Below, in pieces: positions 1 through 64,000 of a stretch of 64,000 nt of DNA (position 1 is its first letter; every line of letters begins with the position of its first letter). The DNA comes from Leptospirales bacterium (GTDB taxonomy: Bacteria; Spirochaetota; Leptospiria; Leptospirales; Leptonemataceae). The notes below the pieces were generated by a model. That model had not been told where the DNA came from. It saw only the letters and a list, made by a program, of their open reading frames with translations, and ran no database searches. Location of the stretch: NCBI GenBank assembly GCA_019694655.1, contig JAIBBN010000004.1, positions 1 to 64,000 on the forward strand, read 5' to 3'. Position numbers and translations under genes: made by a program.

Positions 1-152
1 AACCGCTCAGCGCAACAATTGCGCCCGGCGGCATGACTACATTTACCATGGACAACTTCAACGGCGGCATGACCGCAACCACCTTAACGATTCCCAACAA
101 TGACAGCAACGAATCAAGTTATGTAATAAATTTTGCCGGGTGCAATTGCTGA
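1..152 (+). CDS. C-terminal fragment of a choice-of-anchor D domain protein
   Basis: The gene runs in from the left edge; the last 49 codons are visible in the frame starting at base 3 and end with TGA at 150-152. The peptide contains TTFTMDNFNGG followed by TLTIPNNDSNESSYVINFAG. This is the typical end of a choice-of-anchor D (HYDIN/ASPM-like immunoglobulin-fold) repeat, in which a 'tFtv.f...G...tltI.nnD..e..y.i.l.G' pattern recurs. Such repeats occur in large secreted or surface proteins. The stop codon overlaps the ATG of the next gene by one base (TGATG), so the two are probably co-translated. The rest of the protein, including any signal peptide, lies outside the window. Confidence 0.6.
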   Translation, partial: PLSATIAPGGMTTFTMDNFNGGMTATTLTIPNNDSNESSYVINFAGCNC

Positions 153-919
153 TGAGTAGCTTCAGGAAACGTTCCGCTCTTTCTTGTCTCTTGATAGCTT
201 TACTTCTCAATGCCTGTATCGAAGCGCAATTGCAAAGTCCGGCTGCGGACCGACGCGTGGTTCTTGCTTCGCCCGAGGCAGCCTGCGAAACGATTGGCGA
301 ATTTTCACGCTGGTATCTGCTTTTTGGAGTTCTGCCGCTGCCCTGGATCAGCGACTCGCCGGAGTTTTCCACTGCCGACAATCGTTCGATGCGCATTCAA
401 GAAAAGATCAGCTGGCTGGATGCAGCCATCACTCTTGGCGGCGGCTGGCTGCTGTCGCTAACGCGACGCACCCTGGAGCTGCAAAGTTGCGAAGAGCATC
501 TGGCGGTCGTAGGCGCCGCCGAGCGACAGGCCGAGCTGCAAAGCCAGCTGGATGCGCTGATGCGCGGCGCAGGCAGGGTTGTGCTGCATTTGCAGGATGA
601 ATCGATTCGTAGCGGTCGCGTCGTCGAAATCAGCGCCGATGAGATTGTACTGGAGCGCGACGATATTCCGGCGACGCCTGCGGCTGTCTTTGATCGAGTC
701 ACGCTCAAAACCGGCCAGGTCCTGGAGGGCAAAATCACCAACCAGACGGCCAACAGCGTCGTTATCGACCTTGGCGGACGGACGCGTCGCCTGTTGAAAC
801 GGGACATTGCACGCATCGATCTATCTGTAGCGGCAGGCGGGACGAATGCCGCGCAGAGCGCCGATCAAATGCTGCATATTCCGCGGGCGCAAATTGTGCG
901 CATTGCGCTGCATCAATAG
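152..919 (+). CDS. Lipoprotein with Lsm/SH3-like beta segments, function unknown
   Basis: This 255-residue protein starts at the ATG overlapping the upstream TGA; a GTG 12 bases earlier is possible but lengthens the signal peptide needlessly. Residues 1-21 are a lipoprotein signal peptide (basic start, hydrophobic core, LLNAC lipobox, lipidated Cys at 21). Residues about 50-70 hold a WYLLFGVLPL segment, a pattern seen in small leptospiral lipoproteins. The C-terminal half has two short beta-rich segments, RSGRVVEISADEIVLE and LKTGQVLEGKITNQTANSVV, which read like Lsm-type or SH3-type barrels that occur in periplasmic spirochaete proteins. It ends seven bases inside the convergent minus-strand gene. 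No enzyme motif is visible. The lipoprotein call is firm; the function is unknown. Confidence 0.75.
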   Translation: MSSFRKRSALSCLLIALLLNACIEAQLQSPAADRRVVLASPEAACETIGEFSRWYLLFGVLPLPWISDSPEFSTADNRSMRIQEKISWLDAAITLGGGWLLSLTRRTLELQSCEEHLAVVGAAERQAELQSQLDALMRGAGRVVLHLQDESIRSGRVVEISADEIVLERDDIPATPAAVFDRVTLKTGQVLEGKITNQTANSVVIDLGGRTRRLLKRDIARIDLSVAAGGTNAAQSADQMLHIPRAQIVRIALHQ

Positions 920-3135
920 CCGGCAATGATGCTGCGGGCCTCCTCGCGCAGGCCCGTCATTCGGCTGCGCTCCTCGCTGCGCAGCAGCGGCATCCCCAGG
1001 TTGCGCTGCATCCATTGTTCGGTGGGCGTGTGGCGAAAGGATGATTGGGAAGAAGCGCTGAGCGCCTCCAGCATCAGTCGCGAATAGTTGACGGCAAACA
1101 TAAAGCGCACCCCTGGGCGGCTGTTGTCGGCCCGGCGCCGACCGGTTTTTTCGCCGCGATTTTTTCGAACGCGATCCTCCTCGAGATAGTATTCTTCGAT
1201 ACATTCGCGGAAGGTGAGTTCGCCGCTGCGAAAGTAAGCCAGCGCATCCGGCAGGCAATCGTACACAAATTGACCGAGGGCAAAGAAAAAGGCCGGCGGA
1301 CCGGGGCTGCGCGCGGCATCATAGATGATTCGCAGCAGACGGGCGTTGTCGCCGCCTACCGGGTAGTACAGGGTGTGATTGAACTTCTGGTACCATCCGC
1401 CCACAACGATGCCATCCTCCTCCGGAGGCGAACCCAGTTCGGCCGGGCTTCGGCTCTCGCCCAGCGCGGTCGTTCGAAAATCAGGGAAATCCAGGCGGTG
1501 GATCTCGCGCATTGGCGCGCAGCTGCCGGGCAATAGTAGCAGCAGCATATTTTGCAGCGTTTCACTGCCCCGCTTCTCCAGCACAATACGTTCGCGCTGC
1601 AGCTGCCTCCGCGGCAAATCGGGGTCCACGAGCGTCGCCAGGCGCAAAAGACAATCCGCCGTTGCTCGCGTATTGAGTTCTTGCAAAATGATCGGCGGGC
1701 AGCCGCGTCGCTGTTCCGGGCGGTCTTTCCAGAGGCGCATAATTGGATTGAGCGTCATCGCGCCGTGACGCAGGCCGGGCGTGACAGAATAGCCGCCAAC
1801 GCTTCGCCGCACCGGTCGCAGACGACGCACCGCAATGTCTCGCGCTTGCTTGAGATAGTGCGACTCAAAGAGCGGATCGCCACGGAACTCCCCGGGAATT
1901 TCCTGCAGCATTCCAGCAAATCGAAAGCGCGGCGGGCAGTCAGCAGTTGGCGTCGCTTCGCGGGGGCCCTGCTGGCCGAATTGGTAGAGGGCTTCGATTT
2001 GCCGGTCGATTTCCGCGAGTCGTAAGAGGATTTCTTCAATGCGCGCTGCAGCGGAATCTCCTCCGCTCTGTTGCCATCGATGCAGAGTTCTGCGCAAAAC
2101 CTCGTCGCGGGCCTGCTTCTGGCGCAGCAGGAACTGTCGCCGCGCAGACAGCGTTTCGCCGGCCTGCATGGCCCCCTGGCGTCGCAGACGAATTTCGCGC
2201 AGTTGGAGGCGATGCAGCTGTCCGAGGATGGCGGCTACACTGCGCGCCGCCGCCGCCAGCGGTCTTGCGCCGCGCGCCCGTTCATAGAGCGCCAGCGCTC
2301 CCCGGCTCTGGCCCAGAAGATCCGGAATGCGGCGAATCAGTTCGCGCTCATTCTCCCCCAGAACCTGAAGTTCGCCGCGCTGCAGTCGATGCAGCAGGTT
2401 GCGCGCCGCTGCATCGGGCAGTTGTTTCCAGAGCTGCTGCTCCGCCGCAAGGCGCAAGGCAATAAGGGCCAGACGATCGCCGTCGCGGATCAGCTGGCTG
2501 CGCAGCGTCGTACCGTCCTTTTGTAGCTCATCGAGCGATAGATCCAATGCCGGTCCCAGTTGTTCCAGCGCCTCCAACCGTTGCTGCCGTTCCTCGCGCA
2601 GACGCCAGAGCTGGCGAAAAGGCGCCAGCTGTACAATCAGATCGTCGGTCAAGCCCTGCAGATACTGGCTCAGGTAGTAGATTGAAAACGAGGATGAAAA
2701 TGTGAGAGCCTGCTGGTATTGATCGAGGATTGCCTGGTGCAGCGCCGGTCCAACGGAACTCTCGCTCTGCTGCTCCGGGATGCCGAGGTCGCAAAGCGTC
2801 CCGCCCTCAAAAAATGGCTCCGTGAAGATGGCGGTATCGCGACCAAAAAGGGCGCGCGCCGCAGCGACATCAATGACTCGATACCAGTATTGTCGAAAAC
2901 GTTCGGAGGCCAGAGTCGCAAAGCTATGCAGCGCGCGATGCGACGGTTCGCTGCGCCAATCCGGCGGCGCCAGCGGAGTTTTGAATTCCAGCCAGTGGGC
3001 CGATCGTAGCGCTGCTGCGTCCAGCCGCAGCGTCTGAAAGCGGACCCGCCGCGGCCGAAAATAGCGTCGCCCGCTGGCATCGACGGTCAAGCCGGCGCGC
3101 GCATCGTCGAGCAAACGCCTCGCGAGCTCGCTCAC
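913..3135 (-). CDS. Large hypothetical cytoplasmic protein (740 aa)
   Basis: I do not recognise this 740-residue protein. It starts with GTG directly after the TAA of the upstream gene with no base between, which indicates translational coupling to the degenerate HD-GYP gene. There is no signal peptide or membrane segment. The central part (about residues 170-390) is Leu/Arg/Gln/Glu-rich and probably helical or coiled coil. The C-terminal third is more globular, with aromatic segments such as GGWYQKFNHTLYYPVGG and FFFALGQFVYDCLPDALAYF, followed by a basic stretch (RKNRGEKTGRRR). Its stop overlaps the convergent lipoprotein gene by seven bases. The even coding quality across more than 2 kb and the coupling argue that it is real. 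Confidence 0.75.
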   Translation of the reverse strand: MSELARRLLDDARAGLTVDASGRRYFRPRRVRFQTLRLDAAALRSAHWLEFKTPLAPPDWRSEPSHRALHSFATLASERFRQYWYRVIDVAAARALFGRDTAIFTEPFFEGGTLCDLGIPEQQSESSVGPALHQAILDQYQQALTFSSSFSIYYLSQYLQGLTDDLIVQLAPFRQLWRLREERQQRLEALEQLGPALDLSLDELQKDGTTLRSQLIRDGDRLALIALRLAAEQQLWKQLPDAAARNLLHRLQRGELQVLGENERELIRRIPDLLGQSRGALALYERARGARPLAAAARSVAAILGQLHRLQLREIRLRRQGAMQAGETLSARRQFLLRQKQARDEVLRRTLHRWQQSGGDSAAARIEEILLRLAEIDRQIEALYQFGQQGPREATPTADCPPRFRFAGMLQEIPGEFRGDPLFESHYLKQARDIAVRRLRPVRRSVGGYSVTPGLRHGAMTLNPIMRLWKDRPEQRRGCPPIILQELNTRATADCLLRLATLVDPDLPRRQLQRERIVLEKRGSETLQNMLLLLLPGSCAPMREIHRLDFPDFRTTALGESRSPAELGSPPEEDGIVVGGWYQKFNHTLYYPVGGDNARLLRIIYDAARSPGPPAFFFALGQFVYDCLPDALAYFRSGELTFRECIEEYYLEEDRVRKNRGEKTGRRRADNSRPGVRFMFAVNYSRLMLEALSASSQSSFRHTPTEQWMQRNLGMPLLRSEERSRMTGLREEARSIIAGY

Positions 3136-4602
3136 TTACTCGCTGGCGGCGGGGTCGACGGCGCCCCGGCGTCGACCGGCAGTCAATTCAGTGAAGCGAC
3201 GGTGCATTTCTTCGTCGTAGTGAGCATCGACGGCATAGACAATATGCCGCGAATCGTCGCGCAACAAATCAAATTTTGCAAAGCGCGGATCCGGTCGGAG
3301 GTGATCGAGATCGAATCGAACGAAGCACATGCGCGGCGTGCGAGCGATTTCAGGCTGGATGGTTGCAAAGCGCGAAACCTGCGGCTTGCTCTGGTAGCGG
3401 CTGGCCGCGTCGATCTGGCAAACCTCAAAGAAGGGCCGGCCATCGGAACCGCGGGAGGCGACGATCACAAAATCGCCCTCGGTGATGATGCGCTCATTGT
3501 CGCACAGGCTCATGGCAACATGGTCCAGAAACTCGCGCACAATTCGATCGGTGTAGGTAAAAAAGGAATTGTTCACGATCATCTGCACTGCGCGGCGCGG
3601 TGAAAATGCGTCGCGCCACGACGTTTTGGAGGTGAGCGATGCAAATTCCGAGGCCAGCGCCAGAACGTTGGCGTCCTCATCGTAGGCCAGATCCGTCTTC
3701 AGCAGTTGCAGTTGTTTGCGCACATCGGCGGCGATGTGGTCCTTGCCGGGTTCCGTCCGATAGCGCTCTTCCAGGGAGTTCAGCTTGCCCAGCAGCAGCT
3801 TCATATTCGGGTAGTTGTTGCCCGCGGCGCCCGTACGCATCGGTCGGTGGTGGCAGAGAATATTGCGCTTCACTCTGGGATCAATGCTTGGTTCGTGAGC
3901 CAGCATCAGGTAGGACATCATCGGATGGTTGCGAATGTATTCCATCTGTGCGTCGCTCAGCGAAGCATCGGCTGGCATCTGCATGCGACCATAGCCAATG
4001 TCACAGAGCAGGGCGCTCATCATCAAGACATTGACCTGATCCGCAATGCGCTGCTGGTCGCGCAGGCTCTGCGCTTTCATGCCGCGTGTTTTCAAGGCCA
4101 TGGAGACAACGGTGCGCTTGACAGCCATCTCCACTTCCTGCTCGGCCCCCATGCCGGTCATCAGTTCGATGATATTGACGAGGCCGTTCATGGCGTCCGG
4201 CTGCTGTTCAAAATCCTGGAAGAGTTTATTCAACCGTTCGCTGGACTGCTTGGCATGGAGCGACGTGATTGTGCCGCGTTTGAGCTGCCCAAAAAGCTCC
4301 GCTGTATCGTGCGTCAGGCCGCCGGCATGGTCCTCGGTCAGCAGTTTGACATCGCTGAGTCCGTCGTTGTTGCCCTCGCCCTTTTTCTTCTTGATGCCGA
4401 GGACATCCATGTCGTCGGTATTGTAGTAGATGCCCTGCTGGACAAAGCGCAGCAACCGATCGATTTCAGCGTCGCTGGCCTGTTCCTTCTTATAGATAAG
4501 AATCTGTCCGTCCTTATTGTAGAAATGGACCGGGATTTCGCGTTGCGTCCGAAATCGATCAATGGTCTCTGGCGAGAACTCAAACAGATGATATTCGCCC
4601 AT
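3136..4602 (-). CDS. Degenerate HD-GYP-like protein
   Basis: The 488-residue protein is laid out like an HD-GYP cyclic-di-GMP phosphodiesterase but with key residues changed. The usual LHDIGK motif reads LCDIGYGRMQMP (about residues 199-210), so the metal-binding His of the HD pair is Cys. The HP motif (RNHPMMSYLML) and HH motif (ILCHHRP, about 250) remain, but GYP is replaced by NNYP. The later Asp-containing 'aDaFdAL' motif reads ASEFASLTSKTSW. Catalysis is therefore doubtful; a binding or regulatory role is more likely. The N-terminal 130 residues are a separate domain. I chose ATG at 4602 (MGEYHLF), which follows AAGGA very closely; an in-frame ATG at 4659 adds 19 basic residues. The stop abuts the next gene's GTG. 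Confidence 0.7.
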   Translation of the reverse strand: MGEYHLFEFSPETIDRFRTQREIPVHFYNKDGQILIYKKEQASDAEIDRLLRFVQQGIYYNTDDMDVLGIKKKKGEGNNDGLSDVKLLTEDHAGGLTHDTAELFGQLKRGTITSLHAKQSSERLNKLFQDFEQQPDAMNGLVNIIELMTGMGAEQEVEMAVKRTVVSMALKTRGMKAQSLRDQQRIADQVNVLMMSALLCDIGYGRMQMPADASLSDAQMEYIRNHPMMSYLMLAHEPSIDPRVKRNILCHHRPMRTGAAGNNYPNMKLLLGKLNSLEERYRTEPGKDHIAADVRKQLQLLKTDLAYDEDANVLALASEFASLTSKTSWRDAFSPRRAVQMIVNNSFFTYTDRIVREFLDHVAMSLCDNERIITEGDFVIVASRGSDGRPFFEVCQIDAASRYQSKPQVSRFATIQPEIARTPRMCFVRFDLDHLRPDPRFAKFDLLRDDSRHIVYAVDAHYDEEMHRRFTELTAGRRRGAVDPAASE

Positions 4603-4828
4603 TTCCTTGAACCGACGACCAGACTGAGGCCGCCGTCCCTTGAAGCAACAAACATACAATCGGTCGGGACCCCTGCGGCCCGCGCCCGGTCTGCAGGCGG
4701 CTGGCCGGAAGCGCAGAGGGCATGTTTTTGTTGAATGATCGTCCTCTATCCGGCGTCATGACAGCCGCCGGCGGCGACGCCTCGCCGTGCAAAGGGGCCT
4801 GCCCTCTCCGGGATAACGTCAGGATTCT

Positions 4829-6901
4829 GTGAGCATTTTTCTCCGATTGTTGTCCTACACCCTGCGCTACCGCTGGCGCTTTACCGCCGGGGTGCTGATA
4901 TCCTTTCTCAGCGCGGCGCTTGCTGGACTTTCGTTGACTCTGTTCATACCTTTGTTCGACGCCCTTGGCGCCCGCGATGACCGCTTTGAGATGCAGTTTT
5001 CGCGCGAGGAGCGGCGGCTGCTGGCCAATGCCGCCCACCGTCAATTTGTAGATATGCTATTTTCGCCGCGCGGCCTGGATATGATCCGGCAGCCAAATCT
5101 GGCGGCAATGTACACAAAAGCGGGCGTGCCGGATTGGACGCTGATCAATACCGAGCAACGCATCGACCAGGCCTTTGCGACGCAGGCGTTGCAGAACTTA
5201 ACCCGTGATCGAATTACGCGCAGTTTGCCGCGGACCGAAGGAGCGCGGCTGGAAACAATTATCAAAGCTAAACTATGGATCAATGAACAGGGCTTCGCTC
5301 CGCGCGAGGTGGTATGGTATGCCTGTCTGGCATTCATTCCGGCCAGTTTGCTCAAACTTGGGCTGCTGCTGGCCTGCGTCCGACTGATTGCCGGCACCGG
5401 CTACAAGGCAGTACGCGATCTGCGCGATGAGCTCTACCGCCGCGTCCAGCGCTTGAAGCTTACGCAATTCTATTCGGAACGCAGCGGAGAACTTGGCAGC
5501 CGCATTGTGAATGATGTAGAGATTGTGGCCGCCGTCATTTCCAGTAACTTACGCGACGCGATCACTAACCTGTTCATCATTCTGACGCACCTGCCCCTGC
5601 TGGCCCTGTTGAATCATAAGTTGCTGCTGGTTTCGCTGGCTGCCATTCCGATCATGATGTCGCCGATTACCCTGTTTGCACGGAAGATCCGGCGTTCCGT
5701 GGACCGCAGCCAGTCCCTGCTGGCAGGATTGAACGGCCATCTGCAGGAGACCATCTCCGGCATGCGCGTGATCCGTTCGGCCGGCGCCGAGGGCTATGAG
5801 ATCAATCGCTTCAGTCAGGTGAATCACCGCTTCTACTGGCGAACCTTCAAGCAGATGCTCTATCTGAAACTGGGCGTCTACCTGGTGGAGTTGAATTCGG
5901 TGCTGGTGGCTCTGGCGATCATGGGCGCCGGCGCCTACTATCTGGACCGAACGAACTTTACCCAGGGAGAATTTATGGGCTTTATGCTCTTGATGCTCTC
6001 TATGATACGACCGGTCATTCAGTTGAGCGGAATGTTTGGCAAGTTCCAGGCCGGTGCGGCCGCCGGCGCCCGGATATTCAATCTCATGGATCGCGAGCCA
6101 GAGAATGTCGATCCGCCCCAGCCGCGGGCGCTACACCGCTTGCACAGATCCATTCGCTTTCACAATGTTCGTTTTACCTATCCCGGAGCGGAGCGCGAGG
6201 TGCTGCACGGCATCGATCTGGACATTCCGGTTGGAAGCACGGTGGCGCTGGTAGGCGAAAGTGGCAGCGGCAAGTCGACGCTGATGGATTTGATGGCGCG
6301 ATTTTTTGATCCGACCCACGGACGCATTCTGGTGGACGGCGCAGATATCCGTGAATTCAGGATCGCCGATCATCGCTCGCGTATTGGCATCGTTACCCAG
6401 GAGATCTTTCTTTTTTACGGAACCATATTTCAAAACATTGCCTACGGCTCTCCCAATCACAATCGACGCGAAGTCGTGAAGGCGGCGCGCCTCGCCTATG
6501 CCCACGATTTCATCAAGGAATTCTACGAGGGCTATCAGACGTTGGTCGGAAATCGCGGGGTCGCGTTGTCCGGCGGTCAGCGGCAGCGCATCGCCATTGC
6601 TCGCGCCTTGTTGCGCGACCCGGAAATACTGATCCTGGACGAGGCCACATCAGCTCTCGACGCTGAAAGCGAGCGCCTGGTACAGCAAGCGCTGGAACGA
6701 CTTTTTCAGAACCGCACTACCTTTGTCATTGCTCATCGTCTCTCTACAATTGAGAATGCCGATCGCATCATCGTTCTCTCCGAAGGGCGCATCGCCGATA
6801 TCGGCTCGCACCAGGAGTTGCTGGCGCGGGGCGGCTTGTATGCAAGGCTTTACGAGATCAGCAAACAGGGCGGAGCGATTGGCCCGGCTGTATCGCACTG
6901 A
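4829..6901 (+). CDS. ABC exporter, MsbA-like, with long periplasmic insertion
   Basis: This 690-residue half-transporter has an N-terminal six-helix membrane domain and a C-terminal ATPase. The nucleotide-binding motifs are complete: Walker A GESGSGKST (about 476-484), signature LSGGQRQRIAIARALL (about 580), Walker B ILILDEATSALD (about 600) and H-loop IAHRLSTI (about 634). It would act as an inner-membrane homodimer exporting a lipid such as lipid A/LPS core, or another hydrophobic substrate. MsbA-type proteins are usually near 580-600 residues; the excess is a hydrophilic segment of roughly 100 residues between the first two membrane helices (about 50-165), expected in the periplasm. It starts at GTG preceded by AGGA. 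It stands alone between divergent and unrelated genes, so the substrate is not fixed by context. Confidence 0.85.
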   Translation: MSIFLRLLSYTLRYRWRFTAGVLISFLSAALAGLSLTLFIPLFDALGARDDRFEMQFSREERRLLANAAHRQFVDMLFSPRGLDMIRQPNLAAMYTKAGVPDWTLINTEQRIDQAFATQALQNLTRDRITRSLPRTEGARLETIIKAKLWINEQGFAPREVVWYACLAFIPASLLKLGLLLACVRLIAGTGYKAVRDLRDELYRRVQRLKLTQFYSERSGELGSRIVNDVEIVAAVISSNLRDAITNLFIILTHLPLLALLNHKLLLVSLAAIPIMMSPITLFARKIRRSVDRSQSLLAGLNGHLQETISGMRVIRSAGAEGYEINRFSQVNHRFYWRTFKQMLYLKLGVYLVELNSVLVALAIMGAGAYYLDRTNFTQGEFMGFMLLMLSMIRPVIQLSGMFGKFQAGAAAGARIFNLMDREPENVDPPQPRALHRLHRSIRFHNVRFTYPGAEREVLHGIDLDIPVGSTVALVGESGSGKSTLMDLMARFFDPTHGRILVDGADIREFRIADHRSRIGIVTQEIFLFYGTIFQNIAYGSPNHNRREVVKAARLAYAHDFIKEFYEGYQTLVGNRGVALSGGQRQRIAIARALLRDPEILILDEATSALDAESERLVQQALERLFQNRTTFVIAHRLSTIENADRIIVLSEGRIADIGSHQELLARGGLYARLYEISKQGGAIGPAVSH

Positions 6902-6993
6902 GAATTTGCCGCTGGCGGCGACCGGTCGGTCCAGATTGGGCTGCGGAAATCGCTGGCGCGCAAAGCTCGCTGGCGAAAGCATGTTTCCCCGAC

Positions 6994-7434
6994 ATGAAGC
7001 GCCTCTTGCTGGTTGATGATAACGACAAGTATGCTCGTCTGCTGACCGAGTACTTTGAACCCCTGGGCTATCGCTGCGAGCGGGCCGTTGATGCCGCCAG
7101 CGGCTGGCAAATGCTGCAGTCGCAGGGGCCGGAGGCCTACCAGGTGCTGGTCACTGATATCACCATGGAGTCGCAGCTGGCCGGGGTTTACATGCTGCGC
7201 AGGTTCCAGAAAGCGGGCTTCCGCGGCACAGTAGTAGTTGCCTCTACAGGTTTTGATGCGCCAGGCGGCATGCCCCTATCCCGGCTGGTCTTGCGCTTTT
7301 GCGGCGTCCATTTTCTGATCCCGAAAACTACGGTGCTGGCCAGCGCCCCACTCTTCTATCCCATAGCCTTTTTTTCCAGCCCGCTCCGAAATTTTGTAGA
7401 AGCTGCCGCTTCGAACCGCGAGACCCGGGCCTGA
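6994..7434 (+). CDS. Stand-alone response regulator receiver protein
   Basis: This 146-residue protein is a single CheY-like receiver domain. It has the acidic pair in LLLVDDND (D8, D9), the phospho-acceptor in VLVTDITME (about residue 53), a Ser/Thr position in VVASTGFD and a conserved Lys in FLIPKT. There is no output domain and no histidine kinase next to it, so it is an orphan that probably works by protein contact or by phosphotransfer. The C-terminal 25 residues after the receiver fold are not recognisable. The start ATG gives the canonical short N-terminus. Confidence 0.85.
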   Translation: MKRLLLVDDNDKYARLLTEYFEPLGYRCERAVDAASGWQMLQSQGPEAYQVLVTDITMESQLAGVYMLRRFQKAGFRGTVVVASTGFDAPGGMPLSRLVLRFCGVHFLIPKTTVLASAPLFYPIAFFSSPLRNFVEAAASNRETRA

Positions 7435-7552
7435 TCGGAGTTGCGCATTTCTGGCGATCCGCTGCACGCTTCTAAGCGTCCAATCGGTAGGCCGTGGTGT
7501 TGAGCAAGGGCGGGAGTCGCGGCAGCGCGTCTTGTCCCGGGAAGACCGACAA

Positions 7553-7580
7553 TTGCGCAGGCCGGCCGGCGGAATATAAA
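7553..7580 (+). promoter_or_regulatory. Putative sigma-70-type promoter for the CsgG/TPR lipoprotein gene
   Basis: TTGCGC (7553-7558) and TATAAA (7575-7580) are separated by 16 bases. The -10 box matches five of six consensus positions; the -35 box is weak. The predicted transcript would begin about 16-20 bases before the ATG at 7603, leaving a short leader containing AGGTG. The AT-rich -10 stands out against GC-rich flanks. Confidence 0.4.
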
Positions 7581-7602
7581 TAGAGACAGGTGTCGCCTTT
7601 CT

Positions 7603-8673
7603 ATGAAACACTATCTTCCTGTGCGCATCTCCCGCGTGGCAGCAATGGCCCTTCTGGCGCTGGGTTGCGGGCCATCGATCCCCATTCGTTTCCCGCAATT
7701 TCCGGATCAGACCGGCAGCCAGTTGCGGACTGTAACCGAGGGTCGCCGTAACGTTGGCATTGTGGCCGCGGAATCCTCCCGCGGCGATAGCGGCTATTCC
7801 GGCGGCGACTGGACAGCAACGATGGAGGCGGCCCTGACCAATCAGATTTCCGAACGCGGCTACTTCAACCTCGTCGACATCAGCTCGCGTAAGGAACGAT
7901 TGCGCGAGCTGGCTTACACCCAGAGCGGCATGACCGCCGAGTCATTGCAGATTGGGCGGGAGCTGCAGATCAATTTGCTGCTCATTGTTCGCCCCACTTC
8001 GCGTCCCAAGGTTGAGTGCCGCGTTGAGCAACGCACAGACTATGCTGGTTCGGCGCTGGCGCTTGCTTCCGCTGCGGCCTCGGGCAACAGCAACAATGCC
8101 GGTCTTCAGAAGAAACCGACCGGCGTTCTCTCGCTCACTGTCTACGTGCAGGGCATTCTGGTGAACGTCGAAACCGGTCGGACGCTCAGCTACGCTAATA
8201 GCGAACCCTTTGTTCTGGCGGCCGATGTTGGCGATTCAAGCTGCCCATCGCAGCTGGAGGCCTTTGACGGCGCCTTGCAACTTGCGGCGCGCAATATCGC
8301 CTCGCGGCTTTCGCCAGAGGTGGTCACGGTCAACGTGCCGCTGCTGGCCGACACGGACGAACTCAATGGACCCAATACCGACCGAGTGCAGGGCTGGTTG
8401 GAAGCAGGCAATGAGTGGGCTGAATCCGAAAACTTTGAACAGGCTGCAAAAAGCTGGCAGCGTGCGCTGAATGAAAGCGACGGAGAATCGGTTTCAGCGC
8501 TCTGGAATCTGGCCGTATACGCCTGGTATTCTGGCGACTATGATCGCGCCGAGCAGTACTTTGAAAAGGCGCTGGATGGCGCCGGACCTTCCTGGTTGGA
8601 CGGCGCCAAACGTCGTTTGATCTCGCAATTTCGCGAGCAGAAGTCGCTGGAGCGCGGCGGACCGCAGCGGTGA
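7603..8673 (+). CDS. Lipoprotein with CsgG-like body and C-terminal TPR
   Basis: The 356-residue protein has a signal peptide ending in the lipobox LLALGC (Cys about 22). The middle (about 50-250) has the run of features seen in CsgG/LpoB-like lipoproteins: an early beta strand NVGIVAAESS, a helix with WTATMEAALTNQISERGYFNLVD-type spacing, a later strand LQINLLLIVRP, then SLTVYVQGILVNVETGRTL. The C-terminus (about 265-335) contains two tetratricopeptide units, including FEQAAKSWQRALNE and DYDRAEQYFEKAL. Such proteins sit in the outer or inner membrane periplasmic leaflet and scaffold envelope assemblies. The stop overlaps the GTG of the next gene (GTGA). Family assignment is by fold impression only. 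Confidence 0.65.
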   Translation: MKHYLPVRISRVAAMALLALGCGPSIPIRFPQFPDQTGSQLRTVTEGRRNVGIVAAESSRGDSGYSGGDWTATMEAALTNQISERGYFNLVDISSRKERLRELAYTQSGMTAESLQIGRELQINLLLIVRPTSRPKVECRVEQRTDYAGSALALASAAASGNSNNAGLQKKPTGVLSLTVYVQGILVNVETGRTLSYANSEPFVLAADVGDSSCPSQLEAFDGALQLAARNIASRLSPEVVTVNVPLLADTDELNGPNTDRVQGWLEAGNEWAESENFEQAAKSWQRALNESDGESVSALWNLAVYAWYSGDYDRAEQYFEKALDGAGPSWLDGAKRRLISQFREQKSLERGGPQR

Positions 8674-9029
8674 GCAAGGGAAGGGGCCGCTGGCTTGCTG
8701 TCTTGCTCAGTGTGCTGAGCCTGGCCGCCATTTTTTCAGGCGTCCGTTGCACCTTGCGCACGTCGCCCAATGCCGAAGAGTGTCGCAAAGGTTTGCGCAA
8801 TTTCCTGCGACTGCAGACCGGCGGCGCGCTGAGCGAAGCGCAACTGGATCAGCTCTTGAATCAGGGCGAAAGCCCGGCCATGGCGGAGCAAGTCTGCATT
8901 AAGAAGAAATCGCGTCTACAGGTTGAGTGCGAGATCGAAGCAAAATCGATTGAGGAGCTGCGCCTCTGCCGTCGGCTGGCGCCGCCCCCGAATTCGGGAA
9001 GTGCTAGCGAGGCGCCGCACACTCCTTGA
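8670..9029 (+). CDS. Small exported Cys-patterned protein, resembling leptospiral TIGR04454-type proteins
   Basis: This 119-residue protein starts with GTG overlapping the upstream TGA. A signal sequence spans residues 1-27 (RGRWLAVLLSVLSLAAIFSG). The mature part has Cys in EECRKGL, EQVCIKKK, VECEIEAK and LRLCRRL; the spacing and the 'C..k......C..eAks.eeL..C' pattern resemble the small leptospiral lipoprotein family TIGR04454. The possible lipid Cys is in SGVRC, which is a poor lipobox, so it may instead be a soluble periplasmic protein stabilised by disulfides. It ends 26 bases inside the convergent lipoprotein gene. Function is unknown. Confidence 0.6.
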   Translation: MSKGRGRWLAVLLSVLSLAAIFSGVRCTLRTSPNAEECRKGLRNFLRLQTGGALSEAQLDQLLNQGESPAMAEQVCIKKKSRLQVECEIEAKSIEELRLCRRLAPPPNSGSASEAPHTP

Positions 9030-9408
9030 TGGGATAGCAGATTTCCTGCATGACGTTGCGTCGCGGGCCCACCGCCGAGTCGGAAAAAACGGCAAAGCGT
9101 CCGTCGGCAAGGGCCATGCAATACAGATTCTCGGCCGGATCGTTGTAGTACAGGGCTCCGTAGACGGGCGGCGTTACCCCGTCGTTGAAACTGACCAGAA
9201 AAGTGAGCCCGTAGTGCTCGCGTAGTTCGTTTTCGCTCTGAACGGCGATTACGCGACTCTGTTTCAATCCGCGCGTGGTGGAGCATTGCGATGGAATCGA
9301 CGAATAGATGCGAACAGCGCCGTGTCTTTCACTGAGAATAAAGGCGCAGCCTCCCGCCAGCGCGCTGGCCGCGACAATCAGTAAGCTAGCAATCCAGGTC
9401 CTTGCCAT
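9004..9408 (-). CDS. Small lipoprotein, function unknown
   Basis: This 134-residue protein has a clear lipoprotein signal peptide (LLIVAASALAGGC, Cys 21). The mature domain is beta-rich with three further Cys residues (SQCSTTRG, NLYCMAL, EICYPIKEC), probably disulfide-bonded. The segment VYGALYYNDPAENLYC followed by ADGRFAVF suggests a small beta barrel or sandwich. It is convergent with, and overlaps by 26 bases, the preceding plus-strand gene. I recognise no family. Confidence 0.65.
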   Translation of the reverse strand: MARTWIASLLIVAASALAGGCAFILSERHGAVRIYSSIPSQCSTTRGLKQSRVIAVQSENELREHYGLTFLVSFNDGVTPPVYGALYYNDPAENLYCMALADGRFAVFSDSAVGPRRNVMQEICYPIKECAAPR

Positions 9409-9542
9409 GATCCACCTTCGAGGGACCAGCCTCCTTCACCCGGCCAGTCTTGCGACTCTGATTTTGCGGCCGGCTTCGGGAAAGGGACGACAGGAGCCAG
9501 GCGCGGGCCTGATCTGTCGCAGCTTGCTGGCATACTCTGGCA

Positions 9543-10727
9543 ATGGAATGGCGTCCTGTGAATCAGCTGGAAGCATCGATGGACGGCCGCTTGCATCCGG
9601 CGGCCTGCCTGCACCGCGAAAGCGGCGGCCGCCTGCATGCCGAGCCCGATCATTCCTATCGCAGTTGCTTTCAGCGCGATCGCGATCGTCTGATTCACAG
9701 CAAGGCCTTTCGCAGATTGGGTTATAAGACTCAGGTATTTGTTAATTCGGCTGGCGATAACTATCGCACCAGGCTCACCCATTCGCTGGAAGTGGCGCAG
9801 ATCAGTCGTTCCATTTGCGGCGGTCTGGGCCTGAATGCTGATTTTGCCGAGGCCATTGCCCTGGCGCACGACCTGGGACACGCGCCCTTCGGGCACAGCG
9901 GACAGGATATTCTAAACCATCTGATGCAGGGACATGGCGGCTTTGAACACAACAGCCAGAGCTTGCGCCTGGTGACAGCCCTCGAATCCCGCTACCTGCA
10001 ATTTGAGGGCTTGAATCTTTGCCGCGCCACGCTAATGGGCATGATGAAGCGGCCGCACGTCTATGATTGTGATCCAACGCTCCTGCCGCTGCTGGAGTTG
10101 CGAGCGCAACGGCAGCCGGCGCTGGAAGCCTCGCTGGCCGACCATTGTGATCGCATAGCGTATATCCATCATGATCTGGAGGACGGGCTGGATGCAGGGT
10201 TGCTGAATCTGGAAATGCTGGAAGATCTCCCGCTCTGGCGCGAGGCGCGCTTTGCCGTGCAAGCAGCTGACACGACGAGCTATCAGCGTGCACGGCCGCC
10301 GTTGCGAATCCGGTCCATTTTGCGCTATATGATGGATCGAGCGATCAGTGATTTAATGAGTGAAACGGAGTCGCGGCTGGCGGCGCTGCCGGGGGCCAGT
10401 GCGGCGTCAATCCAGCAGCTCCCGGCCGCGGACTATCCGGTGCGTTACAGCGCTGCCATGCGCCAGGGGCTGGCCGAATTGCAACGTTTCCTTTTTGAGC
10501 GGCTCTATCGCAGCCCGCGTGTCATGCAGATGTCGCGCCGTGGCGAACGCATCGTCGAGTTCTTATTTCAAGAGTACTGTGCGCGTCCGCGTTTGATGCC
10601 TGAACACTACCAGCAGCGCATGGAGGCAGCCGGGCTGGAGCGCAGCGTGAGCGACTATATTTCGGGCATGACCGATCGCTATGCCGAGTTGCAGTTTCAA
10701 GGCCTCTCCGGGCGCACACAGCCTTGA
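9543..10727 (+). CDS. dgt: Deoxyguanosinetriphosphate triphosphohydrolase-like protein
   Basis: This 394-residue HD-superfamily enzyme would hydrolyse dGTP or other dNTPs to the deoxynucleoside and triphosphate, controlling nucleotide pools in the cytoplasm. The HD metal site is complete: TRLTHSLEVAQ (His about 79), ALAHDLGHAPFGHSG (HD about 108-109) and a later YIHHDLEDG region with Asp. The N-terminal FQRDRDRLIHSKAFRRL and YKTQVF segments are typical of bacterial dGTPase-like proteins. An alternative ATG 36 bases downstream (MDGRLHPA) is possible. It is convergent with crcB. Confidence 0.88.
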   Translation: MEWRPVNQLEASMDGRLHPAACLHRESGGRLHAEPDHSYRSCFQRDRDRLIHSKAFRRLGYKTQVFVNSAGDNYRTRLTHSLEVAQISRSICGGLGLNADFAEAIALAHDLGHAPFGHSGQDILNHLMQGHGGFEHNSQSLRLVTALESRYLQFEGLNLCRATLMGMMKRPHVYDCDPTLLPLLELRAQRQPALEASLADHCDRIAYIHHDLEDGLDAGLLNLEMLEDLPLWREARFAVQAADTTSYQRARPPLRIRSILRYMMDRAISDLMSETESRLAALPGASAASIQQLPAADYPVRYSAAMRQGLAELQRFLFERLYRSPRVMQMSRRGERIVEFLFQEYCARPRLMPEHYQQRMEAAGLERSVSDYISGMTDRYAELQFQGLSGRTQP

Positions 10728-10728
10728 A

Positions 10729-10755
10729 GCGACCGGCGCGACTCCTGCAGGTCGC
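10729..10755. repeat. Inverted repeat between convergent dgt and crcB
   Basis: GCGACC (10729-10734) and GGTCGC (10750-10755) can pair around a loop that itself contains CCTGCAGG. It starts just after the dgt stop codon and lies between convergent genes, where a bidirectional terminator would be useful. There is no T tract, so termination is only a guess. Confidence 0.25.
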
Positions 10756-10765
10756 CTGCGGTTGT

Positions 10766-11149
10766 TCAACTGAGCGCCTTGTGCGCCAGCCGCCAGCCGC
10801 ACCACAATAGAAGGACACCGCCCAACACGCTGGCCGCCAGATAGGCAAGGGCCTCGCCCCAGGCGCCGCGTTCCAGCATTTGAAAGGTATCGATGCTGAA
10901 GCTGGAAAAGGTAGTAAAGCCGCCAAGGAATCCAGTCAGGATCAACAAACGAAGCGCTGGCCATTCGATCGCCAGATGGCCAAGGAGGGCGGCCAAAAAG
11001 CCCATGGCCAGACTGCCCATTAAATTAGCGGCAAGAACCCCCCACGGAAATCCATCTCCCCACCAGCGCGCCGCTCCCAGAACGGTTGCGTAGCGCGCCA
11101 GGGCGCCGGCTGCGCCGCCAATGGCTACTGCTGCGATATTAGGGCCCAT
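10766..11149 (-). CDS. crcB: Fluoride channel CrcB/FluC
   Basis: This 127-residue protein has four hydrophobic segments and the family marks: GGAAGALARY near the N-terminus, ANLMGSLAMGF in the second helix and GFLGGFTTFSSFSID in the third, which carries the pore Phe/Thr/Ser residues. It exports fluoride as a dual-topology dimer in the inner membrane. The ATG at 11149 gives the usual N-terminus, but it has no Shine-Dalgarno sequence and sits directly behind two hairpins. An in-frame CTG at 11185 has GGAGGG seven bases upstream and would add 12 residues. No canonical fluoride riboswitch sequence is visible upstream. Confidence 0.9.
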   Translation of the reverse strand: MGPNIAAVAIGGAAGALARYATVLGAARWWGDGFPWGVLAANLMGSLAMGFLAALLGHLAIEWPALRLLILTGFLGGFTTFSSFSIDTFQMLERGAWGEALAYLAASVLGGVLLLWCGWRLAHKALS

Positions 11150-11150
11150 G

Positions 11151-11198
11151 GCGGACAGTTCTGTCCCGCCGCCAGAGGCGGTCAGCGAAAATCCCTCC
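11151..11198 (-). promoter_or_regulatory. Structured crcB leader with tandem hairpins and strong SD
   Basis: Reading toward crcB on the minus strand there is a Shine-Dalgarno-like GGAGGG (11198-11193), then hairpin CCGCC-3-nt loop-GGCGG (11181-11169), then hairpin GGACAG-AA-CTGTCC (11166-11153), ending two bases before the ATG. The structure could block initiation at the ATG, or the bases could be coding if an upstream CTG is used. It does not match the conserved crcB-motif fluoride aptamer. Confidence 0.4.
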
Positions 11199-11259
11199 AG
11201 ATTTCATTGGTAGCGTCGATAGGAAAGCCAGGGCGCTCCAGCCGCACAGGAAGGCGAAG

Positions 11260-11688
11260 ATGTTTCGAGTCACCACGCCGGCGCTATCCGAGCGCCTGAA
11301 AGACATAGAGCACGAGGTTACAATCCGCTCTACATTGCCGCGCGTGTTTGATGCGCTAACTTCCTCGCGCGTCATAGATGAATGGGGCGGGGGCCCAGCG
11401 CGGGTCCAGGCCCGTCTCAACGGTCGCATTTCGCTGTGGGACGGCGAAATCTGCGGCGTGATTAAGGAAATCGAGTATCCCACGCGACTGGTACACACCT
11501 TGCGCGAGATCAGCTGGGATGAAAACTGGTTGGATTCGCTGGTTCACTGGCGCCTGGATGAGACCGAGCGCGGCGTTCGCGTCCGCCTGCTGCATACGGG
11601 GCTTCCCAACCGACGTCTTCGTGAAATTCACTTTGAGGGATGGTGCGAGTATTTCCTCGGACCAATGAAATCTTACCTCGAAGGCTGA
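11260..11688 (+). CDS. SRPBCC/AHSA1-like START-fold protein
   Basis: The 142-residue protein has the AHSA1/SRPBCC helix-grip pattern: an opening strand HEVTIRSTLPRVFDALTSSRVIDEW, a second strand pair ending DGEICGVIKEIEYPTRLVHTL (here abbreviated from the protein), then LVHWRLDETERGVRVRLLHTG and a final long helix containing GWCEYFLGPMKSYLEG. Such proteins bind hydrophobic ligands or co-chaperone partners in the cytosol. The ligand is unknown. It is followed at once by a small TCGCT-TCGT-AGCGA hairpin (11691-11704). Neighbours give no functional clue. Confidence 0.7.
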   Translation: MFRVTTPALSERLKDIEHEVTIRSTLPRVFDALTSSRVIDEWGGGPARVQARLNGRISLWDGEICGVIKEIEYPTRLVHTLREISWDENWLDSLVHWRLDETERGVRVRLLHTGLPNRRLREIHFEGWCEYFLGPMKSYLEG

Positions 11689-11774
11689 CATCGCTTCGTA
11701 GCGACTGTAGCTATCGATTTCGTTCTCATTCTCGTTCTATTTGACCGCCGCATCCGCCTGGACATTCTGGCTGG

Positions 11775-12866
11775 ATGGCTCACCAGGTTGCAGTTCTTGC
11801 CGGCGACGGCATTGGTCCGGAGGTGATGCATGTCGCCCTGGAAGCGATCAGCGCCGCAGTGGGCGATGCTTCCTTTGTATTCCACGAGGCGCCAGTAGGC
11901 GGCGCTGCAATTGATCTGACCGGCTCGCCGCTGCCCGATGAAACGGTTAAGGTTTGCGAATCCAGCGATGCTGTTCTCTTTGGATCCGTCGGCGGCCCGA
12001 AGTGGGAGCATCTGCCGCCGGAGCGCCAGCCGGAGCGCGGCGCCTTGCTGCCCCTGCGCAAGCACTTTCAGCTTTTCGCCAACCTGCGGCCGGTCCAGCT
12101 CTATCCTGAATTGATCGCTTCCTGTCCGCTCAATCCAGCGCGCGTGGAGAAGGGCGTCGATATGCTGATCATCCGCGAGTTAACGGGCGATCTCTACTTT
12201 GGACAGCCGAAGGGTCGCGAGGGAACCGGGGAGATGGAGAAGGGTTTCGATACGATGGTCTATCATCGTTACGAAATCGAGCGCATCGCGCGCGTCGCCT
12301 TTGAGGCCGCGGCCCTGCGCCGTCAGCGGGTAACCAGCATCGACAAAGCAAATGTTCTAACTACCATGGTCTTCTGGCGGGAAGTTGTCAGCGAGTTTGG
12401 TCGAAATTATGCCCTCGAAAGCGGCATCGAGTTTCAACTGGATCATATGTACGTCGACAACGCTGCCATGCAGCTGATTCTCAAACCCTCGCAGTTCGAT
12501 GTGGTGCTTTGCGGCAACATGTTTGGCGATATCCTTTCCGACGAAGCCAGCGTTCTGGGCGGCAGCCTGGGCATGATGTCCAGCGCCTCCTTGAGCGCTG
12601 GACGGCAGGATTTCGGACTCTACGAGCCCGCAGGCGGCACTGCCCCGGACATTGCCGGCAAGAATATTGCCAACCCCATAGCGCAGATCCTTTCTGCGGC
12701 CTTGATGTTACGTTACAGCTTCAAGATGGAGCCGCAGGCCCGAGCAATGGAAGACGCCGTCCGGGCCTCGATTCGCGATGGCGCCCGTACCGCGGACATT
12801 GCCGGTCCAGGAGATCGCGCCATTTCGACCACCGAAATGGGGCAAGAGATCATTCGTCGCCTGTGA
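11775..12866 (+). CDS. leuB: 3-isopropylmalate dehydrogenase
   Basis: This 363-residue enzyme oxidatively decarboxylates 3-isopropylmalate with NAD+ in leucine synthesis. The sequence shows the N-terminal [13 protein letters not shown] motif (here [12 protein letters not shown]), the substrate loop region with [24 protein letters not shown] (about 135), the catalytic Lys/Asp regions SIDKANVL and YVDNAAMQL (about 228), and the cofactor loop [15 protein letters not shown] (about 287). Length and motif order match the bacterial family. It stands alone, not in a leuACD operon. Confidence 0.95.
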
Positions 12867-12925
12867 AGGCCTGAGCGACGAAATCAGCGTCGACAGAGGG
12901 AGCGCGCCAGAAAGCTTGATGCGCC

Positions 12926-13312
12926 ATGCTGGGTACGCGCGTTCGCAAAGTGGTCATCGCCGAGGACCGCAAGCAGGAAGCCTTCAAACTGCGCCAGATC
13001 GTGGAATCGGGCGGCTATCGTACTGTCCAGATCTTCGAAAATGGCCGGGATTTCTTGAAGTGGCTGGAGGCGCATCCCGATGAAGCGGACCTCGTCCTTC
13101 TCGATATAATTATGCCAACGCTTGATGGCTACGCGGCCTTTGCCGAAATGAAGCAGCGCTGGCCAGATTCTCCGATACGGACGATATTTGTAACGATTGA
13201 GAACAGCAAGCCAGTAGCGGAGGCTTTGCTGAAAATGGGCGCCGCTGGCATTGTCAATAAGCCCCTGGACCGCGACGCGGTGCTGACCGCGATCAAGCAG
13301 GCCCTGACGTAG
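12926..13312 (+). CDS. Stand-alone response regulator receiver protein
   Basis: This 128-residue CheY-like protein has the acidic residues in VVIAEDRK, the phospho-acceptor Asp in LVLLDIIMPTLDGY (about 59), the Thr in TIFVTIENSK and the Lys in IVNKPLD. No output domain or kinase is adjacent. The insertion of TIEN in place of the more common TA after the fourth strand is a minor variation. It is convergent with the sspB-pgeF operon. Confidence 0.85.
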   Translation: MLGTRVRKVVIAEDRKQEAFKLRQIVESGGYRTVQIFENGRDFLKWLEAHPDEADLVLLDIIMPTLDGYAAFAEMKQRWPDSPIRTIFVTIENSKPVAEALLKMGAAGIVNKPLDRDAVLTAIKQALT

Positions 13313-13339
13313 GAGCCTGGCTTCAAATCGCGTTGTTGC

Positions 13340-13367
13340 CTCAAAACGGCAGGGAGGGTGTTTTGAG
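13340..13367. repeat. Perfect 8-bp inverted repeat between convergent genes
   Basis: CTCAAAAC (13340-13347) and GTTTTGAG (13360-13367) are perfect inverted copies around a 12-base purine-rich spacer. They lie between the receiver gene and the convergent sspB-like gene. A transcript in either direction could fold, but no T tract follows, so it may be a weak bidirectional terminator or a protein-binding palindrome. Confidence 0.4.
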
Positions 13368-13388
13368 ACCTGCTCTTAAGTTCTACCG

Positions 13389-13868
13389 CTACGCATCCTC
13401 CGGCGCATCTTTGCGCGAGCGGCGAAAATCAACTTCGATGACGCGCGAGTCTTCGCTGCGACGGATCAGACGGTCTTCCGCGGCCGCTGGCGCGCTGCGC
13501 GTCGCGGAGTCCTCCTCACTGGCCGCCGGAGCCGCCCATTGCACCATCACCCGACCGCCTTTGTCGAACATTCGCAAGATGCACTCGAAGGGAATTGCCA
13601 CGCTTTCCCAACGACTGAACTGCAGCTCACACAGAAGAAAGCGATCATTCAAGGCCAGATGACGGACGCTGTGCGGACCGAATACCAGGATGATGCCCTC
13701 TTCCTTTTCTTGCTGCACCAGTCCGCGCTGGCCAATTTGCAAATCGGGATGTGGCTGGCAATGGATGTAGAATGTATCGCAATGCTGGAACATCACGTCC
13801 AGCGTCGCGCGCTTGAACTGCCGCAAGCGTTGCAGCTGCTCTTGATCGGGAGGCGCGCCGCGTTCCAT
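13389..13868 (-). CDS. sspB: SspB-like ClpXP adaptor
   Basis: This 159-residue protein resembles SspB, the adaptor that delivers ssrA-tagged and other substrates to ClpXP. The core aligns by eye with the SspB barrel: GIILVFGPHSVRHLALND corresponds to the 'GqIvLNIapraV..LeL.nd' region and CELQFSRWESVAIPFECILRMF to 'F.ArFgG.p..VsVPl.AVlaIY'. A Ala/Glu/Ser-rich disordered linker follows, then SRVIEVDFRR, which resembles the C-terminal ClpX-binding peptide of alpha-proteobacterial SspB. The ATG lies two bases after the pgeF stop (TAATCATG); upstream in-frame codons overlap pgeF. No SspB crystal-contact residues were checked, so the call rests on pattern match. Confidence 0.65.
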   Translation of the reverse strand: MERGAPPDQEQLQRLRQFKRATLDVMFQHCDTFYIHCQPHPDLQIGQRGLVQQEKEEGIILVFGPHSVRHLALNDRFLLCELQFSRWESVAIPFECILRMFDKGGRVMVQWAAPAASEEDSATRSAPAAAEDRLIRRSEDSRVIEVDFRRSRKDAPEDA

Positions 13869-13870
13869 GA

Positions 13871-14632
13871 TTATTCTGAATTTGACGGGCCGCCTGCTGA
13901 CGGCAACGCAATTGCTAGCAAATTCCGACCGACGTCGCCGCAACGGTGGGAGAAATACAAGTTATTTTGCTCTGTTGTGCAGGCGTTGAGGCCGCCATGC
14001 CAGTGTGGATCCCGGCAAGCCTCCTCCGCCTGACTGCGGGCCTCGGCGGCCAAATCAAGGAAGGAGCGATCCTGGCTTCCGGGCCGCGTGTGTCGAAAAC
14101 GCTCAGCGACTTCCGGACCAACTTCATAGTGTGTGGCACAAATGTGCGGACCGATTGCGCAGTGCATCTGCCAGGGACTGTCCGATCTGCGTTCGAAGGC
14201 GCGGATTGCCGAACGCAGCGCGCCGGCAATGATGCCCTCGGCCATGCCGCGCCAGCCGGCATGGACCACGCCAATCAGCGCCGGCTGATCTGCGCCAGAG
14301 CTCAGGCAAAATAGCAGGGGCAGGCAGTCGGCGACGCGAACCAGCAGGGCGACGCCGCGCCGGGCGGTATACAGCGCATCGGCGCGCGCCACATCGCCTT
14401 CCGGCAGGTATTCTGGCCGGCCTGGAGCGATTTCCACACATGCAGCGCCATGGACCTGATCCAGGCTGAAGGCCTCGGCAAGATCAAGGGCGGCCGCGCA
14501 ACGCCTTCGCTCGATGCTTTTGCGATCGGTCGTCGCAAGCTCGGCGATATCCTGTAAAGCATTGCGGCCAAGCAATACGGCGCGCGCCGGGCCCAGCTGA
14601 ATCTGCAACGCCTGTGCTGCCGCAGCATTCAT
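13871..14632 (-). CDS. pgeF: Peptidoglycan editing factor PgeF / YfiH (DUF152, laccase-like)
   Basis: The 253-residue protein has the YfiH zinc-site triad: QVHG (His 61), RVADCLPLLF (Cys 103) and GVVHAGWRG (His 124), plus ADALYT and AIGPHIC motifs. Family members act as purine-nucleoside-processing or multicopper-like enzymes and, in E. coli, remove wrongly incorporated amino acids from peptidoglycan precursors. The ATG overlaps the upstream gene's TGA (ATGA) and the stop is two bases before the sspB-like start, so the three genes form an operon. Confidence 0.9.
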   Translation of the reverse strand: MNAAAAQALQIQLGPARAVLLGRNALQDIAELATTDRKSIERRRCAAALDLAEAFSLDQVHGAACVEIAPGRPEYLPEGDVARADALYTARRGVALLVRVADCLPLLFCLSSGADQPALIGVVHAGWRGMAEGIIAGALRSAIRAFERRSDSPWQMHCAIGPHICATHYEVGPEVAERFRHTRPGSQDRSFLDLAAEARSQAEEACRDPHWHGGLNACTTEQNNLYFSHRCGDVGRNLLAIALPSAGGPSNSE

Positions 14633-15216
14633 GGAGCATGGACCCCTGCCTGGCGATAGCGTTGGTCCAGGGCTTCCATCTGTCGCAGCTCCTCGCCCTC
14701 AATGGCCGAGAGCGGAGCGATGAAGGTGTGCAGTCCTTTTGCAGAGAGCTCTGCGCCCTGCAGACACTCCAGGACGGCGCCGCTCAGACCGTAATGCAGC
14801 AGCTGCGAAGCGCTGATGCGCGAGGCGTCGGCCGGCGTGCACTGATCCAGGCGCAAGGGAAAGAGATAGAAGGCCATGATTCGGGCCGCCGGCCAGTAGC
14901 AGTGGCTGAGCAGGCGTTCCTCGCTGGCATTGAGTTCTGGCAGGAATAGTACATCATCCACGCGCTCAAAGAAATCAGGGAGCAGATCGTTCTGAATCAA
15001 GGAAAAGAAATGTGCGCCAGAATCAAGATCGTAGCAGCAAGGCGAGCGCCGCGCCACACGCCGACGGGCATGGAGCCGCAGCGGTCGCCTGGCAAAGGCC
15101 CCGCTGTGCAGAGTGCGCGATTCATATTTGGCATCGCCCCGGCAAATAAGGCGCAGGCGCGCGGCAATCTGGCGACGCAAGCGCGGCGCTTCCAGGCGAT
15201 ATGAGAGCGCCAGCAT
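14629..15216 (-). CDS. Hypothetical protein, first gene of the pgeF operon
   Basis: I do not recognise this protein of about 195 residues. The N-terminal 60 residues are unusually Arg-rich, with many RR pairs, and contain CRGDAKYESR; the rest is mixed helix, with PDFFERVDDVLFLPELNASEE and CYWPAARIMAFYLFPL. There is no signal peptide. I chose ATG at 15216; an in-frame GTG at 15276 would leave only 20 bases to the divergent trpF start, too little for two promoters. The stop overlaps the pgeF ATG (ATGA), indicating coupling. Confidence 0.55.
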   Translation of the reverse strand: MLALSYRLEAPRLRRQIAARLRLICRGDAKYESRTLHSGAFARRPLRLHARRRVARRSPCCYDLDSGAHFFSLIQNDLLPDFFERVDDVLFLPELNASEERLLSHCYWPAARIMAFYLFPLRLDQCTPADASRISASQLLHYGLSGAVLECLQGAELSAKGLHTFIAPLSAIEGEELRQMEALDQRYRQAGVHAP

Positions 15217-15296
15217 CGGGGAAGCAGAGATCTGGCCAACGCTTCCGGCAAACAAAATTTGTGGCCGACGCTCCACAAGCGGCGGAACTGGGCCTG

Positions 15297-16013
15297 ATGA
15301 TGCCTGCGCTGGTCAAGATCTGCGGCAATGTCTATCCGGAGGATAGCCACGCGATCGCCGCTCTGTCGCCGGACTTCATGGGCTGGATTTTCTCGCCGCG
15401 CAGCGTACGCCGGGTGCGCGCGGCAGCCGTAGGCGGGCCGCTGTCCATCCTGCGTCGTAAATTTCCCCGGATTGCACAGGTCGCCGTCTTTGCCGAAAAC
15501 AGCCTGCCGGAGATGATGCGCATTCTCTATACAATCCCCTATTTTGACGCCGTGCAAATCAGCGCGCCGGCGGCGCAGGTCCTGGCTTTGCGCCGCCTGT
15601 GCCGCGCCGCCATGCAGCGCGGCGACTTGCCGCCGCTCTCTATCTGGCCTGTCCTGCGTCCACGGGGGCCGGTCAGCTGGCTGGACCGGGCGCAGCTGAT
15701 GCCGGCGGCGCTTACGCTGCTCGACTCCTACGCGCCGGGTCAGGCCGGCGGCACCGGCCAGCAATTGAATCCGGAGTGGGCGCGGCCAATGCAGTCGCCG
15801 TTCTTGCTTGCCGGCGGCCTCAACGCAGAGAACGTTAGCGAAGCATTGCTACGCTCCGGCGCAATTGGCGCCGATGTTGCGTCGGGCATTGAAAGCAGCC
15901 CAGGTCGAAAAGATTTGCTGAAGGCGGCGGCTTTTATCAGCGCGGTGCGCGCTGTAGCCGCGCCCTCGGCAGCTGCGCTGCGCCTGTCTGCAATCCGAGC
16001 GCGGCGACTCTAA
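15297..16013 (+). CDS. trpF: Phosphoribosylanthranilate isomerase
   Basis: This beta/alpha-barrel enzyme converts N-(5-phosphoribosyl)anthranilate in tryptophan synthesis. It shows ALVKICGNVYPED (catalytic Cys in KICG), GWIFSPRSVRRV, the catalytic Asp region LLDSYAPGQAGGTG, and the phosphate-binding end FLLAGGLNAENV and GADVASGIESSPGRKD. At 238 residues it is longer than the usual 200-220 because of extra residues around RGPVSW and a 25-residue Ala/Arg-rich C-terminal tail. ATG is doubled at 15297 and 15300. mutS follows two bases after the stop. No other trp gene is in the window. Confidence 0.9.
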   Translation: MMPALVKICGNVYPEDSHAIAALSPDFMGWIFSPRSVRRVRAAAVGGPLSILRRKFPRIAQVAVFAENSLPEMMRILYTIPYFDAVQISAPAAQVLALRRLCRAAMQRGDLPPLSIWPVLRPRGPVSWLDRAQLMPAALTLLDSYAPGQAGGTGQQLNPEWARPMQSPFLLAGGLNAENVSEALLRSGAIGADVASGIESSPGRKDLLKAAAFISAVRAVAAPSAAALRLSAIRARRL

Positions 16014-16015
16014 GT

Positions 16016-18601
16016 ATGTCGCGCGAGAAGAAAGGAGCTGCAGCTGCCGCCGACGATCCGCTGGCGACGCCGGTCATGCGCCAGTACCTCGAACTCAAGC
16101 GCGGCCTGGACGATGCTATCTTGCTTTTTCGCATGGGCGACTTCTACGAACTTTTCCTGGAGGATGCCGAACGCGCTGCGCCGATCATGGACGTTGCGCT
16201 CACCAGACGCCAGTCAAGCATCCCGATGTGCGGCGTACCCTACCATAGCGTGGAAACCTATGTGCAGCGCTTGATCGCCGCCGGCTGCAAGGTGGCAATC
16301 GCCGAGCAGCAGCCTGATCCCGAAAATCCGCGCTTGATGCAGCGTCGCCTGCAACGCGTGATCACGGCCGGCACGCTTGTGGAAGAGGGACTGTTGGCCA
16401 GCTCCGCCAACAACTACCTGATGGCCTTTGCCGTTGCCGGCGACAATTTGGGCCTTGCCCTGGCTGATGTTTCCACGGGCGATTTTTTCGCTTCGGCAGT
16501 GGCATGCGGCCAGGGGCCAGCATCGGACGACACTGCGCCTCGATCCGGCGAAATGCTACTGGCGACCGCGCTTCGCGACTGGATCAGTCAGTACGCGCCG
16601 CGCGAAATTCTATCGCCAAGCGATCGTTTGCAGCTGCGCACTCTGGCCGCCCCCGAGGGTCGAGCCATCTGGCAGCCGATGGAGCCATGGAAGGCCTCGC
16701 CCTCCGAAGGTTTGCGACAGCTGGAAACGCGCTATGCGGTTCGCGCTCGCGGCCTTGGCTTCGAGGACCCTGCTTCGCCGGCGCTGGGCGCCTTGAGTCT
16801 GATTCTTCACTATGTTCGTACAAACTTTCCCGGGCAGACCCTGTTCTTGCAGGCCCCTGCGTTCCGCGAGGGGCCTGGCGCCTGCTTGCGCCTCGACGAG
16901 CAGACTATAAGGCATCTGGAGTTGACCGAGAATCAGCAGGACGGCGGCCCGCAGCGTACGCTTTTTTCTACGCTGGATCGTTGCAAGACCCCCGTTGGCA
17001 AACGAGCGCTGCGCGCCGCGATCCTGGCGCCCTTTCGGAACATTGCCGAAATTCAGGCGCGGGCCAATCGAGTCGAGCAACTGCTGGGAAACGATGGCTT
17101 GCGTTCGGCGCTGTCCGCCGCGCTGGACGGAGTCCAGGATCTGGAGCGAGCGCTGGCCCGACAGGCCGCCGGTCGCGGCGCACCGCGCGATTTCGTCATA
17201 GCTCGCCAGGCAATCGTTGCGGCGCAGTCAATTGCAGCTGCAACGGCTGGGGCCGGCGGCGGCTGGCTGGAAGTCACAGCCTCGATAGCAACCCTTGCTG
17301 AGGATTTGCAAAGGATCGTGGTGGATAGTCCGCCGGCCGTCTTTGGCGGCGGAGCGCTGGTGCGCGATGGCGTCGACGCGGAGCTGGATCGCGCCCGCCA
17401 GGCGCAGCAGCAGGGCGGCCAGTGGATTCTGGACTTCGAGGAACGCGAACGCAAGCGCAGCGGACTCAACGCCCTGCGCGTGAAGTACAACCGGGTCTAC
17501 GGCTACTTCATTGAGATCAGCAAGGGCCAGGCAAAAGACGCGCCGCAGGATTACACGCGCAAACAGACGCTGACCGGCTACGAGCGCTTCAGCAATGACG
17601 AGCTGGCCGAAATGGAGGCCACGCTACTGGGCGCCGAAGAAAGGATTCAGCTGGCGGAGGAGCGCATCGCCGGCGAACTCAGCCACCGTCTGCTGGCTGA
17701 AAGCGGCGCACTCAAGCAATTGATGCAAGCATTGGGTGAGACGGATTTACGTCTGGCGCTGGCCGAGGTCGCGGCCCGCGGCGACTGGCAGCGGCCGCAG
17801 TGCGTCGCCTCAGGGGCGGCTTGTCTGGAAATCGACGACGGGCGCCACCCGGTGGTCGAAGAGCATCTGCCGCGCGGCGATCTGTTTACGCCAAACAGTG
17901 TACGACTGCTGGCCGCAGAGCGCAGCTTCGCGGTTTTGACCGGACCAAACATGGCCGGCAAATCGACCTACATTCGTCAGATCGCCTTGATCCAGTTGCT
18001 GGCGCAGATGGGGTCCTATGTGCCGGCGCAAAACTGTCGGCTCAGTCTATGCGACCGAATCTTCACGCGCATTGGCGCCGGCGATAATCTGACGCGCGGC
18101 GAATCGACTTTCTTTGTGGAGATGCTGGAGACGGCGCGCATTCTCAACCAGTGCAGCAGCCAATCGCTGGTCATCATGGACGAAGTGGGTCGCGGCACCA
18201 GCACCTACGATGGCATGTCCATCGCCTGGGCCATTGTCGAACGATTGAGCGACCCGGAAGGCCCCTTGCCGCTGACGCTCTTTGCCACGCACTATCATGA
18301 ACTGACGGCGCTGGGCGAACGTGAAAAGGTGATCAACCTGACGATGGATGTGCAGGAGCGCGACGGTCGCGTTCTGTTTCTGCATCGCGTCCGCGAGGGC
18401 GCCGCCGATCGCAGCTATGGCATTCATGTGGCCCGTTTGGCGGGCATGCCCGAAGCGGTCCTGCGGCGAGCGGAGGAGAAATTGATCGAGCTGGAGCGCG
18501 AGCTGGACCGCAGTCGCCAGCAGGAAGCCGAACAGCATTCCAGCCGGCGCGGTCGCACACGTCGCGCCGCCGACGGCAATCAGAGCAGCCTCTTTAGCTG
18601 A
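16016..18601 (+). CDS. mutS: DNA mismatch repair protein MutS
   Basis: The 861-residue protein recognises base mismatches and starts MutL-dependent repair. The mismatch-wedge motif GDFYELF is at about 41-47, the connector and lever domains follow, and the ATPase carries TGPNMAGKST (about 641-650), the Walker B region VIMDEVGRGTSTYDG (about 720) and the ATHYHEL motif. The N-terminal 15 residues are Ala-rich. The C-terminus is highly charged (RSRQQEAEQHSSRRGRTRR) and ends with QSSLFS, reminiscent of a short processivity-clamp-binding tail. It begins two bases after trpF, so the two are co-transcribed. Confidence 0.97.
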   Translation: MSREKKGAAAAADDPLATPVMRQYLELKRGLDDAILLFRMGDFYELFLEDAERAAPIMDVALTRRQSSIPMCGVPYHSVETYVQRLIAAGCKVAIAEQQPDPENPRLMQRRLQRVITAGTLVEEGLLASSANNYLMAFAVAGDNLGLALADVSTGDFFASAVACGQGPASDDTAPRSGEMLLATALRDWISQYAPREILSPSDRLQLRTLAAPEGRAIWQPMEPWKASPSEGLRQLETRYAVRARGLGFEDPASPALGALSLILHYVRTNFPGQTLFLQAPAFREGPGACLRLDEQTIRHLELTENQQDGGPQRTLFSTLDRCKTPVGKRALRAAILAPFRNIAEIQARANRVEQLLGNDGLRSALSAALDGVQDLERALARQAAGRGAPRDFVIARQAIVAAQSIAAATAGAGGGWLEVTASIATLAEDLQRIVVDSPPAVFGGGALVRDGVDAELDRARQAQQQGGQWILDFEERERKRSGLNALRVKYNRVYGYFIEISKGQAKDAPQDYTRKQTLTGYERFSNDELAEMEATLLGAEERIQLAEERIAGELSHRLLAESGALKQLMQALGETDLRLALAEVAARGDWQRPQCVASGAACLEIDDGRHPVVEEHLPRGDLFTPNSVRLLAAERSFAVLTGPNMAGKSTYIRQIALIQLLAQMGSYVPAQNCRLSLCDRIFTRIGAGDNLTRGESTFFVEMLETARILNQCSSQSLVIMDEVGRGTSTYDGMSIAWAIVERLSDPEGPLPLTLFATHYHELTALGEREKVINLTMDVQERDGRVLFLHRVREGAADRSYGIHVARLAGMPEAVLRRAEEKLIELERELDRSRQQEAEQHSSRRGRTRRAADGNQSSLFS

Positions 18602-18634
18602 AGCCTCTGTATTGTCGACGGCGTATTTGCGCTG

Positions 18635-21154
18635 TTACACTGCCGCTATGCGCGGTTCGCGCTTGGGCGATACCGGCGATGCATTCCAGATTTCTCTGGC
18701 ATACTGCATGATCGTCCGGTCGGACGAAAACTTTCCGGAGCGCGCCGTATTCAAAATCGATCGACGGGTCCAGGCGCGACGATCGCGGAAGTCGCGCGCC
18801 GCCTTGTCCTGGGCTTCGGCGTAGGCGCGGAAATCGGCAAGCACCATGTAGTAGTCTCCGCCGTTGAGCAGCACATTGATCAATTCCTGAAACTGGCCGG
18901 GCTCATGACGGTTGAAATAGTTGCCCTGCACGGCATCCAGGGCGTGCCGGATCACCGGGTCCTGACGGTAGTATTCCTGGGGATCGTAGCCGCCGCGGCG
19001 ATGCTCCTCGACTTCTACATCGGTCAATCCGAAGATGTAGCAGTTGTCCTTGCCCACTTCTTCCAGGATTTCGACATTTGCGCCATCAAGCGTGCCCAGC
19101 GTCAGTGCGCCGTTCAGCATGAACTTCATGTTGCCCGTGCCCGATGCCTCCATGCCGGCAGTGCTGATCTGCTCGGAGATATCCGAGGCCGGGAAAATGC
19201 GTTCCGCCAGACTGACGCGATAGTTTGGCAGGAAGACAACATTCAATCTTCCCTTTACGTCCTTGTCGTTATTGACCACATGTGCTACGGCATTGATCAG
19301 TTTGATGATCGCCTTGGCGCGGTGGTAGCCAGGCGCCGCCTTGCCGCCAAAGATTACCGTGCGTGGCGTGTAATCCAGGTGCGGATTGGTCTTCATCATC
19401 TGGTAGTCGGCAATGACGCGCAGAATGTTCAGATGCTGACGCTTGTATTCGTGGATGCGCTTGATCTGGACGTCGAAGATCGAGTCCGGGTCTACCGTGA
19501 CGCCGGTTTCAAAAAGAATCAAATGGGCCATGCGTTCCTTGTTCTTACGACGAACGCGCTCCCAATCAGCTTGCAGATCGCCGTCATCGGCCAGCGGCTC
19601 CAGATCGCGCAAACGGCCTAAGTCCTGAATCCAATCGCTGCCGATGCGCTTGGTAATGACCTCGCTCAGCTCGGGATTGGAGGCAACGATCCAGCGGCGG
19701 TGTGTGATGCCGTTGGTCTTATTCTGAATGCGACCTGGCCAGAGGCGGTGGAAGTCGCCAAAAATTCGTTCGCGTAGAATTCTGGTGTGCAATTCGGCCA
19801 CGCCATTGACGGCTTTGGAGCCAACCACTGCCAGATTGGCCATACGCACTTTCTTGCCGCCGCCTTCGTCAATCAGCGACATACGCGCAAGCAGGTCATC
19901 CGGCGCTCCCTGCGCCCGCAGTTGGTCCATAAAGCGACGATTGATTTCAAATATGATCTGCAGATGGCGCGGCAACAGACGGCCAAAAAGTTCCATGTCC
20001 CAGGTTTCCAGCGCCTCGGGCATGACGGTGTGGTTGGTGTAGGCGCAGCACTGCTGCGTCAGGGCCCAGGCCTCGTCCCATTCCAGTTGCTTCATGTCGA
20101 CCAGCATGCGCATCAATTCGGCCACGGTCAGCGCCGGGTGCGTATCATTGAGCTGGAAGAAGACGCGGTCCGGCAGGCGATTCCAGTCCGTCTCCTCTTG
20201 CTCAAAGGTCGCCAGTGCGTCCTGGACGCTGGAGCTTACCAGCATGTACTCCTGCTTGAGGCGCAGCTCCTTGCCCTGCAGAATATTCTCGTTGGGGTAG
20301 AGCACCTTGGAAATCGTTTCCGTGTGGAACTTGTCTTCTACGGCGCGCAAGTAGTCGCCGTGGTTGAAGTAGTCGAAATTGAAATCAGAGCTGGATACGC
20401 TATTCCATAAACGCAGGTGGTTTACGGTGCGCGTGTTGTAGCCCGGGCACAGAATGTCGTAGGCCTGAGCCATCACCGTTTCGCCCGGCGTCCAGCGGAA
20501 GCGAACATTGCCGGCGTCGTCTACAAAGGACTCGCTGTAGCCGTAATAGTAAACGGGATAGATGATATCGTGGCGCATGATTTCCCACGGGTTTCCGCGC
20601 GCCAGCCAGTTGTCCGGAGCTTCCTTCTGGTAGCCGTCGACAATCTGCTGGTGGAAGATGCCAAACTCGTAGCGAATGCTGGCGCCACAACAGGGCAGAT
20701 CCAGGGTCGCCATGCTTTCCAGGAAGCAGGCGGCCAGTCGGCCAAGACCGCCGTTGCCCAATCCAGCGTCCGGTTCGTACTCGCTGATTTCGTTGAGATC
20801 GTAGCCAAATTGCTGAAGGTTGTGAGCGACGCGCTCGCGCATGCCCAGATTGACAAGGTTGGTGGTGAGCAGACGCCCCAGCAAAAATTCCATGGAAAGA
20901 TAGTAGACTCGCTTGGAGCGCGCCTCGCGAATATTTTGCTGCGTTTCATTCCAGCGGTCGATCAGGAAGTCGCGAATGGTGTAGGCCAGAGCCTGGTAGA
21001 TATCGGGCCCGTGGATATTTGACTTATACTTACAGACAGTGTATTCCAGGTGGTGGGCGAAGGCCTTTTGCAGCGATTCATCGTCGATATTCTGGATTCG
21101 ATCCATCAGCTCCCACAGTCGTTTGCGGGCGGCGTCGCGGTCAGAGTGGTTCAT
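18635..21154 (-). CDS. glgP: Glycogen/alpha-glucan phosphorylase
   Basis: This 839-residue enzyme releases glucose-1-phosphate from alpha-1,4-glucans using pyridoxal phosphate. Visible marks are YYLSMEFLLGR, GNGGLGRLAACFLESMATL, the active-site loop region and the PLP-Lys motif EASGTGNMKFMLNGA (about 666-680) followed by LGTLDGANVEI. Length equals the classical family. The ATG is preceded by GAGGAG at good spacing. The glycosyltransferase upstream on the same strand supports a storage-glucan role. Confidence 0.97.
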   Translation of the reverse strand: MNHSDRDAARKRLWELMDRIQNIDDESLQKAFAHHLEYTVCKYKSNIHGPDIYQALAYTIRDFLIDRWNETQQNIREARSKRVYYLSMEFLLGRLLTTNLVNLGMRERVAHNLQQFGYDLNEISEYEPDAGLGNGGLGRLAACFLESMATLDLPCCGASIRYEFGIFHQQIVDGYQKEAPDNWLARGNPWEIMRHDIIYPVYYYGYSESFVDDAGNVRFRWTPGETVMAQAYDILCPGYNTRTVNHLRLWNSVSSSDFNFDYFNHGDYLRAVEDKFHTETISKVLYPNENILQGKELRLKQEYMLVSSSVQDALATFEQEETDWNRLPDRVFFQLNDTHPALTVAELMRMLVDMKQLEWDEAWALTQQCCAYTNHTVMPEALETWDMELFGRLLPRHLQIIFEINRRFMDQLRAQGAPDDLLARMSLIDEGGGKKVRMANLAVVGSKAVNGVAELHTRILRERIFGDFHRLWPGRIQNKTNGITHRRWIVASNPELSEVITKRIGSDWIQDLGRLRDLEPLADDGDLQADWERVRRKNKERMAHLILFETGVTVDPDSIFDVQIKRIHEYKRQHLNILRVIADYQMMKTNPHLDYTPRTVIFGGKAAPGYHRAKAIIKLINAVAHVVNNDKDVKGRLNVVFLPNYRVSLAERIFPASDISEQISTAGMEASGTGNMKFMLNGALTLGTLDGANVEILEEVGKDNCYIFGLTDVEVEEHRRGGYDPQEYYRQDPVIRHALDAVQGNYFNRHEPGQFQELINVLLNGGDYYMVLADFRAYAEAQDKAARDFRDRRAWTRRSILNTARSGKFSSDRTIMQYAREIWNASPVSPKREPRIAAV

Positions 21155-21257
21155 CCGGGCTCCTCAGGTGGCGGCTCAGTGCCGAGGTCCGAGGGGGCGA
21201 CGCCGGGAGTAGCTGGTCTAGAATTTTTCGCGTGCGGGCGAGGGGTTTTTGCGCCGA

Positions 21258-22556
21258 TTAGCTGCGGCCGGCGGTGAAGTCATCGGCGCGATCATAGATC
21301 GTCTCCAGCCTCTCGGCGGCCAGGTCCCAGCTGAGGTTTTCCGCTTCTTGCTTGCCCTGTTCCCGCAGCCGGTTGCGTTCAGCGCTGTCGCTCAGTACTG
21401 CAATGATGCTGCGGGCCATCTCGTCCACGTCCCAGAAGTCGACCTTGATGCAGTTTTCGATGATTTCACTGACTCCCGACTGCTTGGAAACGATGGTCGG
21501 CACGCCCTGCAGCATGGCCTCCAGCGGCGAAATGCCAAAGGGCTCGGAAACTGAGGGCATGACGTAGAGATCGCTCAACGCAAAGACGCGCCGGACCTGC
21601 TCGCGATTGAGAAAACCAGTATAGTGGAAGTAACGTCCTATCCCCAGATCGGCAGCCAGCTCAATCATACGATGGTACATGTCGCCGGTCCCGACCATCA
21701 CAAAGCGCACGCCGCCAATTTGATCGATGACCCGACGGGCCGCACGAACGAAGTACTCTGGACCCTTCTGGAATGTAATGCGGCCCAGAAAGAGCACCGT
21801 GGGCTCCTTGATGCCGCGCACCTCTGGCGGCAGAGGATGTTCCTCTTCCGATTCCACGGCATTGTGGACGGCGAAGACACGTTCGGCAGCCGCGCCGTAG
21901 CGTCGAATCAGGATGCTGCGCGTGTAATTGCTAACCGCCGCCGACGCCGCCGCGGCATGGGCCGCATGACGCTCGATATCATAGATCAGTGAATTTACAT
22001 TTTCGCCGCTGCGATCAAACTCCGTGGCATGCACGTGGATCAGCAGCGGACGTCCGGTCGCGGCCGCGGCCGCTTCGCCGGCAGGGAAGGTCATCCAGTC
22101 ATGGGCATGAATAATATCGTAGGCTTCGCGGGCCGCATAGAGGCGCGCCAGCAATGCGAAGCTGAAGATTTCCTGGAACATGTGGTCGCCATAGCCGCCC
22201 TGCAGCAAAGCGCCAACGCTTCGATTTTCAATTGCTGCCCGCACCAATTCTTCGGCGCTCGTCTGCGGGCTGCCTTCCGGCTGAGCATAGGCGCCGCTGA
22301 GAGAGCCTTCGCTGATGGTCTGCAGCTGCTCCCGGTAGAGCACCATCTCCTCGACGCTCAATTGCTCCGCTGTTGGGCTGAGCACCCGGACGCCTTCGTC
22401 AAAGGCTGGCGTATTATTGTAACGCGGCAGGAAAAAGTCGACGCTGTGCCCGCGACGCACCAGTGCGCGCGCCAGACCACGGCAGGCGATGGCCAGGCCG
22501 CCGGTGATTTCCGGCGGGTACTCCCAGCCGAGCATGAAGATACGGCGCTTCCTCAT
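21258..22556 (-). CDS. Glycosyltransferase, glycogen-synthase-like GT4
   Basis: This 432-residue GT-B glycosyltransferase opens with IFMLGWEYPPEITGGLA, the nucleotide-loop entry of glycogen/starch-synthase-like enzymes. The C-terminal domain has FLGRITFQKGPEYFVRAA and the EX7E motif in SEPFGISPLEAMLQGVPTI. It probably transfers glucosyl units from a nucleotide sugar. Because glycogen phosphorylase lies directly downstream, elongation of an alpha-glucan is the likely job, although GT4 enzymes of this type also build glycolipids. No signal or membrane segment is present. Confidence 0.85.
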   Translation of the reverse strand: MRKRRIFMLGWEYPPEITGGLAIACRGLARALVRRGHSVDFFLPRYNNTPAFDEGVRVLSPTAEQLSVEEMVLYREQLQTISEGSLSGAYAQPEGSPQTSAEELVRAAIENRSVGALLQGGYGDHMFQEIFSFALLARLYAAREAYDIIHAHDWMTFPAGEAAAAATGRPLLIHVHATEFDRSGENVNSLIYDIERHAAHAAAASAAVSNYTRSILIRRYGAAAERVFAVHNAVESEEEHPLPPEVRGIKEPTVLFLGRITFQKGPEYFVRAARRVIDQIGGVRFVMVGTGDMYHRMIELAADLGIGRYFHYTGFLNREQVRRVFALSDLYVMPSVSEPFGISPLEAMLQGVPTIVSKQSGVSEIIENCIKVDFWDVDEMARSIIAVLSDSAERNRLREQGKQEAENLSWDLAAERLETIYDRADDFTAGRS

Positions 22557-22692
22557 TTTAAGCTATAAACGTGGAATCTTACGGACGAATTCATAGCAGG
22601 CTATTCAGCATAGAACAATTCCTGAACAGCGCCGGAAAATGCGTCAATCGTAGCTTGTGGGCGCGAAACTTTGCCTTTCGCCATTCGCAAAA

Positions 22693-23619
22693 CTACGGAC
22701 GGCAATGAATCCTTTCTTTCCCGGACGAATAAGTACAAAGCTGCGGACCGGCCTCGGTAGCCGTCCAGACTTCGCGACCGTATGCCAGGAAAAGCGGGCA
22801 GGCCTCCTCTTCGGCGCGTCCGCTGGCCTGGTAATTTCTGAAGCTTACATTCAATTCTGCACTTTCAGGGAGGCAGCCGCCGCGGAAACTTTCTGTCGCC
22901 GGTCGCCAGCGGATCGAACTGCGGCCCAGCTCCATCCAGTTAAGCACACTCTGATTGGGCCAATCGTCACTGTAATTTTCTACCACGCTACGAATTCCGC
23001 GCTCCAGCGCGCCGTTCTCGCTCTTGCCCCGCAACAGTCCCGGCGGCGTCAGGATCATGCTGCGCGCCGATAGATCGTGGAGCAGTTTGACTTCGCGTTC
23101 GCCTGGATGCCAGTTCTGAAAACGGGCGATGACCACAACCTCAAAGGCAATTGGCGATGCCTGCAGCCATTCCAGGGCCGGACCAGGGCGGTCCAGGGCA
23201 AGGACCAGGCTGCGACTGCGGTAGGCGCCGCGCCGCAGTGCAAGCTCCAGCAAATCGGCGAGGTCGCTTGAGAAGTCGGCGGCATCGGCAGCAGCATTGC
23301 CAGCCGGGCGATCCAGCGTTAGCAAGGTATAACCGCGCGCTCGCCAGCGCTCGGCCTGCGATTGCAATTCTTCGGCCCCATCTGCGCCGCGCGGCGCGTA
23401 GACCAGCAAATGCTGGGCGCCTGGAGCGCGCATCAGGCGAAAGGCGCGACCGTTTGTGCTGCGGCCGGCCGGTCGCCAGGCGGGGATGAAAAACTCGCTC
23501 AAGCCAGTCGACGCCTCGCCGGCCTCCGGCTCATCGCACTGACTCAGCAGCGGCAGCAACAGCAGGACAAATGCTACGCCATGCCATCCGCCCGGCGCGG
23601 CGCGCCCGGGCGCGATCAT
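22693..23619 (-). CDS. Lipoprotein, alpha/beta-hydrolase-like outline, unknown function
   Basis: The 308-residue protein starts at the ATG that overlaps the upstream phosphatase stop (ATGA); this places a signal peptide VAFVLLLLPLLSQC at its N-terminus with Gln before the lipid Cys, as spirochaetal lipoboxes allow. The body reads like an alpha/beta fold: HLLVYAPRG, YTLLTLDRPAG, RSLVLALDRPGPALEWL and EVVVIARFQNW alternate strands and helices. The usual G-x-S-x-G nucleophile is absent. Several Cys in the C-terminal part could form disulfides. Function unknown. Confidence 0.65.
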   Translation of the reverse strand: MIAPGRAAPGGWHGVAFVLLLLPLLSQCDEPEAGEASTGLSEFFIPAWRPAGRSTNGRAFRLMRAPGAQHLLVYAPRGADGAEELQSQAERWRARGYTLLTLDRPAGNAAADAADFSSDLADLLELALRRGAYRSRSLVLALDRPGPALEWLQASPIAFEVVVIARFQNWHPGEREVKLLHDLSARSMILTPPGLLRGKSENGALERGIRSVVENYSDDWPNQSVLNWMELGRSSIRWRPATESFRGGCLPESAELNVSFRNYQASGRAEEEACPLFLAYGREVWTATEAGPQLCTYSSGKERIHCRP

Positions 23620-24899
23620 GGCTTCCGACGAATCAGCAACAGTGTTCGATCGTCGGGGAAGGCTTGTTCTTCGCGAAAGACATCCAGAGTTGCATCCAAT
23701 CGGGGAATGACATCCGGAAGCGGAAGGTCTCGCCACTGGCGCAGGAGAGCGTTGATGCGATCTTCTCCATAGAGTTCGCCGCCGCCATTGTGTACATCTG
23801 AATAACCGTCGGAATAAGAAGCAAGCAGGTCTCCCGGTCCAAGCTGACAGCGGCCAGTGCTGAATTCGAATGCAGTCAACCCCAACACGGGACCGGTGCG
23901 TTCTAGCTCTTCCATGCCGCCATCATGGCGCAGGATGACTGGCGGAGTATGACCGGCCAGCAGGTACTCCACCTCGCCAGATTGCGGTTGAATTCGCGCA
24001 ACAAAGCAAGTAATGAAGCGGCCTGTCACCAGAGATTCCAGCAGGTGCTTGTTCAGCCGATTGGCTAAACCGGTCAGGGTAGGCTCGACCTCATTTAGCA
24101 ACTGGTATCCGGTATGGAACTCGGAGACCAGCATTGCCGCCGAGATTCCTTTGCCGGACACGTCAGCAATGATGCAGTCCAGTGCGCCGCTGCGCGCTGG
24201 CCGGAAGCCGTAATAGTCGCCGCCCACTTCGCGCGCCGGTTTCGAACCGCCCAGCACCTCGTAGCCGGCAAAACTTGGCATGGCAGCCGGGAATAGCTTG
24301 TTCTGAATTTCGGAGCAGAGACTCATCTCGGCATCGATCGACTTCTGACGCAATTTAACCTGGTGCAGATGAGCATTCTGGATTGCCAGCGCCGCCTGAT
24401 GAGCAAATCCTTCCAGCAGTTCCTCGTCGCCTTCTGTAAAGGCCTGGCCGTCCATTCGATTCATCAACTGGGCCGTGCCAATGATGATGCTCTCCACAAT
24501 CAAGGGCGTGCAAATGTAGGTCTGCGTCTTGTGTCCAAGCTTGCGATCGATCTGTTCGTAGAAGCGCGGATCATTGTGTACGTCATCGACGCGCACCGTC
24601 TTGCCGGTCTTGGCTACGCTGCCAGCAATCCCCTGGCCGATGGGCACCGAGATCTGCTTGAGCTTATCCCACTGGGGGTCGGTGGACTCCAGAAAAATTA
24701 GATCAGTACGCTCTTCATTGATCAGCGCAATGGAACCAACCTCTGCGCGCATCAGTTCGCAGGCGCGCCGCAGCGTATTTTTCAGAACGACATCAAGGTC
24801 CAGCGAGGCGTTCAGCAGCGCGAAAGAGTCCACCAGCGCCCGCAGGCGAAAGAGTTCCTCCTCCATTTCCAGATCGGAATTTTGATTCTCGACGCTCAA
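23616..24899 (-). CDS. GAF domain-containing SpoIIE/RsbU-type PP2C phosphatase
   Basis: This 427-residue signalling protein has an N-terminal GAF domain (about 25-175; VGSIALINEERTDLIF, GQGIAGSVAKTGKTV) and a C-terminal PP2C phosphatase of the SpoIIE/RsbU class. The phosphatase metal motifs are EVGGDYYGF, IIADVSGKGISAAML, LLAGHTPPVIL, LLASYSDGYSDVHN and the final DDRTLLLIRR. It probably dephosphorylates an anti-sigma antagonist in response to a small ligand. The start is TTG overlapping the upstream TGA (TTGA), preceded by GGGGGGAA; an internal ATG lies 11 codons later. The stop overlaps the following lipoprotein ATG. Confidence 0.9.
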   Translation of the reverse strand: MSVENQNSDLEMEEELFRLRALVDSFALLNASLDLDVVLKNTLRRACELMRAEVGSIALINEERTDLIFLESTDPQWDKLKQISVPIGQGIAGSVAKTGKTVRVDDVHNDPRFYEQIDRKLGHKTQTYICTPLIVESIIIGTAQLMNRMDGQAFTEGDEELLEGFAHQAALAIQNAHLHQVKLRQKSIDAEMSLCSEIQNKLFPAAMPSFAGYEVLGGSKPAREVGGDYYGFRPARSGALDCIIADVSGKGISAAMLVSEFHTGYQLLNEVEPTLTGLANRLNKHLLESLVTGRFITCFVARIQPQSGEVEYLLAGHTPPVILRHDGGMEELERTGPVLGLTAFEFSTGRCQLGPGDLLASYSDGYSDVHNGGGELYGEDRINALLRQWRDLPLPDVIPRLDATLDVFREEQAFPDDRTLLLIRRKP

Positions 24900-25582
24900 C
24901 TTACTGTTCCCCCCGGTCCGCGCAACGACGGCGGCGTATAGTAAACGCGCGTCGCAGGCATTTGTATGATTTCTCGCGATTCCAGCACGCAGGCGCTGAG
25001 CGCTCTGCCGTAAACGCAGCCCGAATCCAATCCCAGGCTACGCTCACGGATATTCAAGCCCTTGCGCGCCCAGTGCCCGTAGAATACCGGTTTTTCGCCG
25101 CTATAGAATTCGTACCATGGCGGATTTGCCGGATTGGAAAGATCGCGCCCGCGGCCATCCCAGGTGCGGATATTTACCAGCACTCGAGGCGGCGTACGCT
25201 CAGGCCGCCGGCGCGGCCATAATCCGGCATGAACAGCGAGAAATTCGGCGGACTCCAAAAAGAAAGGTCTTTGTTCCAGCCATTGGTGCAGTTGCGGTCC
25301 CAGTTGATCGCGCAGTCGGCCGTAGCGCTCGCTGCTCAAGTAGCGTTGCAGGTATTCAAGGTCGTGGTTGCCCATCAAACACTCAAATCCGCGCCGCGCC
25401 ACAAATTCTACGCAGCCGGCGCTGTCCGGACCGCGATTGATCAGATCGCCCAGCATGATCACACGATCCTCGGCGCCCAGACGCAGCTTGCGAATCAAGC
25501 GCTGCAGCTCGGCCAGGCAGCCGTGGACATCGCCCACAAATATGGTTCGGCGGGTAATCTGCTTCTTGTGCCAGAAGGCCAT
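24896..25582 (-). CDS. PPP-family metallophosphatase, ApaH-like
   Basis: This 228-residue phosphatase shows the full PPP signature: FVGDVHGC (D18, H20), MLGDLINRGPDS, LMGNHDLEYL, AVHAGLWP and FYGHWA. The C-terminal GLDSGCVYGRALSA closely follows the end of ApaH (symmetrical Ap4A hydrolase), so diadenosine polyphosphate hydrolysis or protein phosphatase activity is likely. It is about 40 residues shorter than E. coli ApaH. ATG at 25582 is chosen; a TTG at 25594 overlaps the hemF stop (TTGA) and would add four residues. The gene lies between hemF and the GAF-PP2C gene in one run. Confidence 0.85.
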   Translation of the reverse strand: MAFWHKKQITRRTIFVGDVHGCLAELQRLIRKLRLGAEDRVIMLGDLINRGPDSAGCVEFVARRGFECLMGNHDLEYLQRYLSSERYGRLRDQLGPQLHQWLEQRPFFLESAEFLAVHAGLWPRRRPERTPPRVLVNIRTWDGRGRDLSNPANPPWYEFYSGEKPVFYGHWARKGLNIRERSLGLDSGCVYGRALSACVLESREIIQMPATRVYYTPPSLRGPGGTVS

Positions 25583-25590
25583 GCGCACGC

Positions 25591-26568
25591 TCAATCGGCC
25601 GGCGCGGAGTCGGCAGAAGTCGATTCCAGCCAGTCCCTGGGAAAACGCAATACATTCAGCAGTCGCTGCTCTTCAGCGGAATTTGCTTTGCGGTCGTACT
25701 GCCAGGCGGCCAGCGGCGGCATGCTCATCAGGATCGACTCAATGCGTCCGCCGGTGCGCAGACCAAATTGCGTACCGCGGTCGTGGAGCAGGTTGAATTC
25801 CGCGTACCGCCCCCGACGCCAGAGTTGAAATGTGCGCTGGGCCGGCGTAGAAGCAATCGCCGAACGTCGTTCAACGATGGGGACGTAGGAGGCCAAAAAG
25901 CAGCTGGCGCCATCCAGCACAAAGCGCAATGCGGCTTCCAGGTCTCCCTGCAGATAATCAAAAAAAATTCCGCCGACGCCGCGCGCTTCGCGGCGATGCG
26001 TTAGCCAGAAATACTCGTCGCATTGTTTTTTGAACTGCGCATAGTTTGCGACTGAATGCCGATCACAGAGTTCCTGCCACAATTCGTGAAAGTGGCGTGC
26101 ATCTTCCTCATAGAGGATTGAGGGCGTCAGGTCGGCGCCGCCGCCAAACCATAGCTTCTCCGGCGATTGCAGCGATCCGCGCAGGATAATTCGGAAGTTC
26201 GCATGCACCGTTGGCACATGCGGATTTCTGGGATGCAGCACCAGCGAGAGGCCGCTGGCCCGAAAGGCGCGCTCCTGTCCCGGCAAAGAATTTTGCAGCT
26301 CCTCGTTGAACTGGCCTTCTACGTTCGAGAAGTTCACCCCGGCTCGTTCAAAGATGCGCCCGCCTTCCAGAACACGCGTGCGACCGCCGCCGCCCAGGCT
26401 GAGCCCCTCCTCGCCGCTTTGCCAGAGTTCCTCTTGAAAGGAAAGCGCAGGCAGCCCGGCATCGGCGCTGGCCAGATCCTGTTCCAGCGCTTCGAGGCTG
26501 GCAGTGATAGCGTCCTGGCTTTCGCGGAATCCGGCGACCGCCTCCTCAAAGATTTGCCGCGCTTCCAG
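25591..26568 (-). CDS. hemF: Coproporphyrinogen III oxidase, aerobic, apparently without a canonical start codon
   Basis: The protein matches oxygen-dependent HemF: LGGGGRTRVLEGGRIFE, AGVNFSNVEG, WFGGGADLTP, ARGVGGIFFDYL and RGRYAEFNLLHDRGTQFGL are all present. It converts coproporphyrinogen III to protoporphyrinogen IX in heme synthesis. HemF-like coding extends upstream of the GTG at 26337 back to the in-frame TAG at 26577-26575 that ends the preceding lipoprotein gene; no ATG, GTG or TTG lies in that interval. The best candidate is CTG at 26568, five bases after AGTAGG, giving 325 residues, close to the family norm of about 300. Stop-codon readthrough or a sequence error are the alternatives. 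Enzyme identity is secure; the start is not. Confidence 0.85.
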   Translation of the reverse strand: MEARQIFEEAVAGFRESQDAITASLEALEQDLASADAGLPALSFQEELWQSGEEGLSLGGGGRTRVLEGGRIFERAGVNFSNVEGQFNEELQNSLPGQERAFRASGLSLVLHPRNPHVPTVHANFRIILRGSLQSPEKLWFGGGADLTPSILYEEDARHFHELWQELCDRHSVANYAQFKKQCDEYFWLTHRREARGVGGIFFDYLQGDLEAALRFVLDGASCFLASYVPIVERRSAIASTPAQRTFQLWRRGRYAEFNLLHDRGTQFGLRTGGRIESILMSMPPLAAWQYDRKANSAEEQRLLNVLRFPRDWLESTSADSAPAD

Positions 26569-26574
26569 ATGGAC

Positions 26575-27714
26575 CTACTGTCGCTTCCGGGCGATCATCA
26601 AGTTGGAGCGGCCCTGTTGAAAGACATAGCCAATGCCAAAAGGCAGAGACTTGACTGCACTACGATTGGCGTACATTTGCTTGAGGTCATTCTGGATGCG
26701 ATTGGCAAAGAGCGGAATCGGCCGATCGTAAGCGCCGTAGAGCTGCACATCCCATTGCTCGCGGCCAAAAAACCGCACCGGCATTCCAGAGTCGTCCTGC
26801 ATAAAGACTTCGCTTTGCTCCAGAACCAGAGAGCGGATCTTGCTGAAGCTATCGTTGTGCATCAGATAGCTGGCCGCCTTGGCATAGGCATTGAGTCGAC
26901 CCTGTTGATGCATATAATTGAAGAAAGCCTGGTTGTCGCCGTCGTTGGCAATATTCATGGAGAAATACTGCAAGCGCGAGAGCTTGCCGTTCGGGTTGCG
27001 CAGTTCAATTTCGACGCCAGCGATGGCGCCTGGCGAGCTGGCAGCCGTCGCGCCGTTCTGCAACTGGCCGTCGCGATCGAGATGAATGTTGCGGGCATTG
27101 ACGATGACGAGGCCATTGCGCGCCGCAAAGGCCAGAAGCACCGGCGCTACGCCAATCTGGCTCTGCAGCAATTCGACGTGCATGTCGTTAGTGCGAAAAA
27201 AGGAAAAGCGCAGAACGCTGGACAGGCTCTCGCGCGTCAGCTGCATCAAGCGTGCGCGGTTGGCAGCAGGCATATTGGCCAGGTCCGGCGGCAGGCCAGG
27301 CGGCTCCAGACCAAAGTGGATATAGAGCGGCGCCTCCGGAAAGAAGGCGTAGATATGGAGGAAATCCGGGCCGCCAAAGGGATAGAAGACTGTTCGGTCG
27401 CTGCTGCGCGCATCGGCTAGCTCGGCGGCGGCCCAGCTGCGCATAGGATTGAGTCGCGAGGCCTCGATCGGTTCATAATGCTTCCGGAAGTATTCACGCT
27501 GGCGCGCGGCTTCGGGCAGCCTTTCCAGAGCCTGCAGCGCACTGTGTTCCGACACGGGCATGCCTGCCAGATAGCGAGCTACATCGTCCCATTGCCGATT
27601 GTCGGTCGCCGGCTGCGCCTCCGTAGATTGCTGCGGATCAGGCGCGCAGGCCAGAAGCAGCACAAGAATCAAGGCAACGCCGCGCCCCGGCGAGGATCGC
27701 AAAATGTTGGGCAT
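26575..27714 (-). CDS. Lipoprotein of unknown function
   Basis: This 379-residue protein carries a lipoprotein signal peptide (VALILVLLLAC, Cys about 23) and an acidic Gln/Thr-rich linker. The mature domain has TVFYPFGGPDFLHIYAFFPEAPLYIHFGLEP-type aromatic beta structure (quoted in two parts: TVFYPFGGPDFLHIYAFFPE, then APLYIHFGLEP), and later VRFFGREQWDVQLYGAYDRPI with a C-terminal GIGYVFQQGRSNLMI. The FYPFGGPDF pattern recurs in uncharacterised bacterial exported proteins, but I cannot name a family. It ends with TAG in the same reading frame as the hemF N-terminus that follows, which makes the boundary unusual. Confidence 0.75.
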   Translation of the reverse strand: MPNILRSSPGRGVALILVLLLACAPDPQQSTEAQPATDNRQWDDVARYLAGMPVSEHSALQALERLPEAARQREYFRKHYEPIEASRLNPMRSWAAAELADARSSDRTVFYPFGGPDFLHIYAFFPEAPLYIHFGLEPPGLPPDLANMPAANRARLMQLTRESLSSVLRFSFFRTNDMHVELLQSQIGVAPVLLAFAARNGLVIVNARNIHLDRDGQLQNGATAASSPGAIAGVEIELRNPNGKLSRLQYFSMNIANDGDNQAFFNYMHQQGRLNAYAKAASYLMHNDSFSKIRSLVLEQSEVFMQDDSGMPVRFFGREQWDVQLYGAYDRPIPLFANRIQNDLKQMYANRSAVKSLPFGIGYVFQQGRSNLMIARKRQ

Positions 27715-27744
27715 TAGGACAGCTCTCCAGGCCTTGAGTTCAGA

Positions 27745-28770
27745 TCAATTCGAATCGGGATGCAGTCGAGCGGAGGCGGCGCGGCGCAGTCGGTCATTGA
27801 TCGCCCGGCCCAGTCCAGCCTCGGGAGCGGGCAGGGCCACAAGCAGGTCGGCTTCGCTGGCCCATTCTTCGAAAGCAGAAAACAAGGCCGCCGCCGCCTC
27901 GCGCAGGTTGCCAGAAGGAGCAAGCACGGCCAGGCGATGTGGCGGCATCGATTGCAGCCACTGTGCTTCCGGCGGGAGCGGCGAAAGCAGTACAATCCGT
28001 CCGGGCGCGTGGCCCAGCTTTGCAATGGTCAGGCGCCAGAAATCCTCGCGCTGCTTCGCGTTGAGTTTGGTCCAGCCTTCCAGCCAGAGCAGCGGCGCGT
28101 CGGGCGCGTAGTGCTGCAGCAGTTGTCCAGGCGAGCGCGGCGCTCCGCTCTCCCGAACTTCCGTAACGACTTCAAATCCTGCGGCCTGCAGCTCCTCGCG
28201 TGTGAGCCCGCCTTCGCGCAGCAGCAGCAGCCCCTCTGGCGTCGATTGGAGCACGGTCGATTCCAGCCCGACGCGACAGGGGCCGCCTTCCAGGAAGCCC
28301 GCGACGGCAAAAGATAGCTGAGCGCAGGCCATGGCCGCGGTGGTCGGACTGCGTCGCCCGGATAGATTGGCCGACGGGGCGGCCAGCGGGAAGTCGCAGG
28401 CGTGCAGCAGGGCAAGCGCCTGCGGATGATCGGGGGCGCGAAAAGCGACCGGGCCGCCTCCGCCGCTGACAATGGGCGGAATGGCGCCGCGTTGTTCCAG
28501 CACCAGACTCAGCGGCCCTGGCCAGAACTGATCAGCCAGGGCGGCGCTCAGCGCATCCACCCGGGCATAGCGGTGCAAGGCATCGAGCCCGCTGACATGA
28601 CAGATGATCGGGTTAAAATGTGGACGGCCCTTGGCTTCGAAAATCGAAGCAACGGCCTGTGCATCCAGGGCGTTGGCCGCCAGGCCGTAGACTGTTTCGG
28701 TGGGAATCAAGGCCAGCTGTCCGCGTCGTAAAACGGCGGCAGCTTCGGCAACGCTCAGCTCGAGGCTCAC
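27745..28770 (-). CDS. tsaC: L-threonylcarbamoyladenylate synthase, Sua5 type
   Basis: The 341-residue enzyme makes threonylcarbamoyl-AMP for the tRNA t6A37 modification. The YrdC domain (1-200) shows ALIPTETVYGLAANA, a KGRPHFNPIICHV segment, FWPGPLSLVLE, FRAPDHPQALALL and AAPSANLSGRRSPTTA. The length beyond about 205, including QLLQHYAPDAPLLWLEG, corresponds to the C-terminal Sua5 domain, so this is the long form. The GTG start overlaps the M16 peptidase stop (GTGA). Confidence 0.92.
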   Translation of the reverse strand: MSLELSVAEAAAVLRRGQLALIPTETVYGLAANALDAQAVASIFEAKGRPHFNPIICHVSGLDALHRYARVDALSAALADQFWPGPLSLVLEQRGAIPPIVSGGGGPVAFRAPDHPQALALLHACDFPLAAPSANLSGRRSPTTAAMACAQLSFAVAGFLEGGPCRVGLESTVLQSTPEGLLLLREGGLTREELQAAGFEVVTEVRESGAPRSPGQLLQHYAPDAPLLWLEGWTKLNAKQREDFWRLTIAKLGHAPGRIVLLSPLPPEAQWLQSMPPHRLAVLAPSGNLREAAAALFSAFEEWASEADLLVALPAPEAGLGRAINDRLRRAASARLHPDSN

Positions 28771-30014
28771 TCCGGCAAGAGGGCGCCGTGGAAGCGCGCG
28801 CCAGAAAAGGTCTTCTGCGCCTGTTCTAGAATATCATCCAGGCCGATGGCTTCGATCTCCTGCAGCGCCTTCTCCACAGCGTTGTAGCTCTCGCCGCGCA
28901 GCGCAGGCAGACTGATCATTCCGGCCATGCCGGCGCTGGTCTCTGCGCGCGAGGCGATCGAGGTGCGCAACGAAGCGCGCGCCCGTTCCAGTCGATCCAG
29001 GCCAACGCGCGATGAACAGATGCGATCAATTTGCGCCAGCACCTCGCGATGCAGAACAGGCATTTCATCGGGGGCGATGCCGCAGCTGATCCCCAGGCAA
29101 TGAAAGGGCGGGTTGCGCATGGTCCAGGAGTAGACGCCGTAGCAGGAAAGGCCCAGCTCATCGCGAATGCGTTCAAAGAGCAGCGCTGATTCGTTTCCGC
29201 CCAGTATGTAGTTCATTACATCCTGCTTGTAGCGATCGGGATGCGAGCTGGGCAGCGCCGGAAAGAGCAGCTCGTAGTAAGCCTCCTGAATGCCAGGCTT
29301 GCTCAAGTTCAGTTCGCCGGCCGTGCAGCTGCAATCAGCAACGCGCGGCTGCTCGACGGCGCCCTCATCGGCATAGTGCTCGGCGATCGCCCGGCGCACG
29401 CGTTCGCGGTCCACGCCGCCCACGACAACGATCATCGTATTCTCGCGTCCGTAAAAGCGGGAGCGGAAGCCGTGCATCATCTCTACCGTCGCCGCCTGAA
29501 TGGTCCTGGCTGTGCCAATCACCGGGTGATAGGTGCGGCCAAAAAATCCCTGCAGCGATCGCTCCGCCAGAAAACTGTCCGGATTGTCTTCCTGCTCGCG
29601 CAGCTCGCTCAAGATCGGATTGAGTTCGCGACGGAATTCCTCTTCGGGAAAAAGCGGATGCTGGTACATGTCGGCCAGAATGTCGAGGCCCAACTCAAAG
29701 GAATCATTGAGAACTGTAATGTAATAGGCCGTATGATCGTAGGTGGTGTAGGCGTTGAGCTTGCCGCCAATGTCGTTGGCAGCGCGCGAGATCGCGCTGC
29801 CTCCCGGCCGCTTACGCGAACCCTTGAAGAACATGTGCTCGAGGATATGCGCCAGGCCAAATTCCGACGCTTTTTCGATCGAAGAGCCCACGCCTGTAAG
29901 GATCTGCACATTGGTCAGGAAGCTGCTATTCTCCAGGTGCAAAACACGCACGCCGTTTACTTCGAATAGCTCGGGGACGATTCGCTCGGCCAGCATAGGG
30001 GCAAGAAGGGCCAT
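28767..30014 (-). CDS. M16-family zinc metalloprotease
   Basis: This 415-residue protein is an M16 (pitrilysin/processing-peptidase) enzyme with the inverted zinc motif HILEH (residues 56-60) in FGLAHILEHMFFKGSRKRP and the downstream Glu region ILSELREQEDNPDSF. It has one active and one inactive-like half, the size of bacterial processing-peptidase-like proteins. There is no signal peptide, so it acts in the cytoplasm. I chose ATG at 30014, which gives the usual short N-terminus; the longer reading upstream adds a basic, unconserved stretch. Its stop overlaps the tsaC GTG. Confidence 0.9.
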   Translation of the reverse strand: MALLAPMLAERIVPELFEVNGVRVLHLENSSFLTNVQILTGVGSSIEKASEFGLAHILEHMFFKGSRKRPGGSAISRAANDIGGKLNAYTTYDHTAYYITVLNDSFELGLDILADMYQHPLFPEEEFRRELNPILSELREQEDNPDSFLAERSLQGFFGRTYHPVIGTARTIQAATVEMMHGFRSRFYGRENTMIVVVGGVDRERVRRAIAEHYADEGAVEQPRVADCSCTAGELNLSKPGIQEAYYELLFPALPSSHPDRYKQDVMNYILGGNESALLFERIRDELGLSCYGVYSWTMRNPPFHCLGISCGIAPDEMPVLHREVLAQIDRICSSRVGLDRLERARASLRTSIASRAETSAGMAGMISLPALRGESYNAVEKALQEIEAIGLDDILEQAQKTFSGARFHGALLPE

Positions 30015-30110
30015 TGCCCGGAAAATGCCACCTGTTTCGAGGAATTGTCGGCGCCTGGCGCAGCGAAAAATGCAGTTTTCAAGGCGCTGGCGACCGCCAG
30101 GCACAGCGCG

Positions 30111-30536
30111 ATGAGTCCTATTTCAGTCGAGATTCCGCGCCCGGCGCGTCTGATTCTGCTCCTGGCTGCCATCCTTGGCGGCCTCAGCGTCGCTCTTGGG
30201 GCCTTCGGCGCACACGGCCTGCGCCAGATGGTCGGTCCGCGGGAGCAGGAGATCTTCGAGACCGCTGTTCGTTATCAATTCTATCATTGCTTTGCTCTGG
30301 CGCTGGTCGGCGTGCTTGGTATTCTGGCGCCGCCGCGCGCTCGCTGGTGGCGACTGGCGGCGATCGCTTTTGTTGCGGGCCTTTTTTTATTCTGTGGCGC
30401 CCTCTATGCCATCGTCTTCGGGGCGCCGCGCTGGTTTGGCGCCGTGGCGCCGCTGGGCGGATTGTCGTTCATAGTCGGTTGGATGCTGCTTGCTATCGGC
30501 CTCGGGTCGAAGTCAGCTTCGACCTTGCAGCGCTGA
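30111..30536 (+). CDS. DUF423 family inner-membrane protein
   Basis: The 141-residue protein has four hydrophobic helices and the DUF423 (YgdD-type) pattern: LGGLSVALGAFGAHGLR, then ETAVRYQFYHCFALALVG, then a third helix with FLFCGALYAIVFGAPRWFG and a last helix beginning with APLGGLSFIVGWMLLAIG. The family is widespread and of unknown function. The ATG at 30111 gives a natural N-terminus; an upstream in-frame ATG would add an unlikely 22 residues and crowd the divergent M16 gene. Confidence 0.85.
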   Translation: MSPISVEIPRPARLILLLAAILGGLSVALGAFGAHGLRQMVGPREQEIFETAVRYQFYHCFALALVGVLGILAPPRARWWRLAAIAFVAGLFLFCGALYAIVFGAPRWFGAVAPLGGLSFIVGWMLLAIGLGSKSASTLQR

Positions 30537-30551
30537 GACTGGCGTTGAGCT

Positions 30552-33500
30552 TCAGGCGGCAGGAGCGTGGCGGCGCCGCTCCCAGCGTTCGTTTTCGCCG
30601 CGAAGTCCCAGCTGAGCGAGCAGGTCCTGGGCCCGCGTTTGCAGCGCTGCATCCTCAAAGAAGTCGCCGGCTTCGGCAAGCGTAAGAGCAAGCTCATAAG
30701 GAAAGGCGCTGCTTTCCAGGCTGGCCAGCGCCTGGCGATAGATTTGTTCGGCTGCCTGCGGCTTGCCAAGCGCCTGTAGCAAAGCGGCGCGGCTGCGCAG
30801 CGCTGGCCCGCGCAGATAGGCGTACTTCTTTGCCAGTTTCATTGACAGCTTGCTGGCGCGCCGGGCCAGGCGCAACATTTGATCAGCCTGAGCCGGCAGC
30901 GCAAGCATCGCAAAGACGGCAGCATCAACAGCGTCGCATAGTGCAACCTTGACCCACGGCAGTTCCACGCGGTAGAGCTCGTTCGTTTCCAGGATCTGCC
31001 GCGCAAGTTGCGCGCAGTCCTCGGCCCACTTTTCGCGGACGGCAACGCCGGCCATATGACCGAGTGTGATTAAGTGATTCATCATGTCGCCTGTGTTGCG
31101 ATTCAAGGCGGCGGCAATCTCCAGTTCCTGAAAGGCGGACGCGCCATTGCGCCTGCCCAGCAGGTATTCGCAGTACGGAGTTTTGCAATGGCGCCAGGCG
31201 CGGTGTACCGGCGAATTTGCGGCATCCGCAAGGTCGCCGGCGCGATTGTAACTTTCGGCCGCTTCAGCAAAACGCGCCAGCAGGAATTGAATCTGCCCAA
31301 GGCTGCCAATCGCAGTCAAATGTTCCCATACTCCGCCTGCTCGCTGGTAGAGTTCAATGGAGCGCCGAAAATGTTGTAAGCCCGGCTCTGGATCGCTGTC
31401 AAAAAGGCAACGAGCGCCCGCCAGAGAATGCGTTAGCGCGAGCGCGTGCAGGTCGTTGCTTTGTTCGGCCAGTCGGAGCGAGCGCTCGATTCTGTGCAAT
31501 GCGGCCGAACTCTGGCCAAGGCCATTCAGCAGCAAGCCATAGGCGGCAGTAGCCACGCTCAGTTCGGCTGCATCTCCAACGCGTTCAGCGAGGTTGTAGT
31601 GCTGCAGCGTGCTCCAGGCATAGCGTTCCAGATCATAAAGGAAATAGAGCTTTGAAATCGTCTCCAGGGCCTGAATTCGTTGCCGGTAGAGGCGCGATCT
31701 GGCGCCCTCTACCGGCCGCTTGAACCAGGGCAGCAATCGGCGGAGCAATCGCTGGGCAAATCCTGCAAGCAGGGCGGCAAGAACGCCGGCGCGAGTTCGC
31801 GGCGGACGTCTGCCGAGGAGCGCCAATCCAGATTCCATTTCGCGAATTGCATCTTTGCGACGCTCAATTTCATGTAGGGCAGCCCCAATCAAGAAATGCA
31901 ATGTCGCACGCTCTGCTCGGTCCGAAGCGGCGGCCAACTGCTGCCGGTAGAGCATGATTGACTCTTCAATTCGGCCCAGGCGCTGCAAAACGATGGCCTT
32001 GCCGCGCTGCGCTACTATGAAAACATCGGGAGACGGTGCGGTCGCACCCTTTTCCAGCAATTCCAGACTGCGCTGAAAATGATGCAGGGCCTCCCGATTT
32101 GCATAGGAGGATATCGCATGGCTTGCAGCCTCCAGACTGAACTGCAGCGCCTTGTCGGCGACGCCAGCCTGGTCAAAGTGATAGGCGAGAGTTTCTGCAT
32201 ACTCGAGGCTTGCTTCACCCGCCTGCTGTTCCAGCCAGTTTGCCAGCTGCTGGTGCAGGAACTGTCGCGTACTGAGCAGTGTAGTTTCATAGGCGACATC
32301 CCGAATCACAATGTGTTTGAAAATATAGGCCCGCGGCGAGGAGCTATGCAGGTGCGCCAGGTCCGTTGCTTCGAGAACCTGCAATGACTGTAAGCGACGT
32401 TGTTCGTTGAGGCTGTCGGGCAACAATCGAACTAACGTGTCGTAGGGAAAGCTGCGGCCAATCACACTGGCGGTTTTCAATGTTACTCGCGTATCTTCGT
32501 TGAGCGCATCGATTCTGGCCAGTACCGCGTCGCGCAGCGAGTGCGGGATTTTCAGCGTCCGCAGATCTGTCGCCAGTCGGCGTCCGACGCCGCTCTCGAC
32601 CAGGTCGCCCTGGTCAATCAAGTGATCTACGAGCGTTTCAATGAAGAAAGGATTGCCGCCGGCCGCTTGCAATACCAGATCTTCCAGGCGTGCGTCGGGC
32701 GACGCCAGGCGCATTCGTTGGCGCAAGAGCTGGCGCGCCATCTCTCCGTCCAGGGGGCGCAATTCGATCCAACCTGGGCCAACCGTTGAACGCAAGGCCT
32801 CGCGCATCGAATCGTCCGGTCGCAAGGTTAGCAGGCTCAGGATCGGCGATTGTCCCAGTCGCGGCAGAAGAAAATGCAAGAGGCCCATGGAGGCTTCATC
32901 GATCCAGTGAGCATCTTCAAGAATCAACGCTAGCGGCTGCTTGGCCGAAAGTTGTTGCAAACGTTCAAGAACAATTTGGGCGAGCTGGAGACTGCGCTCC
33001 TGCGCGCTCAGTTCGCCCGCGAAAGTTGGTTCTTCGCAAGCATAACCCAGCATGCGCGCTAGAGCGGGCGCCCAATCTGCGCCGGCCTTGCACAACGAAA
33101 GTTGACGGCTCAACTCTGCTACGGCCTCTCTGGCCTCCGCTGGCAATTGCAGCGTTCTCCGCAGTAAATCGCGCCAGACAAAATAGGGAGTGTATCGCTC
33201 ATAGGGCAGGCAGACGGCGCCCTGAATCGTGAATCCAAGCCTGGCAAGTTCATCGGCGGCCGCCGCCAGCAGGCGGGACTTGCCGACCCCAGCTTCTCCT
33301 TCCAGAGTCGCAGTGCATCCGCGTCCCTGTGCGGCGCTATTCATGGCATCGCGCAGGGCGGCCATTTCCTGCTCGCGGCCAATAATACTTCGCTCCGCGC
33401 TGGCAGCGATTGGCCGATGCGACTCCTGCAGAAGTCGGTAGTATTGTACGGCGCCGGCAATACCTTTTAGCTGACGACCTTCGATAGTAAGTAAATTGAA

Positions 33501-34739
33501 AGTATTATTAAGGCGTAACTTTACGGATTCACTGATGGCCGCGCCTGCAACCTGAAGATCGGTGGCCAGCCGCGTTGCCAGATTGATTGGCTCGCCCAGC
33601 AGGGTATAGGTTTTTCGTGTGAGCGAACCAAATTCCCCGCAAAAAAGCTGGCCGGAGGCGGCGGCACAGCGCAGCTCAAAGTGCTGACCGATGTCCGATT
33701 GCGCTAGCTGCAACGCCATGCGACTGGCGCGTTCCTCTTTGCGCTCAAGGGCCTGCGGCGCCCCAAAAGCAGTCAGCAGAATTCCTCCTTTGTCGCTGAG
33801 GTCGAGACCTAACAAGGCGCCGCCATGTATTTCCGCCGCTCGCAAACAATGGAGAAATAGTTCGTTGAGTTTAGAGAACTCCTCTTTCCTGCCGCTATCG
33901 TAATCGATTCTGGAGAAATGAACTTGCAGACAAACAGCTTCCCGGTATTCGGCGCGAAATCCAATGTGCGCCGAGAGGATACGCTCGAGAACCGCCTGGG
34001 GGACAAAGCGCTGCAAAGCCCGCTGCATCCGACCGGCATTGGCAGCTGAGGGCGGCGCGGACCGGCCCGGCCGGGGTGCGGCAGGCAATCGTGCGGCTCG
34101 CAAGCGCAAAGCGTCGCGGGCAATCCTTTCGTCCCCCGGAAGAACGTTTAGCAATGCTGCGAGGCTGTGGTGCGCCACAACTTCGCCGCCTGCGCAACCC
34201 TTCTCTGCATCGGTGGCAAATCGAACAGCATCGCCGCTAAGCAGGGGGCAGAGCCAGCTACTGGCGTCGCCAAGCAATAGACGCTGGTAAGCGCCATATC
34301 CAAGGCCTGCTTTGGCGCGCATCGCAAATTCCTGTCCGGCCACCGTGGAAGCAGGAAGCGATCGCAGCCGCGCCTGGATATCGAGTGCGGCAGCTGCGGC
34401 GCGATTGGTGCAAAGCGCGTCGTCTTCGCCTGGCTGCATTGCCAGCTCCGCCAGAATGGAGTCTCCGGCGAACTGGTAGACGACGCCGCCCCATTCCTCG
34501 AGGCAATCGATCAGCACCGTATAGTAGCGGCCGAGCAGGGCGTGAAGACCTTCGGCGCCCGCCGAACCCAGTGCGCTGTAGGCGACCGTAAGCGGCGTAA
34601 AACCTTCTATGTCTACAAAGAGAATAGCGCCGCGCGTCGCTTGTACCCGACGCATGGCCATTTCATTGGCTGCAATCGCCTGGACAATTCGCTGTGGCGC
34701 AAAGGCGATGAGATTGCGCACATCGCTGGATAAGGCCAT
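30552..34739 (-). CDS. Adenylate/guanylate cyclase with tandem cyclase domains, AAA ATPase and TPR region
   Basis: This 1395-residue protein has the layout of soluble adenylyl cyclase. Cyclase domain 1 (about 28-220) keeps both metal aspartates: LFVDIEGFTPL (D43) and QFAGDSILAEL (D93). Domain 2 (about 240-430) has SDKGGILLTAFGAP and TRKTYTLLGEPINLATRLAT but lacks the first metal Asp motif. A P-loop ATPase starts at about 455 (IIGREQEMAALRDAM; Walker A LEGEAGVGKSRLL, about 480; Walker B LALILEDAHWIDEASM). From about 850 to 1370 there are repeated helical pairs of TPR type. There is no membrane segment, so it would sense an internal signal and make cAMP or cGMP. It stands alone. Confidence 0.88.
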   Translation of the reverse strand: MALSSDVRNLIAFAPQRIVQAIAANEMAMRRVQATRGAILFVDIEGFTPLTVAYSALGSAGAEGLHALLGRYYTVLIDCLEEWGGVVYQFAGDSILAELAMQPGEDDALCTNRAAAAALDIQARLRSLPASTVAGQEFAMRAKAGLGYGAYQRLLLGDASSWLCPLLSGDAVRFATDAEKGCAGGEVVAHHSLAALLNVLPGDERIARDALRLRAARLPAAPRPGRSAPPSAANAGRMQRALQRFVPQAVLERILSAHIGFRAEYREAVCLQVHFSRIDYDSGRKEEFSKLNELFLHCLRAAEIHGGALLGLDLSDKGGILLTAFGAPQALERKEERASRMALQLAQSDIGQHFELRCAAASGQLFCGEFGSLTRKTYTLLGEPINLATRLATDLQVAGAAISESVKLRLNNTFNLLTIEGRQLKGIAGAVQYYRLLQESHRPIAASAERSIIGREQEMAALRDAMNSAAQGRGCTATLEGEAGVGKSRLLAAAADELARLGFTIQGAVCLPYERYTPYFVWRDLLRRTLQLPAEAREAVAELSRQLSLCKAGADWAPALARMLGYACEEPTFAGELSAQERSLQLAQIVLERLQQLSAKQPLALILEDAHWIDEASMGLLHFLLPRLGQSPILSLLTLRPDDSMREALRSTVGPGWIELRPLDGEMARQLLRQRMRLASPDARLEDLVLQAAGGNPFFIETLVDHLIDQGDLVESGVGRRLATDLRTLKIPHSLRDAVLARIDALNEDTRVTLKTASVIGRSFPYDTLVRLLPDSLNEQRRLQSLQVLEATDLAHLHSSSPRAYIFKHIVIRDVAYETTLLSTRQFLHQQLANWLEQQAGEASLEYAETLAYHFDQAGVADKALQFSLEAASHAISSYANREALHHFQRSLELLEKGATAPSPDVFIVAQRGKAIVLQRLGRIEESIMLYRQQLAAASDRAERATLHFLIGAALHEIERRKDAIREMESGLALLGRRPPRTRAGVLAALLAGFAQRLLRRLLPWFKRPVEGARSRLYRQRIQALETISKLYFLYDLERYAWSTLQHYNLAERVGDAAELSVATAAYGLLLNGLGQSSAALHRIERSLRLAEQSNDLHALALTHSLAGARCLFDSDPEPGLQHFRRSIELYQRAGGVWEHLTAIGSLGQIQFLLARFAEAAESYNRAGDLADAANSPVHRAWRHCKTPYCEYLLGRRNGASAFQELEIAAALNRNTGDMMNHLITLGHMAGVAVREKWAEDCAQLARQILETNELYRVELPWVKVALCDAVDAAVFAMLALPAQADQMLRLARRASKLSMKLAKKYAYLRGPALRSRAALLQALGKPQAAEQIYRQALASLESSAFPYELALTLAEAGDFFEDAALQTRAQDLLAQLGLRGENERWERRRHAPAA

Positions 34740-34834
34740 GGCGAAGGATGCGGCGGAGGCCCTCAGCCTGACAAGTTGGAATATGCAAAAAAGTACATTT
34801 ACACCGGCCGCGCGCCTCGCGCCGTTGCCTTCCT

Positions 34835-35653
34835 ATGATGCAAGTGCTGCTTCAAATCTATACGGAACCGCGTTTCTTTCAGATCGTCTTTGGCACCGTA
34901 CTCGTCGCCCTGGCGTCCTTTCTGATCATGGCCACGCCGCTCACGATTCTGGCCATCCTTGATCCGCCCGCTTTGCGCCGCTATCGCATCCAGCCGCGTC
35001 GAGGCAACTGGCGCAAGATGCTGCCCGATTCGCTGGAGCAGCTGGCAATCAATGTTGCGCTCACTTTGCTGGGCAGCATTTTACTCTGGCCTCTGTTGCG
35101 ACTTTCCGGAATTCACTCCGGCCCCTGGCCCGCGTGGTATGTGGTGATTGCCTCCGTTGCCGCCTTTGCCATCCTCGATGACTTCCTTTTCTACTGTCTG
35201 CATTTCGCGATGCATCGGTCGCGCTGGCTCTACCGTAAGATTCACAGCGTACACCATCGCTTTCCCACGCCCATTGCGCTGTCTGGCAACTATATGCATC
35301 CGCTGGAATACATGCTGATCAGCTTGCTGGTAACCATCGGACCGGCTCTGATTGGAGCGCACGTTGGCGTTTTCTGGATCTGGGTTGTGTTCCGTCAGTG
35401 GGAGGCGGCCGAGCAGCACAGCGGCTATGACTTCCCTTTCAATCCCATGCGCTTGCTGCCGCTTTACGATGGCGCGCGCTATCACGACTTTCACCATTCC
35501 AAGTTCTTCGGCAACTACTCCGGTCTGCTGAGCTGGACGGACACGGTGTTTGGCACTCGAGCGCCGCGCTACGATGAGTACTTGAGTACGCGGCGCAGCG
35601 CTGCCGCGGAAGTGGAGGACCCCTTTGCCGGAGGCAAGGGCGATGTGGCTTGA
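34835..35653 (+). CDS. Sterol desaturase/fatty acid hydroxylase superfamily membrane protein
   Basis: The 272-residue integral membrane protein has three or four hydrophobic segments and the complete di-iron histidine set: HFAMH (123-127), HSVHH (137-141) and HDFHH (218-222 region) with an extra His at 195. These are the motifs of C4-methylsterol oxidase/C5-desaturase-like and fatty acid hydroxylase enzymes, which use O2 on a lipid chain or ring. The substrate cannot be read from sequence. ATG is doubled (34835, 34838). The next gene starts 11 bases before this stop with its own GGAGG, so the two are coupled. Confidence 0.85.
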   Translation: MMQVLLQIYTEPRFFQIVFGTVLVALASFLIMATPLTILAILDPPALRRYRIQPRRGNWRKMLPDSLEQLAINVALTLLGSILLWPLLRLSGIHSGPWPAWYVVIASVAAFAILDDFLFYCLHFAMHRSRWLYRKIHSVHHRFPTPIALSGNYMHPLEYMLISLLVTIGPALIGAHVGVFWIWVVFRQWEAAEQHSGYDFPFNPMRLLPLYDGARYHDFHHSKFFGNYSGLLSWTDTVFGTRAPRYDEYLSTRRSAAAEVEDPFAGGKGDVA

Positions 35654-36605
35654 GGAAAAGCGAGTACTACGATTTCGGCGCGGACCATTGTCGGCGCTGC
35701 TGCAACTGCCGCGCTTGCTGGCGCATTGGCGCGACAAAGAATGGTGGTACAGCGGACTGTATCATCCGCCCAGCGGCGTCTACCTGAGCTGGTATTGCGT
35801 TCGCGTTAACATTGCAGACAGCTTTACCATAACGCTCTTTGACCCCGCTTTGCCGCGGCCGCTGCAATGGACGAGGATACTCTACACCGAACCGAAAATT
35901 CCGCCGGAACAGTTGTCGCTTCATTACCAATCGCGCGGCGCCCAATTCAGCTACGAGGGGTCTCTGGAACGCGGCTGGCGTCTGCGATTCCGGAGCGGCG
36001 AATGGCAGGCTGATCTAGAGATCGCGCCAGGAACAAGCCCCTTTACCAAATTTGACAATGAAATTATCGAGCGCTACGCGCTGCTGCACCTATTTCAAAA
36101 TACGGCCCGTGGAGAATTGTGTATCGGCGATCGCCGCTATATTTTCGATGGGGCCCTTGGCTATTACGACCATTGTTTTGGCCGCGTGCCGGCGCAAACC
36201 GGTTGGCACTGGCTGGCGGTGCAGAACAAGGACGCTGCGCTGGCCTCGCTCGTAAATTACGGTCCCTACGCTCAGCGTTACACAGAGGCCTACTTGCAGC
36301 CGGCAATTCCCGCCCCGCGCAATGCACAGTGGGTGCGGCTGGAACAGAGCGTCAGTTTTGAGCGAGAAAGACCCGCTGATTGGCGGCAGCCCTGGCGCGT
36401 CAGCTCTTCGGACATGAAACTTGATCTGGAAGTTTTGCAATACAGGACAAATGTGCAGCATATACCGCCGCTCACTCGATTCATCGTCGATCTAAAACAC
36501 ACCGAGGCCTACGTTCGAGCCACGGGCAGGCTGCGCATCGACGGCCGCTGGGTTGATCCGGGCCCCATGTATGGAGTGCTCGAGGAGCACTACGGGCGAT
36601 GGTAG
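35643..36605 (+). CDS. CrtC/AttH-like (lipocalin-type) protein
   Basis: This 320-residue cytosolic protein is beta-rich and resembles the hydroxyneurosporene-synthase/AttH superfamily (two-lobed lipocalin fold). Typical segments are an early WWYSGLYHPPSGVYLSWYC, the central FDGALGYYDHCFGRVPAQTG followed by WHWLAVQNKDAALASL, and a late GPMYGVLEEHYGRW. Relatives hydrate carotenoids or bind hydrophobic ligands. The ATG at 35643 is preceded by GGAGG at eight bases and overlaps the desaturase gene, suggesting one lipid-directed pathway. The exact reaction is unknown. Confidence 0.6.
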   Translation: MWLEEKRVLRFRRGPLSALLQLPRLLAHWRDKEWWYSGLYHPPSGVYLSWYCVRVNIADSFTITLFDPALPRPLQWTRILYTEPKIPPEQLSLHYQSRGAQFSYEGSLERGWRLRFRSGEWQADLEIAPGTSPFTKFDNEIIERYALLHLFQNTARGELCIGDRRYIFDGALGYYDHCFGRVPAQTGWHWLAVQNKDAALASLVNYGPYAQRYTEAYLQPAIPAPRNAQWVRLEQSVSFERERPADWRQPWRVSSSDMKLDLEVLQYRTNVQHIPPLTRFIVDLKHTEAYVRATGRLRIDGRWVDPGPMYGVLEEHYGRW

Positions 36606-36615
36606 TCGCAGGCCG

Positions 36616-37710
36616 TCAGGACATGCCGCCGGTCGGAATTTCAGGGTGCTCGCGCATGTACTGCACCAGAGTCGGCGCATAGTCGGCGAAACGGGGACAG
36701 CGAATGCCGCTATTGGCGAGGTCGCGCAGGGCGTTGGTGCAGGTGTAATAGGTAGGATGTGTAAAGTAATCGAGCGCCTCCGGCGGAATGCGCATCCACT
36801 GCTGCAGGGGTGCGATATTTTCCAGCGCTTTGCGCGCCAGCATCGCCGGCAGGGGCGCGCGGATCAGCTGACGACCCGTGGCCTGCGCCAGGACGCTCAG
36901 CATTTCGCGAACTGTAAGCGCTTCTGGATCGGCCAGCGCATAGGTCCTGCCCAGCGAGCGCTCCTGACCGGAGAGCTCGGCCACGGCATCGACAACAAAA
37001 TCGCGGGGCGCGACATTGACCCGCGTGTAACGGGCGCGCCCCAGGACCGGAGCGATCGCTATTTCTTTCTGGCGAAGCAGCAACTGAATGATGTAGTATG
37101 GTCCGTCGTATTTCTGCGTGGCGCCGCTGCGGCTGTCGCCCACTACGATCGACGGCCGATAGATCGTGGCCGGCAATCCAGCGGCCATGCTCTTGCGCAC
37201 GGCGACTTCCGCCAGATGCTTGGTTTCCTCATAGTAATTGTTAAAGGGCGCCCCCCGGTCCAGGTCTTCCTCTGTAAAGGCGCCTGCGTAGCGGCCGCTG
37301 ACATAGCAGGTGCTCATGTACTGGAAGCGACGCAGCTGGCGGCAGGCGCCGGCGAAGTGCAGCATGTTTTCCGTGCCCAGAACATTGACGCGCAGCGCAG
37401 GCTCGCGGGCCACGGCGAGATCATAGATTGCCGCCAGATGAAAAACTTCCACTACTTGCTCTGAAAGTTCTCCGAGGCCGGAGAGGCCAAGATCGGAGCG
37501 CACGATGTCGCCTTCGCGCAGCTCGACTCGATCCTGAAGCGGCGGATAGCGGGTCGTCAGGCTGCGCAAACGCTCTTCGGCGACAGCGCGAAATTCGCGC
37601 TGGATCAAACAGAGGGCGCGGACGCTGGCGCCATGCCTGGCCAGCACCCGCGGTAAAAGCTCGCTGCCCAGAAAACCGGGGAAGCCAGTAAAGAAGACAA
37701 TCTCGCCCAT
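36616..37710 (-). CDS. Extended SDR / male-sterility-type NAD(P)-dependent reductase
   Basis: The 364-residue protein has an N-terminal Rossmann motif VFFTGFPGFLG (residues 5-15) and the catalytic YEETK (Y160, K164). The segments VFHLAAIYDLAV, YMSTCYVSGRYAGAFTEEDL and YRPSIVVGDSRSG follow the male-sterility/thioester-reductase branch (NAD_binding_4), whose members reduce fatty acyl or similar thioesters or act on 3-hydroxysteroid-like lipids. The start at 37710 is chosen because the Gly motif must be near the N-terminus. It is convergent with the CrtC-like gene 11 bases away. Confidence 0.78.
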   Translation of the reverse strand: MGEIVFFTGFPGFLGSELLPRVLARHGASVRALCLIQREFRAVAEERLRSLTTRYPPLQDRVELREGDIVRSDLGLSGLGELSEQVVEVFHLAAIYDLAVAREPALRVNVLGTENMLHFAGACRQLRRFQYMSTCYVSGRYAGAFTEEDLDRGAPFNNYYEETKHLAEVAVRKSMAAGLPATIYRPSIVVGDSRSGATQKYDGPYYIIQLLLRQKEIAIAPVLGRARYTRVNVAPRDFVVDAVAELSGQERSLGRTYALADPEALTVREMLSVLAQATGRQLIRAPLPAMLARKALENIAPLQQWMRIPPEALDYFTHPTYYTCTNALRDLANSGIRCPRFADYAPTLVQYMREHPEIPTGGMS

Positions 37711-37907
37711 CTGCGACGAGCTGGGCGCCGCTCCTTGCAATGCAAAGTCTTTTTGAGCGCAGCCGCTGCGGTGCACTCCACTCCTGGCCGCCGCGACCGG
37801 AAGTTGCCAGCTTTGCTGCTCCGAAAATGCTTGCGGCGCAAGCGCGGCGCGGGTCAAGGGGAAGCGTCAGCTTTACAAGCGACCGGGCAGTCGCTGCCTG
37901 TTGAACT

Positions 37908-38417
37908 ATGCATATCCAATGGCGAATACTTGGCAAGGAACGACGGCGCGGCGACGTTCTGCTGCAGGCGCGCTACGGATTTCGCGTCGAGGGCCGGCTC
38001 GCTGAGCTGGAGTACAATCGTAGCTCCGCCGGTCCCATTTTTGCCGCGCTCTTTCAGGATAATGATCCCTTGCGTTTTCTCTACGCCGCCGGCGATCCGC
38101 CGCAATTGCAGGCCCGTCGTGGCAAGGACGTGGTGGCTGCGCTGGAATGGCGGCTGCAATCGCCGGACTTTCGCATCATGCTGGCCCCGCCGCGCAGCAT
38201 GGCGCTTTCCTTTTATCGATACGCCATCGGGCAGAGCGAAGTGGCAATCAGTGAATTGGACAGGGCGCTGCCAGTCGGCCTGATGGATCGACAACGGATG
38301 ATGTTTGAATTCGACGCTCAGCTGGATATGCCGCGCGCTTTGCTGCTGACGGCAGTTATCCTGGTCCTCGAAAACGAATGGGTCTACGCCCATCAACTTG
38401 CTTCAGGCGAGGCCTGA
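37908..38417 (+). CDS. Hypothetical protein (169 aa)
   Basis: I do not recognise this protein. It has no signal peptide. The N-terminal half is beta-rich (DVLLQARYGFRVEGRLAELEY, read as DVLLQARYGF and RVEGRLAELEY), followed by helical segments with LARPPRSMAL-like and FYRYAIGQSEVAISEL stretches, and a hydrophobic C-terminus RALLLTAVILVLENEWVY that could be a membrane-touching helix. No Shine-Dalgarno sequence is evident. It overlaps the convergent radical SAM gene by 25 bases. Codon bias is even along the frame, which supports it. Confidence 0.5.
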   Translation: MHIQWRILGKERRRGDVLLQARYGFRVEGRLAELEYNRSSAGPIFAALFQDNDPLRFLYAAGDPPQLQARRGKDVVAALEWRLQSPDFRIMLAPPRSMALSFYRYAIGQSEVAISELDRALPVGLMDRQRMMFEFDAQLDMPRALLLTAVILVLENEWVYAHQLASGEA

Positions 38418-40231
38418 GCAAGCGCGGCGGATTGCTTGCGCCGCGCTTGCATTTCGCCCGCGTCAAGATCATTGCTGAAGTCGTAGTCTGCGCTGGATCC
38501 AAAAGGGACCGCTTCAATCACTTCAGCCAGGCGTTCAAAGGAAACAATCGGTCGGGACAGCAGCAGTCGCGTGGCGCGCTTCTTGCCCAGTCCGGGAATC
38601 TGTTCCAGTGCGCGCTGGCCCAATCGGTTGATCTGGATTGGCCAGCTCATGGTCAGGAGGCTGCGTTCTTCCGCGCCAAGGACAATAGCCGTAATGGGAC
38701 GCTTTGCCTGGAACGCCGCCGTCGCCTGCGCATCGCTTTCCGGAATCTTGCAGGTCACAGGGTAGCTTCCCAGCGCTCGGCCCAGAAAGAATCCCTGGTT
38801 GCGCGCCTCCAGAATTACGTAGTGCAGACAGACGCCTGGCGGAAAATTTTTCAACAGCATCGGATGATCGATCTCTTTTCGAATTCGATCGCGGTAGTAG
38901 AGAAAGCGTTGCTCCAATGCCTGTGGCCGCCGGCGCTTGCGTCCGGCGCCGCCTTGCAGCTCCGGGTTTTTCTGCATTTGGTCCAGCTTCGTGCGCTGGA
39001 AGGTCACGGTCTGGCGGATGTTGATCCGTCGCAGCAAGAGTCCGCGATCCATTACTTGCTTCAAAAAGTTAAAGTTCTTCTCAAAACTGCCGTCCGACTC
39101 GCCCGGCAGTCCGTGGAGCAAATTGATGCCAGGTAGAAGACGCGGAATGCCGCCATCGCGAAGCGCGCCAAACTCATTGACGATCTCGATGGCCCGCATT
39201 GCTTGATCGGCGTCGCATTTCAGATCGTTGAGCTGAATCACCGCCGGGTCCGCGCTTTCCAGTCCCATGGCTGCGGTGTCGCCGGGCGTATTGTGCTCGG
39301 CGATGATGCGAATGATCTCGCGCGACTCTGCTGGAAAGGTGGCAATGAGTCCGGGATTGATATTGTCCAGATGCAACAGCTGCAAATCCGGCGCGGCCTG
39401 GCGAATGCCGGAGTACAGCGACTGCAAACTTTCGGGTCGCGGACGCGGAAAGGAATTCTGAAAATCATCCATGTCCGGCAGATAGGTCATCAGGTCCGCC
39501 TGGCGGCCCAATCGAAAGAAGCGATGACCCATGCGATATAACTCTGCAGTTTCGGCCAGGATGCCAGGCAGCGGACGAAATTCAGGTCTTCCGTAAAAGG
39601 CCTCCGTACAGAAGGAACAAAAGACATCGCGGGTGCAGCCGCGATAGGTTTCTAATTCCAGAATCAAATAAGGAAAATTGGGGTGCAGATTGCCAAGAAA
39701 GGCCCCGCGCTCGGCCCAGCGATCCACCTGCTGGTAGTTGCGTCGCGCGCCCAGAGCGGCGCCGTGCATGCTTTTCAATTCTTGCAGGCGATCGGACATC
39801 CGCCGACGGGCGCTGGCCGCTTCAAAGGCGTAGAGTTCAATATCGCCGCGCACCAGAATGCCGCCGCGCTGCTCGATAGCGCTGCGAATTTCAGTGGAAG
39901 CGTAGCGCAAGGGACCGCCCAGCAGCGTAATGCCGCCGCGGTTGTTGCGCTGCTGCCAGTCCAGAAATTCCAGCGTCTCGGCAACCGTTCCAATCTTGCC
40001 GCCCAGGTACTTGCCAGGCACCGTGGCCCCCGCAATGAGAATAGCCAGCTGCGGGCACTCTGCAAGACTCTTGCCTTGCGCACGCCATTGATCCACGGTC
40101 AGATAGCTGATGGCATGGGCGGGTATGCCAGCGTCCGCCAGCGCGCCAGCCACGTAGCGTGCGTAAGGGGACAGATAGGGCGGCACGCCAAAGCAGGCCG
40201 GTTCGTCCACGTAAAAGTCCAGGATCAGCAT
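38393..40231 (-). CDS. Radical SAM protein with C-terminal helix-hairpin-helix (COG1031-like)
   Basis: This 612-residue protein has an N-terminal Rossmann-like region, a radical SAM core and a C-terminal DNA/RNA-binding-type hairpin. The cluster ligands are C199, C205 and C208 in ETYRGCTRDVFCSFCTE, a C-x5-C-x2-C spacing instead of the usual C-x3-C-x2-C. The C-terminus holds INRLGQRALEQIPGLGKKRA, a helix-hairpin-helix. This combination matches the 'radical SAM enzyme with C-terminal HhH' group, best known from archaea. The reaction is unknown; nucleic acid as substrate is an inference from the HhH. Confidence 0.78.
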   Translation of the reverse strand: MLILDFYVDEPACFGVPPYLSPYARYVAGALADAGIPAHAISYLTVDQWRAQGKSLAECPQLAILIAGATVPGKYLGGKIGTVAETLEFLDWQQRNNRGGITLLGGPLRYASTEIRSAIEQRGGILVRGDIELYAFEAASARRRMSDRLQELKSMHGAALGARRNYQQVDRWAERGAFLGNLHPNFPYLILELETYRGCTRDVFCSFCTEAFYGRPEFRPLPGILAETAELYRMGHRFFRLGRQADLMTYLPDMDDFQNSFPRPRPESLQSLYSGIRQAAPDLQLLHLDNINPGLIATFPAESREIIRIIAEHNTPGDTAAMGLESADPAVIQLNDLKCDADQAMRAIEIVNEFGALRDGGIPRLLPGINLLHGLPGESDGSFEKNFNFLKQVMDRGLLLRRINIRQTVTFQRTKLDQMQKNPELQGGAGRKRRRPQALEQRFLYYRDRIRKEIDHPMLLKNFPPGVCLHYVILEARNQGFFLGRALGSYPVTCKIPESDAQATAAFQAKRPITAIVLGAEERSLLTMSWPIQINRLGQRALEQIPGLGKKRATRLLLSRPIVSFERLAEVIEAVPFGSSADYDFSNDLDAGEMQARRKQSAALAQASPEAS

Positions 40232-40420
40232 GCCGAATCAGGATCGTAGTTTGGCTTTACGCAAGCGGGCGATCCCGGAATCAAGTCCCGTCGCAGGGCG
40301 AAGCTGTCCATCAATAAGAGGCGGCAGCCAGCCGGGGCGTTCGGGTCCATTCCATCTGACGCGTCCAAAGCAAGCGGCGCCAGGGAGCAGAGTCTGAATC
40401 CGCAGTGCAGCTCAGGACAT

Positions 40421-43279
40421 GTGCGCCGCCAGATTGCACTACTCTTCTTCTTGCTGCTTGGCCTCTGCGTAATCGGCAGCGGCCTTGCGGCGCAGACCCT
40501 CGATGACGAAGCGCTGACGCAGCGCCTGGAACGCCTGCGCAGCGACCCGATCCTGCGCGAGCTGCTGCGGCAACGGGGCGATTCGCTTAACCCCACGCAA
40601 AAGCGGCTGCTGTCCGAGCGTATTGATCTGCTTGGGCCGGCGGAACTCAACGCCGCTCTCAGCGAACTTGGGCTTTCCACCGAGGGTTCAGAACTGTCCC
40701 GACGAACGCGGCTCAAAGTTGCGCTGGCTGTCGAATCGGCCCCGGAGTTGCCGGCCCCCGCGCCGTTGGCGCGCATCGGCATTGAAAACGCGGCAGAAGG
40801 CGAATTCATGCAGGGCGAAGACGACGAGCGCGGTCTTCTGCGCCTCAGCGGGCGGATTCGCGTTCGACTGCCGCAGGGCTATTTCCTGGCCGATCGTGTC
40901 ATCGTCGATACCAGGCGCGAAGAGCTCTATGCCGATGGCGAGCTGGTCTACATCGACGGCGATAGCGAAGTTCGCGCCGATCGTATCATCTACAACTTCA
41001 AACAACAGACTGGAATTCTCTACAATGCATCGGGCTTTGCCAGTCCGGTGCACTTTGTGGGCCGCAATGTCACTCAGATAGGCAGCGGCCGCTTCAGTCT
41101 TTCGCACGCTTACTTTACCACCTGTGCCGAAGAGAAGCCGCACTACAACTTCACAGCGCGTCGCGTCTGGATCTACGACAACAACAAGATTTTTGCAGTG
41201 GGCGCGCTTTACTATGTGGGCGGCGTTCCGCTTCTGCCTTTGCCTTTTCTTTTTGCTTCCGATTGGGGAACCGGCATCATTGCCCAGGTCGGCCTCAGCC
41301 AGGTGCAGGGCTGGTATTTACAGACTACGTATCAATTTGGCGTTCCGGAGGCGTCGCTGTCCAGCTGGCAGCCCATGGCCTATCGTTTCACCCTCGACTA
41401 CTATCAGAATACCGGGCAGGCGGCTGGCGTAGAATTGTACCGCTTTTCGCCCGGGCTCAGCTATATTTTGCAGCTGGGCGCCGCGCACTACCGTCGCTAT
41501 GGCGCAGCGGGGGACTATCGCGATCAGGACCAGGTGCGCATTACAAATCAAGTGCAGCGCTGCTATGGCACGCCCGGACAGCTGGGCTACTATTGCACGC
41601 GCGGCGAGGACGAGCAGCAATGGTACAAGGCCTTTGCCTTGCTCAGCTACCGCGGCGGATCGCCGGCCGATAATGTAACTCGCAATCTCTATTTGCGCTA
41701 CGAAGACTATGCCAATCAGCTTTATGAATTTGAGTTTGGCGGTCGTTTCACGCCGGATTCTACCATTCCTGCTCTGTACAAAGATGGCGAGGCTGGACGC
41801 GGGCTGATCCGTCCGCTGACCAACTGGAGCCTGACCTACAGCGAGCAGCGCGACGACCTTACGATTCGTATCGCTGCTACGCGCAATAACTACTGGCTAT
41901 CGACCACCGATGCGACCAATGGTCAATATGTTCCAACCAACGACGTTCTGCCTTCAATCGATCTGGAAAAGCGTCTGCGTCTGGGGTTGATTCCCGTCCT
42001 TGATATCCCGCTTTACTGGGATCATTTTCTGCACAGCGACTTGAGCAAACAGTACACCGCCGTGCAACAGTCCGGTGGCGAGTATAAGAGCGAGGAATAT
42101 CGAGCGCTGAACAAGAACTCCTACCGCACTGGATTTCGTTCCTACCTGAGCTTTTACCCCTGGATCAGTTTCGAGCCCGGCATCGGCGTCGGCGCGCAAA
42201 AGACAATTGCTTCCGCCAACAACGCCTCCGCCGCCGATGACGCGGCGCTGCAACGCGAGGTCCGCAAGCAGAGCTACGAATACTGGTTCAGCGAAAATTC
42301 CCTCACCCTGGGTCCGGATCTACTGTTCTTGCGAGCCACGCACCGTTTAAAGGAGTCCGCCCACGAGGAGCAGAACGATGTTCCGCCGGTCAATATCACC
42401 GACTACAATGGCAGCCAGAAGCAAAATGAAACCGACCTCTCGCTGGAGTTCCATCCGCTGCTCAATCTGGGTTTTGCTGTAAACAGCATCTACGACCACC
42501 GTGAGTTTCCCTTTGAGGTGCGCAGTCGCGATCGCTGGTCCTACCCGATCTTGCGCAGCGATATTTATCTGGACTTCTTGAATCTCTTTGGGCGCGAGCG
42601 CGAAAACTTGCTTTCGCGCAATCGCGTGCACTTCCTGGGTTTGCGCTTGATCGACGACTATGTCTATAATCCGGTGCTGAAACGCGACCATTCCAACGTC
42701 TTTGGGGCAACGCTGGAGATGGGCGGATTTGATCTGTGGTTTCTGCGCCGCCTGCGCTACCTGGAGTTGAGCTACTACTGGTACCACGTCTACTACAACC
42801 CGGAGCTCGATCATATGCGTTTCGCGCTGAAGCTCGACGTGCAACTGTGGAGCTGGGGATATTTTGAGTCGGAGCTGGAGTCGCGCGCCGTGGATGCCGG
42901 TCGCTACGATCGCGACTCGCTGGATCGCAACGGCGCCTCCAACTACCGCGCCTTTTCCAATGATGTCGTGGATTCCAGCGGTCTCGGCGGCCGCCAGGCT
43001 CGTGAAAAGGCGGTCTTCAACACCGCTTATTTCCGCAGCGCTCTGGTGCTGGATTTGCATGATTGGGAGTACCGTTTCGGATACGAGCTGGAGCAGCGTA
43101 CGCTCTTTGGCGGCGTTACGGCGGTGCGCGTGGTCAATTTCTACGACAATCGCTTCACTTTCAGCGCGACGCTGCTGCGTTTTGATCTAGGCGGTATCGC
43201 GGCACGACCAAGCCGCTTCCTGATCAATCGCGCCCGGGTGCGTCAAAGCGAAATCGGACGGGCTACGCTCTACCAATAA
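40421..43279 (+). CDS. lptD: LptD/OstA-like LPS-assembly outer-membrane protein
   Basis: The 952-residue protein has a signal peptide (LLFFLLLGLCVIGSGLAAQ), about 100 helical residues, then the LptA-like OstA domain (about 125-240): ADRVIVDTRREELYADGELV, DSEVRADRIIYNFKQQTGIL, and the linker YFTTCAEEKPHYNFTARRV with YYVGGVPLLPLPFLF. The rest is an amphipathic beta barrel rich in Tyr/Arg/Asp. LptD inserts LPS into the outer leaflet. The helical segment before the OstA domain is longer than usual. GTG start with AGGA upstream. A sugar transferase follows one base after the stop. Confidence 0.85.
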   Translation: MRRQIALLFFLLLGLCVIGSGLAAQTLDDEALTQRLERLRSDPILRELLRQRGDSLNPTQKRLLSERIDLLGPAELNAALSELGLSTEGSELSRRTRLKVALAVESAPELPAPAPLARIGIENAAEGEFMQGEDDERGLLRLSGRIRVRLPQGYFLADRVIVDTRREELYADGELVYIDGDSEVRADRIIYNFKQQTGILYNASGFASPVHFVGRNVTQIGSGRFSLSHAYFTTCAEEKPHYNFTARRVWIYDNNKIFAVGALYYVGGVPLLPLPFLFASDWGTGIIAQVGLSQVQGWYLQTTYQFGVPEASLSSWQPMAYRFTLDYYQNTGQAAGVELYRFSPGLSYILQLGAAHYRRYGAAGDYRDQDQVRITNQVQRCYGTPGQLGYYCTRGEDEQQWYKAFALLSYRGGSPADNVTRNLYLRYEDYANQLYEFEFGGRFTPDSTIPALYKDGEAGRGLIRPLTNWSLTYSEQRDDLTIRIAATRNNYWLSTTDATNGQYVPTNDVLPSIDLEKRLRLGLIPVLDIPLYWDHFLHSDLSKQYTAVQQSGGEYKSEEYRALNKNSYRTGFRSYLSFYPWISFEPGIGVGAQKTIASANNASAADDAALQREVRKQSYEYWFSENSLTLGPDLLFLRATHRLKESAHEEQNDVPPVNITDYNGSQKQNETDLSLEFHPLLNLGFAVNSIYDHREFPFEVRSRDRWSYPILRSDIYLDFLNLFGRERENLLSRNRVHFLGLRLIDDYVYNPVLKRDHSNVFGATLEMGGFDLWFLRRLRYLELSYYWYHVYYNPELDHMRFALKLDVQLWSWGYFESELESRAVDAGRYDRDSLDRNGASNYRAFSNDVVDSSGLGGRQAREKAVFNTAYFRSALVLDLHDWEYRFGYELEQRTLFGGVTAVRVVNFYDNRFTFSATLLRFDLGGIAARPSRFLINRARVRQSEIGRATLYQ

Positions 43280-43280
43280 T

Positions 43281-44732
43281 ATGCTTCGCGAAAAAAATCA
43301 GACATTCAAACTCATGTTCATCGGTCTGGATCTGATCCTGGCCCTGCTTTCTTTTGCTCTGGCTTTTGCAGTGCATTTCCTGTTGCTCTCGCCGGAAAAG
43401 CGCGCCCAGTTCAATCCCGACGTCGACGGCTTGCTGGCGCCTGGCGCTCAATTGGGCCCGCAGCATGCCCTCGGGTTGACCTACCTGTATCTTGGGATCT
43501 TTGTGGCCTTCAGTCAGGTAATTGTATTTATCGCGACCGATCTCTATCATCCGCGTCGCGGTCAAAATTGGCTGCGTGAACTGCTGGCCATTGTGCGCGG
43601 CGTGGGCCTGAATCTTCTGGTCATTCTGGCGCTGCTCTTCTTCTACCGCGGTACGAGTTTTTCGAGGGCCGTGATTCTGTACAACTTCGGTCTATCGATT
43701 GCACTGGTAGCGGCCGGACATTACATCTTTCGCCTTGTGCTGGCGCGCATGCGGGCGCGCGGCTACAACTTGCGCAACGTGCTGGTCCTTGGCAGCGGAG
43801 AGGGAGCCCGACGCTTTCTGGAGGCGCTGGGGCGGCGGCCGCTGTATGGCTACAGAGTCGTGGGCTTGCTTGGTCCCCGTCAGAAAGCGATTCGGGAGCT
43901 GAAGCCTTTGATCAAGGGCGGTATCGGCGATCTGGAGAAAATCGCCGGCCGGCTCGAGCCGGATCTGGTTGTCTACGCCGCGGAGCATGATCTACCGGCC
44001 TTGCGCCGGGTAGTTGAATTTTGCGATCGCGAGGGCCTCGACTGTCGCGTCATTCCGGAGGTTGTGGAAATTGTCGCCGCTCACGCACGAATGGAGGACA
44101 TCGACGGGATTCCGCTGCTGGCCATACGCGAGATACCGCTGCGCAACGGCTACAATCGCTTTATCAAACGCGCCTTTGATGTCGCCTTTGCCAGTTTTGC
44201 CCTCGCGTTGCTCTTGCCGCTGCTGCTGCTGATTGCATTGTTGATCAAGCTGACCATGCCCGGTCCGATCTTCTTTCGGCAGGAACGCGTGGGCCTCGAT
44301 CGCCGCAATTTCTGGCTCTTGAAATTTCGTACGATGGTCGTCCAGGAGCGAGACAGTTCCGATCAAGTCTGGGGCGGCAAACAGGACCAGCGCGTGACGG
44401 CGCTTGGTCGCCTCTTGCGCAAGACCTCGCTGGACGAACTGCCGCAATTCTGGAATGTGCTGGTCGGTAATATGTCCGTCGTCGGGCCGCGACCGGAGCG
44501 TCCCTACTTTGTGCAGCAGTTCAAATCGCGTTACAGCCAGTATATGCGCCGCCATGCGGTAAAAAGCGGCATCACCGGCTGGGCCCAGGTGCAGGGCTTG
44601 CGCGGCGATACCTCCATCGAAAAACGCGCCGAGGCCGATATCTACTATATTGAGAACTGGTCCTTCTGGCTGGACCTGGCCATCGTAATGCGAACGCTGC
44701 CCGCGGTGGTACGCAGCCCCGGCGACGGCTGA
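43281..44732 (+). CDS. Polyprenyl-phosphate glycosyl-1-phosphate transferase (WcaJ/WbaP-like)
   Basis: This 483-residue inner-membrane enzyme transfers a hexose-1-phosphate from a nucleotide sugar to undecaprenyl phosphate, starting an O-antigen or exopolysaccharide unit. Four to five N-terminal helices are followed by a CoA-binding-like Rossmann domain ([17 protein letters not shown]) and, from about 285, the bacterial sugar transferase domain: [68 protein letters not shown] and [13 protein letters not shown]. It starts one base after lptD stops, linking surface polysaccharide synthesis and LPS assembly. Confidence 0.93.
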
Positions 44733-44742
44733 GCGCTTGGGC

Positions 44743-45369
44743 CTACAACAGGAACCATCGCCAGCGGATGGAAAACTCATAGCCGGGCGACGCTTGCGCT
44801 TCGCTGGCGGGGGGCCAATCTGTGGCGGCGTTTGACAGTCCTGCTTCGAGTTCAAACTCCGGAAGGGTCCTGGAATGTTCCTCTTCCAGCCAGCGGCCGG
44901 TCTGGTAGACGGAGAGGCCGGTCAGCAGCAGATGCAAGCTCAGGGCCAGCGTAGATAAATACGAGCGTCGATCCGCTTCGCGCTGAAAGCCGTCCGAATT
45001 TCGAAAACCGCTGCTATAGGGATCGCGGTAGTAGAGGCCAGGGCCATAGTAAAGGTCGGCCAGTCTGGCGGCGCGCGCCGCGCTGCGATATTCTAAGTAT
45101 TCTATATGTTTAACATATGCATAGTAAGCAGTGGCCAGCCGACCGCCGGCAAAAAAAGCGGCCCAGCCGTAGTCTCCTCTGCGCAGGGCGCCGGCGCCGG
45201 GGGCCGCAAGGTCCAGGGCGATCCACGCGGGCTTCGACGGCGCTTCAGCGGCGGACGAAGCGGGTTGCTCCGGCGCCGGCGTTTGCGCTCCAACTTCAGC
45301 TTCGGGGCTGGCGCCAGAGCACAGGCAGATTGCAAAAAAACAGGCAGCAAATTTAACGCTCAGGCTCAC
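44743..45369 (-). CDS. Exported membrane-associated hypothetical protein
   Basis: The 208-residue protein has a signal sequence (FAACFFAICLCSG), an Ala/Pro/Glu-rich linker, then a membrane-associated domain with APGAGALRRGDYGWAAFF, GRLATAYYAY and a second hydrophobic helix LSTLALSLHLLLTGLSVY. The PGAG...G..A outline resembles small exported spirochaete proteins with a 'P-G-A-G' turn, but I cannot name a family. It ends with Trp/Phe-rich strand FSIRWRWFLL. The GTG start overlaps the stop of the FN3 lipoprotein gene (GTGA), and the stop is 10 bases from the convergent sugar-transferase gene. Confidence 0.6.
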   Translation of the reverse strand: MSLSVKFAACFFAICLCSGASPEAEVGAQTPAPEQPASSAAEAPSKPAWIALDLAAPGAGALRRGDYGWAAFFAGGRLATAYYAYVKHIEYLEYRSAARAARLADLYYGPGLYYRDPYSSGFRNSDGFQREADRRSYLSTLALSLHLLLTGLSVYQTGRWLEEEHSRTLPEFELEAGLSNAATDWPPASEAQASPGYEFSIRWRWFLL

Positions 45370-45794
45370 AGCAAGCTCAATCCGACCGTGTTGCTTGGAT
45401 AGGATTCCGCGCCGCCGTTCCAGGCGGTTACGACAAAGTACAGCGTACCGGTGAAGGGACTCGCTTCCACGGAGTAGAAATTTACTGCACTGCGATCTAG
45501 AAGATCGCCGGCGCGGTAGAAGTCCTGTGGCGGGCCGTCCAGATACAGATAAATGCGGTATTCGTAGACGGGGATGCCAGCGGCCGGATCCAGCGCCAGG
45601 TCCCAGCGCAAATTGATTGCTTCGGCGTACGGATCGTAGCTAGCGCTCAAATGTTGCGGCGTAGCAGGCCGACCGCCGCCCTCGATCAGCCAAGGCGCCA
45701 GAATGAACTGCCACTCCGGAGTGGTTTGCGGCTGCTGGCAGGAGCAACACAGGACCATCGCCAACGCCAGCAGGCGTCTCAGGCTAATGTTCAT
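45366..45794 (-). CDS. Lipoprotein with fibronectin type III-like domain
   Basis: This 142-residue protein has a signal peptide ending in VLCCSC. The mature part carries one fibronectin type III-like domain: PQHLSASYDPYAEAINLRWD, VYEYRIYLYLDGPPQDFYR and GTLYFVVTAWNGGAESYPSN. Such domains mediate extracellular or periplasmic binding. ATG overlaps the TGA of the upstream gene (ATGA), and its own TGA overlaps the next GTG, so three exported proteins form a tightly coupled operon. Confidence 0.7.
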   Translation of the reverse strand: MNISLRRLLALAMVLCCSCQQPQTTPEWQFILAPWLIEGGGRPATPQHLSASYDPYAEAINLRWDLALDPAAGIPVYEYRIYLYLDGPPQDFYRAGDLLDRSAVNFYSVEASPFTGTLYFVVTAWNGGAESYPSNTVGLSLL

Positions 45795-46222
45795 GGCTCT
45801 TCTACCGTGTATCGCGGCGCAGCTTCTGACCGGACGAACAAAGCAAAGCGGAGATTGGCGGCGATACGTTCATTTTCGGGGCACAAACCGTTTGCCCGGC
45901 TGATAGAGTCCAGCGCCTGCTGCTGGTCGCCAATTGCGCGCTCGGCCACGCCGCGATCGTTCCACCAGCGACAATCTTGCTCCAGGGGCGTCGCCAGCAG
46001 ACTCTGCAAGAGCTGCACAAAGTTGCCGGATAGGATGAGAAGGCGTCGCTCTTCGACCAGATCCTCAGGCAGCAGAAAGTGGACTACGCTGCTGCGCTCG
46101 ATCGACTGCGAGGCTTCGCCAGCTGCAACGGGCAGCGGAACCCGGCTTCGAAAGCGCACGGCCAGCGATGGGGCGCAGCCGACGCTGCAGCAAAGAAGGA
46201 AGACCCCGGCCTTTCGACGCAC
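45791..46222 (-). CDS. Small lipoprotein with a tetratricopeptide-like unit
   Basis: The protein is about 143 residues from the GTG at 46222, which gives a compact signal peptide RRKAGVFLLCCSVGC; an in-frame TTG at 46255 would add 11 residues. The mature part has FLLPEDLVEERRLLILSGNF and a TPR-like pair around CRWWNDRGVAERAIGDQQQA and LDSISRANGLCPENERIAANLR. It leads the three-gene operon of exported proteins and couples to the FN3 lipoprotein by ATGA. Function unknown. Confidence 0.6.
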   Translation of the reverse strand: MRRKAGVFLLCCSVGCAPSLAVRFRSRVPLPVAAGEASQSIERSSVVHFLLPEDLVEERRLLILSGNFVQLLQSLLATPLEQDCRWWNDRGVAERAIGDQQQALDSISRANGLCPENERIAANLRFALFVRSEAAPRYTVEEP

Positions 46223-46323
46223 CTGGCAGGTGAGCGGCGACGCGCCGCCAGGCAAAAGCGAAAAATGGAAAAAAAGACTTTTGTCAGCAGGGGCCCGGGA
46301 GCGACTGACTTGAGGTCTTGACG

Positions 46324-46626
46324 ATGGTCCTTTGGCGCAGATGGTCGATGCTTGCCCTGGTTCTGGCAGCGCTCAGCTTCCTGGCGATCGGCTGTCAAAA
46401 AGACAGCGCTGCGGACACCGATAGCGGGCGAGAACTCAGCCTCTATTTGCTGGCCTGTCCCACAGGGCCCTTTGCCTGCTACGAATCCTGTACCACGCAG
46501 AATGACGCGAATGGCAATGGCACCATTGAAGGCGCCGAGACCTTTAACTTCAACATCTGCGCCCAATCCTGCCAGAGCCGCTGCAGTTTTGCTTTCCTGT
46601 TCTACGTGCTGAACAATGAAGAATAG
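46324..46626 (+). CDS. Small Cys-rich lipoprotein with an EF-hand-type loop
   Basis: This 100-residue protein has a lipoprotein signal peptide (LVLAALSFLAIGC, Cys 24). The mature 76 residues contain seven more Cys, probably disulfide-paired, and a perfect 12-residue EF-hand calcium loop DANGNGTIEGAE (61-72) with Asp1, Asn3, Asn5, Gly6, Ile8 and Glu12. The start at ATG 46324 follows GAGG at eight bases; an in-frame TTG six bases earlier is less likely. It is divergent from the lipoprotein operon. The calcium loop is directly visible; binding is not shown. Confidence 0.7.
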   Translation: MVLWRRWSMLALVLAALSFLAIGCQKDSAADTDSGRELSLYLLACPTGPFACYESCTTQNDANGNGTIEGAETFNFNICAQSCQSRCSFAFLFYVLNNEE

Positions 46627-46631
46627 CCTGC

Positions 46632-48377
46632 TCAGGGTCCGTTGATCGTGCGATTGAGCCGCGACCAGGAGGACCAGAGCCTTGCCCGGTTTGCTTCGTA
46701 CTCCGCCGGCGGCAGTACCATCCAGGCCTCAAAGTCGCGTTCGCCCTGACGGGTTTGGCGCAAGTATTCCTCTCTGGTATCCGCGTCGAAGGCGCCCACG
46801 CCGCCTTCCAGCGCGCGGCGCGATCGAATAAAGAAGATTCGCAGTTGCAAGTAAGTCCGCTTGCGCTCTACATCCGTCAGCGAGACAAATATGGGATCTG
46901 TGACGGTGCGTTGCACGGCCTCGGCGGCGTTGGCATGCGCGCGCTGCAGCGCACGTTGACTTTCCTCCGTGCTTTGCGCATTGCGCCATAACCAGCTGCC
47001 GCTGAAAAGCAACGCGCAAAACGCAAGCGATGGCAACGGCAGTAGGATGTGACGCGCCTGCTCGTCATTCAGACGGTCGCGCAGCCAGTAGAAGAGCAGC
47101 AAATGAAGCGGCGTTTGAAACAAGGTCTTCAGATCCCAGTCAGCGGGATAGCCGATGGCTGGCGTCCAGACCAGGGTCAGAAGGGCGCAACCAGCCAATG
47201 CGCTGAGCGCAAATCGGTTGGGGGCCGCCACTGAAAGCGTGCGCCACATCGAAGATCCCTGCAATCTGGCCTGCTTTCTGGCCGCCCCCAGGGCAATGAC
47301 CAGCCATGGCAGCCAGGCCGGGCTGGCCATTGTTAGCTCATTCCACAGCCAGCCAATACGCTTCATGCTGAAGAGCAATCCCGGACGCATGATCGGCGGA
47401 TTGCTGGCATGAGATGCGCCGAGCGCGATCGGAGGGTCTTCTAGAAAAACAAAGTATCCAATCACTGCCACAAGCATTGCGGCGCTGATCGCCGCTGGCG
47501 TCAGTGTGCGTCGCATCCACCCGCGCCATCCCCTGCCAACGCCAAGCTCCAGCGTCAGGACAACAAGCGCCGGTCCCAGCGTGGCGACATAGAGATGGAA
47601 GAGGCAGCCTGTAGCAAAGACGACTGCAGCAAAGAGCAGCAGGCGTCGGTCAGCGGCCTCGCTGCTGGCGGGAGTTTCTAGATAGCGAGCCGCCGGCAAA
47701 CACACAGCCGTCATCGCCGTCATCGCCGCAGTATAGTTTTCTACGTAGCCCGCGAACAGTTGCAAGGCCGGCGTTCCAACAAACAAGGCAAGGCCCAGCA
47801 GTTGCTCGCCCAGCGGACGATTGCACAAGAAGCGCCACAGAACGAGAGCCCAGGGTACAAAGAATAACAGGCTCAGCGCAGCGTAGCTATTTTCGACGCT
47901 GCAGGACCAGCGTGCATAGCACCACAGATATAGCTTCGAGCGCAGAAAGTACTCAAGCAATTCATCGAGGCTGTCCAGGTAGCCCAGAGTCCTGGACCAC
48001 AATTCGAGGTGTTCAACAATCAGCAGGCTATCGCCCAGTCCGCGAGGCGGCGGCAGGAAGAGTCGCATGCGCAGCAGGAAAAGCAATCCGGCCAGAGCTA
48101 CGAAGAGCAGGGCCGCCGCCAGTCTTTGCCAGCGAAGCGGAAGTATTTGATGAGCAAGTTGAGTAAGCCGCTTGATTCGATCCGCAAATCGCGTCGAGAG
48201 CAGCGCTGCCAGTCCGGTCAGCAGGGCCAGAGCGATCAAGCCGGCCGGGGCCACGCTGGCAAAGGCCCAAAGCGAGTCCCAGTTCTGCTGAGCCGCCAGC
48301 CTGGCGGACAGCGCGATCCAGAGGGCCGCCCACAGTAAGGCACGGCTGGCGTCCGGGGCCCGCGCCGTTTGCCTCAA
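46632..48377 (-). CDS. Polytopic inner-membrane protein, glycosyltransferase-39-like outline
   Basis: The 581-residue protein has about ten hydrophobic helices. A loop after the third helix holds GLGDSLLIVEHLELWSRTLG, and the eighth-ninth region has a QLFAGYVENYTAAMTAMTAV segment with acidic and aromatic residues, a layout seen in lipid-linked-sugar glycosyltransferases (GT39/PMT-like), though no DD motif near the N-terminus is obvious. The C-terminal 110 residues are soluble. The start is TTG overlapping the upstream 64-residue gene's TGA (TTGA). I am not sure of the enzymatic role. Confidence 0.6.
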   Translation of the reverse strand: MRQTARAPDASRALLWAALWIALSARLAAQQNWDSLWAFASVAPAGLIALALLTGLAALLSTRFADRIKRLTQLAHQILPLRWQRLAAALLFVALAGLLFLLRMRLFLPPPRGLGDSLLIVEHLELWSRTLGYLDSLDELLEYFLRSKLYLWCYARWSCSVENSYAALSLLFFVPWALVLWRFLCNRPLGEQLLGLALFVGTPALQLFAGYVENYTAAMTAMTAVCLPAARYLETPASSEAADRRLLLFAAVVFATGCLFHLYVATLGPALVVLTLELGVGRGWRGWMRRTLTPAAISAAMLVAVIGYFVFLEDPPIALGASHASNPPIMRPGLLFSMKRIGWLWNELTMASPAWLPWLVIALGAARKQARLQGSSMWRTLSVAAPNRFALSALAGCALLTLVWTPAIGYPADWDLKTLFQTPLHLLLFYWLRDRLNDEQARHILLPLPSLAFCALLFSGSWLWRNAQSTEESQRALQRAHANAAEAVQRTVTDPIFVSLTDVERKRTYLQLRIFFIRSRRALEGGVGAFDADTREEYLRQTRQGERDFEAWMVLPPAEYEANRARLWSSWSRLNRTINGP

Positions 48378-48568
48378 GCTTCGCCCTGTCCGAGATCAAT
48401 CTCCACCAGCGGACTGCTCTGCAACAGCGACTGGCGTCGCTCGTTCCAGGACTTTTCATAGTCCATCATGATTTCGCGGGCTGGCCATTCCTCCAGCAAC
48501 TGACGCATGACCTTGTTCTGACGCATTAACTCCTTCAGTTGTCCGCGCTTTACGATTCGCCCTGCCAT
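48374..48568 (-). CDS. Small conserved-looking protein (64 aa)
   Basis: The protein is short, charged and helical: RIVKRGQLKELMRQNKVMRQ, then LLEEWPAREIMMDYEKSWNE and RRQSLLQSSPLVEIDLGQGEA. It has no signal or membrane segment. Translational coupling to the following membrane protein (TTGA) and the coherent amphipathic pattern suggest it is real. trmB lies 50 bases upstream of it on the other side of its own stop-start gap. I recognise no family. Confidence 0.5.
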   Translation of the reverse strand: MAGRIVKRGQLKELMRQNKVMRQLLEEWPAREIMMDYEKSWNERRQSLLQSSPLVEIDLGQGEA

Positions 48569-48618
48569 GATCGGGAGACTCGTTCGACCTCCTCTTGCGT
48601 CGAGAAATTTCCGAGCGC

Positions 48619-49302
48619 TCAGCGAAGCTTGCGGAAGCGCAGATAATAGGCGGGGCGCTTCAGGCCGGTCATGCTCTCGAAGCGCGTTGGGCCCAGGTCC
48701 TCCGGACGTAGCCGTCGAAAGCCGGGCGGATCAAACTCCGGCTCAAAGGCGGCGCAGCGGCGAAAGAGCGCCAGCATGCGACGGGCGTAGGGCGCATAGT
48801 CGGTCGCCAGGTGGACCCGGCCGCCAGATCGCAATAGCCGGCTTGCTTTGTCGGCAAAGTCGCCGCGGACCAAGCGGTGTTTCCAGTGCCTTCGTTTGGG
48901 CCAGGGATCGGGAAAGTTAACGATCATCCAATCAAAGCTTTCTGGCGGCAGCAGCTCTTCGAGGAACCAGTTGAGATTGATCGGCAAGATGCGCAGCCAG
49001 CGCGCCGGGCCTGGCAGGCGCGCCAGATCGCGCAATGTGCGGCGGATGCGGTCGCCCTTGATCTCGATGGCCAGGTAGTCATCTTCGGGGCGTCGACGCA
49101 GCCAATCGCAGAGAAACTCGCCCCAGCCTGCGCCCAGCTCCAGCACTCGCTGCCGCGGCCGATCGTTGCGAAAAAGCTGGGCCGGCTCGATCGCATGCAG
49201 GGCTTCGGGGCGCAGGACGCCTGGCAAATCATGGACCGGCCTTGCTCGCGAGGCAATGGCAAACAGTCGGGCCTGCAGCTCTGTCTGCGGAATAGTTGAC
49301 AT
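48619..49302 (-). CDS. trmB: tRNA (guanine-N7-)-methyltransferase
   Basis: The 227-residue enzyme methylates G46 of tRNAs using SAM. Motifs are VLELGAGWGEFLCDWL (SAM site), YLAIEIKGDRI, the substrate motif IVNFPDPWPKRRHWKHRLV and the C-terminal GPTRFESMTGLKR with Thr/Glu residues that contact the tRNA. ATG at 49302 gives the usual N-terminal length; the reading frame continues upstream but without conservation. It reads toward the 64-residue gene with 50 bases between. Confidence 0.92.
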   Translation of the reverse strand: MSTIPQTELQARLFAIASRARPVHDLPGVLRPEALHAIEPAQLFRNDRPRQRVLELGAGWGEFLCDWLRRRPEDDYLAIEIKGDRIRRTLRDLARLPGPARWLRILPINLNWFLEELLPPESFDWMIVNFPDPWPKRRHWKHRLVRGDFADKASRLLRSGGRVHLATDYAPYARRMLALFRRCAAFEPEFDPPGFRRLRPEDLGPTRFESMTGLKRPAYYLRFRKLR

Positions 49303-49412
49303 GGAGTAAACGCGAACGGACTGTTCTGCGCACGCAGCCTGAGAGCCGCATTGCGCCGCGCCGACATTCGGACCACGCCGCACAAGGGCCTCGCTGTGCG
49401 AGCTGATTTCTG

Positions 49413-50333
49413 ATGCGCATCAAATTCTGGGGAGTCCGCGCCTCCGTGCCGCGCCCGCTCAGTGCTGCGGAGTTCCGCCGACGCCTGGAGTCGGCGCTGG
49501 AGCTGATGCGCGCTTCCGGCCATTTGCCGGAAGATGTCGAAGTATGGCTGCAATCCGCGCCGCTTGAACTGGCGCAGCTACTGGGCGGGGAAACCAGCTG
49601 CATCGAGCTGGAAAGCGACGGCCAACGACTGCTGCTCGATATGGGTACCGGCGCGCGCAGTCTTGGATATGACCTGTTCAATCGCGGGATCAAGGGCGAC
49701 TTCCATGTTTTGATCAGCAGCAGTCGCTGGGAGCACATCCAGGGATGGCCGTTTTTTGGTCCGGGCTATGTGCCCGGCAACCACATCCACTTCTTCAGCC
49801 TGAACTCCTCCGCGCCGGACGCCTTTCGTCGCCAGCAACACTTTGATCACTTCCCGGTCGGATTTGAAGAGACGATGTCGACCAAGAGCTTTCATCCGCT
49901 GGTCGAAGGCGAGCTGCAGGCGATCGGCGCCTTTCAAGTGCGCGCGCTTGCTTCGCAAGCTGCAGCGCCGGATTGCGCCTGGCGCATCGAAAGTAACAAT
50001 GCCGCGGCGCTTTTTGCGTTATCCGGCGCAGCCATGAGTCGCGTCCTTGAAGACCCGGCGCAGTGGATGCAACGCTTGCATTTCGCTGCGGTCGCTTCGG
50101 CGCGCCTGAGCGCCGATCAGATCGACCGAGTCGAACTCGATCTACTCTGCCAATTCGCCGCGGCCTTGCGTCAGCATAGCCCGCAGGCTCAGTTGATTCT
50201 TTCGCATCATGATGCAATGGCCGAAGATGATTTGCTTCATGGCGAATTGCAGCGCAGTATTGCCGAGCTGGCCCGGCGCGCGGGAATTGAAGCGCAAGCG
50301 GCGCGCGAGGGCGCCGAATTCTCCATACTCTGA
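49413..50333 (+). CDS. Metallo-beta-lactamase-fold protein with lost HxHxDH motif
   Basis: This 306-residue protein belongs to the cNMP-phosphodiesterase-like/MBL-fold group that begins 'MrikFWGVRgSvP.P'. Here it reads MRIKFWGVRASVPRP, LGGETSCIELE and LLLDMGTGARSLG, all typical. But where the zinc motif SHtHwDHiqG should be it has SSSRWEHIQGWPF (102-113): His103 is Ser, His105 is Arg and Asp107 is Glu, with only His108 kept. The C-terminal HHDAMAEDD is preserved. The fold is probably intact but hydrolase activity is doubtful. It may bind a ligand or partner. Confidence 0.8.
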   Translation: MRIKFWGVRASVPRPLSAAEFRRRLESALELMRASGHLPEDVEVWLQSAPLELAQLLGGETSCIELESDGQRLLLDMGTGARSLGYDLFNRGIKGDFHVLISSSRWEHIQGWPFFGPGYVPGNHIHFFSLNSSAPDAFRRQQHFDHFPVGFEETMSTKSFHPLVEGELQAIGAFQVRALASQAAAPDCAWRIESNNAAALFALSGAAMSRVLEDPAQWMQRLHFAAVASARLSADQIDRVELDLLCQFAAALRQHSPQAQLILSHHDAMAEDDLLHGELQRSIAELARRAGIEAQAAREGAEFSIL

Positions 50334-50340
50334 TGGCGAT

Positions 50341-51480
50341 TCAGCGCGTAGCGCGCGACCAGGTGAAATTCAAGTTGAGGAAATAGTTGCTGATCATTGC
50401 GATCAGAATCGCTATCGCGTAGTAGGGATGCCTGGCCGTTTCCGCGCTCAACCAGACTTTCAGTGGCGCCAGATTGGTCAGCACTTCATAGATGGCCCAT
50501 TGCACTGCAGCGCCGATGGAGCTGATGCCGTGAAATACCAGAATGCCTCGCCACAATTGCCTGCCGCGATGACGCCGTTCAAAAAATGTCAAATAGTTGT
50601 TAAGTATATAGTTGGATAGTATCGAAAGCTCAATTCCAAGACCCGGCGCCCAGTGCAATTGCTCGTTGAATACCTGCACCGCGCCGAGGCCCATCGCTTC
50701 GCCCAGCAGAAAACCAAAGTAGTTGACCAGAACGCCCGTGGCGCCTACCAGCGAATACATGGCGAAGGTCGGCGAGACCACCTTGCCAAATCGCAGATCG
50801 TAGAGCGCCAGCAGATAGTTGCGAATTACAGAGCCAGAAAGCTTGGTTTCGCCATGCACGCGCAGACGAAACTGGTAACCGATTTCTATGACCTTCAGGT
50901 CCGGGTTGCGGCCAATGAATTCCAGAAGAATCTTGAAGCCGACCGGGTTGATGCGTTCGGCGCATTGCTGGTAAACGGAGCGTCGCACGACAAAAAAGCC
51001 GCTCATTGGATCTTTGACTTGAACGGGCAACATCAGGCGGGCCAGGGCGGTGGCCACCCAGCTGACAAAACGGCGGCCGCGCGACCATTTGCCGTAGCTG
51101 CCGCCCTGGGCTGCGCGCGAGCCAATCGCCAGGTCATATCCTTGCTCGCGAATTGCCTGGGTCATAGCCGGTAAGATGCTTTCATCGTGCTGCAGGTCGG
51201 CGTCCATTACCGCCAGAAGATCGCCGGCAGCAATGCTCATGCCGGCTACAACGGCCGAAGACAGGCCGCGCTCGTTGAGTCTGCGCATTACGCGCAGCGG
51301 CGCTCCCTCCGCCGCCAGCGACTCGGCAAGCTGCCAGGTTCGGTCAGGGCTGTTGTCATCGACGACGAGGATTTCGTAGCGCTGACCGCGCAGAGCCTGT
51401 GCCAGACGCTGCACCAGCTCCCGCAAGTTGCCGGACTCATTGTAGGTGGGCAGGATGACGCTCAGCAGGGGCGAATCCAC
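50341..51480 (-). CDS. Polyprenol-phosphate-sugar synthase (GT2) fused to GtrA-like membrane domain
   Basis: Residues 1-235 are a dolichol-phosphate-mannose-synthase-type GT2: LLSVILPTYNESGNL, ILVVDDNSPDRTW, LLAVMDADLQHDESIL and the DPMSGFFVVRR motif. Residues about 240-375 form a GtrA/DPMS-like domain with four helices, including SLVGATGVLVNYFGFLLGEA, LSNYILNNYLTFFE and MISNYFLNLNFTW. The enzyme would make polyprenyl-phosphate-linked sugar and help flip it across the inner membrane. The fusion joins two functions that are often separate genes. Start is GTG. Confidence 0.9.
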   Translation of the reverse strand: MDSPLLSVILPTYNESGNLRELVQRLAQALRGQRYEILVVDDNSPDRTWQLAESLAAEGAPLRVMRRLNERGLSSAVVAGMSIAAGDLLAVMDADLQHDESILPAMTQAIREQGYDLAIGSRAAQGGSYGKWSRGRRFVSWVATALARLMLPVQVKDPMSGFFVVRRSVYQQCAERINPVGFKILLEFIGRNPDLKVIEIGYQFRLRVHGETKLSGSVIRNYLLALYDLRFGKVVSPTFAMYSLVGATGVLVNYFGFLLGEAMGLGAVQVFNEQLHWAPGLGIELSILSNYILNNYLTFFERRHRGRQLWRGILVFHGISSIGAAVQWAIYEVLTNLAPLKVWLSAETARHPYYAIAILIAMISNYFLNLNFTWSRATR

Positions 51481-51541
51481 AGGCTATCCGCAATCGGACA
51501 GCTGCGGCGGGAAGCGCATTTTCTCGCTGCGTGCTGCGCGC

Positions 51542-52198
51542 TCAGTTTTGAGTTATGCAGAGAACTCTGGCCGACAGCGTTACGCCCGACAGGTTAGCGG
51601 TCGAAATGCGCAGCTCCATGTACTGCACTTCATCCTTGTTGGCATTCAAGGTAAAGCCCTGACTGTAATCGATATTGCCAGTGCGGGCAAAGAAATTCCG
51701 ACCGCTGAGATAGTCGACCCAGTTGACGGTGTCTGCCCCGCCGCAGCGAACGCCATCCGAAGTTGGACAGGTCAGGGCCCCGCCGGTGCTGCAGACCACC
51801 GAGTCGGTGGTGGTGCAGGTAGTCTCAGTGGAGGAGGTTGGCAGCAGTTGAAAGTTGGTGCGCGATTTGTCATAAACGAAGCGCATGTCAAGGCGCTGGT
51901 AGTTCTGCAGCGTGAGCGACGACGTGATCCGATAGCGGCCGGAGGAAGTAGAACTGGAAGTGCTGGTCGAACCGCTGCTTGAACTGTCGTCGGCGCTGCT
52001 TTCTGTTTCCGCCAGGCCGCAACTGGGATTGATATCGGTATCAATGTCCGTTGCGTCGACGTAGATCAAAGAGCCGGAAGGATCGATCAGCGCCAATTCC
52101 TCGACTCCAGTATCAGGCTGATTGCAGGCGGCGAAAAACAGGAGCAGGCCGATAGCCCCCGGGGCCAGGCGAAGATGGAGTTTGCTGGAAGGCGTCAT
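51542..52198 (-). CDS. Lipoprotein with Ser/Thr-rich linker
   Basis: The 218-residue protein has a signal peptide ending FFAAC (Cys about 25). After SGSLIYVDATDIDTDINP comes a low-complexity Ser/Thr/Gly linker (SSADDSSSSGSTSTSSSTSS), then a beta-rich domain with RYRITSSLTLQNYQRLDMRF, Thr- and Cys-rich segments and a C-terminal VQYMELRISTANLSGVTLSA. Four Cys in the domain could pair. This is a surface- or periplasm-exposed lipoprotein of unknown role. ATG at 52198 is chosen over an upstream in-frame start because of the signal peptide. Confidence 0.7.
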   Translation of the reverse strand: MTPSSKLHLRLAPGAIGLLLFFAACNQPDTGVEELALIDPSGSLIYVDATDIDTDINPSCGLAETESSADDSSSSGSTSTSSSTSSGRYRITSSLTLQNYQRLDMRFVYDKSRTNFQLLPTSSTETTCTTTDSVVCSTGGALTCPTSDGVRCGGADTVNWVDYLSGRNFFARTGNIDYSQGFTLNANKDEVQYMELRISTANLSGVTLSARVLCITQN

Positions 52199-52274
52199 CG
52201 TGCGACTCCGTGAATCGTGAATGCGTATTGTTACACCCCTCGGCATTGTCGCCCCGCAAAATTGAGCGAGGCCG

Positions 52275-52313
52275 AAAAAAAAAATGAAAATCCGGAAAGC
52301 GGCGGGGCGGATT
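52275..52313 (-). terminator. Intrinsic terminator downstream of folE
   Basis: On the minus strand, after the folE stop, AATCCG (52313-52308) pairs with CGGATT (52294-52289) around a 13-base GC-rich loop, followed by TTCA and a run of ten T (52284-52275). Position and T tract fit Rho-independent termination; the stem is short. Confidence 0.55.
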
Positions 52314-52332
52314 CTGTCGCATCAGCCCGTGG

Positions 52333-52938
52333 TCAGGTCGAACGCGAGGCCTGACTCAGATTCAAGAACTCCATACGCGTGCTTTCGCTATCGCGAAACG
52401 ATCCAAGCATGGCGCTGGTCAGCACCTCTGAGTTTTGCTTTTCCACTCCGCGCATCATCATGCACATGTGCTTGCAGCGAATGACCACGGCGACGCCGTC
52501 CGGTTGGAGCAATTCCTGAATGGCTTCAGCAATCTGCGTTGTCATCCGCTCTTGCACCTGCAAGCGGCGAGCAAACATATCGACCACGCGCGCCAGCTTG
52601 GAGAGTCCAATGACCCGACCGCGCGGTATGTAACCGATGCAGGCGCGCCCGAAGAAGGGCAGAATATGATGTTCGCAGAGGCTATAGACCTCGATATCGC
52701 GAGCGATGACCATTTCTGAGGGGGCGTCGCTGAAGATGGCGCCGTTGACGATTTGCTGCAAGGACATGCGATTGCCGCTGGTCAGAAAATCCAGCGCCTT
52801 TGCGTAGCGCGCCGGGGTGCTGAGCAAACCCTCGCGGGCCGGGTCCTCGCCGACGGCGGCCAGCAACTCCCGGGCTGCCTGCTCGGCGCGCGTCAAATCA
52901 ATGCCGCCAACTGGATTATAGCGCTCGTCGAAGCTCAC
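52333..52938 (-). CDS. folE: GTP cyclohydrolase I
   Basis: The 201-residue homodecameric enzyme converts GTP to 7,8-dihydroneopterin triphosphate. Zinc ligands are in [14 protein letters not shown] (Cys88, His91) and [11 protein letters not shown] (Cys159); the [19 protein letters not shown] segment and the RLQVQERMT motif are typical. GTG start overlaps the upstream lipoprotein stop (GTGA). An intrinsic terminator follows. Confidence 0.96.
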
Positions 52939-54143
52939 TGCGATTGCTCCCCCTTCTGCTGATCGTCCTCGTCCGTCTCCCGGGCAATTCGATTGCGCAT
53001 CTGCGTCAGTCGAATCTCCAGTTCCGAAAAAGAACTGCGCCTGAGGTATAGGCGGTTGAGCAAATCTACGTAGAGCAAACCCTCAGCGCCCATTTCAAAT
53101 TTGCGGGCCAGCAGCGGAAGTTCTCGTTTTTTGCGCGTATAGGGATTCCAGTAGTGCAGTCGTTCCCTGCTCTGGGCCAGAAAGACGCGACGGTTGCGCA
53201 GGAATGCCAGCTGCGAAAAAGCAGGCGCAGGCAAGTTGGCGCCGGCTTGCGGACGCTCGCCGCTGAGTCGCAGGGCGTGCAATTGCCAGCGGCCGGCCCC
53301 GCCAGAGTAGACAAAGCCGTCGGCCTCGCCAAGTTTGAGTCGATCAGGGGGCGGCGCTTCGACCTCGAGATCATCTGGCGAGGCGAGAGTGGCGCCCTGC
53401 GTCGAAGGAAAGAAGTACGGTCGAGCCACATTTTGCAGCAGCCGCGTCAGCTGCGAACCCTGTCCGGGATAGTAGTAGAGATCATAGTAGCCGGCGGCGC
53501 CATAGAAGATCAGCGCGCCGCGCCTGCCGGCGGAAGTTACAGTGTAGATATTTGATAGGTTCCTGTATTTTGGCGGAGTCTGCGCCGGAGTTATTTCTGT
53601 TCTGGCCCCGCTGTTCAACGCCAGGACCCAGAGGCTCTTCTCACGCGGGAGGTAGAGCAGCTGTCCGTCGTCGCTGATGGCCGGGGTCAGGTAACAGGGT
53701 CCTTCCGGCAAATTCGTTTCGCGGACCGATTGATCGCGGACATCGACCGCCGCCGCCACACATTCGTTGTCCCCGGCAATGGTGGCGGCGGCATACCGGC
53801 CGTTAGACGAAAGAGTAAAGTCGCTGATTGGCGCATCGAGGTCAATGTTGTAGGTTCGTTCTTGATCGCGAATATATAGCTCCTCATCCTGCGACCAGGC
53901 GGCGACGCGACCGTCGGCGCTGAGCTTCAATATTCGATCGGCGCGCTCTTCATCGAGAGGCTCGGAAAGCTCCTTATTCTTCTCGGTTAGCAGTTCATTG
54001 ATTTCGCTGAGCGCGTCGGCGCTTTCGCCGGAAGCGCTCATGCGCTCGAGGCGCGCCAGTTTTTCTTCGGCGCGTTCCGAGCAGCCGCCGAGCAGCGTCA
54101 GAAGCAGCGCCGCGAGCAGGACTCGCGGGGTATGCTCAAGCAT
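52935..54143 (-). CDS. Lipoprotein with beta-propeller-like repeats
   Basis: This 402-residue protein has a signal peptide ending TLLGGC (Cys21), then a helical region with charged heptads ([20 protein letters not shown]) and a domain with repeated strands of WD/PD40 type: [60 protein letters not shown] and later [19 protein letters not shown]. It is likely a periplasmic or surface scaffold. Its TGA overlaps the folE GTG, although no functional link to folate is apparent. The start at 54143 is set by the signal peptide. Confidence 0.75.
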
Positions 54144-54198
54144 CCGGTCAGCTGACTGCTTCAACGTGCGACGGGAAGGTTTTTTTGCCTTTTGCGCC

Positions 54199-54223
54199 GC
54201 CGGCCAAAGGCCGGTCATTTTTT
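54199..54223 (+). terminator. Intrinsic-terminator-like hairpin in the aspS leader
   Basis: CCGGCC (54200-54205), loop AAA, GGCCGG (54209-54214), with a flanking G-T pair, followed by CA and TTTTTT (54218-54223). It reads in the plus direction and lies between divergent genes, about 60 bases before the aspS ATG. It could attenuate aspS or stop antisense transcription into the locus. No tRNA-sensing T-box sequence is visible. Confidence 0.6.
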
Positions 54224-54283
54224 GTCGCGCCACGAGCGCGATTACCAGAACTGACTGCCAGCCTTAAGCCCGCCTTTGCAACT

Positions 54284-56239
54284 ATGAGTACCAGGAAAAC
54301 CGCCAGCGTCAAAAAGAAGGCCGCCGCCCAAAAAGGGGGCGCTGGCCCCGCGAAAACCGCAACCCGGAAGCAGGGCAGCCCCGCTGCAGCAGCGGGAGCG
54401 CCGGATCTCAAGCTGCCCGAAGCGGACTGGCTGCAGGCGGCGTTTGCCTCGCGCCTATCTGCCGATGCCTTGAGCGTGGCCGACAGCGGCCGCAGCGTCG
54501 TCCTTTGTGGCTGGGCCTTTCGCCATCGCGACCAGGGCGGCTGTGTCTTCGTAGATCTGCGCGATCGCAGCGGCTTGATTCAGCTGGTCTTTGATCTTTC
54601 CGAGCTGGGCGGATCCTTCGCCGAATCGGAACTGATCCGATCGGAATTTGTCCTCTGCGTGCAGGGCCAGGTGCGCAAGCGCAGCGCTGCCAATATCAAT
54701 CCGCGATTGAAAAGCGGTCAGATTGAAGTGCTGATCCATCGCTTCGTAATTCTGAATCGCTCCGAAACGCCTCCCTTCAATCTGGATGAGTTCAGCCAGG
54801 TCAACGAAGACATTCGCCTGCGCTATCGCTATCTGGATATGCGTCGCGATGATCTGGCCAGGGCGATTTACATGCGCTCGCGATTGAATCAGTACATCCG
54901 CCGCTTTCTGGAGGACGAAGGATTTCTAGAAGTTGAAACGCCGGTCTTGAACAAGAGCACTCCGGAGGGGGCGCGGGATTTTCTGGTGCCATCGCGTTTC
55001 CAGCCAGGCAAGTTCTATGCATTGCCGCAGTCGCCGCAGCTCTTCAAGCAGATCCTGATGATCGGCGGAATCGAACGCTACTTTCAAATTGTGAAATGCT
55101 TTCGCGATGAAGATTTGCGCGCCGATCGCCAGCCTGAATTTACGCAGCTCGATCTGGAGATGAGTTTTGTAAACGAGGATCAGGTCATGGGCGTCATGGA
55201 GCGTCTGTGGGCCGGCGCCGCGCGCGAGTTGTTTGGCGTCGAGGTTCCGCTGCCTGCGCCGCGAATGCCCTATCGCGAGGCCATGGAGCGTTACGGCTCG
55301 GACAAGCCCGACCTGCGCTTTGAACTGCCGCTGGTCGATGTCGCCGAAATCGCAGCACAGTGCCAGTTTCAAGTATTCCAGCAGGCCCTTGCGGCCCACG
55401 GGCGCGTTAAGGCGCTGGCTGTCCCCGGCGGCGCCCGGCTCTCGCGCAAAGAGATTGAGGATCTTGGCGCATGGCTGGCTCAGGATTTTGGCGCAAAGGG
55501 ACTGGCCTGGCTGAAGCATGAAGAGGACGGCTTGAAATCGGCGATCGCCAAATTTTTCAGCGAGGACCAGTTGCGTAAACTTTCGACGCTGCTGAAAACC
55601 GCGCCGGGCGACATTGTCTTTTTTGGCGCGGGTCGCGAGGATATTGTACATGCCACGCTTGGCGCTCTGCGGCTGCGGATGGCCAGAGAGATGAAGCTGA
55701 TTCCAGCCGATCGCTGGGCCTTTGTCTGGGTCACGGATTTTCCGCTTTTCGAACGCGACCACGATAGCGGCGCATTGAATAGCGTACATCATCCTTTTAC
55801 GGCGCCGCATCCCGAGGACATGCGATTGCTCCAGGATGCGGATTTGTTTGGCAAGCAGGGCCACAAGATTCGATCTCGAGCCTATGACCTGGCGCTCAAT
55901 GGCGTGGAAATCGGCGGGGGCTCGATTCGTATTCATGATAGCAAGATGCAGGCCGACGTCTTTCAGGCCCTGGGGATTTCGGAGGAGGAGGCGCGCGATC
56001 GCTTTGGATTTTTCCTGGATGCACTGCACTTCGGCGCGCCGCCGCACGGCGGTATTGCCTTTGGCCTCGACCGGATTCTGATGCTGTTTCTCGGACGCGA
56101 ATCGATTCGAGACGTGATCGCCTTTCCCAAGACGCAAAAAGGACAGTGTCTGATGTCCGAAAGCCCCTCCACCGTTGCTCCGGAGCAATTGCGCGAGTTG
56201 CGGATTCGCACACTGCATGCCGAGGGCAAGCCAGGCTGA
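54284..56239 (+). CDS. aspS: Aspartyl-tRNA synthetase with Lys/Ala-rich N-terminal extension
   Basis: The 651-residue class IIb synthetase charges tRNA-Asp (or also tRNA-Asn). After a basic low-complexity tail of about 45 residues ([18 protein letters not shown]...), the OB-fold anticodon domain begins at about 70 ([20 protein letters not shown]). Class II motifs follow: [39 protein letters not shown] with [17 protein letters not shown], and the C-terminal [17 protein letters not shown] insertion of bacterial type lies between. ATG at 54284 is chosen; upstream codons are unconserved. The extension is unusual for AspRS. Confidence 0.95.
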
Positions 56240-56300
56240 GCGGATTTTTGTTGGCGAAGCGCAGTGCGTCTCTCAGGATGTAGCCTGCGGGCCAGGTAGC

Positions 56301-57278
56301 GTGCAGTTCGATTTTGTCAGCAAGGAACTGTTTCAGGCCATTTGCGGCGTGGCCGACCGCGGTATTGCGCCGCTGGAGCAAATGCTGGGCGTGCAGCTCA
56401 TTCCTCGCGGGCAGTCCTTCCATCTGCAAGGCGAAGCGCCGGCGCGCCTGGAATTTGCACTGGCATTCTTTCGGGCGGTCCAGGAACGATACCAGCATGG
56501 CGGCAGCCAGGCGCCGGACGATTTTGACCTTGGCTACTTGTTCCAGCAGATGAAAAAGCGAGCCGACCTGCACATTGCCGGAGGCGGGGAATTCCTGCCG
56601 GAAACAATCTTTACCGCCTTTAGCGGCCGTCCAATCCAGACGCGCACGCGGCGGCAAAACGAATATGTGCATTCGATTCTGGGAAACCCTATCACGCTCT
56701 GTCTGGGTCCCGCTGGCAGCGGCAAGACTTTTCTAAGCATCGCCGCCGCCTGTCGCCTGTTGCAACAGGGCGAGCACGATCGCCTGGTCATCACTCGACC
56801 GGCGGTCGAGGCCGGCGAATCGCTGGGCTTCTTGCCCGGCGACCTGGCGCAGAAGGTCGAGCCCTACCTGCGTCCAATTTACGATGCGCTCTACGAGTGC
56901 ATGGGATTTGAAAAGGTCAACGACTTGATGAGCGCCAGGCGCATCGAGATTGCTCCGCTGGCCTATATGCGCGGACGTACGCTAAATGAATCGATCATTA
57001 TTCTGGACGAGGGTCAGAACTGCACCTTGCCTCAACTGAAAATGTTTCTGACTCGCCTTGGTCGCAATTCGCGCATCTGTCTGAGCGGCGACGTGACGCA
57101 AATCGATTTGCCGCCTGGCAAGTCCGGACTTTTGCGCGCTGTGCGTTTGTTGCGTCCCATTGACGGCGTCGGCGTAATTGAATTCCAATCCGAAGATATC
57201 ATCCGTAATCCGCTGGTAGAACGCATCGTTCGCGCCTTTGAAGTAGTCAATGATCAGGGCGCACTGGGGCCTCAATGA
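56301..57278 (+). CDS. phoH: PhoH family ATPase
   Basis: This protein of about 325 residues has the PhoH core: an N-terminal KH-like segment with [19 protein letters not shown], Walker [15 protein letters not shown] (about 136), [36 protein letters not shown] (Walker B) and [14 protein letters not shown]. It acts in RNA metabolism, often with YbeY, found just downstream. GTG at 56301 gives the normal family N-terminus; ATG at 56217 overlaps aspS by 23 bases and adds 28 unconserved residues. Its TGA overlaps the next gene's ATG. Confidence 0.9.
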
Positions 57279-59710
57279 TGGACGCGCAGGAAGATTGGTT
57301 TACGCGGATTACTGCCAGGCTGGCCGTCTTGCTGACGGTGGAGCGGCCGCTGTACTGGGTCCGCCGCATGCAGATTGTTCTTCTGGCGCTGACGGTTATT
57401 ATGGTCACAGCGGCGCTATCCTATCCAAACCTGCGGCAACCCAATGTCGATCTGGCTGCCGGCGGCGAGTGGGATGCCGGTCGAAATGCTCCGGCCGATT
57501 TCATCGCCGACACAGAAATAGAATTTGTATTACAAGATCAGTACCAGCGCGCCGCAGAAGATGCCGCCGGTCGCGAACCGTTGCGCTTTACGCGGGATTT
57601 TGGCATCCTCTCCGGCCAGCCGGACGATGAGGAAAAGATCAGCTATCCGCAGCTGTTTCAGGAGGACATGGATGCGGTGCAGGGCTGTCGCAACAATGCG
57701 CCTTCGCTGGCGGCGGTAGAAAGCTGCGCGCGCGAAAAGGCGCCGCGTCTGCGGCGTCTGGGCGCCGAAGAATTGCGCAGCGTACTCACCCTGCGTCCGC
57801 CGCAACTTGCAGAACTTTGCGCCCAGATGGTCAATCTTGCCTTCCAGCACTTTGTCATTCTAGCGCAGATTCCAGCGGACCCGGCTTATCGCAACTTTCA
57901 GGGATCCAGCATTCGCGTCCGCGATTTGAACCGCGGCGCAACTCCAGAGGATGAACTGCCGCGCGAGGCGGTAATAGCGGCGCGCGAAATCTGGAACAAT
58001 CGAAACCTGCAGCAGCTGGATGATCTGGCGCTGGCGCGAGTGCGCGGCGTCGCCGGTCCGCGTCGGCGCGCTCTGGTGTTGATGGCCGCCGGTTATCTGA
58101 GCAAGCTGGAAGGCGCGTGGTTCAGCCCCGATGAGACCGCTGCCGCTCAGGCCGCGGCGCGACGCTCGATCCTGCCGCGCGATCATCTCTATCGCATTCC
58201 CCGCGGCGAACCGGTTGTTAAGCGCGGCGAGGTCATTACTCCGAATGCCCGCAAAGCGCTGGAGGTGCATCAGAGCCGCCATTTCTGGGAGACCATCTGG
58301 CGACTGCTTGGCATCTTTATCCAGCTGGCGACGTTAACCGGGTTGTTGCTGTATTTTGCAATGCGTCTGGCGGCCCGTCAGCTGAGCGCCGTATCCACCA
58401 ACCTGATCATCTTTATCACCTTCTGGCTTTACGCCGTGGCTCTGGTCTTTCTCGAGAGTCTATGGATGAAGGACCCGACAGGCAACGACAGCACGCACTT
58501 CTTTGGCGCCTGGGCGCCGATTGGCGCATTTGCTGTTCTCTTTGCGCTGATCTTTGGCGAGACCCTGGCCATTCTGTTAGCGCTATATCTGGCCTTCCTG
58601 ACCTTCATCGGCAGCCGTTATGACGGCATGACGCTGCTGATTGCCCTGACCATTGGCCTTCTGGGCGCAGTGATGGGCTCGCGAATTCAAAAGCGCCTGC
58701 ATTTTATCAACGCCTCCGTTGTACTGGTAGGCGTAGCGTTGCTGCTGGTTTGCGCCGGATACCTCTACGAAGGCCGCCCCATCCTTGCGCCGGAGGAGCA
58801 GGTCGGCATCTTTGCGCGCGGTTACAGTTACGCCCTGCTTGCCGCGCTGCTGAGCGGCAGTGCGACGGTAACCATCATTGGCGTGCTGCCCGTCTATGAG
58901 ACGCTATTTAATATTCCAACGCGCTTCAAGCTGGCTGAACTGGCCGACGCTTCTCATCCGCTCTTGCAGGAAATGTTCCGGCGCGCTCCATCCACCTGGC
59001 AGCACACCCTGATGGTATCGGCAATGGTCGAGAAGGCCTGTGAGCGATTGCACCTCAATGTACCGCTAGCGCGCACCGGCATCTACTTTCACGATATCGG
59101 CAAAATGAAGAACGCCGGCTTCTTTATCGAGAATCAGCATTTGATTCCCAAGCCGGAGAATATTGATCGCGACAATCCGGCCATGGCGGCGCGGGTGATC
59201 ATCGATCATGTTCTGGACGGCATCCGCATGGCGGAAGCGGTGCGTCTTCCGCGCGAAGTGATCGCTTTTATTCCCGAGCACCACGGCACATCGACGATGT
59301 CCTTTTTCTATCACAAGGCCCTGGAGAAAATGAAGCGGCGCGTGCGCCGCGAGGACTTTCGCTATCCGGGACCTATCCCGCAGTCGCGGGAAACCGGCAT
59401 TGCCATGATTGCCGACTCGGTCGAGGCGGCCAGTCGATCGCTGGACGATATCACCGAAGAAAGCGTCAACGGGCTGATCCAGAAGATCATCAATGGCAAG
59501 CTGGCCGAAAACCAGCTGGATGAGAGCGGACTGACCGTAGGCGACCTGCGCGTGGTGCGCGAGGCCTTCAAGGATGTGCTGATGTCGGCGCTGCATTCTC
59601 GCCCAAAATATCCGGAGCAGTCTGATACAAAGCGGCTGGAAGAATTGCGCGCCGGAAAAGCGCGAGGGCGCGCCAAAGCCGGCGGCGCTGGACGCCGTAC
59701 GGCCCGCTAA
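57275..59710 (+). CDS. pgpH: 7TM-HD family c-di-AMP phosphodiesterase PgpH-like
   Basis: The 811-residue protein has one N-terminal helix, a large extracytoplasmic 7TM-HDED-like domain (about 50-285), seven membrane helices (about 290-520) and a cytoplasmic HD domain. The metal residues are [12 protein letters not shown] (His about 577), [15 protein letters not shown] (HD about 603), [17 protein letters not shown] and [13 protein letters not shown]. PgpH degrades c-di-AMP to pApA. It sits in the conserved phoH-pgpH-ybeY order seen in many bacteria. The ATG overlaps the phoH TGA; the TAA overlaps the ybeY ATG. Confidence 0.93.
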
Positions 59711-60267
59711 TGCCGCATCGTCGACACCTCGTTTTGATCAGTATTGAGAGTCGGGAGCTCAGGCCGCTGCCTGGCGAAGAGCTGATGCGCACGGCTGCTG
59801 AGCAGGCGCTCCAGGAATTGTGCCGGATCGAGGGGATGTCCTCCGCTTTTGAACTATCGCTGCAAATTCTGGATGCGCCAGCGATGAGCGCCTTGAACAA
59901 GCGCAGTCGCTCGCGCGACTATGCTACTGATGTATTGAGCTTTCCGATGCTGGATTTCCCTGCCGGCAAAGGACCTGCCGCATTGCCGCGCGATGGCGCC
60001 GGTCAGATCGATCTGGGGCCAGTGGCCGGAACAATGCCGGCCGGGCAAGCGCTGCTGCTTGGCGATATATCCATCTGCCGGGATGTTTGCCTGCAGCAAG
60101 CAAGCGAGATCGGTCACTCTGTTGGCGATGAGTTCCTCCGCCTTCTGGTTCACGGCTTGCTGCACCTTTTTGGCTATGACCACGAGCTGGGGCCAGAAGA
60201 GGAGCGCCAAATGCAGCAGCGCGAGGATCAATTGCTGTCCTGTCTTCCGGGCATTGACGCCAATTGA
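59710..60267 (+). CDS. ybeY: rRNA maturation endoribonuclease YbeY
   Basis: The 185-residue protein has the zinc motif HGLLHLFGYDHE (His148, His152, His158) and a RDYATDVLSFPM segment typical of YbeY. It trims the 3' end of 16S rRNA and acts in ribosome quality control with PhoH-type proteins. ATG overlaps the pgpH stop (TAATG). The region between the DVLSFP motif and the HGLLH motif (about 80-145) is somewhat longer than usual. Confidence 0.95.
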   Translation: MPHRRHLVLISIESRELRPLPGEELMRTAAEQALQELCRIEGMSSAFELSLQILDAPAMSALNKRSRSRDYATDVLSFPMLDFPAGKGPAALPRDGAGQIDLGPVAGTMPAGQALLLGDISICRDVCLQQASEIGHSVGDEFLRLLVHGLLHLFGYDHELGPEEERQMQQREDQLLSCLPGIDAN

Positions 60268-60282
60268 AGTTTCGTCTTTTTT
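60256..60282 (+). terminator. Weak terminator-like element after ybeY
   Basis: GACG (60256-60259) and CGTC (60273-60276) flank the ybeY stop codon and are followed directly by six T (60277-60282). The stem is only four pairs, so the call is tentative. Confidence 0.25.
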
Positions 60283-60324
60283 GAGGATGGCCTTGATTTT
60301 GGGCTGGCCGTCGTCCGATTTTCG

Positions 60325-61185
60325 ATGCAGGAAAGTCCTATGCCTTCGGTCCGTCGGATCCTGTTACTCCCGCCACTAGCTATGCTGGCCATGCTTGCGC
60401 CTTCGCCGGTCTTTTCCGTCGACGCCATGGAAGACAATATCGCCTTTCGCGAGGCGCGCGACAGAGCGCGCGAGACCGGCTTCGGCGATCTGGAGATTGA
60501 TATCCTGCACGGAAAGATTGCGGCGCAGGCCGGCGCGGCGCTGGCGCTGGATAGCATTCCGGAACAGGTTACTAATTTCAACGAGCTGATCGATCGGGCT
60601 CAGGCCCAGTTTTTCGTGCGCGGCAAGGATAGCCAGGGCAAGCCTTATCTGCGCATCACACTGCGCGAGGGCTACAGTTTCAGCACCGAAGAGCATCCGA
60701 TTCAGTACATTTTTCGCGCTCACTGCTATCTGTTTCCCGCCGCGGATGGCAAGTCGCTGGATCGCATTGTATTTCAATTTTATCGCGTGAACTTTAGCGG
60801 CAGCAATTATACACGCGAGCTACGAAGGATCGTCCATCCCAACCCCAAAGACGTGGCTCAGGCCGAGGGGAAGCCGCTTGGGGCTCAGCTTGCGCTGCTG
60901 GACAATAGCCAGTTGACCCTCGAACAGTACGAGGAGCCCTCCAATGTCCGGCCAGCCTGGGAAAATCGCGACGGCGTCCCGTTGCCCGACCTTGGCATCG
61001 AGCCCAAGCATCGCGTGATCCTCAACGACCGCAACGATCCCGTTGACTACGGCCGTCAGGTGCGCATTCTCAACCGCTACAAACGACTCCTGCGCCGCAT
61101 TGACTACGAGCTGGAGCAGCGCATGCGCTTTGAACGCCTTGAGCGCGGGCGCATCCTGGAACGCATCCTCGATTTTCCGACCTGA
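60325..61185 (+). CDS. Exported hypothetical protein
   Basis: This 286-residue protein has a signal peptide (RILLLPPLAMLAMLAPSPVFS) and no lipobox, so it is probably soluble in the periplasm. The mature part begins with a charged helix, then a beta-rich core with KPYLRITLREGYSF, YIFRAHCYLFPAADGKSL and RIVFQFYRVNFSGSNYTREL, and ends with a long Arg-rich helix. An ATG 15 bases later (MPSVRR) is an alternative start. I recognise no family. A large hairpin and the rpsF promoter follow. Confidence 0.7.
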   Translation: MQESPMPSVRRILLLPPLAMLAMLAPSPVFSVDAMEDNIAFREARDRARETGFGDLEIDILHGKIAAQAGAALALDSIPEQVTNFNELIDRAQAQFFVRGKDSQGKPYLRITLREGYSFSTEEHPIQYIFRAHCYLFPAADGKSLDRIVFQFYRVNFSGSNYTRELRRIVHPNPKDVAQAEGKPLGAQLALLDNSQLTLEQYEEPSNVRPAWENRDGVPLPDLGIEPKHRVILNDRNDPVDYGRQVRILNRYKRLLRRIDYELEQRMRFERLERGRILERILDFPT

Positions 61186-61262
61186 GGGAGCGGGCGGCCC
61201 TTGCAGCGGGGCCTGCCCGATGCGCCGGCTGCGGCGGCCTGGACCAGCGCCGCGCAGTTTTT

Positions 61263-61301
61263 GCCTGGCCGCAGCGGCGCGGCCGCTGTCGCCGGCCAGG
61301 C
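61263..61301. repeat. Large GC hairpin upstream of the rpsF promoter
   Basis: GCCTGGCC (61263-61270) pairs with GGCCAGGC (61294-61301), and inside it CAGCGGC (61272-61278) pairs with GCCGCTG (61282-61288) around a GCG loop, giving about 15 base pairs. It lies just before a perfect -35 box and after the exported-protein gene. It could terminate upstream transcripts despite lacking a T tract, or insulate the ribosomal operon. Confidence 0.55.
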
Positions 61302-61330
61302 TTGACAGGGCGACCTGCCTTGCATTTTCT
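61302..61330 (+). promoter_or_regulatory. Putative promoter of the rpsF-ssb-rplI-dnaB operon
   Basis: A perfect -35 box TTGACA (61302-61307) is followed after 17 bases by TTTTCT (61325-61330), a weak -10. The predicted start lies about 20 bases before the rpsF GTG. The perfect -35 and spacing in an otherwise GC-rich gap are the support. Confidence 0.5.
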
Positions 61331-61356
61331 GGCCCACCTGAACCTCTGGTGAAGCC

Positions 61357-61629
61357 GTGAATAACTACGAACTCATTGCCATTCTGGATCCAGCGCGACT
61401 GGACGCCGCTCGCAAATCCCTGGGCGATATCATGCAACGTCACAAGGTGAGCAAAGTTGAAGAGAACGACTGGGGCGAACGTCGCCTGCCGCACGACATC
61501 GACAAGATCGGCGTCGGACGTTTCCTGTGCATCAATGTTAAGGCAGAGCCGGAGCGCTTGCGGGAATTCCGCCACGATCTGGAAATCGATTCCAACATTC
61601 TACGCTACATGATGAAGCGAGTCGCCTGA
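61357..61629 (+). CDS. rpsF: 30S ribosomal protein S6
   Basis: This 90-residue protein starts with GTG and shows NNYELIAILDPARLD, KVEENDWGERRLPHDIDKIGVG and a beta-strand end EFRHDLEIDSNILRYMMKR, the normal S6 fold that pairs with S18 on the 30S platform. It leads the usual S6 operon, but the S18 gene is not in it. Confidence 0.95.
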   Translation: MNNYELIAILDPARLDAARKSLGDIMQRHKVSKVEENDWGERRLPHDIDKIGVGRFLCINVKAEPERLREFRHDLEIDSNILRYMMKRVA

Positions 61630-61639
61630 GGTCGGGACT

Positions 61640-62095
61640 ATGGCGGGCGACCTGAATCGTGTCATGTTGATTGGTCGCCTGACCCGCGATCCAGAGCTGC
61701 GCCAGACTAACTCTGGAGGCGCCTACTGCCGCTTCTCCATCGCCAGCAATCGCAGCTATACAGTGAATGGCGAAAAGCGCGAAGAAGTATCTTATATAGA
61801 CTGTGTCGTTTGGGGCCGCCCGGCGGAGGTGCTCAACCAGTACTGCCGCAAAGGAAAGCAACTTGCGATTGATGGCCGTCTGCAGCAGCGCAGCTGGGAA
61901 GGGCAGGACGGTAAGAAGCAGTCCAAGATTGATGTCGTTGTTGAAAACTTCCAGCTGCTGGGCGCGCCTGGCGAAGGCGGCGGCGCGCGCAGTATGGCCC
62001 CGGCCGGCGGCGGCCGCGGCGAGGAATTTGCGTCGCCCGAGTTTTCCGAACCGGCCTTTGGCGCCGGTATGGACGACGATGACATTCCCTTTTGA
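61640..62095 (+). CDS. ssb: Single-stranded DNA-binding protein
   Basis: The 151-residue protein has the OB fold (NRVMLIGRLTRDPELRQ, CRFSIASNRSY, SYIDCVVWGRPAEVLNQYCR, QLAIDGRLQQRSWEGQDG), a Gly-rich linker and the acidic tail DDDDIPF that binds partner proteins. It protects single-stranded DNA in replication and repair. It starts 10 bases after rpsF. Confidence 0.97.
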   Translation: MAGDLNRVMLIGRLTRDPELRQTNSGGAYCRFSIASNRSYTVNGEKREEVSYIDCVVWGRPAEVLNQYCRKGKQLAIDGRLQQRSWEGQDGKKQSKIDVVVENFQLLGAPGEGGGARSMAPAGGGRGEEFASPEFSEPAFGAGMDDDDIPF

Positions 62096-62137
62096 TCTGA
62101 GGGCCGTGGGTTCGTAGTATTTCAAATAAGGAATCAT

Positions 62138-62159
62138 GACGCCGGCCTGGCCGGGCGTC
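62138..62159 (+). promoter_or_regulatory. Hairpin in the ssb-rplI gap
   Basis: GACGCC (62138-62143) and GGCGTC (62154-62159) pair, extended inside by GGC/GCC with one bulge, about nine pairs. It lies 18 bases before the L9 start codon and just after TAAGGAATCATG, whose ATG at 62136 is in frame with L9. It may tune L9 translation or be part of a 14-residue extension. Confidence 0.35.
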
Positions 62160-62177
62160 GAGAATGGGAAGCCAATC

Positions 62178-62711
62178 ATGAAAGTAATTCTACAAAGAGA
62201 TGTAGCCAATCTGGGCGACGCCGGCGATGTGAAGGAAGTCTCGCGGGGCTTTGCACGCAACTATCTGCTGCCGCGTAAGCTGGTAGTGCTGGCCCAGGCC
62301 GGCAGCCAGCGCGCTCTGGACCATCAGAAGAAACTGATACAGCAAAAAAATGCCAAGCGTCACACCGAGATGCAGAAGGTGGCTCAGGAACTGCAGGGCG
62401 TAAAGTCCATTGAGGTCAGCGTTCGCGTAGGAGCGCGCAACAAGATGTTTGGTTCGGTGACGACCCAGCAAATCGCGGCAGCCCTCGCAGAGAAGGGCTT
62501 TGCGGTGGATCGTCGCAAGGTCGAATTGAGCGACAAGATTCGCAACCTCGGCGCATACACAATCCGTATCCGTCTGGCAGAAAAGGTCATCGTGCCGCTG
62601 CAATTGCAGGTTGTGGCTGACGCCAATTCGCCCATCGAAGAGGAATACGTACCGCCTTCGGCGCCGGTCGCCGCCGAAGAAGAAGCCGCCGAAGAAAAAT
62701 CGGAAGCCTGA
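62178..62711 (+). CDS. rplI: 50S ribosomal protein L9
   Basis: The 177-residue protein begins MKVILQRDVANLGDAGDVKE and RGFARNYLLPRKLVV, the N-terminal L9 domain, with the long connecting helix and a C-terminal domain with FGSVTTQQIAAAL. A Glu/Ala-rich tail (VAAEEEAAEEKSEA) extends the usual 150 residues. An upstream in-frame ATG at 62136 has a better Shine-Dalgarno sequence (AAGGA) but would add 14 unconserved residues. The gene normally found just before it, rpsR, is absent. Confidence 0.95.
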   Translation: MKVILQRDVANLGDAGDVKEVSRGFARNYLLPRKLVVLAQAGSQRALDHQKKLIQQKNAKRHTEMQKVAQELQGVKSIEVSVRVGARNKMFGSVTTQQIAAALAEKGFAVDRRKVELSDKIRNLGAYTIRIRLAEKVIVPLQLQVVADANSPIEEEYVPPSAPVAAEEEAAEEKSEA

Positions 62712-62721
62712 GTCTTTCGAC

Positions 62722-64000
62722 ATGGCCGACGTCCTCCCGAGCGATCTGGAGGCCGAGCGCCAGACGCTTGGCGCGCTTTTGCTACGACCGGATTTGGTCG
62801 TGCAGCTGCGCGGTCAGCTGAAACGCGAAGATTTTTACTCCGAAGCCCATCGCTTGATCTGGGACGCGGTCGTCGCGCTCTACGATCAGGGTCGCACCGA
62901 CATCGATGCGATGCAGGCCATCCATTACCTTGAAGATCGGAAGATCGCCGCACAGGCCGGCGGCGGGCCCTATTTGCTCAAGCTGGTCCAGGATAGTCTG
63001 GCGCCTTCCAACGCTCCAATCTATGCCCAGCGACTTCGCGCCCTGGCTTTGCGACGTGCGTTGAAATTGGCCGGCGAGGAAATTGCCCGGCGCGCTGCCG
63101 AGCCCAACGAAGACGAAAACGAATTTCTTCGGTCCATTGAAGATCAAATTCTTCAGTTAACCAACAGCAGCTTCCAGCAAGGCATCGTTTCCGTAGCCGA
63201 ACTCCGCGCCGATTTCGTCGCTCACCTGACGGCCCTGGTGGAACGCAAGGGCGAACTTTCCGGGGTGCGGACGCACTTCACTGAGTTCGACCAGCTGACC
63301 TCTGGCTTGAAGGGCGGCGAGCTGATCATTCTGGCTGCGCGACCGGGCGTCGGCAAGACGACCTTTGCGCTCAATCTGGCCGCAAACATTGCGCTGAAGA
63401 ATGCGCAAAACACCCTTGTATTTTCCCTGGAGATGAGTCGGCTGGAACTGATGATGCGCCTGGTTTGTTCCGAGGCGCTCTACAGCCACAGCGAGCTGAA
63501 GCGCGGCAATCCTGGCGGAAGGCAGCGCGATTTGCTGCAGGCCATTGAACGCATCTGCGCAGCGCCGATTCATATTGATGATTCCGGCGATCTGACCGTC
63601 TGGGAATGCTTCGCCCGGGCGCGAAAATTCAAGGTGGCTCAAGACAAGGTCGGCCAGAAGCTGGGACTGATCGTCGTTGACTATCTGCAACTGCTCAATG
63701 ATCCGGAAGCGCGCAAGATGGGCCGCCAGCATGAGGTTGCGGAGATTTCGCGACGTCTGAAAGCGATGGCGCGTACTCTGGATGCGCCGGTGCTGGCGCT
63801 ATCGCAAATGAATCGCAGCGTGGAGCAGCGCCGGGGCGAATCGGCGCGTCCTCAGCTATCCGACCTCCGCGAATCTGGGGCCATCGAGCAAGATGCGGAC
63901 ATTGTAATGTTCATTCACAAGAGCCAGGAGGGCGAGGCGGAAAGCGTAGAGGATCTGGAGAACCGCGGGACAGTGGAAATGATTCTGGCCAAGCACCGCA
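62722..64000 (+). CDS. dnaB: Replicative DNA helicase DnaB (3' end outside window)
   Basis: The 426 visible residues include the N-terminal domain (PSDLEAERQTLGALLLRPDL), the linker and the RecA-like motor with Walker A LAARPGVGKTTFALNLA (about 206), LGLIVVDYLQLLND (Walker B) and the LSDLRESGAIEQDADIVMFI segment. It unwinds DNA at the replication fork. The coding frame is still open at the right edge. It starts 11 bases after rplI. Confidence 0.95.
   Translation, partial: MADVLPSDLEAERQTLGALLLRPDLVVQLRGQLKREDFYSEAHRLIWDAVVALYDQGRTDIDAMQAIHYLEDRKIAAQAGGGPYLLKLVQDSLAPSNAPIYAQRLRALALRRALKLAGEEIARRAAEPNEDENEFLRSIEDQILQLTNSSFQQGIVSVAELRADFVAHLTALVERKGELSGVRTHFTEFDQLTSGLKGGELIILAARPGVGKTTFALNLAANIALKNAQNTLVFSLEMSRLELMMRLVCSEALYSHSELKRGNPGGRQRDLLQAIERICAAPIHIDDSGDLTVWECFARARKFKVAQDKVGQKLGLIVVDYLQLLNDPEARKMGRQHEVAEISRRLKAMARTLDAPVLALSQMNRSVEQRRGESARPQLSDLRESGAIEQDADIVMFIHKSQEGEAESVEDLENRGTVEMILAKHR

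Follow-up and report, generated by a model that had tools for sequence, protein, structure and literature searches.

The hemF gene lies on the minus strand of the analysed window, which is the whole stretch of 64,000 nucleotides, with a lipoprotein gene and sua5 in front of it and a metallophosphoesterase gene behind it (Table 1). Its predicted product matched PF01218 with 356.1 bits (cut-off 31.8) over profile positions 6-295 of 295, from residue 16 of the frame, and the NCBIfam equivalog NF003727 with 354.2 bits (cut-off 297) over profile positions 5-294 of 294, from residue 13. Judged by these profile matches, the product is HemF, the oxygen-dependent coproporphyrinogen oxidase, and hemF is the only PF01218 gene in the genome. 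The coding frame shows no stop, no frameshift and no loss of coding signal over its 327 codons.

An earlier note on this DNA had reported that hemF lacks a canonical start codon, and its description and coordinates were correct. When the frame was read from TAG 26577-26575 to GTG 26337, neither ATG, GTG nor TTG was present in the first 79 codons, and the positions of the TAG, GTC, CTG, ATC and GTG codons, together with that of the stop TGA at 25593, were all verified in the sequence. As had also been noted, the homology to HemF continues through this region almost to the TAG, with profile matches beginning at residues 13-16, and a start at GTG 26337 would delete the conserved N-terminal part of the protein. 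Gene callers limited to ATG, GTG and TTG would shorten this hemF by about a quarter. A frameshift near the start was rejected because, by eye, the other two upstream frames contained no ATG leading into hemF.

Table 1. Coordinates of the hemF locus, its candidate start codons and hflX.
Feature	Position	Strand	Remarks
Metallophosphoesterase gene	24896..25594	minus	PF00149; downstream neighbour of hemF
hemF, stop-to-stop frame	25591..26574	minus	327 codons plus TGA; full-length PF01218 and NF003727 matches
GTG, first canonical codon of hemF	26335..26337	minus	a start here would cut conserved N-terminal residues
ATC, alternative candidate start of hemF	26551..26553	minus	-12 from QD; many Flavobacteria start there
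CTG, favoured candidate start of hemF	26566..26568	minus	17 codons before QD; aligns with the L003 ATG; putative use
GTC, alternative candidate start of hemF	26572..26574	minus	-19 from QD, directly after TAG; Streptomyces sigR precedent (PMC5472188)
TAG, true end of lipoprotein gene	26575..26577	minus	stop position of homologues
Lipoprotein gene	26575..27714	minus	between sua5 and hemF; not at this position in 10 relatives keeping sua5-hemF
sua5 (threonylcarbamoyl-AMP synthase)	27745..28770	minus	PF01300 and PF03481; immediately upstream of hemF in relatives
hflX	C1:13962-15734	minus	TIGR03156 424 bits (cut-off 217); no canonical start

The HemF loci used for comparison came from the same family and from 80 genome contigs, and 91 of them had a readable N-terminus. 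One further HemF contig was truncated and stands outside the 91, and as L003 and L015 are probably one genome in two collections, slightly fewer than 91 genomes are independent. An alignment of HemF N-termini had been proposed in the earlier note; in it, all 91 comparison loci have a canonical start codon 12-32 codons ahead of the conserved QD motif, and the hemF of the window alone has none. Because every comparison locus has a canonical start in this interval, the absence in the window is, on the alignment, beyond chance. No non-canonical hemF start was found among the comparison loci. The earlier note had taken a normal ATG in orthologues as an argument against its claim. Orthologues do have a normal start, which shows a loss of the start in the present lineage, but no normal start is thereby shown for the present gene. 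In a codon-usage screen covering approximately 1,224 genes (1.65 Mb, 42% of the genome; a smaller run was also made), hemF was the strongest case of coding signal upstream of the first canonical start (22.9), followed by hflX (12.9), while all other genes reached at most 8.1.

The gene order in front of hemF is also altered. Of 12 family relatives, 10 have hemF immediately after sua5, and these 10 have an M16 peptidase gene upstream and, in nine cases, the metallophosphoesterase gene downstream. The window retains all four genes, but the lipoprotein gene splits sua5 from hemF and ends 6 bases before CTG 26568, and the canonical start of hemF is absent exactly at this point of altered gene order. 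The lipoprotein-like family matched no Pfam or NCBIfam entry; homologues were found elsewhere in 20 of the 22 family genomes, frequently with several copies per genome. In 28 of 29 homologues the stop codon, be it TAA, TAG or TGA, falls no more than 1 codon ahead of TAG 26577-26575 and no more than 14 codons past it, so this TAG is, by homology, the natural end of the lipoprotein gene; the 29th had no stop within the stretch examined. Neither the fact that this gene is an insertion in front of hemF nor the second, conserved non-canonical start described below (hflX) was part of the earlier note.

Three codons could serve as the start of hemF. CTG 26568, the best supported of the three explanations offered in the earlier note, is favoured, since the closest relative, L003, whose HemF is approximately 60% identical, has its ATG at this place in the alignment. 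On this alignment we tentatively assign the start to CTG 26568, while use of either ATC or GTC, taken jointly, appears unlikely. With regard to ATC, hflX of the same genome also appears to start at this codon. A Shine-Dalgarno-like AGGT precedes the CTG at reasonable spacing, but its duplex energy of -5.3 kcal/mol is reached by about one quarter of random sites, so it lies within background and was given no weight as support. Duplex energies were calculated with an assumed general bacterial anti-Shine-Dalgarno sequence, as a search with RF00177 detected no 16S rRNA in the assembly. For the genes of the window as a whole, the Shine-Dalgarno signal was barely over background. The RNA at the lipoprotein-hemF junction folded no better than shuffled sequences (z +1.14). 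Against the CTG, a CUG start is poor in E. coli, where it yields 0.86% of the AUG level; CUG makes up 0.024% of bacterial starts (PMC11497404), and a mycobacterial selection showed no enrichment of CTG starts (PMC4633059). In favour of re-initiation, non-canonical codons downstream of a stop are reported to initiate translation in E. coli with inactive ribosome recycling factor (PMC2268962).

The second case of the screen, hflX, was surveyed in 27 genomes of two families, including the present one, whose AUC at about C1:15692 stands in the alignment where relatives have ATG. Three codons ahead of the conserved (I/L)(S/T)GN motif, 19 of the 27 genomes have ATC, ATA or ATT and five have ATG; one codon later, AUH (AUA, AUC or AUU) is found in two genomes and TTG in one. 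Altogether, 21 of the 27 genomes have AUH at the start position or beside it. Of these 21, 14 lack any canonical codon in the 20 codons upstream, and the remaining seven, in which one is present, are less secure. The Shine-Dalgarno sequences before the AUH starts have a mean energy of -6.9 kcal/mol, the median site being matched by 6.5% of the random sites of its locus, and those of the five ATG-started hflX genes are weaker (-0.1 to -4.2 kcal/mol). For three genomes from a single genus (L204, L205 and L209), the upstream stop is found six codons ahead of the motif; there, the sole plausible start is an AUC with GAGGAG or AAGGAG five bases in front of it. Because AUH is present in so large a share of the genomes, often behind a strong Shine-Dalgarno sequence, non-AUG initiation very probably occurs in this lineage. 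A partial literature search found no report of AUH starts on hflX. The non-canonical start is better supported for hflX than for hemF, and it is probably the more important result.

As a control, lepA was found to begin with ATG in 19 of 19 genomes of the same family and was ruled out as a further non-canonical case; infC was likewise ruled out, as ATG or TTG is available in the genome of the window. Separately, a gene for a PLD-domain protein (cardiolipin-synthase-like; C2:12935-14158, minus strand) lacks a canonical start over the 42 codons that follow its upstream stop; its homology to two relatives begins at approximately residue 19, with CTG and ATC just upstream.

We consider it moderately probable that hemF is intact, that it lost its canonical start with the insertion of the lipoprotein gene, and that it is now weakly translated from a non-canonical codon, with CTG favoured. 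The lipoprotein gene would have come to lie between sua5 and hemF, taking the place of the leader and start of hemF. Ribosomes that finish the lipoprotein at TAG 26575 would then re-initiate at a nearby non-canonical codon, probably CTG 26568, to give a product of approximately 325 residues. Non-canonical initiation on hemF is plausible because hflX of the same genome has an AUH start common to its relatives. HemF output would be low, which may be tolerable since the genome contains a complete hemN and 9 of the 22 family genomes have no detectable hemF. The same two facts make early decay a live rival, in which hemF has lost its start, is no longer usefully translated and leaves the work to HemN. 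We regard such decay as unlikely, since the HemF profile is still matched over its full length and the frame is undamaged throughout.

The hemF case rests on one genome, the only one of its genus in the comparison, and a single substitution at the CTG would give an ATG exactly where the closest relative has its own. The start could accordingly be missing through an error of sequencing or assembly, the real genome having a canonical start or the junction being misassembled. We consider this improbable as well: the start is missing exactly where the insertion altered the operon, a coincidence that makes random error less likely, apart from the start, all 327 codons of the frame are intact, and the other strong case of the screen, hflX, is shared with relatives and so is no error. 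Readthrough of the TAG into a lipoprotein-HemF fusion, raised in the earlier note from the frame that the two genes share, is contradicted by the comparison and has very little probability. The shared frame is real, and it is what such a fusion would need, but by itself it is a one-in-three coincidence. Homologues of the lipoprotein terminate here whichever of the three stops they use, and in relatives the two genes are unlinked, with neither fusion nor linkage kept. A lipoprotein is exported and HemF is a cytoplasmic enzyme, which also counts against a fusion. Recoding of TAG was rejected, as TAG terminates ordinary open reading frames of the window and the lipoprotein family has its natural end here. 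If the preferred reading of an intact, weakly translated hemF holds, the locus suggests a route by which a gene may survive the loss of its start, the gene placed in front supplying ribosomes via its stop.

HflX is a ribosome-splitting GTPase. By analogy with infC and pcnB (AUU) and with ccpN of S. aureus (AUA), we infer that its AUH start may act as a translational limitation sensitive to IF3, which would tie the synthesis of HflX to the level of IF3 or of free subunits, as AUU does for infC. If true, a ribosome-rescue factor would be controlled through its start codon, as is known for IF3 itself. It is conceivable, though doubtful, that a small set of genes is maintained in this group with deliberately weak, IF3-sensitive starts, to which the CUG of hemF would be a recent addition in one lineage.

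Among known systems, Streptomyces sigR likewise encodes a conserved protein with neither ATG, GTG nor TTG at its true N-terminus; it starts at GTC, as proven by experiment, and GTC or GTT is kept within the genus (PMC5472188). Unlike hemF, which is one genome with no clear Shine-Dalgarno sequence, sigR has a full AGGAGGTG ribosome-binding site (PMC5472188). A missing start has been recognised via homology before, once in a spirochaete; in contrast to those cases, lepA begins with ATG here and the affected GTPase is hflX. AUU starts are found on infC and pcnB of E. coli, and AUA or AUU starts on infC, cvfC1, ccpN (AUA) and citZ of S. aureus (PMC1780047, PMC13009471). Like these genes, hemF would begin at a weak non-canonical codon that limits output, but theirs are AUU or AUA rather than CUG, and the S. 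aureus members have an extended Shine-Dalgarno sequence (PMC1780047, PMC13009471). It is hflX that fits this AUU/AUA group well.
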